DNA from: Natrinema ejinorense
GTDB taxonomy: Archaea > Halobacteriota > Halobacteria > Halobacteriales > Natrialbaceae
Length of the DNA: 64,000 bases
Direction of reading: 5' to 3'
Assembly: GCF_002494345.1 (NCBI RefSeq)
Contig: NZ_NXNI01000001.1
Location: 3,348,001-3,412,000, forward strand
A program made the translations under genes and the position numbers. The first letter of the stretch is position 1, and every line of letters begins with the position of its first letter. Below, one piece after another: positions 1 through 64,000 of this stretch. Under the pieces are notes generated by a model. That model made no database searches, was not told the origin of the DNA, and was given only the letters and a program-made list of their open reading frames with translations.

Positions 1-776
1 GCGACGGTTCGGCCTTCCCAGCCGCCGATCGAGAGCCACACCTCGATTCCCTCGTCCTGCAGCGTCTGAATCTCGGATTCGTACGTCGAGAGGGGCTGTT
101 GATCGCACGAGCCCTGATTACAGCCGGTCAGCCACCCGGAATTGATGTCGCCGTCGGCGGTCGCATCGCCGAGGAACGAGACGACGACGCGATCGGTGTC
201 GGCCGAGAGTGTCCCGTCGACGAGATCGCCCCAGGTGCCCTGGTAGGGCGCGAACGCGCCGTCGACGGTGATCCCGTCCCGGCCGCCGACGTGGATCGTC
301 GTCGCGGTCGAATCCGAGTCGCCGTCGTCGGTCTCGACGGTCAGCGTCACCTCGTACTCGCCGTCGTCGTCGTAGGCGTGTGTCACGACGCCGCCCTCGG
401 CGGTCGTTCCGTCGCCGAGGGCCCAGGCGTAGGCGACGATCTCGCCGTCCGAGTCGGTGCCGTCGAACCGAACGTCCGTCCCCGGATCGGGGGTGGCGTC
501 GCTGACGGCGATCGATGCGGTCGGGCCGGGATCGGACGCTTCGATCTCGTCCCAGGGCCCCCATTCGCCGCCCTCGCCCGGTTCGTTGCCGCGGGTCCAC
601 CACTGGGCTTCCCAGACGGCCCCGTCGTGGACGACGCGGTCGCCGCTCGTGTACACCGCGTCGGGCTCCCACTCGGGGTACTCCTGTGCGGCCGCAGCGG
701 TGCCGACCCCGACGCCCGCGACGATGGCGGACAGTGTCGATGCAGTACGCAGTACGTTTCGTCGTGATCGTTTCAT
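1..776 (-). CDS. Secreted GH18 chitinase, N-terminal part (cut by left window edge)
   Basis: The gene starts at 776 and stays open for 258 codons to base 1, so its catalytic centre lies outside the window. It opens with a Tat signal (MKRSRRNVLR, then a hydrophobic stretch and an Ala-rich end). A CBM5/12 chitin-binding module follows at about residues 32-78 (VYTSGDRVV, VWEAQWWTRG), then a PKD domain at about 90-165 (AWALGDGTT). After these the start of a GH18 barrel is visible (AFAPYQGTWGDL, WLSIGGWEG). This barrel start differs from the two upstream chitinases and recalls the ChiD/Thermococcus-type GH18 branch, so it probably has a different cleavage mode. Only 9 bases separate it from the upstream chitinase, so it is probably co-transcribed as the third gene. 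Secretion and chitin binding are inferred from domains. Confidence 0.85.
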   Translation of the reverse strand, partial: MKRSRRNVLRTASTLSAIVAGVGVGTAAAAQEYPEWEPDAVYTSGDRVVHDGAVWEAQWWTRGNEPGEGGEWGPWDEIEASDPGPTASIAVSDATPDPGTDVRFDGTDSDGEIVAYAWALGDGTTAEGGVVTHAYDDDGEYEVTLTVETDDGDSDSTATTIHVGGRDGITVDGAFAPYQGTWGDLVDGTLSADTDRVVVSFLGDATADGDINSGWLTGCNQGSCDQQPLSTYESEIQTLQDEGIEVWLSIGGWEGRTV

Positions 777-785
777 TGTCGTCGG

Positions 786-2522
786 TTAGATCGTCTCGAG
801 GATCGTCTCCAGGAGCGTCCCGTTCCAGTCCTGGGAGAGTTCCCAGAACATCACGCCACCCATGCCGCGCTCCTTGGCGAACTCGACTTTCGCCTCGATG
901 GCCTGCTCGTCGTCGTAACTGATGAAGACCCCCTCGTCGTCGTTGACGAGGTATGGGACTTCCCCCATGTCGTGACGGTCGACCTCCCACCCGGGTTCGT
1001 CCCGCAGGTTCTCCTCGATGTCGCCGAAGTCGAACGAGCCGGTCGGGTCCGCACCGTCCTCGAGGAGGTGGTGCCAGGTTCCCTCGGGGAGTCCCGAGTA
1101 CCGCGAGCCGAGTTCGGGCGACTGCCACTCGCCGACGGTAAAGCCGCGGCCGTAGAACGGCATCCCGAGCACGAGTTCGCCGTACTCGGCGGGGTCAGCG
1201 GGCGGATACTGCCACTGATTGGGCCAGTAGCCCTCCTCGCCGTGATCGCCGGCCCACAACTCGTCGACGGAGTACTCCGCCCAGTACTGTTCGCCGTCGG
1301 GGTAGACGTCGCGGTCGTTCGTCGGATGCGTGTCGGGACCGTACAGCGGCGCGTTCAGTCCGATCGTGGTCATCCACTCGCCGGTGAAGTCGTAGGCCAT
1401 GACGTACACCGAGTCACAGATCTCGCCGATCCGATCGTGGCGAAGCCCGCCGGCGTTCCAGTCGGAACCGCCGTTGGCGACCGACAGGTAGTAGTGCTGG
1501 CCGTCCTCCTCGCCCGCCTGATCGAGGTGGTCGCGCAGTTCCTCGAGTAACAGGACGTGGTTCTCGTAGTCGTCGTCGTTGCCACACTGGCACTGCCCCT
1601 GCTGTGGGCCGGGATGCTCCCAGTCGATGTCGATCCCGTCGAAGTTGTACTGCCGCATCAACTCGACGCAGTTCTCGGCGACGGTCGTCCGCAGGTCCGG
1701 ATCGGCCGCAACGATGTGGAAATTATCCGAGAGCGTCCAGCCCCCGATCGAGAGGTGGAACCGACAGTCGGCCTCGTCCGCCAGGTCGGCGAACTGCTCG
1801 AGGTTTTCCTCGTGTGTCTGGCGCGGGATGTCGAACTCCGTCTCGTCGTTTTCCGGCGGGAAGACGTTCCCGTTCTCGTCGACCGCGATGAACGCGTACA
1901 GCACGTCGGTCACCTTGTCGAAGGGAACGTCGCTCGGGTAGTAGTCCTGCTCGGCGTTTGCCTTCCAGCCGGGGTAGTAGCCGACGACTTTGAACTCGTC
2001 GTCCGGCCCCTCGATTTCGTCTCGGACGGTGACGTCCAGACGGGTGGTGTCGGTTTCGCCGTCGGCGTCGGTGACGGTCAGTTCGACGGTGTAGTCGCCC
2101 GTCTCGTCGTACGTGTGCGTGACGACCTCGCCGGTGGCTTCGGTCCCGTCGCCGAACGCCCACGCGTAGGAGTCGATCGCACCCGTCGACTCGCTCCCGT
2201 CGAACTCGACGGCCTCGCCGATCTCGATTTGGGACGCGCTCGCAGCGATGCGTGCGGACAGGGCCGGCGGGTCGGGTTCGGACGATTCGATCTCGTCCCA
2301 CGGCCCCCATTCGCCGCCTTCGCCCGGCTCGTCGCCGCGGGTCCACCACTGGGCTTCCCAGACGGAGTCGTCGTGGACGACGCGGTCACCGTCCGTGTAG
2401 GCGGTGTCCGGATCCCATTCCGGATACTCCTGGGCCGTCGCCACCGAACTCGCTCCGAGGCCGGCCAGCAGGGCGGATATTTTCGATGCTGTGCTCAGTA
2501 CGTTCCGTCGTGATCGTTTCAT
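786..2522 (-). CDS. Secreted GH18 chitinase with CBM5/12 and PKD domains
   Basis: This is an extracellular chitin hydrolase of 578 residues. Residues 1-30 are a Tat signal with the RR pair at 5-6. A CBM5/12 chitin-binding module lies at about 33-78 (with WEAQWW) and a PKD domain at about 88-167 (AWAFGDGT). The GH18 barrel begins at about 177. Its catalytic DxxDxDxE motif is DGIDIDWE at 295-302, with Glu302 the expected proton donor, and the LSIGGW strand is at 257-262. A Cys-rich loop (CQCGNDDD) follows the active-site strand. It is the middle gene of a three-chitinase tandem, 86 bases after the upstream chitinase and 9 before the next. The secretory, CBM and PKD modules are nearly the same in all three, which points to duplication with module sharing. 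Confidence 0.95.
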   Translation of the reverse strand: MKRSRRNVLSTASKISALLAGLGASSVATAQEYPEWDPDTAYTDGDRVVHDDSVWEAQWWTRGDEPGEGGEWGPWDEIESSEPDPPALSARIAASASQIEIGEAVEFDGSESTGAIDSYAWAFGDGTEATGEVVTHTYDETGDYTVELTVTDADGETDTTRLDVTVRDEIEGPDDEFKVVGYYPGWKANAEQDYYPSDVPFDKVTDVLYAFIAVDENGNVFPPENDETEFDIPRQTHEENLEQFADLADEADCRFHLSIGGWTLSDNFHIVAADPDLRTTVAENCVELMRQYNFDGIDIDWEHPGPQQGQCQCGNDDDYENHVLLLEELRDHLDQAGEEDGQHYYLSVANGGSDWNAGGLRHDRIGEICDSVYVMAYDFTGEWMTTIGLNAPLYGPDTHPTNDRDVYPDGEQYWAEYSVDELWAGDHGEEGYWPNQWQYPPADPAEYGELVLGMPFYGRGFTVGEWQSPELGSRYSGLPEGTWHHLLEDGADPTGSFDFGDIEENLRDEPGWEVDRHDMGEVPYLVNDDEGVFISYDDEQAIEAKVEFAKERGMGGVMFWELSQDWNGTLLETILETI

Positions 2523-2608
2523 CGGTTGTGGTTGCTGGTGTCGTTCGATCGTCGATGCTGCTCGAGCGGCTTCCGATCGTCGCCGGGTGTTGGCCCCACG
2601 ACCGCAGG

Positions 2609-4405
2609 TTAGCCGTTGAGCGTCGTCCAGAGCGTCGTGATGAGATCGCCCTCGTAGGTGTCACCGCTGATGGCCCACAGCATCGTCCCGCCGTAGGGTG
2701 AGTCCCTGAGCCAGTCCATCTTTGCTTCCATCGACTCCGTCGTCTCGTGGGAGATCATCGTCCGTTCCTCGGGGTTCCAGCTCCATGCGGTGACCGCGTC
2801 CTCGTCGAAATACGTCTCCCAGGCTCCGCTATCGAGATCGACCGGGTTGCTCCCGCTCCGGCCGTCGGAGCCGAGGTCGAACCACTCCCAGACGCCCGCG
2901 TAGCTGGTCCCCATCGACGGGTCCCAGCTCGGGTACGATCCCTCGCCGCTGGCGTCTCGACCGTCGCCCTCGTACGTTTGGAAGAGACCGTCGTCCGTCC
3001 CGGTTCCGAAGTCACCCTCGGGCGGCTGGACATCGGTCCAGCTTCGCCCGTAGAACGGCACCGCCATGTTGAGCTGGTCGGAGTCCCAGCCCTGCTCGGC
3101 CCAGTACTCGAGGGCGAACTGAGCGTTCCAGATGTCGGAGTCCGCGTACGGGTCGTCGGGGTTCTCCTTCAGCGGCGCGTGATGGCCGGTCGTCTCGCTC
3201 CAGATGCCCCGATAATCGAAGGTCATCACCTGAGCGAAATCGAGGATGTCCGAGAGTTCGTCGTGCTCGAGTCCATCGTTGCCCGCGGTCTTCCCCTCGA
3301 CGATTTCGGGGTTGGGGCTGACGGCGGCGGAGAGTTCGTAGGGCTCGTCGCGGTCGGGATCGGTTTCCGCGGCCGCGTCGAGTTGCTCGCGGACTTCCCG
3401 ACACAGGAGCGTAAAGCGTTCCTGGTCGCCCTCGCGGACGGCGTTGTCGACGTCACAGACGGGATCGTCCGCGGTACAGCCGCCGCCGCCGGGGAACTCC
3501 CAATCGATGTCGATTCCGTCGAGGTTCGCTTTCTCGACGAGATCGACGCAATCGCTGGCGAAGCGCTCTCGGTTCTCCTGGGTGAGCGCAGCGTCGGAGA
3601 AGTTCTCCGAGTCACCCCAGCCACCGATCGAGAGGACGAACTTGGTGTCCTCCCGTTCGGCGGCGTATTCCGCGAACGTCTTGCCGCGGTCCGGCCCTTG
3701 CCAGTCCTTCTCGGCATAGAACATCTGTTGCCCGTAGCTACCGCCCACGAGGTTGATGGAGCCGTCCGCCTCGGGCCGGGCGAACGCGTACTGGACGTGT
3801 GTGACCTTGTCGAAGGGGATGTCGCCCGGGACGTAGTCCCGGTCGTACTGGGCCCACTGCCGGTAGTACGCGATAACCCGGTTCTCGTGTGAGGACGGCC
3901 GGCCGGCGGTAATCGTGATCGAGTGTGTGTCGGTCTCGCCGTCGGCGGTCTCGACTGTCAGTGTCACGTCGTACTGTCCTGTTTCGAACGCACGGGTGAC
4001 GGTTTCGCCTGACGCGGTCGTACCGTCGCCAAAGGCCCACTCGTAGGACTCGATCTCTCCCTCCGAATCACCGGCGTCGAACGTGACGTCGGCGCCGGGA
4101 TCGGGGAACTGCGTGCTGACCGAGAACCGTGCGGTCGGTCCGTCGTCGCCCCCGTCGTTACCGTCGTCGTGTTCCTTGACTTCGTCCCACGGTCCCCACT
4201 CGTCCGATCCGGGCTCGTCGCCGCGGGTCCACCACTGGGCTTCCCAGACGAAGCCGTCGTAGACGACCCGATCGCCGTCGGTGTAGACGGTCTCCGGATC
4301 CCACGTGGGATACTCTTTGGCTGTGGCTGTGCCCGTCCCAATCCCTGCTAGCAGTGCAGAGAGCGTCGTTGCGTTCCGTAGTACGCGTCGCCGTGATCGT
4401 TTCAT
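2609..4405 (-). CDS. Secreted GH18 chitinase with CBM5/12 and PKD domains (first of tandem)
   Basis: This is an extracellular chitinase of 598 residues. A Tat signal occupies about 1-29 (MKRSRRRVLR). CBM5/12 lies at about 32-76, an Asp/Gly linker at 79-89, and PKD at about 90-168 (EWAFGDGTT). The GH18 domain starts near 176. Its catalytic motif is DGIDIDWE at 296-303, with Glu303 as acid/base, followed by FPGGGG, and LSIGGWGDSENFS matches the preceding barrel strand. The long inserts and WSWNPEER near the C terminus fit the bacterial ChiA/GH18 subfamily A type. It is the promoter-proximal gene of the chitinase tandem. The linker between binding and catalytic modules is more acidic than in the other two, as expected for high-salt secretion. 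Confidence 0.95.
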   Translation of the reverse strand: MKRSRRRVLRNATTLSALLAGIGTGTATAKEYPTWDPETVYTDGDRVVYDGFVWEAQWWTRGDEPGSDEWGPWDEVKEHDDGNDGGDDGPTARFSVSTQFPDPGADVTFDAGDSEGEIESYEWAFGDGTTASGETVTRAFETGQYDVTLTVETADGETDTHSITITAGRPSSHENRVIAYYRQWAQYDRDYVPGDIPFDKVTHVQYAFARPEADGSINLVGGSYGQQMFYAEKDWQGPDRGKTFAEYAAEREDTKFVLSIGGWGDSENFSDAALTQENRERFASDCVDLVEKANLDGIDIDWEFPGGGGCTADDPVCDVDNAVREGDQERFTLLCREVREQLDAAAETDPDRDEPYELSAAVSPNPEIVEGKTAGNDGLEHDELSDILDFAQVMTFDYRGIWSETTGHHAPLKENPDDPYADSDIWNAQFALEYWAEQGWDSDQLNMAVPFYGRSWTDVQPPEGDFGTGTDDGLFQTYEGDGRDASGEGSYPSWDPSMGTSYAGVWEWFDLGSDGRSGSNPVDLDSGAWETYFDEDAVTAWSWNPEERTMISHETTESMEAKMDWLRDSPYGGTMLWAISGDTYEGDLITTLWTTLNG

Positions 4406-4878
4406 AGATATCGTCTCCGTGTGATTGTCGTCTCGTATCTGGCCGTGTGTTCTTCCGCGACTCGGCCGGCTAGTATTGCTACAACGTAGTATATAATTCT
4501 ATTGCTATCCATAGTACAGTTTTATATCTCAAAATTTCAAATTAGTATACTTTTAGCGAATTTAATGTTTATCCTCCCGAGACCGAAGAACTGGCGTCGT
4601 CCCCGAAGCGGGTCCATCCTCGATCGCACCGCTTTCGTTCGTGCAGCGATGGCCAGTGGTGGCTCTCGCTCGAGCCCAGTCCTGGCTAACTGGACTTTCC
4701 TGGGCGTCTCGGTTGGACTGCATCGGGATACGAGAGCGGTTACGCAGTAGTCACCGCCCGTTCCACGACGTTCTCACCCGCTTCGTATTCGTTCTCCCAT
4801 GTTACTTGTGTACCTGTGTCCTTTCACGACGGAACGGACGGGAAACGCCCCGTGACCGCGCTTTGACGGTCGTTCGAA
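4406..4878. other. Gene-free AT-rich spacer upstream of the chitinases
   Basis: About 470 bases separate the chitinase tandem from the ABC ATPase, which ends at 4879. Both neighbours are on the minus strand. The part nearest the chitinases (about 4470-4570) is strongly AT-rich and should hold their promoter. I see no convincing reading frame. Short plus-strand frames here lack a start context and haloarchaeal codon use. Confidence 0.5.
4490..4497 (-). promoter_or_regulatory. Candidate TATA box of the chitinase tandem
   Basis: Read on the minus strand this is ATTATATA, the best TATA-like element upstream of the start at 4405. It would give a leader of roughly 60 bases, unlike the leaderless promoters elsewhere in this locus. 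The call rests on composition and position only. Confidence 0.3.
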
Positions 4879-6045
4879 TTACACCGTTTCGGCACGACCG
4901 GACGCCGTCTGGGAGGTCGCCGGCTCGACCGACTCGTCGCTGTGTTTGAGCGACTCGCCGGAGTCGGCGTCGAACAGATGCATCTTCGCCGTCGGAACGT
5001 GGATAAACACCGTTTCACCGGCATCGACGCCGATGCGACCGTCAGCAGTCACCGTCATCGACTCCCCGCCGACGTCCAGATAGACGTTCGTTACGTCGCC
5101 CATCGGTTCGGTAACCGTGACTTCCGTCTCGATCAACCGGTCGGGCTCCGCGTGTGTCTCGGGCGTCGTCGTCAGTGACACGTGCTCCGGTCTGATACCG
5201 AGGGTCAGGGCTTCGGTATCGATCTCCGCCGCGAGCGAGTCGGACAGTGGGAGCGTAAACGCCGGATGCACGAGCGCCCCCTCCTCGGAGTCGGCGTCGA
5301 CCTCGAGGAAATTCATCGGAGGCGAGCCGATGAATCCCGCGACGAACCGATTCGCCGGTCGGTGATAGCACTCGAGGGGTGTTCCGACCTGCTGTAGCTG
5401 GCCGTCGTCGAGGATGACGATCCGGTCACCCATCGTCATCGCCTCCGTCTGATCGTGGGTGACGTACACCGTCGTCACCCCCAACTCGTGTTGGAGTTGT
5501 TGGAGCTCCGTCCGCATCTGTGCGCGCAGTTTCGCGTCGAGGTTCGAGAGCGGTTCGTCCATCAGGAAGACCGCCGGATCGCGGACGATCGCACGGCCGA
5601 GCGCGACCCGCTGTTGTTGCCCACCGGAGAGTTCGCCGGGTTTGTCGTCGAGGAGATCGTCGATACCCATCATTTCAGCGGCCATCTCGACCTGGTCGTC
5701 GATTTCGGTGGCCGACAGCTCCGTCGACATCTTCAGCCCGAACGCGATGTTCTCCCTGGCGGTCATGTGGGGATAGAGCGCGTAGTTCTGGAACACCATC
5801 GCGATATCCCGGTCTTTGGGCTTGTCCTCCGTTATTTCGGTCTCTCCGAATCGGATCGAGCCGCTCGTAACGGTCTCGAGGCCGGCGATACAGCGAAGCG
5901 TCGTCGATTTGCCACAGCCGGACGGTCCCACGAAAACGATGAACTCCCCGTCTTCGATCTCGAGGTCGAGCGAGTCGACGGCGCGGAGCGGTCCGTTCGG
6001 CGTACGATACTCTTTGGTCAGGCTCTCTATGTCAATCCGGCCCAT
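4879..6045 (-). CDS. Sugar ABC transporter ATP-binding protein (MalK/UgpC family)
   Basis: This is the cytoplasmic ATPase of a carbohydrate importer, 388 residues. It has Walker A GPSGCGKST at about 40-48, Q-loop MVFQNYALYPHM, signature LSGGQQQR, Walker B VFLMDEPLSNLD and the switch His in VTHDQTEA. A C-terminal TOBE/OB regulatory region follows (LGIRPEHVSL), as in MalK, UgpC and MsmX. The matching permeases and binding protein lie at 7841-11058 beyond the GH3 gene. No second sugar ATPase is nearby, so it very likely powers that importer. With the chitinases alongside, the probable cargo is chito-oligosaccharides or GlcNAc. The start at 6045 lies about 28 bases after a TATA box and inside a perfect 15-base palindrome, so the gene is probably leaderless and directly repressible. 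Confidence 0.93.
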   Translation of the reverse strand: MGRIDIESLTKEYRTPNGPLRAVDSLDLEIEDGEFIVFVGPSGCGKSTTLRCIAGLETVTSGSIRFGETEITEDKPKDRDIAMVFQNYALYPHMTARENIAFGLKMSTELSATEIDDQVEMAAEMMGIDDLLDDKPGELSGGQQQRVALGRAIVRDPAVFLMDEPLSNLDAKLRAQMRTELQQLQHELGVTTVYVTHDQTEAMTMGDRIVILDDGQLQQVGTPLECYHRPANRFVAGFIGSPPMNFLEVDADSEEGALVHPAFTLPLSDSLAAEIDTEALTLGIRPEHVSLTTTPETHAEPDRLIETEVTVTEPMGDVTNVYLDVGGESMTVTADGRIGVDAGETVFIHVPTAKMHLFDADSGESLKHSDESVEPATSQTASGRAETV

Positions 6046-6057
6046 TCGTTACGAATG
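6043..6057. promoter_or_regulatory. Palindromic operator candidate at the malK-like start
   Basis: This is a perfect palindrome, CATTCGT-T-ACGAATG. It covers the start codon of the ABC ATPase (6045-6043) and lies just downstream of its TATA box on the minus strand. A repressor bound here would block transcript initiation. The regulator is unknown. The IclR protein encoded at 13587-14348 is a candidate, but its own intergenic site has a different sequence. Confidence 0.45.
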
Positions 6058-6069
6058 CTATTGCCAAGG

Positions 6070-6077
6070 TATATATA
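6070..6077. promoter_or_regulatory. Shared TATA box of the divergent malK-like and GH3 genes
   Basis: TATATATA is self-complementary. It lies 25-32 bases before the ATPase start at 6045, so that transcript would be leaderless. On the other strand it would start a transcript near 6100, ahead of the GH3 gene. No other TATA-like element is seen in this short gap. Confidence 0.5.
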
Positions 6078-6168
6078 GCTGTCTGAAACTGACACGTTGT
6101 GTTCCCCGCGAACGGCAGCGATGGTCGGCACAATAGAATTACATGCGAGCGAAGACAACTACCGCGCT

Positions 6169-7749
6169 ATGGTGCCAACAGACGCGAGTGAGATGGATCT
6201 CGCGACGAAAGTCGGCCAGCTGTTCGTCGTCGGCTTCGATGGGACGGCGCTCACTGCCGACCTCCGAACGCTGATCACCGAGCGACAGTGTGGCAACGTC
6301 GTCTACTTCAGCCGGAACGTCGAGACCCCGACACAGGTCGCAACGCTTACCGACCGACTACGGCGGCTCGTCCTCGAGGAGGGGCCGGGCGTCCCGCCGT
6401 TCGTGATGGCCGATCAGGAAGGCGGAGTCGTCTCCCGTCTCGGCTGGGGGACGGAGCTGCCCAGTCAGATGTGCATCGGTGCGAGCGGCGATCCCACGCT
6501 CGCACGCACCGCCGGTGAAGCCGTCGCCGGCGAACTGGCCGCACTCGGGATCAATTTCAACTTGGCACCCGTCCTCGACGTCAACAACAACCCGCGGAAC
6601 CCGGTGATCGGCGTCCGCTCGTTCGGCGAGGACCCCGAGCGAGTGGGCGAACTCGGGGTCGAACTGGCACTGGGGATGCAGTCGCGAGGCGTCATCGCCT
6701 GTGGCAAACACTTTCCGGGACACGGCGATACGAGTGCCGACTCCCATCACGAACTGCCCGTCGTCGATCACGACCGCGAGCGACTCGCGGCCGTCGAGTT
6801 CGCGCCGTTTCGGCGAGCGATCGACGCCGGTCTCGACGCGATCATGACGACGCACGTCTCGTTCCCGGCGATCACGGAAACGCCGTCGACCCCGGCGACC
6901 GTGTCGGCCGCGGTCCAACGCCGAGTGCTCCGCGACGAACTCGGCTTCGACGGCCTCCTCGTGACCGACGGGATGGAGATGCGCGCCATCGCGGAGACGG
7001 TCGGAACGCCGGAGGGCTGCGTGCGAGCGCTCGAGGCGGGCTGTGACCTGCTGCTCGTCTGTCACACACCCGAAACACAGGCGGACGCGATCGACGCGGT
7101 GATCGATGCAGTCGAATCGGGCCGACTCGACGAGGCGACGATCGACACAGCCGTCGACCGAATCCTCCGCTACAAACGCCGCCGCGTGAGCGACTCGCGG
7201 TCCCCGTCAGCCCCGTGCTGGGCGGACGCGGCCGACCGTTCCGCCGAGACCGCGCGTGCGATCGCCGCTCGCGGGATCACGCTCGCTCGCGACCGGGACG
7301 ACACGCTCCCGTTCACGACCGATCGGCCGCTCCGAGTGGTCGGGTCGTCGGGCGGCCGAGGGTCTCCGGCGGAAGACGACGAGTTCGAGCCATCGCTGAT
7401 CGCCGAGTCGCTCGCCACCGTCGGATTCGACGTCACGTGTCACGAGTTCGACGACCCGCTCGAGGGACCGTCGTTCGACGACGACGCACAGGTGATCGCC
7501 GCCGTCGACGACGCGACGGCCGACGAATCACAGGCAACAGCGGTCAGCGCGCTCGACGACCGCACGTCGCGGTTCGCGGCGGTACTCGTTCGGAACCCCT
7601 ACGATCTGTCGACGGTTCCCGACATCTCGACTGCAGTGGTGACGTACGATTACACGCCGGCGACACGCGCCGTTCTCGGGGAGGTGCTCGTCGGCGAGAC
7701 GACGCCGACCGGTCAGTTGCCGGTCACCGTTCCCGGGTTTGCGGACTGA
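6169..7749 (+). CDS. Cytosolic GH3 beta-N-acetylhexosaminidase (NagZ/NagA-like)
   Basis: The enzyme probably hydrolyses imported chito-oligosaccharides to GlcNAc. With the start at 6169 it has 526 residues. The hallmark His/Asp loop of GH3 N-acetylglucosaminidases, KHFPGHGDTSADSH, begins at Lys180. The nucleophile is Asp267 in TDGMEM. A GH3 C-terminal alpha/beta-sandwich follows from about residue 370, ending in GEVLVGETTPTGQLPVTVPG. There is no signal peptide, so it acts after import. Upstream in-frame starts exist at 6121 (ATG) and 6097 (TTG). 6169 is preferred because family homology (MDLATKVGQLF) begins right after it, and neither ATG has a Shine-Dalgarno site. It is divergent from the ATPase and convergent with the permease operon. 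Confidence 0.92.
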   Translation: MVPTDASEMDLATKVGQLFVVGFDGTALTADLRTLITERQCGNVVYFSRNVETPTQVATLTDRLRRLVLEEGPGVPPFVMADQEGGVVSRLGWGTELPSQMCIGASGDPTLARTAGEAVAGELAALGINFNLAPVLDVNNNPRNPVIGVRSFGEDPERVGELGVELALGMQSRGVIACGKHFPGHGDTSADSHHELPVVDHDRERLAAVEFAPFRRAIDAGLDAIMTTHVSFPAITETPSTPATVSAAVQRRVLRDELGFDGLLVTDGMEMRAIAETVGTPEGCVRALEAGCDLLLVCHTPETQADAIDAVIDAVESGRLDEATIDTAVDRILRYKRRRVSDSRSPSAPCWADAADRSAETARAIAARGITLARDRDDTLPFTTDRPLRVVGSSGGRGSPAEDDEFEPSLIAESLATVGFDVTCHEFDDPLEGPSFDDDAQVIAAVDDATADESQATAVSALDDRTSRFAAVLVRNPYDLSTVPDISTAVVTYDYTPATRAVLGEVLVGETTPTGQLPVTVPGFAD

Positions 7750-7840
7750 ACGGGGTCGGCGCTGGAGGGCAGCACAGCCGCGTCATACTATCGGGATCGA
7801 ACGAGGGGGGCCGTACTCGCCGATCCTCTCGGGAGGGTGG

Positions 7841-8716
7841 CTACTGTTTCACGCCGCCCTCGGTCAGTCCCTTGACGATCGGCTTCTGGAACACCACGAA
7901 GATGAGGAGGATCGGGAGCGTCGCGACCGTCGACGCGGCCATCATCTCGCCCCAGTGGTTCTGGTCTCGTTGCATGAACTGCTGGATGCCGATCGAAAGC
8001 GGGGTCACGTCGCCTCGGGCCATGACCGACGCGAACAGCACCTCGTTGAACGCGACCAGGAACACGAACATCCCCGTCGCGGCGATTCCCGGCGCTGCAA
8101 GCGGCAAGACCACTCGGAACAGGGCTTGGAACCGGGTACAGCCGTCGACGCGAGCGGCTTCCTCGAGCGATGGGGGGATCGTGTCGAAAAACCCACGGAG
8201 CATCCAGATCGCGAACGGAACGGCGAACGTGGTGTAGACGAAGATGATTCCCTGATAGGTGTGGATGAGCTGGATCCCGACGGTGTCGTGAATCGCTCGG
8301 AACAGCATGAACATCGGCAACAGGATCAGGATCCCGGGGATCAACTGGGTCCCGATGAGCGATGCACCGACGTACTGTCGGCCCGGGAATCGGTACCGGG
8401 AGAACGCGTACCCGCCGAGACAGGCGATGAAGAGCGCGATAGCCGTCGTCGTGCTCGCGATGACGAGACTGTTCAGGAAGTACCCCAACAGATCGACGCG
8501 AGACCACATGTCGATGTAGTTCTGGTAGTGGAACGACGTCTCGGTGAAGCTCGGATCGCCGCCGACGATCTCGAATCGAGTCCGGAAGCTGTTGAACACC
8601 ATCCAGTAAATGGGGAACAGGGCCCAGATCGTGATCGTCAGCAGGACTCCCTTGGATGCGAGCCCGAACAGTCGGTCCTTGGTCTCCTCGGACGGCGTCC
8701 ATTCGTCGGGAATCAT
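7841..8716 (-). CDS. Carbohydrate ABC transporter permease, MalG-like
   Basis: This is an inner-membrane channel subunit of 291 residues with six predicted membrane segments. The EAA loop that docks the ATPase is EEAARVDGCTRFQALFRVV, followed by LPLAAPGI. The C terminus (VFQKPIVKGLTEGGVKQ) is typical of MalG/UgpE-type permeases. It overlaps the upstream permease by four bases and is the last gene of the binding-protein/permease/permease operon on the minus strand. It pairs with the MalF-like subunit and, by inference, with the ATPase at 4879-6045. Confidence 0.94.
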   Translation of the reverse strand: MIPDEWTPSEETKDRLFGLASKGVLLTITIWALFPIYWMVFNSFRTRFEIVGGDPSFTETSFHYQNYIDMWSRVDLLGYFLNSLVIASTTTAIALFIACLGGYAFSRYRFPGRQYVGASLIGTQLIPGILILLPMFMLFRAIHDTVGIQLIHTYQGIIFVYTTFAVPFAIWMLRGFFDTIPPSLEEAARVDGCTRFQALFRVVLPLAAPGIAATGMFVFLVAFNEVLFASVMARGDVTPLSIGIQQFMQRDQNHWGEMMAASTVATLPILLIFVVFQKPIVKGLTEGGVKQ

Positions 8717-9699
8717 TGGGTATCCGCCTCCAAATCGCTCCGGATGAAGCGGCGGTAGTAGATCGTCGCGATCACCATCGAGACGACGAACAGTCCGACG
8801 CTCATCGCGGCTCCGCGACCGAACGCGAAGGCTCTGAACGAGAAGTTATAGATGTACACCATCGTCACCTCGACCGACGAGGGCGGACTCCCGCCGAACA
8901 TCACGTACGGCGTCGTGAAGTTGATCATCGTCCACAACAACATGAGGAGTATCACCACCCCGGAGACGGGTTTGAGTTGTGGCAGCGTGACGTATCGGAA
9001 CTTGCCCCAGCGGCCGGCCCCGTCGATGGACGCGGCTTCGTAGAGCTGTTGGGGGATCGACTGGAGGCCGGCATAGAGCATGATCATCACCCAGGGGAAC
9101 TGGATCCAGACGTGTGCGATAGTCATCGACCACAACGCCCGATCGCCGAGCAACCAGAACACCGGCTCGTCGATGATCCCGACGGACATGAGCGCGTGGT
9201 TGATGATGCCGGAGTCGGAGAGGAACATCATGCGCCAGACGTTCAACGTCACGATCGCCGGTGCGATCCACGGAAGCAACAACAGCGTTCGAACGACGAA
9301 CGACCCTCTGAACCCCTGATTGAGGATCAACGCTGCCGTCAGCCCCAACACGTAGGTCCCGACGAGGACGCCGAGCGACCAGAGGGCGGTCCGCGATATC
9401 GAGTACCAGTATCGGCTCCCGATGGTCGTCGCCGGGTCCATCACGAAGGCGTAGTGTTCGAGACCGACGAACGGCGCACTCGTCCAGTCGCCGATGTAGT
9501 TCGCGTCCACTCCCATGAAACTGATCGTCACCCCCCACACGACGGGGACGAAGTGCACGACGAACATCATCGCCAGTGCGGGAAACAGGAGCTTGTACGC
9601 GTATCGGTACTTCTCGTCGAGTCGACTGTACAACGGGAGATACCGCCCGAGATCTCCGCTGGTCACTCGCTCGCGTAACCGCAAGGAAGCGCGTGCCAT
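8713..9699 (-). CDS. Carbohydrate ABC transporter permease, MalF-like
   Basis: This is the partner channel subunit of 328 residues. An N-terminal cytosolic segment is followed by six membrane helices beginning at KLLFPALAMMFVVHFVP. The EAA loop reads YEAASIDGAGRWGKFRYVTL, then PQLKPV. The four-base overlap with the downstream MalG-like gene indicates translational coupling. About 50 bases separate it from the upstream binding-protein gene. Sequence type places it with MalF/UgpA/LacF permeases of the CUT1 class, which move oligosaccharides. Confidence 0.94.
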   Translation of the reverse strand: MARASLRLRERVTSGDLGRYLPLYSRLDEKYRYAYKLLFPALAMMFVVHFVPVVWGVTISFMGVDANYIGDWTSAPFVGLEHYAFVMDPATTIGSRYWYSISRTALWSLGVLVGTYVLGLTAALILNQGFRGSFVVRTLLLLPWIAPAIVTLNVWRMMFLSDSGIINHALMSVGIIDEPVFWLLGDRALWSMTIAHVWIQFPWVMIMLYAGLQSIPQQLYEAASIDGAGRWGKFRYVTLPQLKPVSGVVILLMLLWTMINFTTPYVMFGGSPPSSVEVTMVYIYNFSFRAFAFGRGAAMSVGLFVVSMVIATIYYRRFIRSDLEADTQ

Positions 9700-9750
9700 G
9701 ATATGTAGCTTTCGAGATCTATGTTAGTTCTTTCGGAGAACTATCCGTAA

Positions 9751-11058
9751 TCAACCCTCTTGTGCCTGATCGACGAGTTGCTGTGCGACACCGGCGGCCT
9801 CGTCGAGGAGTTCCGCGGACCGTCCGTCTTCCCACTCGCCCGTGACGACTTCCTCGAGCCACTGGCCGATCGTTCCGGCGAGTTCGCCCTCGACTTCGCT
9901 CAGCCCCGGAATCATCGGATAGTGCCGCGCATGGGGGAGCACGTCGTCGTGGAGCGTCTGGCTGAGTTCGTCGTCGAATTCGGAGTGGTCGAACGCCGCC
10001 TCGACGGTCGGTAGCAGACCGATCCGATCGGCGAACGCCGCGTTCGTCTCCGGCTGGGCGAGCCACGAGATCCACTCGGCGGCTTCCTCCTGCTTGTCCG
10101 ACCACGGCCGAATGCCGAGCCCCTCCATGCCGAAGAACGTCGACCGGTCGCCGGTCGGCCCGGCCGGAAGTTGGCCGATCGTGAAATCGCTCCGGTCTGC
10201 CATCCCTTGTTCGACGAACTGATCGACGGGACTCAGGTCTTGCATGATTGCCCCGACGTCCTCGTTGATCAGCGCCCCGTCGAACTCGTCGACACCCCAC
10301 TCGGCGATCTGTGTCGGCATGACGTCGTCTTCGACGATGAGGTCCTTCCAGAAGTTTAGCGCCTCGACGCCTTCCGTCGAATCGAACAGGATCTCGTTCG
10401 TCTCCTCGTCGGCCACTTGCCCGCCGTTTTGCCAGAGGAACGTGATGAACGCGCGCGGTAACTCCCAACTCACGCCCATCATCGCGTAGAGGTGTCTGTC
10501 GGGGAACTCCGCTCGGAACGCCTGTCCCTGCTCGACGAGGTCGTCCCAGTCGTCGGGTTGGCCGTCGATCCCCGCTTGCTCGATGAGCGGATCGTACTCG
10601 AGATAGCCGCGTGGCCCCCAGAACCACGGGATGCCGTGGACGGCTCCCTGGTACTCCATGATGTCGGTTACTTGGTCGAAAAAGCCGTCCAGCTCGGGCA
10701 GCGGTGCATCCAGCTCCGACAGGTCGACCCAGCCGTCGGCGCTCGCCTGTTGGGGGAGGAACGTCGACGCGATGTGGTCGACGTCCGGCCCGGTGCCGGA
10801 CTGAATATTGGTCACCTGTGAGTCCGGTACGTCCGCCCACGTCAGAAACTCGTGTTCGACTTCGATACCGGTCTCCTCCGCGAAGGCGTCTGACTGCTCC
10901 TCGAGCCAGTCGGCCTGTGACTCCTGCCCGATGTAGCGCGCTCGGATCGCATCTCCGGAACCGTTCGAACCGGTGAATCCGTTCAGGCATCCGGCGAAAC
11001 CGATCGCCGTCGTTGTGCCAGCATACTGCAGTAGCTTGCGTCGGGTATGGTCTGTCAT
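9751..11058 (-). CDS. Sugar ABC transporter substrate-binding lipoprotein (family 1)
   Basis: This is the extracellular receptor of the importer, 435 residues. It starts with a Tat signal (HTRRKLLQ) ending in a lipobox, GFAGC, with the lipid-bearing Cys near residue 24. It is therefore anchored outside the cell. The remainder is the MalE-type two-lobe fold (residues 30-435), with motifs such as LTWADVPDSQVTNIQSGTG and AAEWISWLAQPETNAAFADR. It is the first gene of the permease operon. A TATA-like run lies at about 11094-11101. The ligand cannot be read from sequence. Chitinases and GH3 next door suggest (GlcNAc)n. Confidence 0.93.
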   Translation of the reverse strand: MTDHTRRKLLQYAGTTTAIGFAGCLNGFTGSNGSGDAIRARYIGQESQADWLEEQSDAFAEETGIEVEHEFLTWADVPDSQVTNIQSGTGPDVDHIASTFLPQQASADGWVDLSELDAPLPELDGFFDQVTDIMEYQGAVHGIPWFWGPRGYLEYDPLIEQAGIDGQPDDWDDLVEQGQAFRAEFPDRHLYAMMGVSWELPRAFITFLWQNGGQVADEETNEILFDSTEGVEALNFWKDLIVEDDVMPTQIAEWGVDEFDGALINEDVGAIMQDLSPVDQFVEQGMADRSDFTIGQLPAGPTGDRSTFFGMEGLGIRPWSDKQEEAAEWISWLAQPETNAAFADRIGLLPTVEAAFDHSEFDDELSQTLHDDVLPHARHYPMIPGLSEVEGELAGTIGQWLEEVVTGEWEDGRSAELLDEAAGVAQQLVDQAQEG

Positions 11059-11179
11059 ATCATTCGGCCCGGACGACTATTTCGGCAGATCATATATATA
11101 GTTTTTCATCAGTACGGTGCCGAGGACAACGGCCATCACGCAGTCCGGTCCCGAGACGGTCGGTGCGAGAGATCGAACG

Positions 11180-11185
11180 TTTATA
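11180..11185 (+). promoter_or_regulatory. TATA box of the enolase-superfamily dehydratase gene
   Basis: TTTATA, preceded by CGAACG (BRE-like), lies 24-29 bases before the ATG at 11209. This is the standard haloarchaeal leaderless arrangement and supports that ATG over in-frame starts further upstream. Confidence 0.55.
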
Positions 11186-11208
11186 GGAGACTGTCACGAA
11201 CGGCCTGT

Positions 11209-12360
11209 ATGAAAATCGTCGACTACGAACTGTTCCAAGTGCCGCCCCGATGGCTCTTCCTGAAACTCGAGACGTCGGATGGGCTGATCGGGTGGGGCGA
11301 ACCGATCGTCGAAGGGCGAGCCGAGACCGTCCGGACTGCCGTCGACGAAGTCATGGACAGTTATCTCCTCGGGAAGGACCCACACCGGATCGAAGAGCAC
11401 TGGCAAGCGATGTATCGGGGGTGTTTCTATCGTGGCGGCCCGGTGTTGATGAGCGCCATCGCGGGAATCGATCAGGCGCTGTGGGATCTCAAGGGCCGCG
11501 CGTTCGGTGCACCGGTGTACGAACTCCTCGGCGGAAAGACGCGGGACAAGATCCGCGTCTACCAGTGGATCGGCGGCGATCGTACCGACGAGGTCGGTAC
11601 CGAAGCGGAGCAGTTGTGCGACGTCGGCTACACCGCGTTGAAGATGGACGCGGCCAACCAGATGCGACACCTCGAGCCGCCGGCCGTGGTGGACGAGGTC
11701 GTGTCCCGCGTCGAACACGTACGCGAGACCGTCGGTCCGAGTATCGATGTCGTCGTCGACTTTCGAGGACGGATCTCGAAGTCACTCGCAAAACGGATCG
11801 CACCGAAACTCGAGCCGTTCGATATCGCGTTTATCGAGGAGCCGGTTCTTCCCGAAAACCTCGAATATTTGCCCACGCTCGCGTCGCAGACCACCGTTCC
11901 GCTGGCGACGGGCGAGCGGCTCTACTCGCGCTGGGACTTCAAGCCGCTGTTCGAACGCGGTGGCGTCGATGTCGTACAACCCGACGTCTCCCATGCGGGC
12001 GGAATCTCCGAAATGGTACGAATCGCGAACATGGCAGAAGCACACGACGTGGCAGTAGCTCCGAACTGTCCGCTCGGCCCGATCGCGCTGGCGGCCTCGT
12101 TGCAAGTGAGTGCGACCGTTCCGAACCTGTTGTTCCAAGATCACGGGTTCGACATCTATCCCGCCCCGAAGAGCGCAGCCGACAACTATCTCGACGATGC
12201 CTCCGTCTTCGAGTTCATCGACGGCTATCTCGACCTCCTCGACGAACCCGGGCTTGGGATCGGGATCGACGAGGAGGCCGTTCGGGAGCGGTCCCAGCGG
12301 AACCTCAACTGGCACAATCAGGTGTGGCGCCAGGAGGACGGGAGTATCGCGGAGTGGTGA
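11209..12360 (+). CDS. Enolase-superfamily sugar-acid dehydratase (galactonate/gluconate dehydratase-like)
   Basis: The protein has 383 residues with the mandelate racemase N-terminal capping domain (about 1-115) and TIM barrel. Close resemblance to D-galactonate dehydratase DgoD is visible in LGGKTRDK, VYQWIGGDR, IEEPVLPEN and CPLGPIALAA. The three metal ligands are present: Asp184, Glu210 and Glu236. Both histidines used by DgoD are replaced. The DFHGR motif reads DFRGR (Arg186) and APHCPLGP reads APNCPLGP (Asn286). Activity is therefore probably dehydration of a different acid. In this locus candidates are gluconate, N-acetylglucosaminate or glucosaminate, giving a 2-keto-3-deoxy acid. It has its own leaderless promoter and is divergent from the binding protein. 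Family assignment is firm; substrate is inference. Confidence 0.88.
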   Translation: MKIVDYELFQVPPRWLFLKLETSDGLIGWGEPIVEGRAETVRTAVDEVMDSYLLGKDPHRIEEHWQAMYRGCFYRGGPVLMSAIAGIDQALWDLKGRAFGAPVYELLGGKTRDKIRVYQWIGGDRTDEVGTEAEQLCDVGYTALKMDAANQMRHLEPPAVVDEVVSRVEHVRETVGPSIDVVVDFRGRISKSLAKRIAPKLEPFDIAFIEEPVLPENLEYLPTLASQTTVPLATGERLYSRWDFKPLFERGGVDVVQPDVSHAGGISEMVRIANMAEAHDVAVAPNCPLGPIALAASLQVSATVPNLLFQDHGFDIYPAPKSAADNYLDDASVFEFIDGYLDLLDEPGLGIGIDEEAVRERSQRNLNWHNQVWRQEDGSIAEW

Positions 12361-12804
12361 GCCGATCGCCCCCTTTTGTTTCGCTCTCGGAAACGACCCT
12401 CCGTCCGATCGGCGGTCTCCGACCCTGCTTTCGAATAGATCGAATCACTATTACAGTCTTATGACTGTAATCATGCGGGCCCACGACCGTACTCGAGTCG
12501 CTCCTGGCTCGTCGATCGGGTCCGCGTTTCGAATAGCTGCGACTGCCGTTACAATCCTATGTCTGTAATATGGTGGAATACTCACGGGGAGAGGCGGATT
12601 GGGTCCGGATACGTTTCGGAGGAAGAAACGAGACGGCAGCGTGCCACGTCCCGGCAGAGAGCACGGAGCGTGACGCGGGACGTGCGCCACTCGACCCGGA
12701 CACGCTCGTCGGTAGCGAACACGGTCGCCGCTGGATCTCGAGGCACTGCTGTCGACCGTTCTGACGGCAAAACGAGTTCGAGTGTCGGTCGATCGGCTCG
12801 TCGC
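12361..12804. other. Gene-free interval with duplicated palindromic sites
   Basis: The interval lies between the convergent dehydratase and PIG-L genes. I see no credible gene. Its left part holds two copies of a 43-base palindrome-bearing repeat, annotated separately. Short frames starting inside the repeats have no support. Confidence 0.5.
12429..12569. repeat. Two 43-base direct repeats, each with a palindromic core
   Basis: Copies span 12429-12471 and 12527-12569 and align without gaps, 98 bases apart. Two blocks are conserved: TTTCGAATAG at the left end and a palindromic core at the right end. In copy 1 the core is a perfect inverted repeat (ATTACAGTC at 12450-12458, GACTGTAAT at 12463-12471, loop TTAT). 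Copy 2 keeps TTACAATC and GTCTGTAAT with changes in the arms. They look like paired binding sites or remnants of a duplicated promoter, although both neighbouring genes end towards this interval. Confidence 0.55.
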
Positions 12805-13506
12805 TCACTCGAGATAGGCTCGAGCGGTCTCGTGGAACGGGACGAATCCCTCCGCGCTGTCGACGCCGGTTTGCTTCCCGAGAACGGTGTTTTCCGCGGC
12901 GATTCCGTCTACGAGGTTGTCGAACTCCGCGTCGATGCCGCCGTGTGACTGGAGGAACTCGACCTGCGACTCGTGTTGTCTGATCGCGTCCGCCTTGACG
13001 TCCTCGTAGCCACTGATGTCGACGTAGACCGACGGATCGAACTCGGCGGTCGGCTTCCCGAAGTAGTAGACGTTCTCCGGATCGCAGGGATCGGACGGCG
13101 TCTCGACGAGGGGCAACGACGCCATGTAGTAGGCGTCGGTAACGAGTCGCGACGTGACCCGATGGTCGGGGTGCATATCGTCTCGATAGTGGGTGAGGAC
13201 GACGTCCGGCGAAAACGTCCGGATCGTCTCGACGATCGAGAGCCGGTTCTCGAGGGAGTACTCGATGCGTCCGTCTTCGAATCCGAGAAACTCGACCGCG
13301 TCCGCGCCGAGTATCTCACCGGACTGCCGTGCCTCCGCCTCGCGGACGGACGCGATCTCGCTGGTCGTCGTCTCGATTCCACCATACTCGCCGCGGGTCA
13401 GATGGGCGATCGTGACCGTGTCGCCCCGATCGGCGTGTTTCGCGAGCGTCCCGCCACAGAAGATGTCGGCGTCGTCCGGATGCGCAACGATGGCTAATAG
13501 CTTCAT
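12805..13506 (-). CDS. PIG-L family zinc deacetylase (candidate GlcNAc/chitobiose deacetylase)
   Basis: The protein has 233 residues and no signal peptide. Zinc-binding motifs are AHPDD at 8-12 and HPDH at 112-115. The family (PIG-L, MshB, archaeal Dac) removes acetyl groups from GlcNAc-containing compounds. In Thermococcales, Dac deacetylates chitobiose or GlcNAc during chitin breakdown. Encoded beside an IclR regulator and between chitin import/hydrolysis and a glucosaminate-type operon, it probably produces glucosamine and acetate from GlcNAc. It lies 80 bases after the IclR gene on the same strand, so the two may be co-transcribed. The alternative is a detoxifying or glycan-modifying deacetylase. 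Confidence 0.88.
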   Translation of the reverse strand: MKLLAIVAHPDDADIFCGGTLAKHADRGDTVTIAHLTRGEYGGIETTTSEIASVREAEARQSGEILGADAVEFLGFEDGRIEYSLENRLSIVETIRTFSPDVVLTHYRDDMHPDHRVTSRLVTDAYYMASLPLVETPSDPCDPENVYYFGKPTAEFDPSVYVDISGYEDVKADAIRQHESQVEFLQSHGGIDAEFDNLVDGIAAENTVLGKQTGVDSAEGFVPFHETARAYLE

Positions 13507-13586
13507 GGACGGATCGACTGACGGATGGGGGAAATAAAATAATTTCCCCTCCCTCGAGCCAGAGTGAAAGACGGGCTCTACGGCCG

Positions 13587-14348
13587 CTACCGACGGGATC
13601 CGGGCGTAGCGGAGAGCTCCGAGAGTAGCATGTTACTCGCGCTGAACAGGATTCCCGGGACGTTTTCCTCGAACCGCTTCCCGGAGAGTTCGTCAGCCCA
13701 CCCCGAGACGAAGATCGCACCCGTCACCGACTCGGTCGAGATTCCGTCGGCGACGCTGTTCACACGCGGAAACTGTTCCTGTCGATCGAACGCGACCCCG
13801 CGGTCGCGGATCCGATCCAGCTCGGCCCGGAGTTCGGATTCGGCCGTGATCGTGTACTCGGTTCGTTCCGTCCTGGGGGTCTCGAGAAGCGTGTCGAGTT
13901 CGTCCTCGGACTGCTCGGCGAGGATCGCCTTTCCCGCGGCGCTGCAGTGGAACAGTCGCGTATTGTACGCCGGAAAGTCCGGGTCGGCGTGTGCCGTGGA
14001 GAGATACACGTCGACGACTCGCCCGTCGTGCTCGATAGCTATCCCGGCCACTTCGTTCGTCATCTCGGCGAGTTCGTCGATCGGAGCCGCCGCTGCGCGG
14101 TGGAGCTCGGACAAGGACCCGGCCCGGATACCGTAGTCGAGAAACCGAACGGACGGCAGATAGTGACCGTTGGATCGATCGACGTACCCGAGTTCGTGCA
14201 GCGTCGATAGATGCTTGGAAACGGTCCCCTTTGATAGCCCCGTTTGCTCGGCGATCGCCGTCACACCGATCGGTTCCGGTGAATCGGCGACGATTTCGAG
14301 GATCGTCATCGACCGAACGGTGGCACCGATCGCGGTATCGCTCTCCAT
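13587..14348 (-). CDS. IclR-family transcriptional regulator
   Basis: The protein has 253 residues. A winged helix-turn-helix occupies about 8-70 (GVTAIAEQTGLSKGTVSKHL), followed by the IclR effector-binding domain (about 80-250), including SAAGKAILAE and the usual C-terminal GRFEEN-like segment (GKRFEENVPGI). IclR regulators commonly sense sugar acids or aromatic acids. It is transcribed divergently from the SelA-like/RidA/GDH operon, with an inverted repeat between them, and is followed by the PIG-L gene. It is the only dedicated regulator in the chitin locus and is the natural candidate to control it. The start at 14348 has a TATA box (14371-14376) 23-28 bases upstream. Confidence 0.94.
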   Translation of the reverse strand: MESDTAIGATVRSMTILEIVADSPEPIGVTAIAEQTGLSKGTVSKHLSTLHELGYVDRSNGHYLPSVRFLDYGIRAGSLSELHRAAAAPIDELAEMTNEVAGIAIEHDGRVVDVYLSTAHADPDFPAYNTRLFHCSAAGKAILAEQSEDELDTLLETPRTERTEYTITAESELRAELDRIRDRGVAFDRQEQFPRVNSVADGISTESVTGAIFVSGWADELSGKRFEENVPGILFSASNMLLSELSATPGSRR

Positions 14349-14377
14349 ACGTCATTCATAGGATACATCATATATAG

Positions 14378-14398
14378 CCGTTTCCGAGTGAGAAACGG
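14378..14398. promoter_or_regulatory. Inverted-repeat operator candidate between IclR and glucosaminate operon
   Basis: Perfect arms CCGTTTC (14378-14384) and GAAACGG (14392-14398) are separated by seven bases. The element sits between the minus-strand TATA (14371-14376) for iclR and the plus-strand TATA (14425-14431) for the SelA-like gene. That is a typical place for autoregulation and divergent control. Binding by the neighbouring IclR protein is inference. Confidence 0.5.
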
Positions 14399-14424
14399 AC
14401 GAAACAAACCGTCAACCGAACTTA

Positions 14425-14431
14425 TTTATAT
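14425..14431 (+). promoter_or_regulatory. TATA box of the SelA-like/RidA/GDH operon
   Basis: TTTATAT is centred about 33 bases before the ATG at 14461, giving a leaderless or very short-leader transcript for the three-gene operon. Confidence 0.5.
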
Positions 14432-14460
14432 CCTGTGAGTGAACGTGTCGAGCACGATAG

Positions 14461-15681
14461 ATGAGTGAGAAGACCGTGTACGACGAGCTAGGCGTCCCGA
14501 GTGTCATCAACGCCTCCGGAACGAAAACCCGGATCGGCGGCAGCCGTATCCGACCGGAGGCCGTCGAAGCGATGGGACGGGCAGCCACCGAGTTCGTTAG
14601 ACTCTCCGATTTACAGGCGAAAGCGAGCGAGCGCATCGCTGCCGTGACGGGATCGCAGGCCGGTTACGTGACGTGTGGTGCCGACGCCGGTCTGCTTCTC
14701 GCTGCGGCCGCGACACTGGCTGGCGACGATCCCGCCGCGATGGACCAGCTCCCGGACACCGACGGCATTCCCGACGAGATCATCATGCCACGGACGCACA
14801 GAACCGGCTACGATCACGCGTTCCGTGGGGCTGGGGCAACCATCGTCGACGTCGGGACGAACGATCGAGTCCTCGGAACCGGCTCGACCGCGGTCGAGCC
14901 GTGGGAGATCGAACGTGCGATCACCGAGCAGACGGCGGCGATCGGCTACGTCCAGAAACCGTACACCGAGCCCGCCCTGTCGACGGTTACCGACATCGCG
15001 TCGGCATACGACGTCCCGGTTATCGTCGACGCGGCCGCGGAACTCCCGCCGACGGAGAACCTCTCCCGGTTCATCGAGGACGGTGCGGACCTCGTCGTTT
15101 TCAGCGGTGGGAAGGCGATCCGCGGTCCGCAAACGACCGGGATCGTCGCCGGCCGCCGCGATCTCGTCGAATCGATCGCCCTCCAGCATCTCGATATGCA
15201 CGCCGCCGGCGAGGTCTGGCAACCACCCGCAGCACTCGTCGACATCGATCGGTTCGACGGCGTCCCGCGACAAGGGATCGGACGGCCGCTGAAAGTCGGG
15301 AAGGAGGAACTCGTCGGTCTCCTCGTCGCCCTCGAGTCGTTCCTCGAGGACGACCACGACGCCGCTCACGATCGATGGCGGCGTGATGCGGAGCGAATCG
15401 TTTCCGCGCTCGAGTCCGTTCACGGGGTCGATCCGACCCTCGATGGCGGTGGCGACGTCTCGGTCGCCCCAGCGGTCGCGGTTCACGTCGATACCGCTGT
15501 CGCGGCGTGTTCCGCGACGGAACTCGTTCGGACGCTTCGAGCGGAATCGCCTCGCGTCTTCGTCGGGGCGGACCGCCTGGACGAAGACGTCGTCACGATC
15601 AATCCCATGTGTCTCGAGGAGTCCGAACTGGACCACGTCATCGATCGCGTCAGTTCACACCTGACGACGTCACAGGAATGA
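14461..15681 (+). CDS. SelA-like PLP enzyme, candidate D-glucosaminate ammonia-lyase
   Basis: The protein has 406 residues with an aspartate-aminotransferase-type PLP fold of the SelA/DgaE group. Features are VINASGTKTRIGGS near the N terminus, cofactor Asp190 in VPVIVDAAAELPP, and Schiff-base Lys218 in FSGGKAIRGPQ. DgaE-type relatives remove water and ammonia from D-glucosaminate-6-phosphate. No sugar kinase or PTS is nearby, so the substrate here may be unphosphorylated glucosaminate, giving 2-keto-3-deoxygluconate and NH3. It is not expected to be a selenocysteine synthase: no selenium genes are present. It heads an operon with RidA, which removes reactive enamine/imine intermediates, and glucose dehydrogenase. 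Family placement is strong; exact substrate is inferred from the locus. Confidence 0.85.
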   Translation: MSEKTVYDELGVPSVINASGTKTRIGGSRIRPEAVEAMGRAATEFVRLSDLQAKASERIAAVTGSQAGYVTCGADAGLLLAAAATLAGDDPAAMDQLPDTDGIPDEIIMPRTHRTGYDHAFRGAGATIVDVGTNDRVLGTGSTAVEPWEIERAITEQTAAIGYVQKPYTEPALSTVTDIASAYDVPVIVDAAAELPPTENLSRFIEDGADLVVFSGGKAIRGPQTTGIVAGRRDLVESIALQHLDMHAAGEVWQPPAALVDIDRFDGVPRQGIGRPLKVGKEELVGLLVALESFLEDDHDAAHDRWRRDAERIVSALESVHGVDPTLDGGGDVSVAPAVAVHVDTAVAACSATELVRTLRAESPRVFVGADRLDEDVVTINPMCLEESELDHVIDRVSSHLTTSQE

Positions 15682-15736
15682 CCCCACTCGCCACCGAAAC
15701 ATATATGTGTACTGTCAAATACTGGGTAATCGAAAG

Positions 15737-16117
15737 ATGAACGAAATCGAAACCGAAGAGGCACCTGCAAGTATCGGACCGTTCTCACAGGCAGTCCGCG
15801 ACGGCGATCGGGTGTACGTCTCCGGACAGGGGCCGGTCGATCCCGAGTCGGGAGCGATCGTCGGCGACGACATCACCGAGCAGACCCACGCCACCATGGA
15901 GAACATCGAAACCGTTCTCGAGGCCGGCAGCAGTTCGCTCGCGGACATCGTCAAGTCGACGGTGTTCGTCACCGATATGGACGACTACGAGGAGATCAAC
16001 GCTGTGTACGAACAGTACGTGACCGAGCCCTACCCCGCCCGGAGCGCCATCGAAGTATCGCGACTGCCGATCGAGATCGGCGTCGAAATCGACGTGATCG
16101 CACGGGTCGACCCATGA
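15737..16117 (+). CDS. RidA family enamine/imine deaminase
   Basis: The protein has 126 residues and covers the whole YjgF/YER057c/UK114 family. Visible motifs are GPFSQAV near the N terminus, VSGQGPVDPESG, and PARSAIEVSRLP, which contains the conserved Arg that binds the carboxylate of 2-aminoacrylate-type intermediates. It hydrolyses enamines or imines released by PLP ammonia-lyases. That fits its position directly after the SelA-like lyase. Its stop overlaps the start of glucose dehydrogenase by four bases (ATGA), so the two are translationally coupled. Confidence 0.93.
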   Translation: MNEIETEEAPASIGPFSQAVRDGDRVYVSGQGPVDPESGAIVGDDITEQTHATMENIETVLEAGSSSLADIVKSTVFVTDMDDYEEINAVYEQYVTEPYPARSAIEVSRLPIEIGVEIDVIARVDP

Positions 16118-17175
16118 GAGCGATCGCCGTCGAACGGGGCGACTCACAGCCGCGTCTCATAGAGAAACCCCGCCCCGAACCCGGCCCCGGCGAAGCGTTG
16201 GTTCGAACGCTCCGAGTGGGAATCGACGGAACCGATTTCGAGGTAATCGACGGGAATCACGGCGGCTTCCCCGCCGACAGCGATCACCAAGTCCTCGGCC
16301 ACGAAGCCGTCGGTGTCGTCGAGGCGTCGAACGACACCGACCTCGAGGAGGGACAGCTCGTGGTTCCGACGGTTCGCCGCCCGCCGAACACCGCAAACGA
16401 GTTCTTCCGGCGGGGAGAGCCCGACATGGCCCCGCCCGACCAGTGTCTCGAACGCGGGATCGACGGTGCGCACGGCTACATGGCCGACTACTTCACGAGT
16501 CCGGAGGCGTTTCTCGTCCCCGTTCCGGCCGCGTTCGAAGCGACCGGCATCCTCATCGAACCGATGAGCAATACCGAAAAAGCGCTCGAGCACGCCTCCG
16601 CTTCGCGGTCGGCGTTCGACTGGCAGCGTGACGCAGCGCTCGTGCTCGGAAACGGGCCGCTGGGCCTGCTAACGCTCGCCAGACTCCAGTCGGAGTTCGA
16701 TCGGACGTACTGTCTCGGTCGCCGTGACCGGCCCGATCCGACGATCGACCTCATCGAACGGCTGGGCGCGACCTACGTCGACTCGCGTGAGACCCCTGTG
16801 ACCGACGTCCCAACCGCCTACGAGCCGATGGACCTCGTCTACGAAGCGACCGGCTACGCGAAACACGCCTTCGACACGATCGACGCGCTCGAGCAAAACG
16901 GCGTCGGGGTGTTGCTCGGACTCCCCGGAGACGATGCGTTCGACGTGGAGGGGGGACGGCTCCATCGCTCGCTCGTGCAGGGCAACAAAGCACTCGTCGG
17001 CAGCGTCAACTCCCACGTCACGCACTTCGAGACCGCCTGTGAAACGCTCTCTGCGCTCCCCGACTGGTTCGGTGATGCACTCGTTACGGACGTCTTCGAA
17101 CCGGCCGCCGTCGACGATGCGTTTTCCCGATCACCGGATCGGATCAAGACCGTCATCGAGTTCGGCTCGCGTTGA
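16114..17175 (+). CDS. gdh: Zinc-dependent glucose 1-dehydrogenase family enzyme
   Basis: This medium-chain dehydrogenase of 353 residues very closely resembles Haloferax mediterranei glucose dehydrogenase. Zinc and substrate residues Asp38, His63 and Glu64 fall at the same positions (GIDGTDFEV, LGHEAVG). The nucleotide-binding turn is GNGPLGLL, and the GRRDRPDPT segment gives NADP preference in the known enzyme. It oxidises C1 of an aldose to the lactone. In this operon with a glucosaminate-type lyase, glucosamine is a plausible substrate, giving glucosaminate. Glucose oxidation in the semi-phosphorylated Entner-Doudoroff pathway is the conservative reading. It is the last gene of the operon. 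Confidence 0.9.
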   Translation: MRAIAVERGDSQPRLIEKPRPEPGPGEALVRTLRVGIDGTDFEVIDGNHGGFPADSDHQVLGHEAVGVVEASNDTDLEEGQLVVPTVRRPPNTANEFFRRGEPDMAPPDQCLERGIDGAHGYMADYFTSPEAFLVPVPAAFEATGILIEPMSNTEKALEHASASRSAFDWQRDAALVLGNGPLGLLTLARLQSEFDRTYCLGRRDRPDPTIDLIERLGATYVDSRETPVTDVPTAYEPMDLVYEATGYAKHAFDTIDALEQNGVGVLLGLPGDDAFDVEGGRLHRSLVQGNKALVGSVNSHVTHFETACETLSALPDWFGDALVTDVFEPAAVDDAFSRSPDRIKTVIEFGSR

Positions 17176-17886
17176 CCGACGATCGACCCCGTCTCGGCTC
17201 GCGGGATGCGCTCGGGACTATCGGGGTGTGGTTCCGAGGGGTGATGCCGTCACGGCCGTTATAGATACGGTATCTGATACTATTTCGAGCATATAATATT
17301 GTGAAACTAGTACGATATTGTAGGTACGCATCTGTCTTCACGGAGCGCTCTTCGAGCGGCTACTATCGCTCCTGTCGAGACGATTCTGTACGTGTTACTC
17401 GATGAAACTCGGTTCTGTCGACGCTCCGCGTTCGTCGGGACGACTGATCGCTGATTTCCCGTTCCGATGTGAAACGATTGGACATACCGGGCTTTGACGG
17501 GCACGATGCACCGCAACACGGCGGTATACGTTTCCGATTCGATTTCGGCTGCCGTCGGTCTCGAATCGAGAATCGCATGTCATATTGTGCTTTAATGGGC
17601 GTCATAAACAATACCACTCTGTATTTATAAGGGCATTTTTATTTCGGGATTGTACTCGCTCGAGCACCATCGCCGGACGTACCGTGCGATCCAACGACGG
17701 GACGCGTCGGCTCCGCAGTGTATACTGGTAGCTCCCCGGCGCACCGACGCGCTCGTTCCGGTCGAGGCGGGTGGTGGACACGGAGCGCACTCGCCGACCG
17801 ATGTGCGACTGAGTTCGTAACACTCTAATACGGACACCAACTACTGATTGGTACGTCGTCGGTGGCCGACCCGACGAGTGCAGTAG
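17176..17886. other. Intergenic spacer before tRNA-Gln
   Basis: About 700 bases with no supported gene. Composition is mixed, with AT-rich runs near 17260-17310 and 17580-17645. An imperfect repeat with offset 98 is visible: the segment around 17461-17500 resembles the segment around 17559-17600 (shared GGGCTTTGACGGGC-like core). A minus-strand frame crossing the tRNA is a translation artefact. Confidence 0.45.
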
Positions 17887-17959
17887 AGTCCATTGGGGTA
17901 GCGGCCAATCCTGAAGCCTTCTGGGGGCTTCGACCCTGGTTCGAATCCAGGATGGACTA
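17887..17959 (+). tRNA. tRNA-Gln (anticodon CTG)
   Basis: The 73-base gene folds as a complete cloverleaf. The acceptor arms AGTCCAT and ATGGACT pair fully. The anticodon loop TTCTGGG is closed by AAGCC/GGCTT and carries CTG. The T arm is CCTGG-TTCGAAT-CCAGG, with discriminator A at 17959. CCA is not encoded. No intron is seen. Confidence 0.96.
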
Positions 17960-18088
17960 CTTCTCTGCCGTTTCGACTCGAGTACTTCCCTAGCCACGTC
18001 CTTCGTTTTCCAGTCGAAACGAAGGGGTCTCTCAGTACGTTTCGTATCACCAGAAGTCATATCTTCGTGTCCTCGTTAGATAGCAAGT

Positions 18089-18835
18089 ATGAACCGACGG
18101 ACATTCCTCGCTGTCGGGGGGACGGCAGCACTCGGCGGGGTTGCTGGTTGCCTCGGCGACGATACTGGCGGTGACGCTAACGGGTACGGACCCGAACCGG
18201 AGACGAAGCCCGAAGAGCGATCGATCGATACCAGTAGCTATCCGACGAAAGTGTACGAAGGGATCGAGGTACCACTGGCATCCATCGACGACGTCTTCTA
18301 CTGGTATCAGCGACGGGAAGCACGGGTAGCCGACGCGCGCCAGTCGGATCAGTATCAGAGGGCGCATATCGCCGGTGCACCGCTGAGTCCCGCACCGAAC
18401 GGTGGGTCGGACGACCCGATTGCGGAGTGGTCGAAAGACGAGCGTATCATAACCTACTGTGGGTGTCCTCACCACCTCTCCGGACTGCGTGCCGCGTCGC
18501 TGATTGACAACGGCTACGAGGAAGTGTACGCGATTAACGAAGGATTTGGAGCGTGGATCGACCGTGGCTATCCGCTCGAGGGCTCAGAGGTCTCGGAGGA
18601 CCGAGCGACCTACGAGATTCGGGGACAGTCCGACCCCGCCTACGCTGGCGAGATGGTCATGCTCGAGCAACTCGATGCAGACCGAGCCGAAGCCGCACCG
18701 ATCGCCGAGGACGGCTCGTACACGCTACAACTTCACTACGCCGGCTCGACCGACTCCCGGTTCAGAGTCGAAGCGCCCGACTACACGACCGAGGGGACGC
18801 TGGCGGAACTGACGAGTGCCACGATAACGGCCTGA
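18089..18835 (+). CDS. Tat-exported rhodanese-domain lipoprotein
   Basis: The protein has 248 residues. A Tat signal (MNRRTFLAVGG) ends in lipobox GVAGC at about residue 20, so it is lipid-anchored outside the membrane. A rhodanese domain spans about 60-155 with DARQSDQYQRAHIAGA and the active-site loop YCGCPHHLSGLRA, whose first Cys is the expected sulfur carrier. A C-terminal beta-rich part (about 165-248) has no recognised family. Function is probably thiosulfate or persulfide transfer at the cell surface, or a phosphatase-like rhodanese role. Substrate is unknown. It ends one base before the convergent flavin oxidoreductase. Confidence 0.85.
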   Translation: MNRRTFLAVGGTAALGGVAGCLGDDTGGDANGYGPEPETKPEERSIDTSSYPTKVYEGIEVPLASIDDVFYWYQRREARVADARQSDQYQRAHIAGAPLSPAPNGGSDDPIAEWSKDERIITYCGCPHHLSGLRAASLIDNGYEEVYAINEGFGAWIDRGYPLEGSEVSEDRATYEIRGQSDPAYAGEMVMLEQLDADRAEAAPIAEDGSYTLQLHYAGSTDSRFRVEAPDYTTEGTLAELTSATITA

Positions 18836-18836
18836 C

Positions 18837-20210
18837 TCACTCGCTCTCGAGCCGTTCGTATGCGCCCGCCCGCTCGAGTTCGCCACGCTTCCGAACCACG
18901 TCGGGCGTCCGACAGATCCCCGGCGCTCCGGTCACCTGCGGTACCGTACAGTTGTTGCAGCTCTCACAGAGGACCCGCGGCGTTTCGGCTCCCGACCCGG
19001 GCTCGAGCAGCCGCGCCCCGACCCGCGGTTCGGCGTAGAAGGGGCGGGCCATGCCGACCATGTCGCAGGTGGGGGCCGCGTCACTGTCCTCTCCGCCGTC
19101 GGTCCCACCGCTCGAGCCGAGCAGTCGGTCCATCTCCCCGCGCCCTCGAATCCCGCCCTCCGCGAGGACGGGGATGGACACCTGCTCGCGGACGCGTCGA
19201 CAGAAGTCCTCGTTCCACGCCGACCCGAACTCGTACTGCAGCGACTGCACTCGATTCGCGGCGGCGACGAGCCGCCGTCGCGTTGACCCCCCGAAGGCCA
19301 CGTCGTAGGCCTCGGACAGAGCGTCGTTGTTCCACGCCCGGTCGGGGTATTCCCCGCGGACGATGCTCATGTCCCAGACGACCGACGTCTGGACTGGAAC
19401 GACCGCGTCGTAGCCGATCCGCTCGAGCCGGCGGGCGATCTCGACGCCGTCCTCGAGCGAGAGTTTTCGCCGAACGACCGGTGCGGGCGGCGCTGGCGTT
19501 TCGGCGGGAACCTTGGTCAGCAGGGGCACGTCGCCGGCCCGCTCTCGGATCTCGTCGTGGACGACCGCGAGGAACTGCAGGCGGGCCTCGGGCGAGCCGC
19601 CGAACTCGTCGTCCCGTCGGTTGTAAAACGGCGACAGGAACTGCTGGACGATGCCCATATTCGCGCCGGCGAGGTGGATCCCGTCGTAGCCTGCCTCGAC
19701 GGCGTTGGCCGCCGCGCGACCGAAATCCGCCGCGAGGTCGTACACCTCCGCCGTGGTGAGGACGTGGGGGTCGTACTCCAGAAAGCCCGCCCGATCCAGC
19801 AGTCGTAACTGCCAGGGAGGCTGCGACACCGCGAGTTGCGCGAGGTCGGGATGCTCGCGGCGGTACTCGGCGTGCCAGGTCTCCATGCTCCGCAGGCCGC
19901 CGTGCTCGAGTTGGAGGACGATCCGGCTTCCGTGGTCGTGTATGCGGTCGGTGAGCCGCGAGAGCCGGTCGACGAAGGCGGGGTCGTGGACGCGGGTCAT
20001 CCCCGGCGCGGCACAGCCACCCTCGCCGCGGACGATCGTCGCGCCCTGGCAGACGAGCCCGACCCCCGACTCGGCCGCGGGCTCTAAGTCGTCGATCAGC
20101 GTGTCGACAGCGTCGGGGCCGTTGCCCGCACACTCGAGCAGCGGCGCACGATAGAGCCGGTTTGGGATCGCGACCCCGCCGATATCGATTGGATCCTCGA
20201 GGGTGGCCAT
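18837..20210 (-). CDS. Old-yellow-enzyme family NADH:flavin oxidoreductase with Fe-S motif
   Basis: The protein has 457 residues. The FMN-binding TIM barrel begins with DIGGVAIPNRLYRAPL. The catalytic region includes FGRAAANAVEAGYDGIHLAGANMG, where GYDGIHLAGA corresponds to the GFDGVEIHGAHG strand of OYE/2,4-dienoyl-CoA reductase relatives. FLSPFYNRRDDEFGGS is a family signature. A cysteine set near the C terminus (CESCNNCTVPQV then C in GICRTP) matches the 4Fe-4S binding site of 2,4-dienoyl-CoA reductase/TMADH-type members. Unlike those, it stops soon after and lacks the FAD/NAD domains. It probably reduces activated C=C bonds; the electron donor is unclear. Confidence 0.87.
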   Translation of the reverse strand: MATLEDPIDIGGVAIPNRLYRAPLLECAGNGPDAVDTLIDDLEPAAESGVGLVCQGATIVRGEGGCAAPGMTRVHDPAFVDRLSRLTDRIHDHGSRIVLQLEHGGLRSMETWHAEYRREHPDLAQLAVSQPPWQLRLLDRAGFLEYDPHVLTTAEVYDLAADFGRAAANAVEAGYDGIHLAGANMGIVQQFLSPFYNRRDDEFGGSPEARLQFLAVVHDEIRERAGDVPLLTKVPAETPAPPAPVVRRKLSLEDGVEIARRLERIGYDAVVPVQTSVVWDMSIVRGEYPDRAWNNDALSEAYDVAFGGSTRRRLVAAANRVQSLQYEFGSAWNEDFCRRVREQVSIPVLAEGGIRGRGEMDRLLGSSGGTDGGEDSDAAPTCDMVGMARPFYAEPRVGARLLEPGSGAETPRVLCESCNNCTVPQVTGAPGICRTPDVVRKRGELERAGAYERLESE

Positions 20211-20322
20211 GCAGGAACTATCACCCGGCCGAACAAGAACGTAGCCCCGATCGGGGGACTGTCGACGGGCGGGCGCGAACGACTAACGTATGTCGAGTGG
20301 TAATATATAACGGGATATAGCG

Positions 20323-20544
20323 ATGCCGCTCGAAAGCGAACCCGATACGGATCCACCGACGTGTTCCCGCTGCGAGATCGAGATGGAGCACAGAGCCGAG
20401 GGGGCCACGAGAACCGTCCCGGTTATCGGCGACGAGGTCGAGTACCAGCAGTTTGGCTGTCCCGAGTGCGGACAGGGTGCCCGGTTCGAACGGCGTGATC
20501 GGGACGAGACGTGGTCGCGAACCGTCGCTGCACGGGACGAGTAG
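20323..20544 (+). CDS. Small CPxCG zinc-ribbon protein
   Basis: The protein has 73 residues with two Cys pairs, CSRC (residues 14-17) and CPEC (about 46-49), so it probably binds one zinc ion. Such zinc-finger microproteins are common in haloarchaea, and a few regulate swarming or biofilm. Nothing here identifies its partner. It is divergent from the flavin oxidoreductase gene. Confidence 0.8.
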   Translation: MPLESEPDTDPPTCSRCEIEMEHRAEGATRTVPVIGDEVEYQQFGCPECGQGARFERRDRDETWSRTVAARDE

Positions 20545-20680
20545 GAGACGCCGCGATCGGTGTCCGGCGTATCGCCCACAGACCACGTGCCTTTTTTCCG
20601 TGCCCGGACGGCGTTCGATCCGACTGTACCGTCGCACCCGCCGGCCGAGACGCACGGTTCCATCCGTCGTCTCGGTTCCC

Positions 20681-21724
20681 TCAGGGCGGCAGGACGACCG
20701 CTCGTCCTTCGATCTCGTTGTGCTCGAGCCGTTCCGCGACCGTATTGATCTCGCCGAGGTCGTGGCGTTCGGTGCGCAGTTCGACGTCGCCGCGGTCGAC
20801 GAGCGCGACGAGTTCCTGCAGTTCGGCGTACTTGCCGACCAGCGTGCCACGGAACGAGAACTCGCCGTCGACCAGCGCCTGACTGGGTTCGTGAATGTGG
20901 CCGCCGTAGCCGACGATGTGGTGGTCGCCCCCGGCGGCGACGATCTCGGGTGCGAGTGCGGTCGTCTCGTCGCGGCCGACGAAGTCGACCACCTGTTGGG
21001 CCCCCTCGTCGTCGGTTACGTCCGCGATCACGTCGGCGAGGTCCTCCTCGGCGGAGTTGATCGCGTGGCGAGCACCGAGTTCCTCGGCCAGCTCGAGCGC
21101 TTCGTCTTTGATGTCGGCGGCGACGATGTCGGCGGCGGTCATGGCATCGAGACACTGAAGGCCGATGTGGCCGAGGCCGCCGACGCCGATGACGACGCAG
21201 GTATCGCCGGGGTTCAGTTCGTCGACCGCCTTTTTGACGGCGTGGTAGGCCGTGATTCCTGCGTCAGCGTGCGGCGCGATTTCCGTCGGGTCGACGCCGT
21301 CGGGCAGCGGGATCACCGCGCGCTCGTTGGTCTGGAGGTACTCGGCGAAGCCGCCGTCGGTCGTGAGCCCGTTGAACGCGCTGTTTTTGCAGTACATGTC
21401 CTCGCCGAGCCGGCAGGGGCGACAGATGCCACAGGTCTGGACGGGGTGGCAGACTACCGGATCACCCTCCTCGACCAGCGTCACCTCCTCGCCGGTCTCG
21501 GCGACGATCCCGGCGTTCTCGTGGCCCAGCGTCATCGGCAGGTCCTGTGGCGCGTAATCGGCCCACATCCCCTCGATGATGTGGTTGTCGGTTTGACACC
21601 ATCCTGCTCCCTCGACCTCGACTAGGACCTGATCGGACTGCTCGAGGGCTGGCCGGTCGACTTCGTCGATCTGTAACGCGTCGCTCATGTCGTCGGTGTA
21701 CTCGTGGAGTCTGGCTGCGTGCAT
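20681..21724 (-). CDS. NAD(P)-dependent zinc alcohol dehydrogenase
   Basis: This medium-chain ADH has 347 residues. Catalytic zinc ligands lie in GWCQTDNH (Cys) and LGHENAG (His-Glu). A structural zinc site is formed by the Cys cluster CGICRPCRLGEDMYC. The Rossmann turn GVGGLGHIG binds the nucleotide, followed by Asp-rich VAADIKDEA, which favours NAD. It oxidises an alcohol to an aldehyde or ketone. It is divergent from an amidohydrolase/MIP18 pair. A similar trio accompanies actinobacterial propane monooxygenase genes, so short secondary alcohols are possible substrates, though no monooxygenase is seen here. Confidence 0.92.
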   Translation of the reverse strand: MHAARLHEYTDDMSDALQIDEVDRPALEQSDQVLVEVEGAGWCQTDNHIIEGMWADYAPQDLPMTLGHENAGIVAETGEEVTLVEEGDPVVCHPVQTCGICRPCRLGEDMYCKNSAFNGLTTDGGFAEYLQTNERAVIPLPDGVDPTEIAPHADAGITAYHAVKKAVDELNPGDTCVVIGVGGLGHIGLQCLDAMTAADIVAADIKDEALELAEELGARHAINSAEEDLADVIADVTDDEGAQQVVDFVGRDETTALAPEIVAAGGDHHIVGYGGHIHEPSQALVDGEFSFRGTLVGKYAELQELVALVDRGDVELRTERHDLGEINTVAERLEHNEIEGRAVVLPP

Positions 21725-21898
21725 GGTACCGCGTCACAGTTCGTCGGCATCCGTGATAACGTTCCCCTCGCGTATCGCCCTGTGTGAGTATATGAACGTT
21801 GATACTAAACTAGTTAGATGCTAATTTTGCGTATAGAATCCCTCGTAGATGGGGTATTCAAACGTGTCTGAAAAAGAGTAATGTAATGTGGTATCGAT

Positions 21899-22975
21899 AT
21901 GCATTGTGCGATGTATCAGCACAACGGAGCGGACATTTTCGTCATCGACGGGCACGTCCACCTGTGGGACGCCACGGAGGAGAACATCAAACACGAAGGT
22001 GGGGAGGAGTTCATCCAGTGTTTCTACGATTATCACACGACGTTCACTCCCGAGGAACGGCAGTGGGACATGGACGAGTATCGGGAGTACGGTGCCGATC
22101 GGATGGTCGAGGACCTGTTCGCCAACGCCGCCGCCGATATGGCGATCTTCCAGCCGACGTACCTCACCGACTTCTACGCTGAAGGGTTCAACACGACCGA
22201 GCAAAACGCCGAACTCGCGACCGAGTACCCCGAACGGTTCGTCCTCAACGGGACCTTCGATCCCCGCGACGGAGAGGCGGGCCTCGAGTATCTCGAGGAA
22301 CTCCACGATACGTACGACATCCCCGGCGTCAAACTCTACACCGCCGAGTGGCGCGACGACTCGAAGGGGTGGCGACTCGACGACGAGGACGCCTTCGAGT
22401 TCCTCGAGAAGTGCCAGGAACTCGGGATCGAGAACATCCACGCCCACAAGGGACCGACGATTCGACCCCTCAATCGCGACGCGTTCGACGTAAAAGACGT
22501 CGACGACGCGGCCTCGTCGTTCCCGGAACTCAACTTTATCGTCGAACACGTCGGGCTCCCCCGCCTCGACGATTTCTGCTGGATCGCCGCCCAGGAGAAC
22601 AACGTCTACGGCGGCCTCGCCGTCGCCGCGCCGTTCGCCCAGAACCGGCCGGGCAAGTTCTCGGAGATCATGTCCGAACTCCTCTGGTGGCTCGGGGAGG
22701 ATCGCGTCCTCTTTGGCTCGGACTACGCGCTGTGGAACCCCGACTGGCTCGTCGAAGAGGTTCTCGAGGCCGAATTCACGCAGGAACACCGCGCGGAGTA
22801 CGGCGTCGAGTGGGATCTCGAGACGAAAAAGAAGGTCATGGGCGAGAATATCGCCGACCTCTACGACATCGACATCGAGGCGAAACGGCAGGCGTTCCAG
22901 GACGACGAGATCAGCCAGCAGTTCGGTCTCGGGGACCACTACGCCAGCGAGGAACCCGCGGCTGCGGACGACTGA
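21899..22975 (+). CDS. Amidohydrolase-2 family metal hydrolase
   Basis: The protein has 358 residues and a TIM-barrel metal hydrolase/decarboxylase fold. Metal-binding and catalytic landmarks are DGHVHLWD near residue 20, HAHKG in mid-sequence, IVEHVGLP, and FGSDYALWNPDW, where the Asp is the conserved base. The start at 21899 is followed by another ATG at 21911 that could also be used. It ends in a one-base overlap (TGATG) with the MIP18-domain gene, so the two are translationally coupled. Relatives of this type occur in propane/acetone-type monooxygenase clusters, where their exact role is not settled. Substrate is unknown. Confidence 0.85.
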   Translation: MHCAMYQHNGADIFVIDGHVHLWDATEENIKHEGGEEFIQCFYDYHTTFTPEERQWDMDEYREYGADRMVEDLFANAAADMAIFQPTYLTDFYAEGFNTTEQNAELATEYPERFVLNGTFDPRDGEAGLEYLEELHDTYDIPGVKLYTAEWRDDSKGWRLDDEDAFEFLEKCQELGIENIHAHKGPTIRPLNRDAFDVKDVDDAASSFPELNFIVEHVGLPRLDDFCWIAAQENNVYGGLAVAAPFAQNRPGKFSEIMSELLWWLGEDRVLFGSDYALWNPDWLVEEVLEAEFTQEHRAEYGVEWDLETKKKVMGENIADLYDIDIEAKRQAFQDDEISQQFGLGDHYASEEPAAADD

Positions 22976-23751
22976 TGAGTGGACGGATTCCCGACGGCTC
23001 CGCGCCGACGCGAGCGGCCGTCCGCGACCGACTGGATCGAGTGACGGATCCGGAACTCGACCGCTCGATCGTCGCCCTCGAGTACATCGACGCGATCGAG
23101 ATCGACGCGCAACGCGTCGCCGTCGACCTCACGCTCCCGACGGCGTGGTGCTCGCCGGCCTTCGCCTGGATGATGGCGGTCGACGCCCGCGACGAAGTCG
23201 AATCCCTCTCGACGGTCGAGGCGGCTCATATCACGCTCCACGACCACATGCACGAGACGGAAATCAATCGCGGCGTGAACGAACGGCTGTCATTCGGTGA
23301 GGCGTTTCCGGACGCCGACGGCGACGTCGCGGCGGTCCGTGCGGAACTCGACGAAAAGGCCCGCGTCGCCCGCCAGTACGATGCGGTCGAGGCGCTGCTG
23401 GCTGCCGGTCTCGACGGCGAGTCGATCGTCGACCTTCGAGTACGGGACCTCGAGATCGACGGGTCGACCGACACCGTCGCCGTCTACGTTCACGACCGTT
23501 CGTTCGCGGTCACCGTTCCGACCGACCCCATCGAGCGCTACCTCGAGAAGGCCCGCGAGACTGGCCTCGTTTCCGAGCCGGACGAGCCCCTGTTTCGAAC
23601 GCCGGAGGGCGACCACATCGACGCCGAATCGTTCGCTCTCGTCCACCGGAGAGGGCGGCTCGCACAGGTCAACATGTCGAGTCAGGGTGGTATCTGTGAC
23701 GGCCTTCGAGCGGCGAGGGAGAGACGGGCCGAGGAGACCGCTGACGGCTGA
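22975..23751 (+). CDS. MIP18/DUF59 iron-sulfur assembly-type protein with extra C-terminal domain
   Basis: The protein has 258 residues. The first about 100 residues form a MIP18/DUF59 domain (VRDRLDRVTDPELDRSIVAL, then LTLPTAWCSPAFAWMM with the usual Cys). The remainder is a longer C-terminal region with RQYDAVEALLAAGLDGESIVDL and an all-beta part, not found in plain SufT proteins. DUF59 proteins help load iron or Fe-S centres. Coupled to the amidohydrolase by a one-base overlap, it probably serves that enzyme or a metal enzyme encoded elsewhere. The pairing with ADH and amidohydrolase is notable. Confidence 0.82.
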   Translation: MSGRIPDGSAPTRAAVRDRLDRVTDPELDRSIVALEYIDAIEIDAQRVAVDLTLPTAWCSPAFAWMMAVDARDEVESLSTVEAAHITLHDHMHETEINRGVNERLSFGEAFPDADGDVAAVRAELDEKARVARQYDAVEALLAAGLDGESIVDLRVRDLEIDGSTDTVAVYVHDRSFAVTVPTDPIERYLEKARETGLVSEPDEPLFRTPEGDHIDAESFALVHRRGRLAQVNMSSQGGICDGLRAARERRAEETADG

Positions 23752-23863
23752 CCGGGACCTATTTTCCACTTCGGGCAGAGCCACTCACTCGCGAACCAGC
23801 GCCGCACCGTCGTCGCGAGCTTTGATCAATCACAAATGGGTTTGGTTGCAGGTCCGAGAAGAC

Positions 23864-23947
23864 TATACTAGCAACTGAACGTCATTGCATATCTGATCGT
23901 ACGATAGCGTTGCAACTAGTGTGTACATCGTTTCAGTTGCTACTATA
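23864..23947. repeat. MITE-like element with 16-base terminal inverted repeats
   Basis: Terminal arms lie at 23864-23879 (TATACTAGCAACTGAA) and 23932-23947 (TTCAGTTGCTACTATA). They are reverse complements at 15 of 16 positions. Total length is 84 bases, with no coding capacity. A further partial copy of the motif (GTTGCAACTAGT) sits inside at 23909-23920. The surrounding spacer (23752-24096) is AT-rich and otherwise shows no gene. It may be a non-autonomous transposon remnant or a large operator. Confidence 0.45.
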
Positions 23948-24096
23948 GATAGGCGAGAACCCGAAGGACGCTGCAGCGATGGGTTGGAACACCAATCAAT
24001 ATGTGGTTATTAGCTCCGATCGGTTTGAAGCAGACGAAACAGAAACAGGTCCCTGACGACCGAACGACAACCATCAACAACCGCACTGTCGCGCTA

Positions 24097-25296
24097 TTAA
24101 TTCAATTCATATTGTCTTAAGAAAGCCCCGTCGGCTTCTGACTGCCGTGTGAGCAAGCCACTAGAGTCGGGTGTAATCCAGTCGACTATCCTGTCAGTAG
24201 TGCGTTTGTCAATTCGCGTTCCGGTCTCGGCGTCAACGGCTACCAAATTTGTCCCTCCCGGTACGAAGAAAACGGTGTCTCCCGCGATAATCGGCGGACA
24301 GGTACTTAGTGACTCCTTTCTGCTCCACTGTTGTTTCCCTGTCGCGAGCTTGATTCCGAGCAGTTTCCGTGCTGTGGACAAGACAGCGATTTTCTCGTTG
24401 GACGCTGGTGCCCATACAGGTGGCGTGCTCGCTTGCCAGCGGATACGGCCCTCGGATGGGTCAAGCCCTACCGTCTCCCTACGGGTAGAGGCGACGACGG
24501 TAGAATCATCGGCAATCACAGGCGGAAATCGCGTCTTCTCTATTGAGCGAGTCCAAATAACCTCTCCTGACTTCCGATCGAGTTTGACGAGTGAGTCTCG
24601 ATGTCCGATGTAGACGCCATTCGGACCGATTGCGGGACGTAGATACGAGAGGGTTTTCCGCCAATCAAACGAGCTGTCGAACGTCTGCCGCCACATGACA
24701 GTGCCGTCAGATTGGATGCGATACGTTTCGCGGTCCGATTGGACGTAGATGTCATCGGCTACCGCGACTGAAGCGAGATACGTTCCGTCAAGGGTAACCT
24801 TCCACGCAATACGATTTGCATCTCGGTCGAGAGCGTACAGTGTCGGCGATTGCAAGTCGATTTCGGAGTCGAAACCTTCCCCATACGTATCTCTCGGGAC
24901 AAGAATGTGGTTCTCGGTTACTGCTGGGGCCGCGGCCATGCCGCCAGGGAGTGACTTTGAGAACGCAATCGCTCCATCGGATTTCTCAAATCCGAGGAGT
25001 TTCGATTGCGTGTTCACAATTGCATGCCTCAAAGTCGTAACGATCGGACTGGCGAACTGTGACGCGACTGATTCCCTCCAGGTCACGTCGCCAATTTGGG
25101 ACCCTATCTCGGAGTCGAGTTTGGATGTGTTTTTTGAGTTCTCACCAGCCATTATCCAACTCGTTGCTCCAGCCTGTTGGGTGTCTTCTGAATCCGTTTG
25201 AAAGGGGTTATAAGACCCACAACCGCTGATTCCAACAGCCGTAGCAGTCAGCAACGCACGTTTACTCAGCTTTCTTGACCCGCAATGAAATTCCAT
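24097..25296 (-). CDS. PQQ-like beta-propeller (BamB-type) lipoprotein
   Basis: The start at 25296 gives 399 residues. A basic segment (RKLSKRALL) and hydrophobic stretch end in lipobox ISGC, so the protein is lipid-anchored outside the cell. The body consists of repeated blades with W and G at fixed spacing (e.g. IAWKVTLDGTYLASV, VIWTRSIEKTRF, IRWQASTPPVWAP, QQWSRKESLSTCPP), typical of PQQ-like/BamB propellers. An upstream in-frame ATG at 25317 would add seven residues before the signal. GC content and codon use (many ATT, AGT, TCA codons) are clearly lower than neighbouring genes, suggesting recent acquisition. Function is probably a protein-interaction scaffold; no ligand can be assigned. 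Confidence 0.8.
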   Translation of the reverse strand: MEFHCGSRKLSKRALLTATAVGISGCGSYNPFQTDSEDTQQAGATSWIMAGENSKNTSKLDSEIGSQIGDVTWRESVASQFASPIVTTLRHAIVNTQSKLLGFEKSDGAIAFSKSLPGGMAAAPAVTENHILVPRDTYGEGFDSEIDLQSPTLYALDRDANRIAWKVTLDGTYLASVAVADDIYVQSDRETYRIQSDGTVMWRQTFDSSFDWRKTLSYLRPAIGPNGVYIGHRDSLVKLDRKSGEVIWTRSIEKTRFPPVIADDSTVVASTRRETVGLDPSEGRIRWQASTPPVWAPASNEKIAVLSTARKLLGIKLATGKQQWSRKESLSTCPPIIAGDTVFFVPGGTNLVAVDAETGTRIDKRTTDRIVDWITPDSSGLLTRQSEADGAFLRQYELN

Positions 25297-25373
25297 CAGT
25301 TTGAAATATATTTTCAACTATATATCATTTATGCCAAGGCACAATCTGGGTGAGGGATCAAGAAACGAGCAGT

Positions 25374-25880
25374 CTACTTTTCGACCTCGAGCAACGCAAC
25401 TCGCTCGCGAACCAGCGCCGACAGTGACGTGTCGGTGGCTGTCCGCTCAGCGTCAGTGATGTCGAAGAACTCACACAGTGTCTCGGGGTCCTGCGTCTCG
25501 AGTGTCGATTCGCGCTCGACGAACGCGTCCAGCTTTTCGACCGCCTCGAGCGCAGTGGTCTCGTCTTCGTCGCTACCGCCGTCGACCAGAACGACCGCGC
25601 GATCCCCACCCTCACTGACGCCCATCTCGAGCGCGCGGTCGATCTGCCGGCGGCCGGCGGCGTACAGCAGGATCTCGACGGCGCGGTCCCGGGCGACGTT
25701 CTCGTCGCGCTCGATCGCTCGATCTGCCAGTTCGACGGCCCGCTCGAGGTGGCGACGATCGGCGACGTACCGCGAGTCGAAGGCCTGGATCGTCACGCCG
25801 TGGCGGTCTCCGATCTCGCCGAGGTCGGCCACGAACGAATCCAGGTCGTCGATCGCGAGCCGGCATTCGAGTAGCTCCAC
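25374..25880 (-). CDS. KEOPS complex subunit Cgi121
   Basis: The protein has 168 residues and begins with GTG at 25880, overlapping the Hel308 stop codon by one base. It resembles archaeal Cgi121, the KEOPS subunit that holds the tRNA CCA end during t6A37 synthesis: a small alpha/beta fold with DSRYVADRRHLERAVELADRAI and AVEILLYAAGRRQIDRALEMGV, the last being the family's most conserved helix. Linkage to hel308 is commonly seen in haloarchaea. The C terminus (TDTSLSALVRERVALLEVEK) is predicted helical and specific to this group. Confidence 0.9.
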   Translation of the reverse strand: MELLECRLAIDDLDSFVADLGEIGDRHGVTIQAFDSRYVADRRHLERAVELADRAIERDENVARDRAVEILLYAAGRRQIDRALEMGVSEGGDRAVVLVDGGSDEDETTALEAVEKLDAFVERESTLETQDPETLCEFFDITDAERTATDTSLSALVRERVALLEVEK

Positions 25881-28261
25881 TAGAAATCACCCAGGCTCGA
25901 CTGGCTATCGTCGGCTTCCACTGTTTCTGTCGCCGCAGTCCCGTCGCTCTTCGCGTCGTCGCTCGAGTCCGTGACCGCGTTTCCGTTCCCGTCGCTCGAC
26001 CCCGCCGATTTCGGCTCGACGCCGTCCATCGACGGATCCTCGCGGCCCGCGTTCTTCAGGATGTTCTCGGCCGTCTTCGTCCCTTTGAGCACCGTGAGGA
26101 TCACTCCCTTGTCCGCAGTCCGCAGATCGGCGGGCTCCTCGATCCCCGTCTCGTAGAGTCTGCGAGCGCGCTTGCGGCCCACGCCCCCGATCGAGACGAG
26201 TTCGAGCAATTCCTCACTCACGCCGTGTTCGACGCGTGCGCGGGCCTCCCGGACTGCGACGGTCCACTCGCTGTCGATTTCCGCGGCCAGCGACTCGGCC
26301 GCACCGAGTAGCCACTCGGCGGTGTCGACCTTCCCGCGGAGGTCGCCGGGCCCGATCTTGTACCGGTCGGTCAACTGCTCCTCGTCGGTCTCCGTCGCCC
26401 AGTCCTCGAGCAGTTTGCCCGTCTTGAGCGCCGAGAGCCAGTCCTCGAAGCGCTCCGCTTCGAACTCGCTTGGGGCATCGCCCAGCAGCTCGGCCTCGCG
26501 CTCGTAGAAGAGTTCGCCGTACTGCTCGTCCTCGCCCGACCGGAGGTAGAGTTCGTACATGTCCGGCGTCCGCGAGACCAGTTGGTAGAGTCCGAGCGCG
26601 GTCGGGCGCTCGTCGGCGTCCGCGAGCCCGTGGACGATCTCCGCGGCGCTCATCGGATCGAGGTAGAGCCGCGAGACGGTGTGGCCGAGGCTCGTGGCGG
26701 CGAGTTCCTCGTCCCGGTCGCCGCTCTCGGCGAGAGCAGCGGCCGAGGTGAACGCGCCGTCTGCGCTATCGTCCGCTTCAGCACTGTCGCTTCCGCCGCT
26801 GTCACGCTCTATGAAGTCGTTCGACTCGAGGTACTGCAAGACCGTGTCGGTCACCGTCTCGAGTCGACCGGGCTCGCTCGACTGGCTGGCGTACAGCGTC
26901 GCCTCGAGGAACTCGAGGAGCCCCTCGCGCGTGCGGGCGAAGCCGGAGGCGACGGTCGCGAGGACGTGGGTCCGGAGGGCGGGTTCGGCCGCCAGCTTCG
27001 AGCGCACCGGCTCGGGATCGGCCCAGATATAGCGGTCGAACAGCTCCTCGCTCTCATCGTGGCTCGTGGCGAGGAGAACGGCCTCGCCGTAGGGATCGAG
27101 CCCCGGTCGGCCCGCTCGTCCCATCATCTGGTGGACCTCGAGGACGTCCAAGGGGGCCATCCCGCCCGCGCTGGGGTCGAAGCGCCGCCAGTCGCGGACG
27201 ATTACTCGCCGAGCCGGGGTATTGACCCCTGCCGCGAGCGTCGGCGTCGCCGAAATCACCTTCAGCGTCCGGTCGCGGAAGGCGTCCTCGACGAGCGTTC
27301 GCTGGGTGCTCGAGAGGCCGGCGTGGTGGAACGCCGACCCGTGCTCGACGGCGTCCGCGAGGTCTTTGCTGGTCTCGGTGTCGCTGTCGTCCCGGATCTC
27401 GTCGGCCAGTTCGGCCAGTTCGGCCCGCTCCTCGGCTGTCAGTTCGTTCTTCGAGACGCCGCCCAGCCGCCTCGCAGCGGCCTCGGCGTTCCGGCGGGAG
27501 TTGACGAACACGAGCGAGGAGCCACCCTCCCGGAGGATATCGCGGACGAGTGCTGCCTCTTGCTTTTCGCTCCCCTCGACGGGAACCTCCCGCGTCGAGC
27601 CGTCGTCGAAGTTCAGGGCGTTGCCGTAGTGGACCCCCATCTGGAGGTCGATCGGTCGCCAGTCGGTATCCACGAGCGCGGCGTCGAGCCAGTCGGCGAT
27701 CTCGTCGGCGTTGCCGACCGTCGCCGAGAGCGCGACCACCTGCATGCGGGGATTGAGTTGCCGGAGTTTCGCGAGGGTCACCTCGAGGGTCGGCCCCCGA
27801 TTCCGGTCGTCGATGAGGTGTACTTCGTCCGAGACGACGCAGGTCAGATCCGAGAGCCAGTCGGCTCCGTTGCGGACGAGCGAGTCGACCTTCTCGCTGG
27901 TGGCGACGACGATGTCCTTCGTCGCGAGCCAGTCGCTGGTGCTCTCGTAGTTGCCCGTCGTGACGCCCGTCGTCACGCCGAAGCGCTCGTAGGCCTCGAA
28001 CTCCTCCTTTTTCTCGCTGGCGAGTGCTCGGAGGGGGACGATATAGAGCGCCTTCCCGCCGCGCTGGACCGCCGACAGCATCGAGAGGGCGGCGATCATC
28101 GTCTTGCCGCTGGCGGTCGGGACGGCGGCGACGAGGTTCTCGCCCTCGGTCGCGCCGGCCTCGACCGCCTCGGCCTGGGGCGGGTAGAGCTCCTCGATGC
28201 CCTCGCCCCGGAAGTGGTCGACGGCACCGGGCGGGAGCCCCGACAGCTCCTCGATATTCAT
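25880..28261 (-). CDS. hel308: ATP-dependent DNA helicase Hel308
   Basis: This superfamily 2 helicase of 793 residues unwinds lagging strands at stalled forks. From the N terminus: Q-motif region [11 protein letters not shown], Walker A TASGKT, DEVH box in [15 protein letters not shown] motif, and motif VI in GRAGRPG. Winged-helix and ratchet domains follow, then a helix-hairpin-helix region ([17 protein letters not shown]). The C terminus QSSLGDF resembles the motif Hel308 uses to contact partners such as PCNA. The start at 28261 ([14 protein letters not shown]) is chosen because a TTTAAA box at 28287-28292 lies 26-31 bases upstream. The frame stays open further upstream without homology. 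Confidence 0.95.
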
Positions 28262-28760
28262 TACCCGTCCTTGGCGCGTCCCGCGGTTTAAAGTATCGTC
28301 TCGCTGGCTGTGGCGATCGGCTCCTCGAGCAGTGGCTGCTGTCCTCCGCTCGATCCGTGTCGATCTATGGAGAACCGTGTCCCCTCGAGCGTTCAGCAGA
28401 GGGGGCCAGCGTATCGCTCTGGACCGATCAGCCGGCGCGTGGCGCGCGCTGAGTCGCGGTGAGTCGAAGACGAATCGCGACTCGAAATCGTGCGAGGTCT
28501 TCGCGACCGCTGTGAGCGAAGGCGTGGAAGGCGCGACGCGTCTTCCAATGGATGAGTGAGCGGCGAGCGGGGGTGAACGACGTGAGCCCCTCGAGTCGCG
28601 AGCGAATCGGCTGGGGAGGGCGTGGCGATCCCTGCCCCCGCGAGAGGGGGCGCTCGCTGCCATCAATTCTGCTCTCGGATCGGGTCCCTCCATTCACACA
28701 ACGGACGAGCGACTCGTTGACGGCGATAGACCGATACGACCGGCGACCGAAGACGTCTCC
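28262..28760. other. GC-rich non-coding interval with inverted repeats
   Basis: About 500 bases between the divergent hel308 and uspA-type genes. No gene is supported; long frames on both strands have unnatural composition. Several inverted repeats are visible, for example GAGTCGCG (28451-28458) with CGCGACTC (28476-28483) and GCCCCC/GGGGGC near 28640. It also has many repeats of the GTGAGCG/GCGAGCG type. The hel308 TATA (28287-28292) lies at its left end. Confidence 0.5.
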
Positions 28761-29195
28761 ATGACCGACTCCGCTCACGTCCTCGTCCCGACGCTCGGCC
28801 GTCCACGAGAGGACGAGGCGCTCGCCTACGCACTCGAGACGTTCCCCGACGCCGAAATCACGCTGCTCGCTGTCGTGACGCCCCTGGAGGCACCGCTCAG
28901 CGAGGGGGGCGTCCTCGAGCGAAGCGAGGAACGGACGACGGAAGCGCGGGCCAACGCCGAGGAGTTGCTCGAACCGGTCGCCGATCCGTCGGCGGCGGAC
29001 CGCGTTCGGATCGAGACGGTCGAGGGACGACCCGGAACCGTCGTTCCCAGATACGCCTCGGAGGAGGCGATCGATCACGTCGTGATGTATGGCTCCGGCC
29101 GCGGATCGACGGGGTTTCTCAGGCGGTTTCTCGGCCGTGGAATCGCCGCCACGGTAGTCGAACGTACCGCGCGGCCGGTGACGGTGCTGGAGTGA
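28761..29195 (+). CDS. Universal stress protein (UspA family)
   Basis: The protein has 144 residues and a single Usp domain. It starts HVLVPTLGRP, and the ATP-binding type loop near the C terminus reads GSGRGSTGFLRRFLGR, then ATVVERTARPVTVLE, in agreement with nucleotide-binding Usp members (G2xG9xGS/T). It converges with the phosphate permease gene, which ends at 29221. Such pairing of Usp domains with Pit transporters recurs in haloarchaea. Confidence 0.92.
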   Translation: MTDSAHVLVPTLGRPREDEALAYALETFPDAEITLLAVVTPLEAPLSEGGVLERSEERTTEARANAEELLEPVADPSAADRVRIETVEGRPGTVVPRYASEEAIDHVVMYGSGRGSTGFLRRFLGRGIAATVVERTARPVTVLE

Positions 29196-29220
29196 GCGCC
29201 TCGAGTACGGGCCGCGGGAA

Positions 29221-30429
29221 TCAGCCCCCGATCACCGTCGCGAACAGTCGATACAGCCCGTAGCTGACGACGACCGAACTCCCCAGCGTGAGCACCCAGA
29301 AGGTGATGGTGACGCCGATCTTGCGCCGGGAGACGCCCGCCGAGCCGCCGGCCAGTCCACCGCCGATGACCCCCGAGAGGATGATGTTGTTCAGCGAGAT
29401 CGGAATCCCGAGCGCGATCGCCAGCTGAGCGATGATAAACCCCGGGACCAGCGCCGCGATCGAGCGCCGGACGCCCAACTGGGCGTACTCTCGAGAGGTC
29501 GCTTGCAACAGCCGTGGTGCTCCCATCCAGGCCCCGGCGAGGATACCGGTTGCGCCGATCGCGAGCAGGAGGATGCCCGGCAGGCCGAGTTCGACGCGAA
29601 AGAGGTTCTCGAGCGGGCCGGTCGCGAGCCCGACCTGCGAGCCGCCCGAGGAGAAGGCGACGATGCCGCCGAGGACGAGCAGGAACGACCGGATCCCGCT
29701 CTCGACGGAGACGCGGACGCGCTCGCGGACCCAGTAGAACGCGAGGACACCGACTCCGATCGTCACGATGGCGGTTCCGAGATCGACGCCGGACGCGAGC
29801 ATCGGGCCACCGCCGAACTGCCGGGCGACGAACCCGGCCAGCGTCCCCTGATCGGCGGTCGGATCGGGGATCACGCCCAGACGGACGTTGGCGACGATCG
29901 CCCCGACGACGCCGGCCAGCAGCGGGACGCCGACGGTCTCGGGGACGTCGTCGCGCCGCAGGATCGTCGCCGTCGCGTACGCCAATCCGCCGGACATGAT
30001 CGGCACCAGCAGCCAGAAGGTGCCGAGTCGGCGGTAGGTGGCCATCGCGGGATCGCCACCCAGCGAGAGACCGACGCCGACCATCGCACCCGTCGTCGCG
30101 AACGCCGCCGGAATCGGGTATCGCGTGTAGATGCCGATCGCCATGAACCCCGCGGCGGTCAGCAGGCCCGCGGTGGCCGCAAGCGGCGTGATCGTGACGC
30201 CGTCGATGAGGTCCGCACCGACCGTCTCCGAGATGCTGCCGCCCTGCATGAGCGCGCCCGCGGCCGCGAGCAGGCCGATGACGAACGCCGCTTGCATCGT
30301 CGAGATGGCGTTCGCGCCGATCGCGGGGGCGAAGGGTGGCGAGTTGCTGTTCGCCCCGAGCACCCACGCCATGAACAGACAGGTGACGATAGCGGCCCCG
30401 ATGAGGACTGCGAAGGACAGTGCGACCAT
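29221..30429 (-). CDS. Inorganic phosphate permease, PiT family
   Basis: This membrane protein of 402 residues has about ten hydrophobic segments. The family signature is present twice in inverted halves: GANSNSPPFAPAIGANAIS near residue 25, and LGIPISLNNIILSGVIGGGLAGG near residue 355. It imports phosphate with cations (or possibly sulfate, as some PiT relatives do). The start at 30429 (MVALSFAVLIG) places the first helix directly at the N terminus; a longer frame upstream lacks homology. It converges with the UspA-type gene. Confidence 0.92.
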   Translation of the reverse strand: MVALSFAVLIGAAIVTCLFMAWVLGANSNSPPFAPAIGANAISTMQAAFVIGLLAAAGALMQGGSISETVGADLIDGVTITPLAATAGLLTAAGFMAIGIYTRYPIPAAFATTGAMVGVGLSLGGDPAMATYRRLGTFWLLVPIMSGGLAYATATILRRDDVPETVGVPLLAGVVGAIVANVRLGVIPDPTADQGTLAGFVARQFGGGPMLASGVDLGTAIVTIGVGVLAFYWVRERVRVSVESGIRSFLLVLGGIVAFSSGGSQVGLATGPLENLFRVELGLPGILLLAIGATGILAGAWMGAPRLLQATSREYAQLGVRRSIAALVPGFIIAQLAIALGIPISLNNIILSGVIGGGLAGGSAGVSRRKIGVTITFWVLTLGSSVVVSYGLYRLFATVIGG

Positions 30430-30508
30430 TTCGTCTCCCCGGATCGTTTGGGGACGAACGAGAAAAGCGTTCCCTCGAGCGGGACTCCGAAAGCGCGCAG
30501 TCCAGCCG

Positions 30509-31306
30509 CTACTCCGTTCCAGCACTCGGCCGTCGCTCCGTTTTCAGTACCGTTCTGTAATGAGCCGTGCCATCGGTCCGAGCGACGTGACACGGCTGCC
30601 ACGGCGTTCCGGTCGTCGCCTCGCGAAGCCGGACAGGGGAACACAACAGGAACTGTAGCGTCCGCCCGACTTCGCGGCGCTGCTCACCGTCTTCCGTCTC
30701 GCGTTCGAACTCGAGGTGGAAACACCGGTGTGCGATTCCCTCACGCGGGTCGGAACGGTAGCCGAAGAAGTCCTCGTCCAGTCGCGTCGGATCGTAGTTA
30801 TCGACGACGGCGACGCCCCCGTCGGCGGTGACGCGAGCGAATTCGGCGAGCACCTCGCGGATTCCGGCCAGCGAGCGGCCGAGTCCGATCTGGGTCCCGA
30901 CGGCGTGGACGGCCCCGAACGCGCCCGTCTCGATCGGCAAGTCGAACATGTCGCCGACGAGCACGTCCTCGAGGCCGCGTTCACGGGCCGTTCGCACAGC
31001 GTTCGGACTCGCGTCGACGCCGATCGCGTCGGCGCCCCGATCGGCCCACCACAGGAGGTGTTTCCCCGCGCCGCAGCCGACATCGAGGATCGGTTCGTGG
31101 TCGGTCAATCGCTCGAGGACGTCGATCGTCTCTCGATTCCACGAGTCAGGACTCGAGAAGTAGAACTCGGCGACGTTGCCGTCCTGGACGTCCGCGCCGT
31201 CGCGATAGGTTAGCCGACCTGGGGTATCGCGGTGGTGGGCGAGCATGGCTCGTCCCAGTGGATCTGCCAGTCCCGATCCGGCCGGTTCGGAATCGGCTCG
31301 TTCCAT
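30509..31306 (-). CDS. SAM-dependent methyltransferase (class I)
   Basis: The protein has 265 residues. The AdoMet-binding motif is ILDVGCGAGKHLLWW, followed by acidic motif II (AIGVDASPNAV) and the motif ending in GDMFDLPIETGAFGAVHAVG. About 70 residues precede the Rossmann core (MERADSEPAGSG...), and a C-terminal extension contains HRCFHLEFERE. Substrate cannot be assigned; small-molecule targets are usual for this type. The start at 31306 is preferred to 31375 because an AT-rich promoter segment lies between them. Confidence 0.85.
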   Translation of the reverse strand: MERADSEPAGSGLADPLGRAMLAHHRDTPGRLTYRDGADVQDGNVAEFYFSSPDSWNRETIDVLERLTDHEPILDVGCGAGKHLLWWADRGADAIGVDASPNAVRTARERGLEDVLVGDMFDLPIETGAFGAVHAVGTQIGLGRSLAGIREVLAEFARVTADGGVAVVDNYDPTRLDEDFFGYRSDPREGIAHRCFHLEFERETEDGEQRREVGRTLQFLLCSPVRLREATTGTPWQPCHVARTDGTAHYRTVLKTERRPSAGTE

Positions 31307-31467
31307 GCTCGAGTCGAGTATTCGACCAATAATAAAACCATGATTACATATGTTTTCTGGTATCGTATGTCGCACCGACGAGTCACGACGAACGCGTCGC
31401 CGATACGATGGCGTTTCGCACGGTTGCCGACCGCTAACGATTTACCTCGATCGGCCGAACTTCGGGT

Positions 31468-31713
31468 ATGAAAGTCGAATTCGACGAGGACACCTGTATC
31501 GGGATGTTCCAGTGCGTCGCGGAGTGGGACGCCTTCGAGAAGGACAAATCGAAGGGGAAGGCGATCCTCGCGGACAGCGAGGCGGTCGAGGACGGTGTCT
31601 TCGTCCGCGACGTTCCCGACGACGCGGAACTCGACGCGAAGTTCGCCGCTCGGTCATGTCCCGTCGACGCGATCACAATCTACGACGACGACGGCGAACA
31701 GGTGATCCCGTAA
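31468..31713 (+). CDS. Small ferredoxin (Fer4-type)
   Basis: The protein has 81 residues. The cluster ligands are in CIGMFQC at 11-17 and in RSCPVDAI near residue 64. This gives three conserved Cys, consistent with a 3Fe-4S or incomplete 4Fe-4S ferredoxin like those paired with P450s or oxidoreductases. Insertions between the Cys segments are rich in Asp and Glu, as in haloarchaeal proteins. It transfers electrons in the cytosol; the partner is not encoded next door. Confidence 0.88.
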   Translation: MKVEFDEDTCIGMFQCVAEWDAFEKDKSKGKAILADSEAVEDGVFVRDVPDDAELDAKFAARSCPVDAITIYDDDGEQVIP

Positions 31714-31817
31714 CCGGGAGGATTCGGGTGCGGACGGGACTCGAGACCGGCGTCTGGCTGGCGGGTTTCCAGCGGATATCACAATCGTCATCCGGCGCTG
31801 TCGGCTATCGCGTCGGC

Positions 31818-32240
31818 ATGGACGTCTTCTTCAGCGGCTCCATCAGGGGCGGTCGATCGGACGTCGATCGCTACGCGGACCTCATCGCGATCCTCGAGGG
31901 GCACGGCGACGTGCTCACTGAACACGTCGGAGTCGAGGACGTCGAAGCGAAAGAACAGGCCGACGGACTGACCGACGGCGACATCCACGATCAGGACGTC
32001 GCCTGGCTCCGGCAGGCCGACGTCGTCGTGGCCGAGGTGACGACGCCCAGTCTCGGCGTCGGCTACGAAATCGGACGCGCCGTCGAGTTGGACACGCCGG
32101 TCTGCTGTCTCTACCGCCCCGAGGGGGATCACGAACTCTCCGCCATGATCCGGGGGAACGACGCGGTGACTGTCGAGGAGTACCGCGAGGTGGCGGCCGT
32201 CGAGTCCGTCCTTGCGTCGTTCCTCGAAACGCACGGCTAA
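31818..32240 (+). CDS. Rcl/DNPH1-like nucleoside monophosphate N-glycosidase
   Basis: The protein has 140 residues of the nucleoside 2-deoxyribosyltransferase superfamily. It matches the DNPH1 (Rcl) subtype: FSGSIRGGRSDVDRYADLI at the N terminus, VLTEHVG, catalytic Glu in VVAEVTTPSLGVGYEIGRAV, and RGNDAV near the end. DNPH1 cleaves 2'-deoxynucleoside 5'-monophosphates to base and deoxyribose phosphate, cleaning modified nucleotides. That role is likely here but not proved by sequence. Confidence 0.87.
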   Translation: MDVFFSGSIRGGRSDVDRYADLIAILEGHGDVLTEHVGVEDVEAKEQADGLTDGDIHDQDVAWLRQADVVVAEVTTPSLGVGYEIGRAVELDTPVCCLYRPEGDHELSAMIRGNDAVTVEEYREVAAVESVLASFLETHG

Positions 32241-32422
32241 CGGAAGCCACCGCTGTCCGTTCGGACGATCACAGTTCGGCCGCGTTAGCGGGTCCGTCGA
32301 GATCGCGCTCGAGCCTGGGGATGGTCGCAGCGGGTGCCCGAAAACGGTCGAGACCGATCGCCGCCGGCACCGAAACTACCCTCTCCGGTCGGCCGAGAAA
32401 AACCAGAATCGGTCGGCGTCGG

Positions 32423-33337
32423 CTACGCGATCTCGTCGTACTGCTCGGAGAGCTTCTCGGCGGCCTCGCCGAGTTGATTGCGCTCGTACTCGGTGAGGTC
32501 CCACTCGACGATTTTCTCGACGCCGTCGGATCCCAGTTTGACGGGGACGCCGAAGGCGGTGTCCTCGTGACCGAACTCGCCCTCGAGTTTCACGCTCCCG
32601 GGAAGGACTTCGCCGGTATCGCGCAGGATGGCCTCGACCATGTGGCCGACGCCGGTCGCCGGCCCCCACTGGGTCGCGCCTTTCTTCTCGATGACGTTCA
32701 TCGCCGACGTCTGCAGCTCGGAGAGCAGGTCGTCTTTCTCGTCTTCGTCGAACTCGAGGTCCTGGCCGTCGACGCGCACCTTCGAGAAGACGGGGACCTG
32801 TGCGTCGCCGTGTTCCCCGAGGATGGTCGCGTCGACGTTCTGGACGGGTGCGTCGAAGCGCTGGGAGATGACGTAGCGGAAGCGAGCGGAGTCGAGTCGG
32901 CCGCCGAAGCCGATCACCTTCTCGCGGGCGCGGTCACCCGTTTCGTAGAGGTGGCGGTTCAGCAGGTCGACCGGGTTCGACGTCGTCACCGTGATGAAGT
33001 CGTCGTTGTGTTCGGCGATGGAAGAGCCGATGTCCTCCATGATTGGTGCGTTGTCCCCCGCCAGATCGATCCGGGTCTGGCCCGGCTGTCGCGGGATCCC
33101 CGCGGTGATGACGACGACGTCCGATCCCGCGGTGTCCTCGTAGCCCCCCTGCCGGATCGTCGTGTTCGAGTCGTAGGCCACGCCGTGGTTCGTGTCGGCG
33201 GCCTGTCCGACAGTGTCGTCTTCTTTGTCCGGAATGTCCACGAAGACGAGTTCGTCCGCGATGTCCCGAAGCGCGATGTTGTAGCCTGCGGCGGCCCCGA
33301 CGGTCCCGGCCGCGCCGACCACGCTAACTTTCGTCAT
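32423..33337 (-). CDS. mdh: Malate dehydrogenase (NAD-dependent)
   Basis: The protein has 304 residues, the length of the Haloarcula marismortui enzyme. It belongs to the [LDH-like] malate dehydrogenase group. The NAD-binding motif is [15 protein letters not shown], with an acidic residue after beta-2 ([10 protein letters not shown]). Active-site segments are [15 protein letters not shown] (substrate-binding Arg), [21 protein letters not shown] and catalytic His in [14 protein letters not shown]. It interconverts malate and oxaloacetate in the TCA cycle. The start at 33337 has a TTTAA-type box about 30 bases upstream; the frame continues upstream without homology. Confidence 0.97.
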
Positions 33338-33656
33338 ACCACGTAATGCTTCCCCATCACATGCGTTAAATCCGTCGAAATCTACGACTTCGTATGAATT
33401 TGACGATGAATATATCGACAACTGTCGTACTACTCCCCCTCTTTCGACGGGAACACCCCGTCCGGACCCGACCACCGCCGACAGCCGCCGAAACCCGGAC
33501 GGTCGGCTCGTCTCGAGCGCCTATCGTAGCCACCGAAACGATTGACACACTGACCGCAACGCCGTCATGCGGTCGGGTGTGAAGTGACGTTCGGTGGCTA
33601 CGATACTGTGACTCGAGACCGAACCGATCATGGCCATCGCCCGCGGCTACCCGTGT
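33338..33656. other. Divergent intergenic region, mdh / TIGR00725
   Basis: About 320 bases between the divergent mdh and TIGR00725 genes. It carries the mdh promoter at its left end and an AT-rich stretch around 33395-33425. I see no gene and no strong repeat in it. Confidence 0.45.
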
Positions 33657-34112
33657 ATGCGCGTCAGCGTCATCGGCGGCGGACGGATCACGGACGAACA
33701 GCGGGCCCGCGCGGAAGCGGTCGGACGCGAGCTCGCGCGCCGCGGCCACGTAGTCGTCTGTGGCGGCCGCGAGGGGACGATGGAAGCGGTCTGTCGCGGC
33801 GCGAAACGCGAGGGCGGAACCACGATCGGGATCCTCCCTGGCGAGCGTCGGGGCGCGGCGAACGAGTTCGTCGATATCGCCATCGCGACCGGGCTCGGCC
33901 ACGCCCGGAACGCGCTCGTCCCGCTGAACGGCGACGCGGTGATCGCGCTTTCCGGCGGCGTCGGGACGCTCTCGGAGCTCGGCTTCGCCGGCATCTACGA
34001 GCGGCCCATCGTCGGCCTCGAGACCCACGACGTCTCCGATCTCGAAACGGAGTTCGAGAGCGTCGACACGCCGGAAGCGGCCGTCGATGCCGTCGAAACC
34101 GCATTCGAGTAG
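33657..34112 (+). CDS. TIGR00725 (SLOG/LOG-like) nucleotide-binding protein
   Basis: The protein has 151 residues of the LOG/MoCo-carrier-like Rossmann fold. It opens with VSVIGGGRITDEQRA, then VVVCGGREGTMEAVCRGAKREGG, PGERRGAANEFVDIAIATGLGHARN and the loop ALSGGVGTLSELGFA. These are the TIGR00725 signature segments (a PGGxGTxxE variant). The family is thought to bind or cleave nucleotides; a defined reaction is lacking. The start at 33657 is chosen over 33630 because homology begins exactly there. Confidence 0.87.
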   Translation: MRVSVIGGGRITDEQRARAEAVGRELARRGHVVVCGGREGTMEAVCRGAKREGGTTIGILPGERRGAANEFVDIAIATGLGHARNALVPLNGDAVIALSGGVGTLSELGFAGIYERPIVGLETHDVSDLETEFESVDTPEAAVDAVETAFE

Positions 34113-34264
34113 TCCCGAGTTGCGACCGTTCCGTGCCCACGACGGCCGCGCCGCTCGCTCACGCACTGACAGGACTCGAGGGAGCGGTCCCGTCGGGCAG
34201 GAACGGCCACGTCCGCGTCCGTTCGTTCGCAGCTTTTTCGATGGTCCGCCGTCTCTAGACGAGT

Positions 34265-34972
34265 ATGAGCGACTTCGACAAGGAAGCCGAGCGCGAGAAA
34301 CTTCGCGAGAAGTACGAGCAGGACAAAGAAGAGCGCAAGGCAACCCAGCGGATGAGCGACTTGCTGCTCAAGGGCGCGACGATGACCAACGCCCACTGTG
34401 GGACCTGCGGTGATCCCCTCTTTCAGGAGAACGGAACCACCTTCTGTCCCAGCTGTCACGGAAACCCCGACGCCGTCCAGGGGACGGATCTCGAGGCCCA
34501 GCCGGCCGTAGAGGAGGAAACCGACGGGAATACCCGGGCCGATACCGGCGGCGACGGCCCTGCGCCGACGAACGGGGCGACGACCGACCCTGGCGACGGA
34601 GACTCCAGTTCGGCCCCATCCGAGACGGCTCCCGCCACCGACGCACCCTCGGCGGGCCGTCAACGCGACGAGCAGCGGCGTCAGGAGCCACGAACCGACG
34701 CGACCACGCCGGCAACCGACCCACAGTCGTCAGCCAGTCCGTCGTCGCCCAAACCGGAGCAGCCGACACCGTCACAACCCGCCGTGCCCGCGTCCGATCG
34801 GAACCGCTCGGTCCACTCCGGCGACGGCGACCTCGAGGCCGCGCACGACGCCCTCGTTCGATCCCTCGAGAAATTCGCCGAGAAGGCCGCTGCGACTGAC
34901 GACCCCCGCTACGCGAAGGAGTGTCTCGAGGCGGCTCGCGAGGCCGGCGAGACGCTGACGACGCTCCGGTAA
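34265..34972 (+). CDS. Sjogren's/scleroderma autoantigen 1-type zinc-ribbon protein
   Basis: The protein has 235 residues. Residues 1-65 hold the conserved SSSCA1/ZNRD2-like domain: helix RMSDLLLKGATMTNAHC, then a zinc ribbon CGTCG...CPSCHG. The middle (about 70-185) is a low-complexity, Asp/Thr/Pro-rich disordered linker. The C-terminal 45 residues form a helix-rich part (AHDALVRSLEKFAEKAAA). Archaeal function is unknown; zinc binding is expected. The linker length is unusual for the family. Confidence 0.86.
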   Translation: MSDFDKEAEREKLREKYEQDKEERKATQRMSDLLLKGATMTNAHCGTCGDPLFQENGTTFCPSCHGNPDAVQGTDLEAQPAVEEETDGNTRADTGGDGPAPTNGATTDPGDGDSSSAPSETAPATDAPSAGRQRDEQRRQEPRTDATTPATDPQSSASPSSPKPEQPTPSQPAVPASDRNRSVHSGDGDLEAAHDALVRSLEKFAEKAAATDDPRYAKECLEAAREAGETLTTLR

Positions 34973-35235
34973 CGGATCTCGGAACCTCGGTGTGCTGATC
35001 AGCGTCCGTCTACCAGTTGCGTCTCTGGTGCCCGTACCGATTATCTCATAATGATAATTGAAATACTAGAACGCGACCATCAGAAGATATATATCCGTTG
35101 ATATTATACGAGGGAACGAAATTCACCGGGCAGAGTCGGAGGCCCCTCCATCCGTCAGCGATCCAAATTCCGTCGGTATTCGTCCTCCGCGCCATCGCCC
35201 ACCAAACACCACTCGCATCCCTCGAGAACCCACCC

Positions 35236-36093
35236 ATGGCACTTGGATTCGTCGTCTTGGTTACGGTGTTCGTCGTCTGTATCGCCCTCGTCGGGACCTG
35301 TACGGCCTGTCTCGACCGAGCTACCGTCGACCGGACGGCGGCCGAGTTCGATCACCGGCTGTTCGAAATCGCGCCATACCTCGGCATAACGGCACTGTTC
35401 TTCCTGGCAAAGCGGGCGACACACGGCCACAGCTTGCGAATCTCTCGGACGCTCGATTGGGATCTCACCGCGGCGATCTACGGTATCGAAGGCGAGTTCG
35501 TGGCGTCGCTCCAGGCGTTCGTCCCCCAGGCGACGCTGGAGTTTTTCTCGGTGATGTACATGTTCGGATTCCCATACCTGCTGGTGACTGCGCCGATCCT
35601 CTACTTCCTGTTGCCGTCCCAGCGTCACCTCAAGGAACTGCTCATCGCCTACCTCTTGAACTACCTGATCGGCACGCTTTGTTACACGCTGTTTATCGTG
35701 TATGGTCCGCGGAACCACCTCGCGTCCGTCGACGGACTGATGTACAGCTTCTACCCGCAGACGCAGGAAATGACGGCGGCGGTGTCGGCGAACACGAACG
35801 TGTTTCCGTCGCTCCATACGTCGCTGGCCGTCGTCGTCTTCCTGTTCGCCTGGCGATCGCGCAGTGACTACCCTCGATGGTTCCCGATCGCGTCGTTCGT
35901 CGCTGGCTGTGTCGTCTTCTCGACGATGTATCTCGGGATCCACTGGGCTATCGACGTCCTGGCGGGCATCGCCCTCGCCATCGTGAGCGTCCTCGGGGCT
36001 GACCGCCTCGTCGACCGTGCGGAGGGTGACAGCGATCGCGTTCCGGTTTCGGACGATCGCGAGACGGGTATCGCGTCCGAAACGAACGACTGA
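35236..36093 (+). CDS. PAP2-superfamily membrane phosphatase/transferase (AUR1-like)
   Basis: The protein has 285 residues with about six membrane helices; the first (GFVVLVTVFVVCIALVG) begins just after the start at 35236. PAP2 motifs are visible as PSLHTSLAVVV (conserved His) and YLGIHWAIDVLAGI (His-x3-Asp). The longer version with YGPRNHLASVDG and the C-terminal position of both motifs resembles AUR1/inositolphosphotransferase-type members. It probably acts on lipid phosphates or transfers head groups at the membrane. Substrate is unknown. Confidence 0.87.
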   Translation: MALGFVVLVTVFVVCIALVGTCTACLDRATVDRTAAEFDHRLFEIAPYLGITALFFLAKRATHGHSLRISRTLDWDLTAAIYGIEGEFVASLQAFVPQATLEFFSVMYMFGFPYLLVTAPILYFLLPSQRHLKELLIAYLLNYLIGTLCYTLFIVYGPRNHLASVDGLMYSFYPQTQEMTAAVSANTNVFPSLHTSLAVVVFLFAWRSRSDYPRWFPIASFVAGCVVFSTMYLGIHWAIDVLAGIALAIVSVLGADRLVDRAEGDSDRVPVSDDRETGIASETND

Positions 36094-36160
36094 GCCGTGA
36101 TCCCGTTCACCCGAAACCACCGCGGCCGACGACGACGCTCCCGACCGATCGCTCACCGGG

Positions 36161-38617
36161 TCAGCCCGTGTAGTCGCTCCCGATGACCTCCCGAATCCGC
36201 TCTGCCGTTACCGTCCCGACGCCGTCCGCTTCCTGTAACTCGTCTTCCGTCGCGATCATCACCGCCTCGACGGTGCCGAACTCCTCGAGCAGCGACCGGG
36301 CCGTGACGGGGCCGATTTCGGCGATCGAGGCGACGACGTACTCCTGCTGTTCGCTCAAGGTCTTGCTCCCTTTCTCGCCGTGGACCGAGACCTCGCGATC
36401 GGCGGTCTCCTGTTCCCGGCCGGCGATCACCGCCAGTAGTTCGGTCGTGTCGTCTTCGCCGTCCGTCCGCAGGACGCTCGCGCCGAAATCGACGGCCAGA
36501 CTCGAGAGCGCTCCCCGGACCGCGTTCGGGTGGACGTCCCGCTGTTCGTACAGTCCCTCGCCCTCGACGACGACGATCGGCCGCGAGTAGTGGCGGGCCA
36601 TCGCGCCGACCTGCTCGAAGACCGACCGGTCGCCCCCGACCAGCGAGTCGACGAAGTCCGCGACGGATTTCCGTTCGACGACGACCCGGTCCGAGAGGAC
36701 GTAGTCGCCGACGTCGAGGGTCTCGAGGCTGACCTCGTACGCTTCGCGTCGCGAGAGTTCGCGGGCGATGTTCGCGTCCATCTCCCGCTGGTCGGCGACG
36801 ACCGCAACGGTGTCGCCGTCGGCGTGTGGTTCGTGGGTCTCGACGTCCTCGATTTCGTCCGCCCCGTCTCGAATGTCCTGATTACTACCCGTTTCCGAGT
36901 TGCTTTCTTCGAATTCCTGCAGTCCCGGCCCCGCTGCAACCCCCTCGCTTCCGCTGGAGGAATCGCCGACGGCGTCGGTGTTTCCGTCGTTCCCGTCTAC
37001 TTTCACTCCGCCCTCGCCTGCCCCCTCGAAATCGGTCAGTGACTGCTGGGAATCGTCGAGTTCCTCGGCGATTTCGGGGGCCAGTCCCTTCAATTCGCGG
37101 AGTTCGTTTTCCATCTCCTTCTCGCGGCGACGCGAGATCCAGAAGTAGGCCTCGTCGCGGGTGTCCTCCGCCATGAGGACGACGACCCGCCCCTCGGTCT
37201 GGCGTCCGGTCCGCCCCTTCCGCTGGATCGAGCGGATCGCCGTCGGGACGGGTTCGTAGAAGAGCACGAGGTCGACCTCCGGCACGTCGAGCCCTTCTTC
37301 GGCCACCGAGGTGGAAACGAGCACCTCGAACTCGCCCGCGCGGAACTCGTCTAAGACCGCCTGTTGCTGGTTCTGGGTCATCCCGTCGGACCCTTCTCGG
37401 TCGCCCTGTCCGACGAACCGCTTCGCGTCGAAGCTCTCCGAGAGGAAGTCCGTCAGCGCCTCCGCCGTGTCGCGGGATTCCGTGAAGACGATCACGCGTT
37501 CGCCGCCCTCGAGTCCCAGCGTCTCGGCGAGCAGCATGCGGGCTTTGCTGTATTTGGGGTGGATCTCGTCGAAGCTCTCGGCCTTCCGCATGGCCTCGCG
37601 CACGCGTGGATCCGAAACCATCCGCTGGCTCGCTTTCGACGCTCCCGACGAGCGGGCCTGATTGCGCTGGCGCTCGAAGTACCGCCGCAACGCCTCGACG
37701 CTCTGGGTCTCGACCAGCGTGACGGCCTGCCGGAGCTTCATCACCTCGGCGTGGATCGACATCCCCTCGAACCCCTCCGACTGGTCGTTGTTGATCAGCT
37801 CCTGGAGCTCGGCCCGCATCCTGTTGAGATCCTTCTGGGACTGGTCGGGCTGGGTCGAGCTCGCGACCCCCAGCTCTTTGAGCTTCTCGAGGCGCTCTTT
37901 GATGACCTCGTTCAGGGCGTCCCGGATCTCGAGGACCTCCTCGGGGAGGTCGATGCGCTCCCACTCGACGTCGGTGTCGTGGGTGAACTCCTCGACGTCG
38001 GCGTCCTCCTCGGTCATCACCTCGACCTCGTCGATCCCGAGGTTCTCACAGACCTCGAGGATGGCCTCCTCGTCGCCGCCGGGGGAGGCCGACATCCCGG
38101 TCACGAGCGGTTGTCGGGCGTCGGCGTGGTAGCGCTCGGCGATGTAGTTGTAGGCGTAGTCGCCGGTCGCGCGGTGACACTCGTCGAAGGTGAGATGGGT
38201 CACGTCGGCGAGCGAGATCCGACTCCCGACGAGGTCGTTCTCGATCACCTGCGGCGTCGCCATCACGACCGTCGCTTGCTCCCACATCGCGGCGCGGTCG
38301 TCCGGGCTCACGTCGCCCGTAAAGACGACGATCTCCTCGTCGGGGATCTGCAGCGCTTCGCGGTAGAAGTCCGCGTGCTGCTGGGCGAGGGGTTTCGTCG
38401 GCGCGAGCATCAGCGATTTGCCGCCGACCTCCTTGAGCCGACGGGCCGTCACGAGCAGGCTCACCGTCGTCTTCCCCAGCCCGGTCGGGAGACAGACGAG
38501 CGTGTGGTGGTTCGCGGCTGTCCCGGCGAGTTTCAGCTGGTAGAGTCGGCGCTCTAAGAAGTCGGGCTCGAGGAGCGGATGCTCGATAGACGCGACGTCC
38601 TCGTCCGTCGTAGCCAT
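36161..38617 (-). CDS. hef: Hef-type helicase/nuclease (FANCM-XPF homologue)
   Basis: The protein has 818 residues. The helicase part (about 1-500) has PTGLGKTT (Walker A), the DECH box in TFDECHRATGDYAY, TGMSASPGG, and motif VI in QRKGRTGRQ. An acidic Gly/Ser/Asp linker (about 515-595) leads to the ERCC4 nuclease domain with GDYVLSDRVVVERKSVADFVD, where ERKxxxD is the metal-binding active site. A C-terminal helix-hairpin-helix pair ends with IGPVTARSLLEEFGTVEAV and VGTVTAERI. Hef processes stalled replication forks, and in haloarchaea it acts in crosslink and fork repair. All key residues look intact. Confidence 0.96.
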   Translation of the reverse strand: MATTDEDVASIEHPLLEPDFLERRLYQLKLAGTAANHHTLVCLPTGLGKTTVSLLVTARRLKEVGGKSLMLAPTKPLAQQHADFYREALQIPDEEIVVFTGDVSPDDRAAMWEQATVVMATPQVIENDLVGSRISLADVTHLTFDECHRATGDYAYNYIAERYHADARQPLVTGMSASPGGDEEAILEVCENLGIDEVEVMTEEDADVEEFTHDTDVEWERIDLPEEVLEIRDALNEVIKERLEKLKELGVASSTQPDQSQKDLNRMRAELQELINNDQSEGFEGMSIHAEVMKLRQAVTLVETQSVEALRRYFERQRNQARSSGASKASQRMVSDPRVREAMRKAESFDEIHPKYSKARMLLAETLGLEGGERVIVFTESRDTAEALTDFLSESFDAKRFVGQGDREGSDGMTQNQQQAVLDEFRAGEFEVLVSTSVAEEGLDVPEVDLVLFYEPVPTAIRSIQRKGRTGRQTEGRVVVLMAEDTRDEAYFWISRRREKEMENELRELKGLAPEIAEELDDSQQSLTDFEGAGEGGVKVDGNDGNTDAVGDSSSGSEGVAAGPGLQEFEESNSETGSNQDIRDGADEIEDVETHEPHADGDTVAVVADQREMDANIARELSRREAYEVSLETLDVGDYVLSDRVVVERKSVADFVDSLVGGDRSVFEQVGAMARHYSRPIVVVEGEGLYEQRDVHPNAVRGALSSLAVDFGASVLRTDGEDDTTELLAVIAGREQETADREVSVHGEKGSKTLSEQQEYVVASIAEIGPVTARSLLEEFGTVEAVMIATEDELQEADGVGTVTAERIREVIGSDYTG

Positions 38618-38889
38618 TACCGGCTGTTCACCGTCGCCGCGAATAAGGGTTCCCGTACCGCGGTGAAAGTAAACGAAGACGGCTCCGCCCTATGTCGATC
38701 TCGGATTGGCGGTCCGATTCCGTCGTCGACACGACCGATACGGGGCTCCAGATCGGTAGCTGTACTTGCCACCCCTGCTACCGCCGTTTGGTGCCCACCA
38801 ACTGCCGATCCAGAGCGGCCGATCGCCGGTCGTCGTCCGCCAAAATCGGCTGGGGGTTCTTCCATCAGTTCAGCCTCGAATGAGACGCA

Positions 38890-39765
<876 letters not shown>

Positions 39766-39869
39766 CTCCTCCTCCGGCACGGCTCGTTCCCACCCGCCGC
39801 CGTCGGCCGGGTCCGTAGTCGAGCCCGCACGTGACCACATTATAACCCCGCCGGTGACGTAGGACGCGT

Positions 39870-40370
39870 ATGGCGTTCCGATCGATCACCCACCGCCTCC
39901 CGAACGGCGGCTCGATCCTCACCGCGATCGGCTTCGTCCTGCTGGTCAACATCGTCGGCGCGGCTCCCAGCGTGTTCTCCTCGCCCGACACGCCGTGGTT
40001 CCGCGCCCTCGAGAAGCCGGGCTTTTACCCGCCTACGATCGCGTTCCCGATCGTCTGGACGCTGCTGTTTACCCTGCTCGGCATCGCGCTGTGGCTCGTC
40101 TGGCGCAGCGAGGCCGACGGCCGCCGCCTCGCGCTTGGGCTGTTCGCCGCCCAGATGCTGTTCAACGTCGCCTGGACGCCCGCCTTCTTCGCGCTCGAGG
40201 CCCCGCTCGTCGCGCTGGGGATCATCCTCGTCCTCTGGGGGCTCGTCGTCGGCACGATCCTCGCCTTCCGACGGGTCGACCGCCGCGCCGCGGCGTTGCT
40301 GGTCCCGTATCTCGTGTGGGTGACCTTTGCGGCCGTGCTCAATTTCGAACTCTGGCGGCTGAACGCGTGA
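39870..40370 (+). CDS. TspO/MBR family membrane protein
   Basis: The protein has 166 residues and five membrane helices. Family motifs are EKPGFYPPTIAFPIVWTLLF (the W-x-PP-like loop), AAQMLFNVAWTPAFFALEAPL, and the C-terminal VPYLVWVTFAAVLNFELWRLN. TspO proteins bind tetrapyrroles and carotenoids and respond to light or stress. In haloarchaea it may influence carotenoid or haem handling. Neighbours give no further clue. Confidence 0.93.
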   Translation: MAFRSITHRLPNGGSILTAIGFVLLVNIVGAAPSVFSSPDTPWFRALEKPGFYPPTIAFPIVWTLLFTLLGIALWLVWRSEADGRRLALGLFAAQMLFNVAWTPAFFALEAPLVALGIILVLWGLVVGTILAFRRVDRRAAALLVPYLVWVTFAAVLNFELWRLNA

Positions 40371-40481
40371 TACGGTTTGCTGTCCCGATGTCCCGGTGGG
40401 ACCGGCAGGGCGGTCCCGGTCCCACCGGCACTGACGGACAGGAGACCGTCTGAGAGCCGTCGATCACACGTCGGCGCTCGA

Positions 40482-41744
40482 TTACTGCTCGGACAGTTCG
40501 GGCAGCCACCACGTCAGGACGACCGCGACGGCGACGAACCCGGCCAGTACGAGATACGCCTCGTCGAAGTAGCCCCGATCCGCGAGCGCGCCGAACAACA
40601 CCGGACTGAGCGCGCCGATCGTCATGTAGACGGTCCGCAGGAAGCCAAGCCCCGTCCCCTGCATGTCCGCCGGAAACGCCGCGGTCAGGTACGGCAGCGT
40701 GATCGTCCCGTAGCCGAGGATGCTCGAGAGGAAGACGGTACCGACGGCGATCGGCCAGAACCCCTCGAGGAAGGGGAGCGCGACCAGCGAGCAGACGACG
40801 ACGCCCAGGACGGGCGGTAGCGACGTTCGGATGCCGAATCGGTCGTAGAGCCGGCCGGTCAACGGCTGGACGACGATCCCCATCGCGAAGAACGTGCTGA
40901 ACAGGCCGGTGGCAACGCCCTGTGGAACGTCCTTGATCTCGATCAGATAGGTCGGATAGAACCCCGTAAACGCCTGCCAGACGCAGTAGGTCAGGATCTG
41001 GATCGCGGTCACGGTGACGATCTCGGGCCGGCGCAGCTCCGAGCCGACGTAGCGGACCGTCTCGAGGCCCACGCTGTCGACGGCGCTTTCCGCACTCGAG
41101 GTGCGTTCGGGGACGACGAGCCGGAGGCCGACCGCGACGACGGCGAACGCCGGGACGACGAGGCCGAAGCCGTACTGCCAGGCGAACGCCGACGCGATCC
41201 CGCCGGCCGCGAGCGGCAGGAGGGTGTTGCCGGCCTGGCCGGCGGCCATGGTCACGCCGATCGCGGTGCCGTCGTTGTCGGGATAGATGTCGGACAGCGT
41301 CGTGAACCGGGCGACGCCGTACAGCGCCGTCCCGAAGCCGAAGGCGGCGGTTGCGAGATACACCACCGGCGCGGAGTCGGCGATGGCGACGAGTCCGAGC
41401 GTTACCGCGGAGATCGCCGTACTCGCGACGAGGACGTTCCCCTCGCCGAACCGATCGGCGAGCAATCCACCGGGGAGTTGCCCCAGTGCATAGCAAAGCC
41501 AGAGCGCGGTCAACAGGAAGCCGGCCGTCGTCAGATCGAGCCCGTAGGCCCGCCGCAGATGGGGAAGGAGTACCGGGTACGCGAGTCGAACGCCGATCGA
41601 GAGGAACCAGCCGGCCGCGACGGCCACCAGAATCTCGCTGCGGCCGTCCGCCAGGACGGCCCGCACGGTCGCCAGCCGATCCCTCGTTTCCAGCAGTGAC
41701 ACGGTCGGATTCCTCACTTCGCCGGCGACGGCCTTGAGCAGCAC
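40482..41744 (-). CDS. Major facilitator superfamily transporter
   Basis: The protein has 420 residues with 12 hydrophobic segments. The MFS loop 2-3 motif is seen as LPGGLLADRFGEGNV, and the pattern repeats in the second half as LTGRLYDRFGIRTSL. About 40 residues precede the first helix. Solute cannot be deduced; the general form is near oxalate/formate or CynX-like exchangers and sugar-phosphate-like MFS members. It stands alone on the minus strand, convergent with tspO. Confidence 0.9.
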   Translation of the reverse strand: MLLKAVAGEVRNPTVSLLETRDRLATVRAVLADGRSEILVAVAAGWFLSIGVRLAYPVLLPHLRRAYGLDLTTAGFLLTALWLCYALGQLPGGLLADRFGEGNVLVASTAISAVTLGLVAIADSAPVVYLATAAFGFGTALYGVARFTTLSDIYPDNDGTAIGVTMAAGQAGNTLLPLAAGGIASAFAWQYGFGLVVPAFAVVAVGLRLVVPERTSSAESAVDSVGLETVRYVGSELRRPEIVTVTAIQILTYCVWQAFTGFYPTYLIEIKDVPQGVATGLFSTFFAMGIVVQPLTGRLYDRFGIRTSLPPVLGVVVCSLVALPFLEGFWPIAVGTVFLSSILGYGTITLPYLTAAFPADMQGTGLGFLRTVYMTIGALSPVLFGALADRGYFDEAYLVLAGFVAVAVVLTWWLPELSEQ

Positions 41745-41828
41745 AGAACGGTACGGGTTTGCCGATATCGGAACCGATCGGCGCGTCGCACGCGGTGTCG
41801 TCGCGAGCGTGACCCGCTCGAGTTCGGC

Positions 41829-42413
41829 TTACACCGGGCCGAACTCGAGGACGAGATACGCCAGACAGCCGGCGTAGATCGGGATCGTCAGGTTGTCGTC
41901 GATGATGTAGGTGCGGATCTCGAGGGTGACGCCGTCGGCGATCGTCGCTCCGAGGGCGGCGATCAGCGCGACCACGATCGGGAGGAACGGAATCGCGATC
42001 ACCGTCGAGACGAGGAACATCGTCCCGAGCACTTTCGGCGGCTTGATCCGCTGGAGGGAGTCGTCCGAGACCGCACCGCTGATCGGGTCACCGAGTGCGA
42101 GCATCAACATCGCGGGGAGCGCGATCCGGGGCTCGAACGCGACCACGACGGCGGCCATACTGATCAGGTATAACGCGTACGCGGCGGGGTTGTCCTGCTC
42201 GTACTCCCGTGTGAGCACGTCGTAGAGTCGCCAGTCGAGTCCGACCCGGAGCCGAAGGAACTCGAGGACGAGCGCGCCGGCCGCGAGGACGACCATGAGG
42301 ACCCGAAACCGAGGCCACGTCAACCCGAGTTCGAGATAGTCGGCGAGCAGATAGAGGGCGACCAGTCCCGAGCCACTGGCGTGGACGAGTCGCCGTTTTA
42401 GTTCGTCGGCCAT
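41829..42413 (-). CDS. CTP-dependent polyprenol/dolichol kinase-like membrane protein
   Basis: The protein has 194 residues with about six membrane segments. It begins LKRRLVHASGSGLVALYLLAD, carries LMLALGDPISGAVSDDS in the middle, and has GATIADGVTLEI near the end. These segments match the SEC59/dolichol kinase and phosphatidate cytidylyltransferase-like family of archaea. It probably phosphorylates a polyprenol or diacylglycerol-like lipid for glycan or lipid synthesis. Confidence 0.84.
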   Translation of the reverse strand: MADELKRRLVHASGSGLVALYLLADYLELGLTWPRFRVLMVVLAAGALVLEFLRLRVGLDWRLYDVLTREYEQDNPAAYALYLISMAAVVVAFEPRIALPAMLMLALGDPISGAVSDDSLQRIKPPKVLGTMFLVSTVIAIPFLPIVVALIAALGATIADGVTLEIRTYIIDDNLTIPIYAGCLAYLVLEFGPV

Positions 42414-42681
42414 CGTATCGTGACTTGAGAGAGATGACCTTCAGTCCGTCGGTTAGTTCTCTCGATCACTATATATTATCCAACGGAATGAACGAAAACG
42501 GGTGGTGATCATCCGATAGTGATCGTGGCCGTCCGGCCCTGGATCGATGGACGAGCGTGCTGACGGCGCGTCGTTCTGTCCCGCTGTTCGGTTCAAGCGG
42601 GATCCGATGACTCTCTCGCGATCCATCTCGGTGGCACCGAACGCGACTCTCTCCCGTCGCAATAGAGCCGCCCTCGCTCGC

Positions 42682-44460
42682 TTATTCCTCGAGGTCGTCG
42701 AACGCGAGGTCGCCGGCGCGAATCGCCGACAGCGTCTCGGGCAGGTCGTCGATCGCCAGTCGCTTCTGGTCGGTCGAGTCGCGTTCGCGGACCGTGACGC
42801 CGCCCTCGTCCTGCTCGATGCTCTCGTAATCGACCGTCACGCAAAACGGCGTGCCGACCTCGTCCTGGCGGCGGTAGCGGCGGCCGATGTTCCCCGACTC
42901 GTCGTAGGTGACCGACAGCCCCGCGTCGCGCAGGGCCGCGGCGATGGCCGTCGCTTCGGACTCGAGTTCGTCGTCGTTCTGTAAGGGGAAGACGCCGACG
43001 AAGGTCGGTGCGACCTCCGGATCGAGTTCGAGGAAGGTCCGTTCCTCGCCGTCGACCTCGTCCTCGTGGTAGGCGTGGTGGAGGACGGTGTAGACGGTCC
43101 GATCCACGCCGAAGGAGGGTTCGACGACGTGGGGCGTGACGTGTTCGCCGGCCTCCGTCTGCTCCTCGACCGCGAAGCCGGTTTTCTCGACCGGGATCTC
43201 GTGGCTCTCGCCCTCGAGGTCGATCGCGACGGCGTCCCCATCGAACGCGGAGCGGTCGCGGGCCGCGAGGGCCTCGAGCTTCTCGACCACTGCTTGCGCG
43301 TCGCCGCCGAACTCGGGGCCGAGGTAGCTCATCTCGGGGTCGACGGTGGCGCGCTCGACGGTCTTGGGTTCGTCGTACTGCTTGAAGACGGTAAATCGGT
43401 CGCCGGAGTGCTCGGCGTGTTTCGAGAGGTCGTAGTTCCCCCGATGGGCGAAGCCGGCCATCTCGATCCAGTTGCCGTCGATCTCGCTTTCGGCGTCCCA
43501 GCAGTCGCTGGCGTAGTGGGCCCGCTCGCCCGCGAGGTGCTGGCGGTAGCGGAACCGATCCATGTCGACGCCGACCGCCTCGTACCACGGCTTCGCGACG
43601 CCGAGGAAGTAGGCGACCCACGGGTCCGTGATAATGCCCTCCGCGACTGCCTCGCCGATCGTCGTCCGGAATTCGTCGCCGTCTTCGGCGTTCTGTTCGC
43701 TGGCCGGGTAGAGCGTGACTTCGACGTCTTCGACATCGGAGAGGTCAGGCTCGTCGGCCTCGGGGTCGATGAAGTACTCGAGTTCGGCCTGCGTGAACTC
43801 GCGGGTGCGGATGATCGACCGCCGGGGGCTGATCTCGTTGCGGTAGGCACGACCGATCTGGGTCACGCCGAAGGGGAGCTGATTGCGCGCGTACTCCTTG
43901 AGCCGCGGGAACTCGACGAAAATTCCCTGTGCCGTCTCGGGGCGCAGGTAGCCGGGGTCGGAGTCGCCGGGGCCGATGTTCGTCGCGAACATGAGGTTGA
44001 ACGCGTCGACGGCCTGGCCCGCCAGCCCCGCACCACAGGAGGGACAGACGAGTTCGTACTCGGCGATGACGTCTTCGACCTCGGGAATGGGGAGGCTCTC
44101 GGCGTCCTCGTAGTCGGTGTTGTCCTCGACGACGTGGTCCGCACGGTGGCTCTCACCGCAGTCGGGACATTCGACGAGCATGTCGTCGAAGCCGTCCAGA
44201 TGGCCCGAAGCCTCGAAGACTGGTTCGGGCATGATCGTCGGCGCGTCGATCTCCATGTTCCCCTCCGCGACCGCGAACCGGTCGCGCCAGGCGTCCTCGA
44301 CGTTGCCCTTCAGCGCCGCGCCTTGGGGACCGAACGTGTAGAAGCCACCGACGCCGCCGTACGCCCCCGAGGACTGGAAGAAGTAGCCCCGTCGTTTGGC
44401 CAGTTCGACCAGTTTCTCGCTCGTCGATTCCGCCGCGCTCGCGTGTTCTTGCTCACTCAT
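42682..44460 (-). CDS. glyS: Glycyl-tRNA synthetase
   Basis: This class II synthetase has 592 residues, of the archaeal/eukaryotic alpha2 type. The N-terminal core begins with KLVELAKRRGYFFQSSGAYGGVGGFYTFGPQG, split here as residues 16-47. Class II motif 2 is in YRNEISPRRSIIRTREFTQAE. A Cys-rich insertion (CPDCGESH ... CPSCGAG) binds zinc. The C-terminal anticodon-binding domain includes PFCVTVDYESIEQ and VTVRERDSTDQ, then LAIDDLPE. It charges tRNA-Gly. Its start overlaps the stop of the upstream CBS-domain gene by eight bases, so the two are probably co-transcribed. Confidence 0.97.
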   Translation of the reverse strand: MSEQEHASAAESTSEKLVELAKRRGYFFQSSGAYGGVGGFYTFGPQGAALKGNVEDAWRDRFAVAEGNMEIDAPTIMPEPVFEASGHLDGFDDMLVECPDCGESHRADHVVEDNTDYEDAESLPIPEVEDVIAEYELVCPSCGAGLAGQAVDAFNLMFATNIGPGDSDPGYLRPETAQGIFVEFPRLKEYARNQLPFGVTQIGRAYRNEISPRRSIIRTREFTQAELEYFIDPEADEPDLSDVEDVEVTLYPASEQNAEDGDEFRTTIGEAVAEGIITDPWVAYFLGVAKPWYEAVGVDMDRFRYRQHLAGERAHYASDCWDAESEIDGNWIEMAGFAHRGNYDLSKHAEHSGDRFTVFKQYDEPKTVERATVDPEMSYLGPEFGGDAQAVVEKLEALAARDRSAFDGDAVAIDLEGESHEIPVEKTGFAVEEQTEAGEHVTPHVVEPSFGVDRTVYTVLHHAYHEDEVDGEERTFLELDPEVAPTFVGVFPLQNDDELESEATAIAAALRDAGLSVTYDESGNIGRRYRRQDEVGTPFCVTVDYESIEQDEGGVTVRERDSTDQKRLAIDDLPETLSAIRAGDLAFDDLEE

Positions 44461-45307
44461 AGAGTGCCTCCAGGAGATCGACGTCGCGGACGATGCCGAC
44501 GAGGTCTTCGCCCGCGACCAGCGGAATCTGTTCGATGTCGTTGGTGATCATCCGCTGTGCGGCTTCTTTGACCGACGTCTGGCCCGACACCGTCACGACG
44601 TCGTCGCTCATGAACTCCCGGACCGGTCCCGCGGGGATCTCGATGTCCCGCGTGGGGAGATAGCGACTGCCGACCGCCTTGATACCCTCCCAGGACCACT
44701 CGTCGTCCTGGTCGCCAAAGTTGTCCCCCGTCTCCTCTTCGCCCTCGACGATCCGGGCGACCTCGAGGATGTCGACCTCGGTAAGAACGCCGCTCATCCG
44801 GCCGTCGTCGTCGAGCGCGACGGTGTAGGGGACGTTCGCGTAGGAGAGTTCCCGTTCGGCGACGGGCAGCGGCGCACCCTCGTAGCTCGTGTTCACGCTT
44901 TCGCTCGCGTAGGTCTCGACGACGCCCTCGGTCTCCTGGTCGCCCGACGCGATCGCGTGGATAACGTCGGTGACGGTGACGATCCCCTCGAACTCGCCGT
45001 CGACCACGGGTACTCGTCGCGCACCGTCTTCGACCATCGTTCGCGCGACCTCCTCGAGCGCGGTCCCGGCGGTGGTCGTCGGGACGTCCTCCTCCATCAG
45101 CATGACGAGCTGGTCCTCGTCGGGCTGATCGATGAGCGTCTCTCGGGAGATCAGTCCCCGGTACTCGGGCCCGTTGTCGGTCTGTTTGACGACCGGAACG
45201 GACGAGAACGACTGTTCTTGCAGGTACTCGAGGACATCCGAGCGGGTCCCCGGCAGATCGGCGGTCACCACGTCTTCACGGGGCGTCATCGCGTCGGCTA
45301 CGTTCAT
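44453..45307 (-). CDS. Four-CBS-domain protein
   Basis: The protein has 284 residues and consists of four CBS motifs (about 1-60, 67-125, 145-190 and 220-280). Typical strands are ADAMTPREDVVTAD, FEGIVTVTDVIHAI, MSGVLTEVDILEVA and LVGIVRDVDLLEAL. CBS pairs bind adenosine nucleotides or AdoMet and act as energy or redox sensors. The gene overlaps glyS by eight bases. The pairing may link charging capacity with cell energy, but this is inference. Confidence 0.9.
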   Translation of the reverse strand: MNVADAMTPREDVVTADLPGTRSDVLEYLQEQSFSSVPVVKQTDNGPEYRGLISRETLIDQPDEDQLVMLMEEDVPTTTAGTALEEVARTMVEDGARRVPVVDGEFEGIVTVTDVIHAIASGDQETEGVVETYASESVNTSYEGAPLPVAERELSYANVPYTVALDDDGRMSGVLTEVDILEVARIVEGEEETGDNFGDQDDEWSWEGIKAVGSRYLPTRDIEIPAGPVREFMSDDVVTVSGQTSVKEAAQRMITNDIEQIPLVAGEDLVGIVRDVDLLEALYE

Positions 45308-45423
45308 ATCACCAGGGTACGGCGAAAATGAGTATAAACCCAGTGTTTCGCGGACCGGTATTCCGCCCGTCGGGGCGATCGGTCTCCTGCGTGGACAGTC
45401 CGATTCGATGAGTTTATATGTAC

Positions 45424-45438
45424 GTGAGTGTCACTCAC
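45424..45438. promoter_or_regulatory. Perfect palindromic operator candidate ahead of a small protein gene
   Basis: GTGAGTG-T-CACTCAC forms a perfect 7-1-7 palindrome. It lies between a TATA box (TTTATAT, 45413-45419) and the ATG at 45443, covering the expected transcription start. This is a repressor-type location. The regulator is unknown; TetR-type proteins use similar sites. Confidence 0.5.
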
Positions 45439-45442
45439 TCAC

Positions 45443-45604
45443 ATGGCGACGAAACCCCACGCCATGGCGTCCGACGAGACGATCGTTGGTTCAATCGACT
45501 CGACCGCCGCGAGCGACGAGTACGTCATCGCCGACATCTCCGCGGACGGTGCCTGGCTGTCCATGGAGGCCGATGACGCGCCGACGCTTCCGGCCTGGCG
45601 ATAA
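45443..45604 (+). CDS. Small acidic haloarchaeal protein
   Basis: The protein has 53 residues and begins MATKPHAMASDETIVGSIDS. The middle is EYVIADISADGAWLSMEADD, and the protein ends in PTLPAWR. It resembles small haloarchaeal proteins of unknown function with one short beta-hairpin domain. TATA placement (24-30 bases upstream) and the palindrome over the start region support real, regulated expression. Nothing more can be said of function. Confidence 0.7.
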   Translation: MATKPHAMASDETIVGSIDSTAASDEYVIADISADGAWLSMEADDAPTLPAWR

Positions 45605-45622
45605 CTGGGGTGAGGATCGGGA

Positions 45623-46270
45623 TCAGTTTTCGACGAGTCCGGTCGCGACGGTCGTTGCGGCCGACAGCGGCAGACCGACAGTCGCGGCCGACGTGCGGGC
45701 CGCCCACCGTTCGTAGGCGTCCCGCGTCGGAAATCCTGCGACCGCCGGACAGATCGACGTGTAGGCGTCCTCGAGCGTCGGTTTGCCGTCCGATTTCGAT
45801 CGATCAGTGACGATACCGAACGAAACGACTGCCGTCGACGGCGTCGCGGTCACGTCGCCGTCACCCGTCGCTCGAGCGGTGATCTCCGTTCCACCCGGAC
45901 TCGTGGTGTGGATCTCGACCGGTTGGGACGCGAGTTCGGCGAGCGCGACGGCGTCGTAGAAACACCGGAAATCGTAGCGGACTCCCTCCAGTTCGCCCCA
46001 GTGGGCCGTCTCTCCGTCGGCGTGACAGAGGTCGTCCACGTCGATCGGACCGCCGGTTTGCCGACGAAGCTCGCCGACCCAGTCCTCGAGCGTGGCGATC
46101 GACCCAGCGCCGAGGAACTGTTCCATCGCCGTCCGTACGTCCTCGGGGAAGGGCGTCTCCATGACGGGTGAATCGCCGATCCATCGGTCGACTGCCGGCT
46201 CGTCCTCGGCGTCCGATTCGGCGGGGCTGGTTTCGACGATACCGCAACAATCGCAGGTTTGGTTCGTCAT
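45623..46270 (-). CDS. Organomercurial lyase (MerB)-like protein
   Basis: The protein has 215 residues. The alkylmercury lyase core is recognisable. Cys103 and Asp106 in RCFYDAVALA correspond to catalytic Cys96 and Asp99 of E. coli MerB, and Cys174 in YTSICPAVAGF to Cys159. The following FPTRDAYERWA helix matches the family. The N terminus carries an extra Cys group (CDCCG, residues 6-10) that may bind metal. The enzyme would break carbon-mercury bonds in the cytosol. No MerA reductase or MerT transporter is adjacent. It is divergent from an HxlR regulator across a palindromic operator. Confidence 0.85.
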   Translation of the reverse strand: MTNQTCDCCGIVETSPAESDAEDEPAVDRWIGDSPVMETPFPEDVRTAMEQFLGAGSIATLEDWVGELRRQTGGPIDVDDLCHADGETAHWGELEGVRYDFRCFYDAVALAELASQPVEIHTTSPGGTEITARATGDGDVTATPSTAVVSFGIVTDRSKSDGKPTLEDAYTSICPAVAGFPTRDAYERWAARTSAATVGLPLSAATTVATGLVEN

Positions 46271-46276
46271 ACACCA

Positions 46277-46320
46277 ATACTTCGGACCACGAAGTACTTG
46301 TACTGTCGAGTCCGAAGTAT
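46277..46320. promoter_or_regulatory. Divergent operator between merB-like and HxlR genes
   Basis: A perfect 11-base inverted repeat has arms ATACTTCGGAC (46277-46287) and GTCCGAAGTAT (46310-46320), separated by 22 bases. The spacer contains another half-site, CGAAGTAC, within the palindrome AAGTACTT (46292-46299). So the core CGAAGTA occurs three times. The sites overlap the expected promoter of the merB-like gene. Confidence 0.65.
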
Positions 46321-46346
46321 CGGAGTAACTGCGGTGACCCGAAGCG

Positions 46347-46703
46347 ATGGCTGAACCTACCGACGACCGACCCGAACCGTCCGATTCGCCCTGCGATCTC
46401 GACTGCTACTGCCGGCTCGACGGGCTGATGGAACTGCTCAGCCGCCGGTACGCGATGCAACTGATCTGCGTCGTCGGCGCGATCGGCCCGGCCCGCTACG
46501 GCGAGATCGACGGAGCGTTCGAGGACGTGAGCAGTTCGACGCTCTCGAGTCGACTCGACGACCTCGTCGACGCCGGCTACCTCTCACGAACGCAGTACGC
46601 GGAGATCCCGCCCCGCGTCGAGTACGACCTCACCGACGACGGTGACGAACTCTGCCGTCGGCTACAGCCGCTCCTCGAGTGGGCCGCCGACCGAGAGCAG
46701 TAG
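46347..46703 (+). CDS. HxlR-family winged-helix regulator with N-terminal Cys cluster
   Basis: The protein has 118 residues. The HxlR winged helix is evident: RRYAMQLICVVGAIGPARYGEI, then STLSSRLDDLVDAGYLSRTQ and the wing PPRVEYDLTDDGDEL. Cys16, Cys20 and Cys22 (CDLDCYC) precede the fold and could sense thiol-reactive metal or oxidants. It is divergent from the organomercurial-lyase-like gene, so control of that gene by mercury or other thiophilic agents is plausible. Self-regulation through the shared operator is expected. Confidence 0.88.
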   Translation: MAEPTDDRPEPSDSPCDLDCYCRLDGLMELLSRRYAMQLICVVGAIGPARYGEIDGAFEDVSSSTLSSRLDDLVDAGYLSRTQYAEIPPRVEYDLTDDGDELCRRLQPLLEWAADREQ

Positions 46704-46772
46704 TCCCGCCTCGAGACGGACGGTTCTCGTAGAACCCTGACCGTTTAGTGTGCCCCACCAGTCGGTGCGTCT

Positions 46773-47306
46773 ATGGGACCCTCTCGATCGCGACGGAGCA
46801 CGGGTGGGGACTCGAGGGACGGCCTCGGAACCGAACCCGACGGCTCCCGTCCCTCCGTCACCGACCACCTCGCAACGCTGGTTCCACCGGCGGTCGCGCG
46901 ACGTGCGGTCGCCGTCTCGGTGGGGACCGACCGGGACGTCTACGAGCGCGACGACCCCGTCGAGATCACCGTCGAATTCAAGAATCGGCTCCCGATCCCC
47001 GTCGAACTGCCGACGCCCGGGCAGCGCCGCTGGGGCTGGACCGTCGACGGTGAACTCGAGGCCAGCGACGAGCGACGGTACACCCGGGAGCAGCCTGCGA
47101 CGTTCGACTTCCGCGGTGGCGAGCGAAAGCGAGTGTCGGTGACGTGGAACGGCCGCCTCGAGCGGGTGCGACACGGAAACCGACGCGAATCCGTCCTCCC
47201 GGAACCCGGCGAGTACGAGATCAGGGCGTTCGTCGCCACGCAGGGAACCGATGGCAGCCCCGGCGATTCGACGACCATCACGCTGCGCTCGTCGATCGAC
47301 TCGTGA
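46773..47306 (+). CDS. Haloarchaeal protein with Ig-like/BsuPI-type domain
   Basis: The protein has 177 residues. The first 45 residues are basic/polar and probably disordered. The rest is a beta-sandwich type domain with DVYERDDPVEITVEFKNRLP, then WGWTVDGE and YEIRAFVATQ near the C terminus, resembling BsuPI proteinase-inhibitor-like domains. No signal peptide is seen. The function is unknown. Confidence 0.7.
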   Translation: MGPSRSRRSTGGDSRDGLGTEPDGSRPSVTDHLATLVPPAVARRAVAVSVGTDRDVYERDDPVEITVEFKNRLPIPVELPTPGQRRWGWTVDGELEASDERRYTREQPATFDFRGGERKRVSVTWNGRLERVRHGNRRESVLPEPGEYEIRAFVATQGTDGSPGDSTTITLRSSIDS

Positions 47307-47428
47307 GCGATGGGGACGCGTCTCTCGCGTCGCTGTCGACGGTGGATCGGATCGAGAAGCCGATTGTCGGGAGCGTCCGAATCGAGAAGAAAAACCGCAA
47401 CCGCGAGTAGTGGTCACCGACTCGAGGC

Positions 47429-47587
47429 TTACCCGGTCAGGAAGCCACCCGGTGGAATGCGGGTTGCGGGGCGGCCGTCCTCGTTCGTTGCCTGATCGTC
47501 TCCGAGCGCGGGGGAGTGATCGATCGTTCGTCGTGCTTTTGCGATTCGCTGCGTGCTTGCCGTGACGGTGGCGAGTATTTTACTCAT
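47429..47587 (-). CDS. Possible small peptide gene
   Basis: A 52-codon frame begins MSKILATVTASTQRIAKARR and ends PPGGFLTG. A TATA-like TTATAC (minus strand, about 47613-47618) lies 26-31 bases ahead of the ATG, as for leaderless haloarchaeal genes. An inverted repeat (TTACTC 47580-47585, GAGTAA 47592-47597) brackets the start. The basic N-terminal half and Gly/Pro-rich end recall leader/core peptides, but no maturation enzyme is nearby. Otherwise the interval 47307-47793 shows no gene. Confidence 0.4.
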   Translation of the reverse strand: MSKILATVTASTQRIAKARRTIDHSPALGDDQATNEDGRPATRIPPGGFLTG

Positions 47588-47793
47588 ACACGAGTAACAA
47601 AGGACGCCACACGTATAAGTATTTCCGAGATGAAAGATCGTGTTACTTTGACGGCAGCGACATCGATATTCCAACTGAGCGAACGGTATTGTTGGGCTGT
47701 TTAGTGCACTAATACGGCCAATGAGTGGGCGGAGAAGATTCTGCCTAGAGGGTAACAACCAAATGTGCGAAATTAGGTATTATCGTCGCGCAG

Positions 47794-49377
47794 TCAACGA
47801 TGGAGGTGACAGGCGGCGGCGTGTTTCCCGGAGCCGTACTCGGACTCGAGTTCGTAGGCCGGCCGCTCGCGCGCACAGATGCTTCGCTCGGCGAAGGCCT
47901 CGAGTAGCAACTCGGTCGCGGCCTCCCACCGCTGGGTTTTGTCGTCGCGGTCCTCGCCGGCTTCGCGATCGGCGGCGACGAGGTCGATCGCCTCCTCGAC
48001 GATCGATCCCGGTTCGCCTCGCGGAAGGGTGTCGTCGAAGAACTCGGCCTCGATCCGGGCCGCCGGCATCGGTTCGAACGTTCGGCGTTTGACCGCCCGC
48101 ATGAACGCCCGCGTCTGTGCCCACTTCCCCTCGGACCAGTCGTACGCGTCGGGTGCGATCAGGCGCGGACACCGCGTCCGGAACCGACAGCCCGAGGGCG
48201 GATCGACCGGACTCGGGACCTCGCCCTCGAGGACGCCCCGAGGACCGTTTTCCCGCGGGTCGGGGACGGGGATCGACTCGAGCAAGGCGCGCGTGTAGGG
48301 GTGCTGTGGGTTCTCGAACAGCTCCTCTTTTTCGGCCAGTTCGACGATGTGGCCGAGATACATCACCGCCACGCGATCGCTGATGTGGCGGATCACCGAG
48401 AGGTCGTGAGCGATGAAGAGGTAGGTGAGGCCGAACTCCTCCTGGAGCTTCTCCATCGTGTTCAACACCTGCGCCTGAATGGAGACGTCCAGCGCCGAGA
48501 CGGGCTCGTCACAGACGACGAAGTCGGGGTCGACCGACAGCGCCCGCGCGAGGTTGATCCGCTGGCGCTGGCCGCCGGAGAAGGCGTGGGGGTGTCGGTT
48601 GTAGTGTTGCGGGTCGAGGCCGACCTTCTCGAGGAGGGTCTTCGCCCGCTCGCGCCGGAGTTCGTCTTTGGACGCCGAGACGGCGACGTCGACCGTCACG
48701 GTGCCGTCGTCGGTTTCGGTGGCGGTCGCCGTGAGCTGGGCCGGGGCGATCGCCTCGACGCCGTTGTCGTCGCGGTAGACCGACACCGGGACGCGAACGA
48801 CGCCGTCGTCGTCCGCGTCGACCACGATATCCGCGTCGTCGGCGACCGTCGCCTCGATCGGGGCGGAGACCCCCTCGGCGTCGACCGTCGCCGTCGTCGT
48901 CACGTCCGGATTCGTGGCGGGCATGTCGTGGGCCCGCATCGGTTCCTCGATAATCTGTCCGACCTTCATCCGCGGATTGAGCGACGACTGTGGATCCTGG
49001 AAGATCATCTGCATGTCCGAGCGCGTCTTCCGGAGCGTCTCACCGCTCAGATCGGCCAGGTTCTCCCCTTTGAAGTAGATATCTCCCTCCGTCGGCTCGA
49101 GCAGGCGCAGGATCGTCCGGCCGAGTGTGCTCTTGCCACAACCGGACTCGCCGACGAGCCCGAGCGTCTCGCCGGGTTGGATCTCGAGGGAGATGTCGTC
49201 GACCGCCTTGACGGTCTCGCGCTCGACGCTGAACGGGGGGAACTCGTTCGAATCGAACTGTAGCCCCGCGAGGAACCCCGAATCCTGATTGAAGTACTTC
49301 CTGACTCCATCGAGTTCGAGCAGCGCTTCGTCGTCCTCGTAGACGCTCTCCTCGTCGAGTCGAATGCCGCTACTCAT
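47794..49377 (-). CDS. Dipeptide/oligopeptide ABC transporter ATPase, OppF-like, with insertion
   Basis: The protein has 527 residues, far longer than usual OppF (about 320-350). Walker A is GESGCGKS at about 76-83, the Q-loop [14 protein letters not shown] near 124-137, the signature FSGGQRQR at 266-273, Walker [13 protein letters not shown], and the switch His in LFIAHDLSV. About 85 acidic, beta-prone residues (153-237) are inserted between the Q-loop and the signature. The oligopeptide C-terminal motif GCRFRTRCP follows, then about 110 extra residues with further Cys/His at the end. The start at 49377 overlaps the OppD gene by eight bases. It energises peptide import together with OppD. 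Confidence 0.9.
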
Positions 49378-50527
49378 GGTGCTGACCTCCGCCATTTTCG
49401 CGGGCCGGATTCGCTGCGAGTTCCGACTCAGCTCTGGTGTCAGCCGCGGCGTCGGCGGCTCCCTCGAGCGGGGAACTCTTTTCGTAGCCGACGTCGAAGG
49501 TGTCGTGTTTCACGCAGGCTGCACGGTGGGGCTCGCCATTGCCGTCGGCGACGACCTTCGCCTCGGGGTGGACCCGTTTGCAGACCTCGCGCGCGTCGGG
49601 ACAACGCGGATGGAACCGACAGCCCGATGGCGGATTGATCGCCTCGGGCATCACGCCTTCGATCGCCTCGAGCTCCGAGACCGTTCGATCGGGACGCGGG
49701 ATCGAGTTCAGCAGGGCGTTCGTATAGGGATGTTTGGTGTCGTAAAACAATTCGTTGACGGGCGCTTGCTCGATGATCTCGCCGAGGTACATGACGTTCA
49801 CGCGATCGCAGATCTCGGCGACGACGCCCAGATCGTGGGTGACCCAGATGAAACTCGTCCCGTACTTCTCCTGGAGGTCGTCGACGAGGTCGATGATCTG
49901 GCCTTCGACGGTGACGTCCAGCGCGGTCGTCGGCTCGTCGGCGATGATGAGGTTGGGTTCACAGGCCAGCGCCATCGCGATGAGGACACGCTGGCGCATC
50001 CCGCCGGAGAACTGGTGGGGATACTCCTCGTAGCGCTCTTCGGGGTCCGGAATGCCGACCTCTCGGAGCATGTCGATCGCCTCTGTTTTGGCTTCGTCTT
50101 CCGAGAGGTCGCGGTTGAGTTCGATGAACTCCCGGAGCTGTCCCCCGACGGTGAAGACCGGATTGAGCGACTCCATGGGATCCTGAAAGATCACCGCGAT
50201 CTCGTTCCCGCGGATCCGGGTCCGGATTTCCTCGTTGGACAGCATGTCGTCGCGCTCGCGGAGTTCGCCGTCCGGCCCCTCCTCGAGGCCGAAGATGGTC
50301 TCGCCTTTGTAGATGATCTCGCCGCCGACGATCTCGCCGGGGCTCTCGACGAGCCGAAGCAGGCTCATCGAGGCGACCGATTTGCCAGCGCCGCTCTCGC
50401 CGACGAGGCCGACGATTTCGCCTTCGCGGACCTCGAAGGAGATGCCATCGACGGCGCGTACTGTACCTGATTCAGTGAAGAACTGCGTCTTGAGATCGCG
50501 AACTTCGAGTAGTGGATCAGCGCTCAT
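49370..50527 (-). CDS. Dipeptide/oligopeptide ABC transporter ATPase, OppD-like
   Basis: The protein has 385 residues. It has Walker [10 protein letters not shown]-loop [12 protein letters not shown], signature FSGGMRQR, Walker [13 protein letters not shown] and switch His VTHDLGV. The C-terminal oligopeptide motif is [11 protein letters not shown], and a short Ala/Glu-rich tail ends GGGQHHE. It is the partner of the OppF-like ATPase: the two genes overlap by eight bases, and the upstream permease stop is two bases before this start. Confidence 0.95.
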
Positions 50528-50529
50528 TG

Positions 50530-51504
50530 TCAGTTATCAATCCGTGGGTCGAGGGCGTCTTGGAGGCCATCACCGAACAGGTTGAAACCGAGGACGGTGA
50601 TCAGGATCGCGAGCCCGGGCCAGATGCTGTACGTCGGGGCGTTGATCATGTGATTTCGCGACCCGGAGAGCATCTGCCCCCACGATGGCGTCGGCGGCTG
50701 GGCACCGAATCCGAGGAACGAGAGGCCGGCGATGGTCAGAATCGCAAAGCCGATCTGTAACGTCGACTGGACCAGTACCGGCGTAAAGCTGTTCGGGATG
50801 ACGTGTCTGAGGATGATGTTTCGGTCTTTGACGCCCGCGGCTTTCGCGGCCTCGACGTACTCTTCTTCGCGAATGCTTACGACGCGGGATCTAATCAAAC
50901 GGTTGAACGTGGGGATCGATATGACACCAACGCCGACGATCGCGAACCAGATGTTGTTTCCAAGCGCGGCCATGATCGCGATCACCAGCACGAGGAACGG
51001 AATCGAATAGATCGTTTCCGTGACCCGCTGGAGCACGTCGTCGACCCAACCGCCATAGTATCCGGAGACGGCACCGATAATCGTCCCGCCAACGGTACCG
51101 ATGGCGGTCGCGAAAAAGCCCGCGGTCATCGCGATTCGTGTGCCGTAGATGAGGCGAGTCAGTATGTCCCGACCGCGATCGTCGGTGCCGAGCGGATACT
51201 GGAGTTCGCCGCCCATGCCGACCGGGGGAAGCAACCGTAAATCGTTGATGTTATCGGGGTCTCTCACCGGATCGTGGAGGAACATCTTCGCGAACCCGTA
51301 GTCGAACACGACGGCATCGATGGTCGTGAAGACCGCCACGGCACTCATGAACCCGATGATGTACATGCCGATCCGAGCGGTCGTGTCGCGTTTGATCTGC
51401 CCGATCGTGTACGAGAGTCCGACGTTCGGCTCGGCTTCGTCACCCTCCCCGTCGATAGAGTCCTCGTCCGGGGAGGGTTCGTGTTCTTCCGATGTCACTG
51501 CCAT
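50530..51504 (-). CDS. Peptide ABC transporter permease, DppC/OppC-like
   Basis: The protein has 324 residues. A long acidic N-terminal extension (about 30 residues, rich in Glu and Asp) precedes six membrane segments. The EAA loop is EYVEAAKAAGVKDRNIILRHV, and the DppC-type motif LGTDDRGRDILTRLIYGTR is present. It forms the membrane channel with the DppB-like subunit. Confidence 0.95.
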   Translation of the reverse strand: MAVTSEEHEPSPDEDSIDGEGDEAEPNVGLSYTIGQIKRDTTARIGMYIIGFMSAVAVFTTIDAVVFDYGFAKMFLHDPVRDPDNINDLRLLPPVGMGGELQYPLGTDDRGRDILTRLIYGTRIAMTAGFFATAIGTVGGTIIGAVSGYYGGWVDDVLQRVTETIYSIPFLVLVIAIMAALGNNIWFAIVGVGVISIPTFNRLIRSRVVSIREEEYVEAAKAAGVKDRNIILRHVIPNSFTPVLVQSTLQIGFAILTIAGLSFLGFGAQPPTPSWGQMLSGSRNHMINAPTYSIWPGLAILITVLGFNLFGDGLQDALDPRIDN

Positions 51505-51532
51505 TGGTTTTCACCTTCGGTAATTCGAACCA

Positions 51533-52549
51533 TTATTTTTGATCACCGTATTTGACTCGCGGATCGATGTACGCGTACGAGATGTCGGTAATGATGACGC
51601 CGACGAGGTACGTGAGACCGAACACGAGCGTCGTTCCCATCACGACCGGGTAGTCCCGTTGTTGGACTCCTTGGATGATGAGCCGCCCCATCCCGTTGAT
51701 TTCGAACACGGTCTCGATCAGCACCGACCCACCGAGAGCCGTGCTGATGCCGAGCCCGATAATCGTGATAACCGGAAGTTGGGCGGGCCTGAACGCGTGC
51801 TTGCGCATAATTGTGCGCTCTGAAACACCGTACGCCCGGGCGAGTTTGATATACTCGTTCTGTAACGTCTCGACCATCGTCGATCGTTCGATCCGCGTGA
51901 TCTGTGCCATCTGCAACGTTCCAAGCGAGATCATCGGAAGGAGCAGATGATTAATCGAAATGACGATAATCTCGAGTTGGCTGTCAGCTCTTCGCGTTAC
52001 CCGGCTACCCGTTCCCGGCTCGGTCCACGGCATGATGAGATTCCGTGACGGGAAGACGTCGAGGTGGAGGGCGAACACGATGATCAGCATGAGCCCGATC
52101 CAGAACGACGGTGTGGAGACGCCGATCAGCGAGACGACTCGTGCGACGTGATCGGTCGACTCGTTGCGCCGTTTGGCGGAGATGACCCCTAGGGGAACGG
52201 CGGTGACGATCGCGAACGCGAACGCCGACAGGGTCAACAGTAGCGTAATCGGAAGCCGATTCATCATGAGTTCGGCCACCGGCATTCCGGAGTTCACGTT
52301 GATGCTCTCGCCGAGGTCGCCCTGCGCGACGTTCACGAGGTAATTGAGGTATCGCTCGTGGAGCGGTTTATCGAGCCCGTACTTGGCCTGCACTGCGGCG
52401 ATTTGGTCCGCGTTCGGCGACGGACCGAGCATGATTTCTACTGGGTCGCCGGGGATCGCATTAACGAGGAAGAATACGATCGTTATGATCCCGAGCAGTA
52501 CCGGTATCGCCTGCAGTAATCGCCACGCTGTGTACCGAAGTAAACCCAT
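51533..52549 (-). CDS. Peptide ABC transporter permease, DppB/OppB-like
   Basis: The protein has 338 residues with six membrane helices. The N-terminal motif YTAWRLLQAIPVLLGI and the characteristic GDPVEIMLGP region fit DppB. The EAA loop is EYIKLARAYGVSERTIMRKH. It lies 28 bases upstream of the DppC-like gene in the same operon. Confidence 0.95.
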   Translation of the reverse strand: MGLLRYTAWRLLQAIPVLLGIITIVFFLVNAIPGDPVEIMLGPSPNADQIAAVQAKYGLDKPLHERYLNYLVNVAQGDLGESINVNSGMPVAELMMNRLPITLLLTLSAFAFAIVTAVPLGVISAKRRNESTDHVARVVSLIGVSTPSFWIGLMLIIVFALHLDVFPSRNLIMPWTEPGTGSRVTRRADSQLEIIVISINHLLLPMISLGTLQMAQITRIERSTMVETLQNEYIKLARAYGVSERTIMRKHAFRPAQLPVITIIGLGISTALGGSVLIETVFEINGMGRLIIQGVQQRDYPVVMGTTLVFGLTYLVGVIITDISYAYIDPRVKYGDQK

Positions 52550-52672
52550 GAGCGATCACCTGTTCGTGTAGTGACGTGCTACTCTTAGCATCATTCTTCA
52601 CTTATATTTTTGATTCCGTTAGTTGAATACCACACCGTCAATAAATACGTTTCTTCTGACGTATCCTGCCGA

Positions 52673-54253
52673 CTACTCGAGGCCGACGTTGGCGTAGTCC
52701 GCCAACAGCGGGATCGTCCCGGAATCAGGGTGTGACTGGAAGTTGGAAACGGAATTCGACACGCCGTAGCTGTTGTACAGGTTGTACGCGGGCAGGTGGA
52801 CGCGGTCTTCGAGGATCGTGTTCGTCGCGTCGATATACATCTCGCGCCGACTCTCTTTGTCGGGATCTTCGCGTGCGTCGATGATCTGCTGGTCGACCTC
52901 GTCGTTGCGGTAGAACGTTCCGTTCGTGACGCCTTCCTGTTCCTGTGCGAATAGGTAGTAGGTGAACGCCTCGGGGTCGGGCGACCCGGACCACCCGAGC
53001 GTGTACATGTTGTAGTCGTCCTCGTTACCTGTATTGTACAGATCGAGGAAGGTCCCCCACTCGAGGCGCTCGAACGTGACGTTGTTGAAGCCGACCTCTT
53101 TGAGGCCGTTACTTACGGATTCACCGATCGCTTCACGCATATCGTCCGGGGGAACGATGATGTTCCACTCGTAGTCCATGCTGATGCCCGCGTCCTCGAA
53201 TAGCTGCGTCGCCTGGTCGACGTCGCGGTTGTGTGGAATCGCTTCCCATTCGTCGGTCGAGAAGTCCCACGAATCGACGATCGACTGCGGGAACGGGCTG
53301 TACTGGCGAACGCCGGCCGGCTCGACGAAGCTCTCGACCGCGTCGTCCATCGAGAACGCGTAGTCGACGGCTTCGCGCACCTGTGGGTCGGCGGTCGGTC
53401 CTTCGTTACAGTTGAACGCGAGGTAGAAGTACCCGATGCCGAGGGTCGATTCGATCGACGCGCTGTCCATGCCTTTGACGTCCTCCCACAGCTGCGGTGG
53501 GATGGTCTCGATAATGTCGCTCTCGCCGGTCTCGAGTCCGGTCACTCGCGTGGACTGCTCCGTGACGAAGTCGAACTCGACTCGCTCGAGATCGGGGGTC
53601 TGTTCGCCCCAGTAGTCGTCCCAGCGCTCGAGCAGAACGTACTGTCCCTCCTCCCACTCGACCCACTGGAACGGGCCGCTGCCGACGGGGTTGTGCCCGA
53701 AGTCGTCGCCCCCTTCGCGTTCGGATTTCGACACGATATTCCAGATGAGCGTGGTATTGAACGCCGCGTAGGGGTACTTGAGATTGAACTCGACGGTCTT
53801 GTCGTCGACCGTCTCGATACTCTCGATCATGTTGAGTTCGCCGGCGTTCTCCGTTTCCTCGTCGACCGGTGCCTCGTACGAGTATTTCACGTCCTCCGCG
53901 GTGACGTCGTCGCCGTTCTGGAACGTCGCCCCGTCTTTGATCGTGACAGTCCAGGTCGTCCCGTCGTCGCTGATCTCCGGCTCGCCGTCCGCAAGCACCG
54001 GGACGAGGGAGCTGGTCGCGTCCTCGTTGTACGTGTACAGACCTTCGTAGATCTGATCGTTGATCTGCGTGCTCGGGACCCCGTTCGAGACGACGGGATC
54101 GAACCCATATCCCCACCCTTTCGACTGTGTAAAGAGGAGTACGGTCTCGTCACCGCTGCTTCCACCGATACACCCTGCGATCGCTGCCGCGGAGGCGGCG
54201 GCTCCCGAAGCGAGTAGTCGTCGTCTGGTAATATCTTTCGCGCTTCGTGGCAT
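52673..54253 (-). CDS. Peptide ABC transporter substrate-binding lipoprotein (family 5)
   Basis: The protein has 526 residues. A Tat signal (ITRRRLLASG) ends with lipobox IAGC at about residue 28, giving a lipid-anchored extracellular receptor. The mature part is a DppA/OppA-type fold with TTWTVTIKDGATFQNGDDVT, NPVGSGPFQWVEWEEGQYV and DEVDQQIIDAREDPDKESRR. It delivers peptides, or possibly other solutes taken by family 5, to the permease pair encoded downstream. A TATA-like element (54278-54286, minus strand) lies about 29 bases before the ATG, so it starts the operon with a leaderless transcript. Confidence 0.94.
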   Translation of the reverse strand: MPRSAKDITRRRLLASGAAASAAAIAGCIGGSSGDETVLLFTQSKGWGYGFDPVVSNGVPSTQINDQIYEGLYTYNEDATSSLVPVLADGEPEISDDGTTWTVTIKDGATFQNGDDVTAEDVKYSYEAPVDEETENAGELNMIESIETVDDKTVEFNLKYPYAAFNTTLIWNIVSKSEREGGDDFGHNPVGSGPFQWVEWEEGQYVLLERWDDYWGEQTPDLERVEFDFVTEQSTRVTGLETGESDIIETIPPQLWEDVKGMDSASIESTLGIGYFYLAFNCNEGPTADPQVREAVDYAFSMDDAVESFVEPAGVRQYSPFPQSIVDSWDFSTDEWEAIPHNRDVDQATQLFEDAGISMDYEWNIIVPPDDMREAIGESVSNGLKEVGFNNVTFERLEWGTFLDLYNTGNEDDYNMYTLGWSGSPDPEAFTYYLFAQEQEGVTNGTFYRNDEVDQQIIDAREDPDKESRREMYIDATNTILEDRVHLPAYNLYNSYGVSNSVSNFQSHPDSGTIPLLADYANVGLE

Positions 54254-54694
54254 ACCATGACAAATGCTTGAGGATATGTATTATAGCTTTTGGTATATAC
54301 TGAATTATGATGCCTATATCGGTTCGAAGATCTCGAAAAAAGCGTTTGTCGTCCATACTTGTCCTCTTGGCCCGCTTTTTCCCCGTTGATGTGCAGATAT
54401 GGCCGGTAATCAGTACCTATCAGTCGGCTTGATTCTCAATGACTGCTTTGGCCGGCTCCCCGCATCAGAATACGCTCGGCGGTCACGCGTTCGAACGCTG
54501 CCCCGTTCGGCTCCGCCGCCGACGTCTCGTAGCCGCTGCACGTCACTGCACACCGAACCGCGTGACAACGTTGCGATCCGTGTGTCAATCGTTTCAGCGG
54601 CTCCGATCGCTATACGGTCGCTCACCGCCAGCGGGTGAGCCGTCGCCACAACCGACCGCAGGGCTTTTTCTGCCGGCCGACACAGTAGCGTAGT
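54254..54694. other. Intergenic region upstream of the peptide importer
   Basis: About 440 bases between the divergent peptide-binding-protein and PPC genes. AT-rich near 54270-54330, where the importer promoter lies. No gene is supported; short frames in the middle are overlapping shadows of one another. Confidence 0.45.
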
Positions 54695-55114
54695 ATGAAC
54701 TATCGAGCCGTCGAAACCACGGGTGAGTACGTCGCCCGCCTCGAGACCGGTGCCGACTGGCGAGCTGAGATCGAGTCGCTCGCGGACGCGGTCGAGGCCG
54801 ACGCCGCCTGGTTTACCGCCCTCGGCGCGGTTCAGGACGCCGAATGCTGGTTCTACGATCAGGAGGCCTGCGAGTACTATCCGATCGAGTTCGACGAGCC
54901 ACTCGAGGTCGCCAGCTGTGTCGGCAACGTTTCGCGGCTAGAGGGCGATCGCTTCGCCCACACCCACGCGGTCCTCTCGGACGAGGAGGGAACCGCCTAC
55001 GCGGGTCACCTGAACGCGGCGACGGTCTGGGCGGGCGAGGTCCACATGCGCGTCTTCGAGGAGCCCCTCGAGCGCGAGTACGACGAGACGACCGAACTGG
55101 ACCTCTGGCTCTAA
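54695..55114 (+). CDS. PPC/DUF296-domain DNA-binding-type protein
   Basis: The protein has 139 residues and corresponds to a single PPC (DUF296) domain, the plant-and-prokaryote-conserved fold. Motifs are YVARLETGADW at the start, AAWFTALGAVQDAEC, GDRFAHTHAVLSDEEG and GHLNAATVWAGEVHMRVF. In plants the domain sits next to AT-hooks; the prokaryotic single-domain form has unclear function. It ends one base before the PolD large-subunit gene and is probably co-transcribed with it. Confidence 0.9.
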   Translation: MNYRAVETTGEYVARLETGADWRAEIESLADAVEADAAWFTALGAVQDAECWFYDQEACEYYPIEFDEPLEVASCVGNVSRLEGDRFAHTHAVLSDEEGTAYAGHLNAATVWAGEVHMRVFEEPLEREYDETTELDLWL

Positions 55115-55115
55115 C

Positions 55116-58100
55116 ATGCGCCCGGAAGACGAACAGTACTTCGAGGGGCTCGAGGCGCAACTCGACGAGGCCTTCGACGTCGCCGAACGGGCCAAAGCAC
55201 GGGGCGGGGACCCCAAACCGGCGGTCGAGATTCCGGTCGCCAAGGACATGGCCGACCGCGTCGAGAACATTCTGGGGATCGACGGCGTCGCCGAGCGGGT
55301 CCGCGAACTCGAAGGCCAGATGAGCAGGGAAGAGGCGGCCCTCGAGCTCGCCGAAGACTTCGCCGAGGGGCGGGTCGGTGACTACGAGACGAAAGCGGGC
55401 AAGGTCGAGGGCGCGGTCCGCACCGCGGTCGCCCTGCTGACCGAGGGCGTGGTCGCCGCCCCCATCGAGGGGATCGACAAGGTCGAAATCCTCGAGAACG
55501 ACGACGGGACGGAGTTCGTCAACGTCTATTATGCCGGCCCGATCCGCTCGGCCGGCGGGACCGCACAGGCGCTGTCCGTCCTCGTGGCCGACTACACGCG
55601 CGCACTCGTCGGGATCGAGCAGTACGACGCCCGCGATGAGGAGGTCGAACGCTACGCCGAGGAGATCGCCCTCTACGACAAGGAGACCGGCCTCCAGTAC
55701 ACGCCGAAAGCCAAGGAGGCGAAATTCATCGCCAAACACCTCCCGATCATGTTGGACGGGGAGGCAACCGGCGACGAGGAGGTTTCGGGCTTTCGGGACT
55801 TAGAGCGGGTCGATACCAACAGCGCACGGGGCGGAATGTGTCTCGTCCTCGGGGAAGGGATCGCGCTGAAGGCTCCGAAGATCCAGCGTTATACCCGAAA
55901 TCTGGACGAGGTCGACTGGCCGTGGCTCCAGGACCTCATCGACGGCAACTACTACGACGACGAGGGGGAGCCCGGCGACGACGAATCCGATGGCGACGGT
56001 GACGAGGCAGAGACGGCCGAGAGCGACGCCGATGCGGAGGCCGACGACGACTCCGCCACTGACGACTCCGAGGGGCCACCTCGCGTCGAGACCTCCGAGA
56101 AGTTCCTCCGGGATCTGATCGCCGGCCGTCCCGTCTTCTCTCACCCGTGTGCACACGGTGGCTTTCGGCTGCGCTACGGACGGGCGCGCAATCACGGCTT
56201 CGCGACCGCCGGCGTCCACCCCGCGGCGATGCATCTGGTCGACGACTTCCTCGCGACGGGGACCCAGATCAAGACCGAACGCCCCGGAAAGGCGGCCGGG
56301 GTCGTCCCCGTCGACTCCCTCGAGGGGCCGACGGTCAAACTGGCCAACGGCGACGTCCGGCGGATCGACGATCCCGAGGACGCCCTCGAGATCAGAAACG
56401 GCGTCGAGGCGATCCTCGATCTCGGCGAGTACCTGGTCAACTACGGCGAGTTCGTCGAGAACAACCACCCGCTCGCGCCCGCCTCCTACACCTACGAGTG
56501 GTGGGTGCAGGATCTCGAGGCCGCCGGCGCGGACGTACAGGCTCTCGAGGACGACCCCCGGATCGACCTCGAGTTCCCCGATCCCGAGGATGCCCTGGAG
56601 TGGGCCGTCGAGTACGATGCGCCGCTCCACCCCGAGTACACCTACCTCTGGCACGATATCTCCGTCGACGCCTTCTGTACGCTCGCCGACGCCGTCGCGG
56701 ACGGCCGGCTCGAGGGTGAGATCGACGGCGACGCGACGCTCGTCCTCGAGTATACCGACCCCGTCCGCGAGGCACTCGAGACGATCGTCTTAGAGCACCG
56801 CCAGCGCGCGGACGAGAACCGCATCGAGATCGGCGATTGGCGGCCGTTCGTCCGCACGCTCGGCTGCGAGGTCCGTCGCACGGCGGCCGACGGTGCCGCG
56901 CTCGAGCCCAACGAACAGACTCCGACCGTCGAACTCGAGCGCACCTGGTCCGACGACGACCTCTCTTCGCGTGCGCGAACGTGGGGTCACGAGGCCGAGG
57001 GCGACAACGCCATCGAGGCGGTCACCGAGGTCGCGCCGTTCCGGGTTCGCGAGCGCGCGCCCACGCGAATCGGCAACCGAATGGGCCGGCCGGAGAAATC
57101 CGAGAGCCGCGATCTGAGCCCGGCGGTCCACACGCTGTTCCCGATCGGCGAAGCCGGCGGCACGCAGCGCAACGTCGCCGACGCCGCCACACACGCCGAG
57201 ACGATGTCGGACACGCCCGGCGTCGTCGAGCTCCAGGTCGGCCGCCAGCGCTGTGACTCGTGTGGCACCGAGACGTTCAAGAACCGCTGTCCGGACTGCG
57301 ACGAACGCACCACGCCGGACTATCGCTGTCCGGACTGCGACCAGCGCCTCGAGCCCGACGAGGCCGGCCGCGTCGAGTGCGACCGCTGCGAGCGCGAGGG
57401 CACTTGCGTCGAAACCCGCGAGATCGACGTCCACGAGGAGTTCCGCGACGCACTCGAGTCGGTCGGCGAACGCGAGAACGCCTTCGAGATCCTGAAAGGC
57501 GTCAAGGGGCTCTCCTCGCAAAACAAGATCCCCGAACCGATCGAGAAGGGAATCTTGCGCGCCAAACACGACGTCTCCTCGTTCAAGGACGGCACCGTCC
57601 GCTACGACATGACCGACCTGCCGGTTACCTCCGTCCGTGCGAGCGAACTCGACGTCGACGTCGGCCAGCTGCAGGCGCTCGGCTACGAGGAAGACATCCA
57701 CGGCGAACCTCTGACTCACGAGGACCAGCTGGTCGAACTCAAAGTCCAGGACATCGTCCTCTCGGACGGCGCGGCCGAACACATGCTGCGGACCGCCGAC
57801 TTCATCGACGACCTGCTCGAGCAGTATTACGGCCTCGAGCCCTACTACGAGTTCGAGGACCGACAGGAGCTGGTCGGCGAACTCGTCTTCGGGATGGCAC
57901 CTCACACGTCCGCAGCGACTGTCGGGAGAGTGATTGGTTTTACGAGCGCCGCGGTTGGATACGCACATCCGTACTTTCATGCCGCGAAACGCCGGAACTG
58001 TGACGGTGACGAGGACTGCGTGATGCTGCTACTTGACGGATTGCTTAACTTTAGTAAATCGTTCCTGCCCGACCAACGCGGCGGGAAGATGGACGCCCCG

Positions 58101-58745
58101 TTGGTCATGTCCTCCCGGATCGATCCCTCCGAGATCGACGACGAGGCCCACAACATGGACGTCGTCTCGCAGTACCCCCGCGAGTTCTACCTCGCGACCC
58201 GCGAGCAGGCCGACCCCGAAGAGGTCGACGTCGAGATCGCCGAGGCAAACCTCGGCACCGACCTCGAATATACCGGCTTCGACCACACCCACGACACCAC
58301 CAACATCGCGATGGGGCCCGACCTCTCGGCGTACAAGACGCTGGGGTCGATGATGGACAAGATGGACGCCCAGCTCGAGCTCTCGCGCAAACTCGCGGCG
58401 GTCGACGAGACCGACGTCGCCGAGCGGGTCATCGAGTATCACTTCCTGCCGGACCTCATCGGGAACCTCCGGGCGTTCTCCCGGCAGGAGACCCGCTGTC
58501 TCGACTGCGGTGAGAAGTTCCGCCGGATGCCCCTGACCGGCGACTGTCGGGAATGCGGCGGGCGAGTCAATCTGACCGTCCACAAAGGGTCCGTGAACAA
58601 GTACATGCAGACGGCCATCCAGGTCGCCGAGGAGTACGACTGCCGCGATTACACGAAACAGCGGTTGGAGGTGCTCGAGCGTTCCCTCGAGAGTATCTTC
58701 GAGAACGACAAGAACAAGCAAAGCGGGATCGAGGATTTCATGTAA
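55116..58745 (+). CDS. polC: DNA polymerase II (PolD) large subunit DP2
   Basis: This is the catalytic subunit of the archaeal replicative polymerase D, 1209 residues. It begins MRPEDEQYFEGLEAQLDEAF. An acidic Asp/Glu insert lies near 280-325 and zinc ribbons at about 710-770 (CDSCGTETF, CPDCDERT, CDRCEREG). The catalytic NCDGDED motif starts at Asn961-Cys962, and a further zinc motif CLDCGEKF...CRECGG is near the end. The C terminus QSGIEDFM is a PCNA-binding (PIP-like) box. No intein interrupts the gene. However, about 57905-58073, around the intein site N961/C962, uses unusual AT-richer codons (AGA, ATT, CTT, TTG, AGT), suggesting past intein-related replacement. Confidence 0.97.
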   Translation: MRPEDEQYFEGLEAQLDEAFDVAERAKARGGDPKPAVEIPVAKDMADRVENILGIDGVAERVRELEGQMSREEAALELAEDFAEGRVGDYETKAGKVEGAVRTAVALLTEGVVAAPIEGIDKVEILENDDGTEFVNVYYAGPIRSAGGTAQALSVLVADYTRALVGIEQYDARDEEVERYAEEIALYDKETGLQYTPKAKEAKFIAKHLPIMLDGEATGDEEVSGFRDLERVDTNSARGGMCLVLGEGIALKAPKIQRYTRNLDEVDWPWLQDLIDGNYYDDEGEPGDDESDGDGDEAETAESDADAEADDDSATDDSEGPPRVETSEKFLRDLIAGRPVFSHPCAHGGFRLRYGRARNHGFATAGVHPAAMHLVDDFLATGTQIKTERPGKAAGVVPVDSLEGPTVKLANGDVRRIDDPEDALEIRNGVEAILDLGEYLVNYGEFVENNHPLAPASYTYEWWVQDLEAAGADVQALEDDPRIDLEFPDPEDALEWAVEYDAPLHPEYTYLWHDISVDAFCTLADAVADGRLEGEIDGDATLVLEYTDPVREALETIVLEHRQRADENRIEIGDWRPFVRTLGCEVRRTAADGAALEPNEQTPTVELERTWSDDDLSSRARTWGHEAEGDNAIEAVTEVAPFRVRERAPTRIGNRMGRPEKSESRDLSPAVHTLFPIGEAGGTQRNVADAATHAETMSDTPGVVELQVGRQRCDSCGTETFKNRCPDCDERTTPDYRCPDCDQRLEPDEAGRVECDRCEREGTCVETREIDVHEEFRDALESVGERENAFEILKGVKGLSSQNKIPEPIEKGILRAKHDVSSFKDGTVRYDMTDLPVTSVRASELDVDVGQLQALGYEEDIHGEPLTHEDQLVELKVQDIVLSDGAAEHMLRTADFIDDLLEQYYGLEPYYEFEDRQELVGELVFGMAPHTSAATVGRVIGFTSAAVGYAHPYFHAAKRRNCDGDEDCVMLLLDGLLNFSKSFLPDQRGGKMDAPLVMSSRIDPSEIDDEAHNMDVVSQYPREFYLATREQADPEEVDVEIAEANLGTDLEYTGFDHTHDTTNIAMGPDLSAYKTLGSMMDKMDAQLELSRKLAAVDETDVAERVIEYHFLPDLIGNLRAFSRQETRCLDCGEKFRRMPLTGDCRECGGRVNLTVHKGSVNKYMQTAIQVAEEYDCRDYTKQRLEVLERSLESIFENDKNKQSGIEDFM

Positions 58746-59145
58746 CGAAATTTTGCTCTGCGGGCGCGGCGAACCCGTGCCCTCGGCAAAATCTTCAAAA
58801 GAGCGCGTAGCGCTCTTTTGGACCTCGCGGGATCTTCGATCCCGCTCAGTTTCGATCAAAAGCACCGGAAGACGCTTCGCGTCTTCCGAGCTCTCGTTCA
58901 CGAGAACACTCCTCCTTCCGTTCCGTGGCGCTTCGCGTCACTCCACATCAGTCGTCGGCCCGCTCGCTCAGCCGGTCGCACGGCCTTCGGCCGTTCGACT
59001 TCTCGCGGCGCGTAGCGCCGCGCACGGCTTCGCTCGCGGTCGATAACTGTAAGGGCCTGCCCTCCCCCGGGTCGCGCGATTCGCCGCAGTTGCGGCGAAC
59101 ACGCGCTCCCGGCCGAATTGAAACCGAATAACGAGCGACGTGTCC
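58746..59145. repeat. Array of short-loop hairpins downstream of polC
   Basis: 400 non-coding bases contain many perfect inverted repeats with 2-3 base loops. Examples: 58797-58819 (arms AAAAGAGCGC, loop GTA), 58827-58845 (GCGGGATC, loop TTC), 58866-58888 (CGGAAGACGC, loop TTC), 58925-58941 (GTGGCGC, loop TTC, one G-T pair), 58980-58994 (ACGGCC, loop TTC), 59004-59022 (CGCGGCGC, loop GTA), 59080-59099 (TTCGCCGCA, loop GT). A wider pair ATTTTGC/GCAAAAT (58750-58756, 58786-58792) lies just after the stop. One or more may act as polC terminators, but the number and uniform loops suggest another role. Confidence 0.75.
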
Positions 59146-60057
59146 TTAATCGCTGGTGGCTCGAGTGACGCCAGGCATCCCTGCCTTGGTATACTCCGGC
59201 TCCGGGGAATACTGCGGGTCCGGCAGCCACTCTCGGAGACTCTCGTTGAATCGGTCGGGGCGCTCTCGGGGCGTCCAGTGGCCACAGTCCTCGATCAGGT
59301 CCAGCTCGGCGTCTGGAATGCGTTTTGCTGCTCGTTTCGACCATTCGACGGGGACGAGCGGGTCCTCCGTGCCGTGGACGAGCAGGGTCGGAACGGACAG
59401 CGACTCGAGGTCGTCGACGAAGTTCGTCGCGACGCGGCCGCTAAACGACAGTTCGTTGTTCTGGAACGCCTCGAACGCCCGGATCGAGCCCGGTTCCATC
59501 AGTTTTCGCCGGGCGTCGTCGACGAAGCGGTCGGGCAACGAATCGGCGTCCGCGACGAGGTTGTCGAGGACCATTCGAACGCTCCGCGTCGAGGAACCGG
59601 CGGCGATTTTCCCGAACTGGGTCATCCCGGGGACCTGCGACAGGACCTTCCACTGGAGGGCGCTGGGCAGTCGTTCCCCGAGCCCGTAGCTGTCGACGAG
59701 GGCCAGTCGGTCGACCCGGTCTGGGTTTGCGAGCGTGTACCCGAGTGCGACGCCGCCGCCCATCGAAATGCCGGCCAGCGAGACCCGCTCGAACGGGAGC
59801 GTCTCGAGGAACCCATCGAGGACGTCGACGTACGACTCGAGGGTGTGTGCAACGTCTCCCGTGCTGTTCCCGTATTCGGGCCAGTCGATCGCGTACACGC
59901 GGTAGTCGTCCGCGAGGGCGGTGATCGTGTGTCGCCACGAGACGGTCGCGTCGTCGATCCCCGCGCCGTGGCAGAGGACGACCGGCGGGCCGTCCGTCCC
60001 TGCCCGCCGGTAGGCGATCCGGCAGTCGTCGATAGTGGCGACACCGGTCCCGCTCAT
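59146..60057 (-). CDS. Alpha/beta hydrolase
   Basis: The protein has 303 residues. The oxyanion-hole strand is VVLCHGAGID and the nucleophile elbow GISMGGG (Ser). The acid is Asp in VHGTEDPLVP and the catalytic His is in IEDCGHWTPRERPDRF, all in canonical order. Lid residues between strands 6 and 7 fit C-C hydrolase or haloalkane dehalogenase/epoxide hydrolase-like members. Substrate is unknown. The start at 60057 (MSGTGVATIDDCRIAYR) is chosen because homology begins there; the open frame extends to 60267 with Arg-rich, unlikely sequence. Confidence 0.9.
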   Translation of the reverse strand: MSGTGVATIDDCRIAYRRAGTDGPPVVLCHGAGIDDATVSWRHTITALADDYRVYAIDWPEYGNSTGDVAHTLESYVDVLDGFLETLPFERVSLAGISMGGGVALGYTLANPDRVDRLALVDSYGLGERLPSALQWKVLSQVPGMTQFGKIAAGSSTRSVRMVLDNLVADADSLPDRFVDDARRKLMEPGSIRAFEAFQNNELSFSGRVATNFVDDLESLSVPTLLVHGTEDPLVPVEWSKRAAKRIPDAELDLIEDCGHWTPRERPDRFNESLREWLPDPQYSPEPEYTKAGMPGVTRATSD

Positions 60058-60505
60058 GATCGGACCACGGTCTCGGTGGAGCGGTCCACGCCCATCGGTA
60101 CCGGCCGGTCGACTCCGCTGGGTTTCGTTCCCGCCCCGGCGATCGGCCCCGTCGCTGGCTCGTCCGGCTCGAGATCGTGTGCCGTGTTGACACTGGGAGC
60201 CGATCCATGGGTGTGACAGACTATCATGGTACGTGTCTCTATTCGGCAGGCGTATATTGTTTTCCATTACCGTGTACTCTCTTAACAGACGAAACGCTGC
60301 TCGCTATCAGTCGATCGACTGGCAAGTCCACCGCGAGTCGTGGCTCCGGACCGACGCGGCCGGAGGAACGAAACGACGAGATACACCGGGGCAATACGGT
60401 ATTTCCACGGTTCGAGGAGGTGCGATCCCTGTCTACGAGTCCCTCGCTTGGCCGCTTGCACAATGCGTGCTGTGTCTTTATCGCCGTCGCCGGTGTGGTT
60501 CGGCT
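60058..60505. other. Divergent intergenic region without a visible gene
   Basis: About 450 bases between the hydrolase and the first zinc-ribbon gene. AT-rich at about 60230-60290. A TTTATC element at 60476-60481, 25-30 bases before the ATG at 60506, is the likely promoter of the plus-strand gene. No further feature is supported. Confidence 0.45.
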
Positions 60506-60844
60506 ATGGTCAAAACTGGTGAGACACCGGCGAAAGAGGGCGACGAGGAGGCCATCGAGGAGGTGGAAAAGCTCAATTTCGGGCAGACGGTCTACGACGA
60601 GGACGGCAACGAACTCGGCCGTGTCCGTGGCTTCGAACAGAGCGGGTTCTTCGTCACTACCCGTGAGGGTGCCGAGGCGATGAGCGTCGAACACGCCCGC
60701 TCGGGTCACGAGTTCGGCGAAGCCCACCTCATGTGGCGCTGCATGGAGTGTGGTGAGATGGATGCGATCGATAAGGGACTTCCCGACGAGTGCCCGAACT
60801 GCGGCACCGAACGGGAGGATCTGATGTACTGGACCGAAGACTGA
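60506..60844 (+). CDS. DUF7130-type zinc-ribbon protein (copy 1)
   Basis: The protein has 112 residues. A PRC-barrel-like beta region (FGQTVYDEDGNELGRVRGFE) is followed by a rubredoxin/rubrerythrin-like zinc ribbon: CMECGEMD and CPNCGTERED, ending DLMYWTED. The likely role is metal binding or redox; no reaction is known. It is nearly a tandem duplicate of the next gene: both carry GMSVEHxRSG/AMSVEHARSG, MWRC and YWTED. A leaderless start fits the TTTATC box upstream. Confidence 0.82.
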   Translation: MVKTGETPAKEGDEEAIEEVEKLNFGQTVYDEDGNELGRVRGFEQSGFFVTTREGAEAMSVEHARSGHEFGEAHLMWRCMECGEMDAIDKGLPDECPNCGTEREDLMYWTED

Positions 60845-60950
60845 ATCGGCGACGGCGGTGAGCACGTGATCGCCGGCGAGGATCACCTGTTCTATATAGC
60901 ACGTGAGGATTTATCACCCGTCACAGCGTGAGTTCGTGTTGGTAGTTCCC

Positions 60951-61244
60951 ATGGCCAAAGAACAGCGACGATTGGGGTTTGGAACGCCGGTCTACACGAA
61001 GGACGGAACGAAAATCGGCCGAATTCGTGGCGTCGACGAGCACGGGCTCTACATCACGCTCCGGGATGGAATCGAGGGAATGAGTGTCGAGCACGTCCGA
61101 TCGGGCCAGACGTTCGGGGAAGCCGAACTGATGTGGCGCTGCTGGGAGTGTGGCGAGATGGGCCGCCTCGACCGCGACATTCCGAACACCTGCCCCTCCT
61201 GTGGTGCCGACAGGGAGGACCTGTACTACTGGACTGAGGACTGA
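60951..61244 (+). CDS. DUF7130-type zinc-ribbon protein (copy 2)
   Basis: The protein has 97 residues. It parallels the upstream paralogue along its full length but has a shorter N terminus: FGTPVYTKDGTKIGRIRGVD, GMSVEHVRSGQTFGEAELMWRC, zinc ligands CWECGEMG and CPSCGADRED, and end DLYYWTED. Tandem duplication is clear. The two copies may have specialised in different conditions. Function is unknown. Confidence 0.82.
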   Translation: MAKEQRRLGFGTPVYTKDGTKIGRIRGVDEHGLYITLRDGIEGMSVEHVRSGQTFGEAELMWRCWECGEMGRLDRDIPNTCPSCGADREDLYYWTED

Positions 61245-61427
61245 GTCCGGGGACATCGTCGTATTCCCACCCCGAACGGCACCGTCGCGGTCGTTGCTGG
61301 TACCGCGAGGGTGGTACATCCGACCCTCGAGCGTTCGTGGTTCGTTGCTCGGGGTGCCCAGTACCACTCGATACTGTGTTCGTGGCGAACCGGGGTACTG
61401 TAGTGGCAGTCGTCCGAAGGTGCAGTC

Positions 61428-62333
61428 ATGGAGATCGTCGTCTTCGGGGCCGGCAGCCTCGGCAGTCTCGTCGGTGGCCTGCTCGCACGCGAGCACGACG
61501 TCACGCTCGTCGCTCGCGAGGCCCACGCCAGTGCCGTCCGCGAGTCGGGACTGCGACTCGAGGGCGTGGCGGACCGCCAATCGAGCGTGTTTCCGGCGGC
61601 GACGACCGACGGCACGGGTCTCGAGGCGGACCTCGCCATCGTCACGGTCAAGTCCTTCGACACCCCGGGAGCCGCCGATACGCTCGCGACGGGGTCGTTC
61701 GACGCGGTTCTCTCCCTGCAGAACGGCATGGGAAACGAAGGGACGCTCGCGGCGCGACTCGAGGCGCCGGTGCTCGCGGGAACGGCGACCTACGGCGCGA
61801 TCCTGCAGGCTCCGGGCGTCGTCGAGCGTACTGGCGTGGGGGAGATCGTCCTCGGTTCTCGAGACGGCGGTTCGTCGGCCGTCGCTGATCGGGTCGGTGA
61901 GGCCATCCTGGCTGCCGGTCTCGAGACGACTGTCGCCGACGACATGCCGCGTCGGCTGTGGGAGAAACTCGCGGTTAACGCGGGCATCAACGCGGTGACG
62001 GCCCTGACCGCGACCGAAAACGGTGCCGTCCTCGAGGATCCGGCGAACGACCTCGCGCGTGCTGCAACTCGCGAAACGGCACGGGTCGCTCGGGCCTGTA
62101 CCGTTTCCCTCTCGAACCGCGAGGCGCTGGCGGCGGTAGAAGCCGTTGCCGAGGCGACGGCTGCGAACACGTCTTCGATGCACCAGGACGTGCTGGCCGA
62201 CCGGCGAACCGAAATCGACGCGATCAACGGCTACGTCGTCGATCGCGCGCTGGAGGCAGGACTCGAGGTCCCGACGAATAGGACGCTCACCGCGCTGGTC
62301 AGGACCTGGGAACGCGGTCGCGGCCTGCGGTGA
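61428..62333 (+). CDS. panE: 2-dehydropantoate 2-reductase (ketopantoate reductase)
   Basis: The protein has 301 residues. The NADP-binding motif is VVFGAGSLGSLVGGLLA, followed by Arg in LVAREAHA (phosphate of NADP). The substrate domain has LSLQNGMGNEG, catalytic Lys in RRLWEKLAVNAGINAVTAL (K of WEKL), and ETARVARACTV and SSMHQDVLADRRTEIDAINGY (the conserved SMxxDxxxxRxTEID motif). It reduces ketopantoate to pantoate for CoA synthesis. Confidence 0.95.
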   Translation: MEIVVFGAGSLGSLVGGLLAREHDVTLVAREAHASAVRESGLRLEGVADRQSSVFPAATTDGTGLEADLAIVTVKSFDTPGAADTLATGSFDAVLSLQNGMGNEGTLAARLEAPVLAGTATYGAILQAPGVVERTGVGEIVLGSRDGGSSAVADRVGEAILAAGLETTVADDMPRRLWEKLAVNAGINAVTALTATENGAVLEDPANDLARAATRETARVARACTVSLSNREALAAVEAVAEATAANTSSMHQDVLADRRTEIDAINGYVVDRALEAGLEVPTNRTLTALVRTWERGRGLR

Positions 62334-62455
62334 ACGGTCGTTCGGCCACCGCACGCTCCCCCGGCCGATGGTTCTATCCGACACTGGCGGCGGACGACGC
62401 GGCTACTGGGGAAAAACAAAGACGGCAGATCGGCGTTTCCGCGACGAACGGCGGG

Positions 62456-62821
62456 TTAGAACGGTGCTTCCGGCCCTTCGTTGGCTTCGCTGCCGTCGTC
62501 GTCGACGGTTTCGCCCGGGAAGGAGGGACTCATGCCGCCCATCTCTTCTTCGCCGCCGTCCATGCCGGTCGAGGCGTTGACCGTCTCGATCTCGGGGATT
62601 TCCTTGACCATTCGGCTCTTGATCGCCTGAATCGTCATCGGAGAGATCCCACAGCCGCTGCAGGCACCACCGAGGGCGATACTGACTTCGCCGCTCTCGC
62701 GATCGATGTCCTGAATCGCCGCGCTGCCGCCGTGCATCTGGATCTGTGGGAAGTTCCGTCGCAGGAAGTTCGTCACGCGTTCCTCGAGGTCGTCCCCGTC
62801 GTTCTGGGTCTCGGTGCTCAT
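62456..62821 (-). CDS. NifU C-terminal (Nfu)-type Fe-S carrier
   Basis: The protein has 121 residues. The Nfu domain (about 8-85) includes FLRRNFPQIQMHGGSAAIQDI and the cluster-binding CSGCG at 54-58, followed by SPMTIQAIKSRM. The C-terminal 35 residues are an acidic, Gly-rich tail ending in EANEGPEAPF. It transfers Fe-S clusters to apo-proteins in the cytosol. The start at 62821 (MSTETQND) is chosen; an upstream in-frame ATG exists at 62866. Confidence 0.93.
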   Translation of the reverse strand: MSTETQNDGDDLEERVTNFLRRNFPQIQMHGGSAAIQDIDRESGEVSIALGGACSGCGISPMTIQAIKSRMVKEIPEIETVNASTGMDGGEEEMGGMSPSFPGETVDDDGSEANEGPEAPF

Positions 62822-62902
62822 AGAAATCCCTTGGGTATCAGCCCCCCTAAACCTTCCGTCCTCCATGTTCGCCTGCCGGCTACCGGGGCGTGAGCGGTCG
62901 AC

Positions 62903-63220
62903 TCACTGGAACCCGAACACGCGCTGTAGTTCGGTTTCGATCTCCCCGATGTGGGTCTCCAGGATTTCCTCGAATCGGTCTTCGTCGACGAGCACGCCCG
63001 AGAGCCGACCGTACGGATCGTCGGGGAGCTCGATGCGGAACTCGCCGTCGCCCTCGTAGAAGGGCTCGCTCTCGTTCAAGACCTGCTGGTCGATCGCGTG
63101 GACGAGCTGGGAGTCGTAGCGGTCGTTCATCCGGTTAAACGCGTTCTTGTACGCCTGCTGGAGTTCGGGGAAGTAGTTGGCGTACTTGTCCTCGAACTTC
63201 TCGGGATCGAAGTCAGCCAT
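62903..63220 (-). CDS. Haloarchaeal DUF5783-type protein
   Basis: The protein has 105 residues and is highly charged: MADFDPEKFEDKYANYFPEL at the start, YKNAFNRMNDRYDSQLVHAI in the middle, and IGEIETELQRVFGFQ at the end. A helical, probably soluble fold is likely. The family is confined to haloarchaea and has no known function. It is transcribed in the same direction as the Nfu gene. Confidence 0.8.
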   Translation of the reverse strand: MADFDPEKFEDKYANYFPELQQAYKNAFNRMNDRYDSQLVHAIDQQVLNESEPFYEGDGEFRIELPDDPYGRLSGVLVDEDRFEEILETHIGEIETELQRVFGFQ

Positions 63221-63395
63221 ACGCTAGTCCAACGGTAGCGGGGACAAAAGTCAGACGATCGTCCTCGTCCGTCGGGCCCACGTCCGGATCCGACCCCCGT
63301 ACCCATCAATTATCTAACGTTGTAGGGGACGCCTATATAGGTACCCGCGCTTGCAAGCGGAACCGACACCCCCGCTGTTGGCGATACCGACGTAC

Positions 63396-63788
63396 ATGAT
63401 CGCAGATCAGGACCCCATCCCTCGGGAAGCGTTGCCGCCGAGATGGGGGCTTGCGGAGCGCTGTGAAGACCGGTTTACCTACCGATACAGGCGACCACCG
63501 ATCGAATTGATCGCGGAGCGCATCGCCGCCGACCGCTCCCATCCGGGACTCGGTCTCTGTCGGTGCTGGGAGCTTCGCTACCGCTACTTCTTCTCGGATC
63601 GATCGATTACCGAGCCGATCGGCCACGTTTCCACCCAGCGAGCCGCCATCGACGGGTTGCTCGAGTGTATGCATCGCGTCCACGACACGGTCTCGGCGAC
63701 CGATGGCCCCCTCAAACTCGGGGAGGTACTCGAGAACGTCTCGCTCTCGGATCTCGTTCCGAGCGGCGACTCCGATACACTGGAGTGA
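63396..63788 (+). CDS. Haloarchaeal hypothetical protein
   Basis: The protein has 130 residues with the start at 63396 (MIADQDPIPREALPPRWGLA). Further conserved-looking segments are RYRRPPIELIAERIAADRSH and CRCWELRYRYFF, with a Cys pair, and AIDGLLECMHRVHDTV. A CCTATATAGG promoter element near 63330-63338 lies upstream. The frame also runs back to 63351 with less typical residues. I do not recognise a function. Confidence 0.7.
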   Translation: MIADQDPIPREALPPRWGLAERCEDRFTYRYRRPPIELIAERIAADRSHPGLGLCRCWELRYRYFFSDRSITEPIGHVSTQRAAIDGLLECMHRVHDTVSATDGPLKLGEVLENVSLSDLVPSGDSDTLE

Positions 63789-63884
63789 GTCGGTCGGGAT
63801 CCGTTTACGGGCCGGCTACCGGCGGCAGCCTCGTCCTCGAAAACGCGGCGCGTCTCGTCACGCCGCTTCGACGCGAGGCGACGA

Positions 63885-64000
63885 TCACACGCGCCGGGTC
63901 AAGTGTGCACGAACCGTCCGCTGACAGTCGCCACAGATCCCGTACAGTCGGGCCGCGCTCGAGAGCACCGGGTACTGTACGTCGAGGTCGGAATAAATAG
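63885..64000 (-). CDS. C-terminal end of a possible Fur-type regulator (cut by right edge)
   Basis: The final 37 residues of a minus-strand gene entering from beyond 64000. They read SDLDVQYPVLSSAARLYGIC, then GDCQRTVRAHLTRRV, ending in TGA at 63887-63885. The YGICGDC pair resembles the second Cys motif of the Fur/PerR family (LYGxCxxC). Too little is in the window for a firm call. Confidence 0.4.
   Translation of the reverse strand, partial: IYSDLDVQYPVLSSAARLYGICGDCQRTVRAHLTRRV

Follow-up and report, generated by a model that had tools for sequence, protein, structure and literature searches.

Archaeal gene ends are still poorly understood, and the stretch directly behind polC in Natrinema ejinorense, where short hairpins crowd together, raises the question of what such an array is and on which molecule it acts. 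A preliminary description of the locus had listed terminators, a structured RNA or a cruciform, and this short list still stands. We find that the array is one copy of a modular, structure-conserved repeat family, which we tentatively regard as an old, positionally conserved cis element of the 3' ends of haloarchaeal transcription units.

Inverted repeats behind polC

In the window (the whole 64 kb stretch of DNA that was analysed), polC, which encodes the large subunit (DP2) of DNA polymerase D, occupies positions 55116-58745 of the plus strand (an open reading frame with matches to Pfam PolC_DP2_N, central and cat at E <= 1.7e-118) and ends with a TAA stop codon at 58743-58745. The convergent neighbour is an alpha/beta hydrolase gene on the minus strand (59146-60267; an open reading frame with a Pfam Abhydrolase_1 match, 1.9e-26). 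A search for perfect inverted repeats with a minimum arm of 6 bases yielded seven between 58741 and 59160 (arms 6-11, loops 2-3). Within 58746-59145, seven repeats have loops of 2-3 bases and arms of this length, compared to a mean of 0.36 and a maximum of 3 in 300 dinucleotide shuffles; for arms of at least 8 bases, the numbers are five versus a mean of 0.04 and a maximum of 1. The whole window, array included, is close to its own expectation from 20 shuffles (58 versus 50.6 repeats with arms of at least 6, and 8 versus 4.7 with arms of at least 8), and the clustering of hairpins behind polC is therefore local. Folding of the array as a single strand, compared with shuffles, gave z-scores of -8.0 to -9.9 for both strands and with both DNA and RNA parameters. 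The earlier count of at least seven inverted repeats was borne out (seven perfect and one imperfect, with one G.T), and its coordinates fit an element at 58746-59115. The loops it gave, TTC, GTA and GT, are right for most of the hairpins, while one loop is TC.

The polC copy is 370 bp long (58746-59115, plus strand, as are all of its parts; ends set by comparison with parsed copies). It adjoins the polC stop codon without a gap, and the hydrolase stop codon is located 30 bases beyond its 3' end. Directly after the stop codon comes the 5' strand of the P0/P1 stem (CGAA-A-TTTTGC, 58746-58756), defined by pairing in 134 distinct copies. Positions 58751-58756 pair with the P1 3' strand, GCAAAA (58786-58791), and positions 58746-58750 pair, across P1, P2 and P3, with the P0 3' strand, TTTCG (58850-58854). 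The variable hairpin P1a (58762-58782) is imperfect here and perfect in many other copies (GGGCGCGGC-N3-GCCGCGCCC and other stems). Two optional modules, both recognised as inverted repeats and by covariation, follow: P2, CAAAAGAGCGC(GTA)GCGCTCTTTTG, with an arm of 11 (58796-58820), and P3, GCGGGATC(TTC)GATCCCGC, with an arm of 8 (58827-58845). Next is the conserved linker ATCAAAAGCAC (58855-58865), which carries a T4 tract on the minus strand and whose AAAAG is invariant in 29 of 29 aligned copies. The inverted repeats P4, CGGAAGACGC(TTC)GCGTCTTCCG, with an arm of 10 (58866-58888), and P5, TCTCGT(TC)ACGAGA, shortened here to an arm of 6 (58892-58905), are optional.

In the remaining 3' part, a conserved pyrimidine stretch, CACTCCTCCTTCC (58907-58919; by eye in parsed copies), is followed by a variable hairpin with one G.T, GTGGCGC(TTC)GCGTCAC (58925-58941; by eye). 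Alignment of 30 copies defines the conserved core TCAGTCGTCGGCCCGCTCGCTC (58948-58969), the core 3' side TCGCTCGCGG (59030-59039) and a further conserved core, GCCTGCCCTCCCCCGGGTC (59055-59073). Between the first two lie a pair of variable, optional inverted repeats, ACGGCC(TTC)GGCCGT with an arm of 6 (58980-58994) and CGCGGCGC(GTA)GCGCCGCG with an arm of 8 (59004-59022), the latter also found with GAA, TAC and TTC loops in other copies. The terminal hairpin, TTCGCCGCA(GT)TGCGGCGAA, is an inverted repeat with an arm of 9 (59080-59099), and the 3' end, CTCCCGGCCG (59106-59115; alignment and parsed copies), closes with an A in most copies.

A modular family anchored to stop codons

A search of the genome with the 400-base array revealed a second copy (81% identity across positions 37-369), along with many partial ones. 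The different stems had been taken to mean that the hairpins are not copies of one repeat; the individual hairpins are indeed unalike, but taken together they make up one copy of a repeat family, and the idea that no repeat is present fails against the second copy and against relatives in 105 of the 125 genomes of the family. Matches to the array at E <= 1e-8 were obtained in 28 of 29 genomes of the genus. Counts for genus, family and order were made with model R1, which covers the 3' part of the element. There are 10 R1 copies in this genome and 0-25 per genome among the 29 of the genus, 28 of which match, while the 105 matching genomes of the family represent 22 of its 29 genera. Six genomes of one genus of the family are without an R1 match, which also bounds the rate of false matches. 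Across the order, where at most nine candidates were scored per genome, 112 of 392 genomes match; 31 of these are outside the family (best E 1.7e-9), 18 of them with a single match. Of 20 loci retrieved from outside the family, 14 were inspected: nine copies, from one family, have by eye the usual start after a stop codon; the other five, from another family, keep the 3' core and have a different 5' part.

An exact 19-base core occurs, among the matches listed, in Natrinema, Haloterrigena, Natronorubrum, Natrialba, Natronococcus, Halobiforma, Halopiger and Natrarchaeobius; the scan for it returned at least 80 loci, and the 12 bacterial ones among those listed were taken as chance. Four plasmid records (three Natrinema, one Haloterrigena) contain partial matches, one of them a copy behind purF that is unannotated in its record, and no match to the element was obtained in phage records. 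A comparison of 57800-60200 with Rfam release 15 gave no match within the element and a single one outside it (E 0.94, below the gathering score), and nine loci with elements gave no Rfam match at E <= 1. Searches of freely accessible papers brought up nothing that was recognised as such an element, and it is apparently undescribed.

The copies analysed below were picked by likeness to the polC copy or by model score, and the list of upstream genes is accordingly not exhaustive. Element length is 190-515 bp, with a median of 261 (109 copies). A common layout was derived from 76 parsed copies, all five anchors being present in 44. In its 5' part, a stop codon is followed by the P0/P1 stem (CGAAA-TTTTGC with GCAAAA and TTTCG), which encloses P1a and the optional P2 and P3; in its 3' part, the order is the linker ATCAAAAGCAC, optional P4 and P5, CACTCCTCC, the core TCAGTCGTCGGCCCGCTCGCTC with optional hairpins, GCCTGCCCTCCCCCGGGT, the terminal hairpin and CTCCCGGCC. 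In copies without P2 and P3 (for example L059 and L080), the 3' halves of the P0/P1 stem adjoin directly, and the hairpins are thus modules, gained in some copies and lost in others, in a constant frame. A hairpin pair of the kind GCGATTCC..GGAATCGC plus GTCGGCGC..GCGCCGAC, located between GAC repeats, is present or absent as a unit (L117, L123, L127, L128, L093, L090 and L100; by eye), and its unit-wise presence behind different genes in different species suggests exchange between copies.

Of 134 distinct copies, 109 had a confident upstream open reading frame and 25 did not. In 102 of those with such a frame, the distance from stop codon to P0 is -1 to +4 bases; in an earlier copy set, 52 of 65 were within 6 bases of a stop codon. 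The 109 copies fall into 19 upstream gene clusters, of which five are single copies and one (L125) may rest on a wrong reading frame. Nine clusters span more than one genus: polC, an HflX-like GTPase, L10e, Lrp/AsnC, TbsP, DUF5813, a FAD enzyme, TFS and aIF1A. Other upstream genes include those for DUF502, an HD protein and DUF5611, and single copies lie behind, among others, gyrB and a PAN-like ATPase gene. In other families, five of the 14 inspected copies are behind a PAN-like gene (three), TFS or L10e. The gene downstream is convergent in 82 of 143 copies, co-directional in 48 and unclear in 13. The estimated start of co-directional neighbours is at least 60 bases away, so the element is not inside a tight operon.

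Multiple copies, modular build and signs of exchange between sites are also what one would see with a non-autonomous mobile or selfish palindromic repeat (a MITE, an IS200/IS605 derivative or a REP-like sequence) that has spread into harmless gene ends. We consider this improbable, since the element is found behind the same genes in different genera and families and its structure is held in place by compensating changes (see below). The genome holds one Y1 transposase gene (Y1_Tnp, C1:1513059), some 62 kb from the nearest element match among the matches listed (C1:1575607), and polC sites without the element go with decay or with a changed neighbour. The nearest neighbour of a copy was behind another gene in another genome in 34 of 71 cases, behind the same gene in another genome in 28 and behind another gene in the same genome in nine; concerted evolution within genomes, considered as a sole explanation, is unsupported by these counts.

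At the polC locus, the element (R1, E <= 0.004) is present in 23 of the 29 genomes of the genus. It was found in 22 of the 23 genomes with the convergent hydrolase gene versus one of the six without (Fisher p about 3e-4, with relatedness ignored). Two of these six have sub-threshold remnants in place (L005, E 0.24; L027, E 0.49). The pattern may reflect one or a few events that removed neighbour and element together.

Two other features of the locus were noted. Adjacent reading frames at 60233-60844 and 60903-61244 (plus strand) encode two small proteins that resemble each other and whose C-termini look like a zinc ribbon (CxxC...CxxC); by eye, they are tandem duplicates. In five of the six genomes that lack the convergent hydrolase, a homologue is located shortly after polC. 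In five genomes of the genus (within L028-L033), the polC match is broken near query residue 50 and the frame is 1429-1754 amino acids long compared to about 1240, suggestive of an intein or some other insertion.

Conservation of the stems and the question of the strand

The stems of the element are kept by double Watson-Crick changes. In the P0/P1 stem of the 134 distinct copies, 1370 of 1474 pair cells are Watson-Crick, eight are G.U and five A.C. The four pairs of the P1 T4 tract are T-A in 130, 129, 133 and 130 of the 134 copies, while the G-C pair beside it changes (GC 88, AT 35, CG 4, GT 3, other 4), as does the second P0 pair (GC 109, CG 11, AT 8, TA 4, other 2). Between P0 and P1, one position frequently lacks a pair (CC 49 and GA 15 of 134). 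In P2, arm changes between CAAAAGAGC and CGAGAGAGC are matched in the opposite arm, and two pairs are AU 16, GC 13 and GU 0. Double changes also occurred in place at polC, where CGAAA/TTTCG is replaced by GGAAA/TTTCC in four copies and by CTAAA/TTTAG in three and one decayed copy; among the 134 copies, both variants are found only there.

The covariation score was above those of all 500 shuffles and all slid structures in both modules (0.184 versus 0.077 and 0.324 versus 0.120); the shuffles ignore relatedness, and the structures tested were derived from the same alignments, which gives them an advantage over their slid versions. Further pair types in the 5' module showed no excess (13 versus 13.9 in shuffles), and the number of pairs changed on both sides in the 3' module was equalled by 25 of 500 shuffles. 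Co-variation between relatives had been named beforehand as the point on which the stems could fail; compensating changes were found, and the stems are conserved.

Strongly covarying stems, placement directly after stop codons on the sense strand, a recurring gene set and a conserved CTCCTCC-like stretch (by eye) speak for a structured 3'-UTR RNA of the sense strand, which would fold, at this locus, in the tail of the polC mRNA and act in stability, processing or regulation of housekeeping mRNAs. Such an RNA should tolerate G.U pairs on its own strand. A strict mismatch count in 109 copies gave 19 G.U versus 23 A.C; it left aside any hairpin with a CT or TC mismatch, as well as the 25 of the 134 copies in which the 3' end was unreadable or the flank too short. 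The RNase P RNA of the same genus (28 aligned sequences), used as a control, gave 83 G.U versus 18 A.C, and 35:25 when the wrong strand was folded; the difference between 19:23 and 83:18 is significant (Fisher p 2.8e-5). Consensus structures counted alike yielded 14:22 for the element versus 83:18 for RNase P, columns with more than half G.U or with less than 60% occupancy being skipped in the RNase P and module counts. The strict count overlaps those for P0/P1 (8:5) and the terminal hairpin (11:14). By neighbour, it is 12:15 for convergent genes, 6:4 for co-directional ones (too small to tell) and 1:4 for unclear ones. The wobble signature of a sense RNA is thus not seen, and we consider this reading unlikely. 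An earlier, crude count had appeared to favour sense RNA (GT+TG 64, AC+CA 19); many of these mismatches came from P2 over-extended into its flanks, and its CT/TC pairs from tandem mismatches, and it was replaced by the stricter counts.

Two further features of the hairpins run counter to a sense RNA. At the place of the terminal hairpin, 76 of 111 copies have a hairpin with a tandem mismatch that reads TC/TC on the sense strand and GA/AG on the other, and the two pairs inside it vary (GC/GC 69, GT/AC 7, AC/GT 5). Among 106 distinct triloop hairpins, GNA (34) and TNC (30) loops are about equally frequent, 42 have other loops, and 103 are closed by C-G; a rule of GNA loops only was too strict and was dropped, 42 of 106 being neither GNA nor TNC. 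Triloops of the GNA or TNC type make up 64 of 106 in the element; the corresponding figures are 18 of 73 for 400 kb of this genome and 13 of 36 for RNase P. The same stem was found with GAA and with TTC loops, and the triloops of the modules occur in both orientations.

Tandem GA/AG mismatches and GNA loops on the minus strand could point to an antisense non-coding RNA that starts beside the neighbour, ends at the upstream stop codon and contains tandem G.A pairs. The module counts go in this direction, with G.U:A.C of 3:2 (5' module) and 11:20 (3' module) on the sense strand and of 6:2 and 25:14 on the other, although the wrong strand of RNase P also shows such an excess (35:25). Since the total of G.U and A.C is balanced and the 5' end of the element is anchored to the sense gene, an antisense RNA seems very improbable.

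The constraint looks strand-neutral. It appears that neither strand alone is the selected molecule, and that either both transcripts fold or the DNA does; the lean of the 3' module alone to the minus strand (11:20 on the sense strand) counts against strand neutrality.

Side observations were made on the control RNA. RNase P RNA matches in the 29 genomes of the genus (L202-L230) span about 370-560 bases versus 288 model positions, indicating large and variable insertions in this genus, and many contain a CCGCGGC(N3)GCCGCGG hairpin with a very variable triloop.

A two-way boundary as the proposed function

A topology role has been proposed for REPs, and the main rival of the function proposed below is comparable: a DNA-level device, in which the element would lie between genes as a cruciform or hairpin bound by a nucleoid or topology protein (gyrase, condensin-like or a resolvase) and any effect on transcription would be secondary. 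To our knowledge, no protein is known to bind the element, which counts against this reading. Strand-neutral, nearly Watson-Crick-only conservation is what it predicts, and many copies lie between convergent genes. The P4 loop at polC is TTC here and GAA in the nearest relative (G010), which also fits. GNA triloops have been described as forming extraordinarily stable DNA mini-hairpins (PMC4686876), and the C-G-closed GNA and TNC loops of the element agree with this. However, the same statistics would be expected if RNA of both strands folded, and a DNA site would not lead one to expect such exact positioning at one neighbour's stop codon. We consider the DNA-level device rather unlikely.

We tentatively propose that the element is a bidirectional terminator or insulator at the ends of transcription units, a function suggested by its sequence and placement; it probably marks and insulates gene ends. 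P1 contains a T4 tract on each strand, and the linker has another on the minus strand. The P1 T-A pairs, which form the T tract at the gene end, are near-invariant (129-133 of 134 copies) while the next pair covaries. In Haloferax volcanii, T stretches were shown to act as haloarchaeal terminators, and one hairpin to terminate transcription (PMC7237163). Transcripts of the upstream gene would reach the P1 T4 tract directly behind the stop codon, and transcripts from the opposite side would run into the linker T4 tract and that of P1 (other strand) before the upstream gene. The additional GC-rich hairpins, with their C-(GNA or TNC)-G loops, may be tolerated or useful spacers that strengthen the block. 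Only Watson-Crick pairs would be tolerated because both strands must fold, or because a DNA cruciform must form. Given T4 tracts on both strands, a position at gene ends and, at polC, the association with the convergent neighbour, a bidirectional terminator or insulator is the simplest reading.

Several points weigh against it. T4 is a short tract, and the median Haloferax 3' UTR to the first site is 97 nt (PMC7237163), longer than a stop at the P1 T4 tract would give. A two-strand requirement is less obvious for the 48 of 130 classified copies with a co-directional neighbour, and termination alone does not explain the fixed distance from the stop codon. With 0-25 copies per genome in the genus, the element is not a general terminator. 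Taken as a whole, the combined picture of an ancient element anchored to the stop codon, conserved on both strands by Watson-Crick pairs only, sized by gain, loss, exchange and flipping of hairpins and acting as a two-way boundary through RNA of both strands or a cruciform is one that we put forward with slightly more reserve still.

The occurrence of the element behind the same genes (those for DNA polymerase D, gyrase, proteasomal ATPase, TFS and L10e) supplies a clearly delimited list of sites that can be put to the test. As a signature, strand-neutral covariation is uncommon, and it would tell constraint acting on both strands or on the DNA apart from that on an ordinary RNA; the comparison of G.U with A.C, with RNase P as an internal control, is reusable. 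Seemingly unrelated palindromes in a hairpin array can form one modular family.

REP and BIME sequences are palindromic, extragenic, multi-copy and mosaic. The element resembles them in all four respects (being extragenic at -1 to +4 of the stop codon in 102 of 109 copies). REPs are units of 20-40 bp (PMC3733652), whereas the element, at 190-515 bp and with several different stems, is not such a short palindromic unit; it also has a long-range stem, begins at a set place relative to the stop codon and follows the same genes in several genera and families. REPs flank an associated RAYT transposase (Y1_Tnp), a type of which this genome has the one gene described above. With the intrinsic terminators of Haloferax volcanii (PMC7237163), the element shares T tracts, hairpins and a position at gene ends; unlike them, it is large, conserved, covarying and limited to a restricted set of genes. 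GNA-loop DNA mini-hairpins of the d(GCGNAGC) type (PMC4686876) are matched by the 64 of 106 triloops that read GNA on either strand and by C-G closure in 103 of 106; theirs is a property of oligonucleotides, while the element is genomic and contains many such hairpins with different stems. Finally, the element has covarying stems, as does archaeal RNase P RNA, but lacks the one-strand wobble signature (83:18) of the latter.
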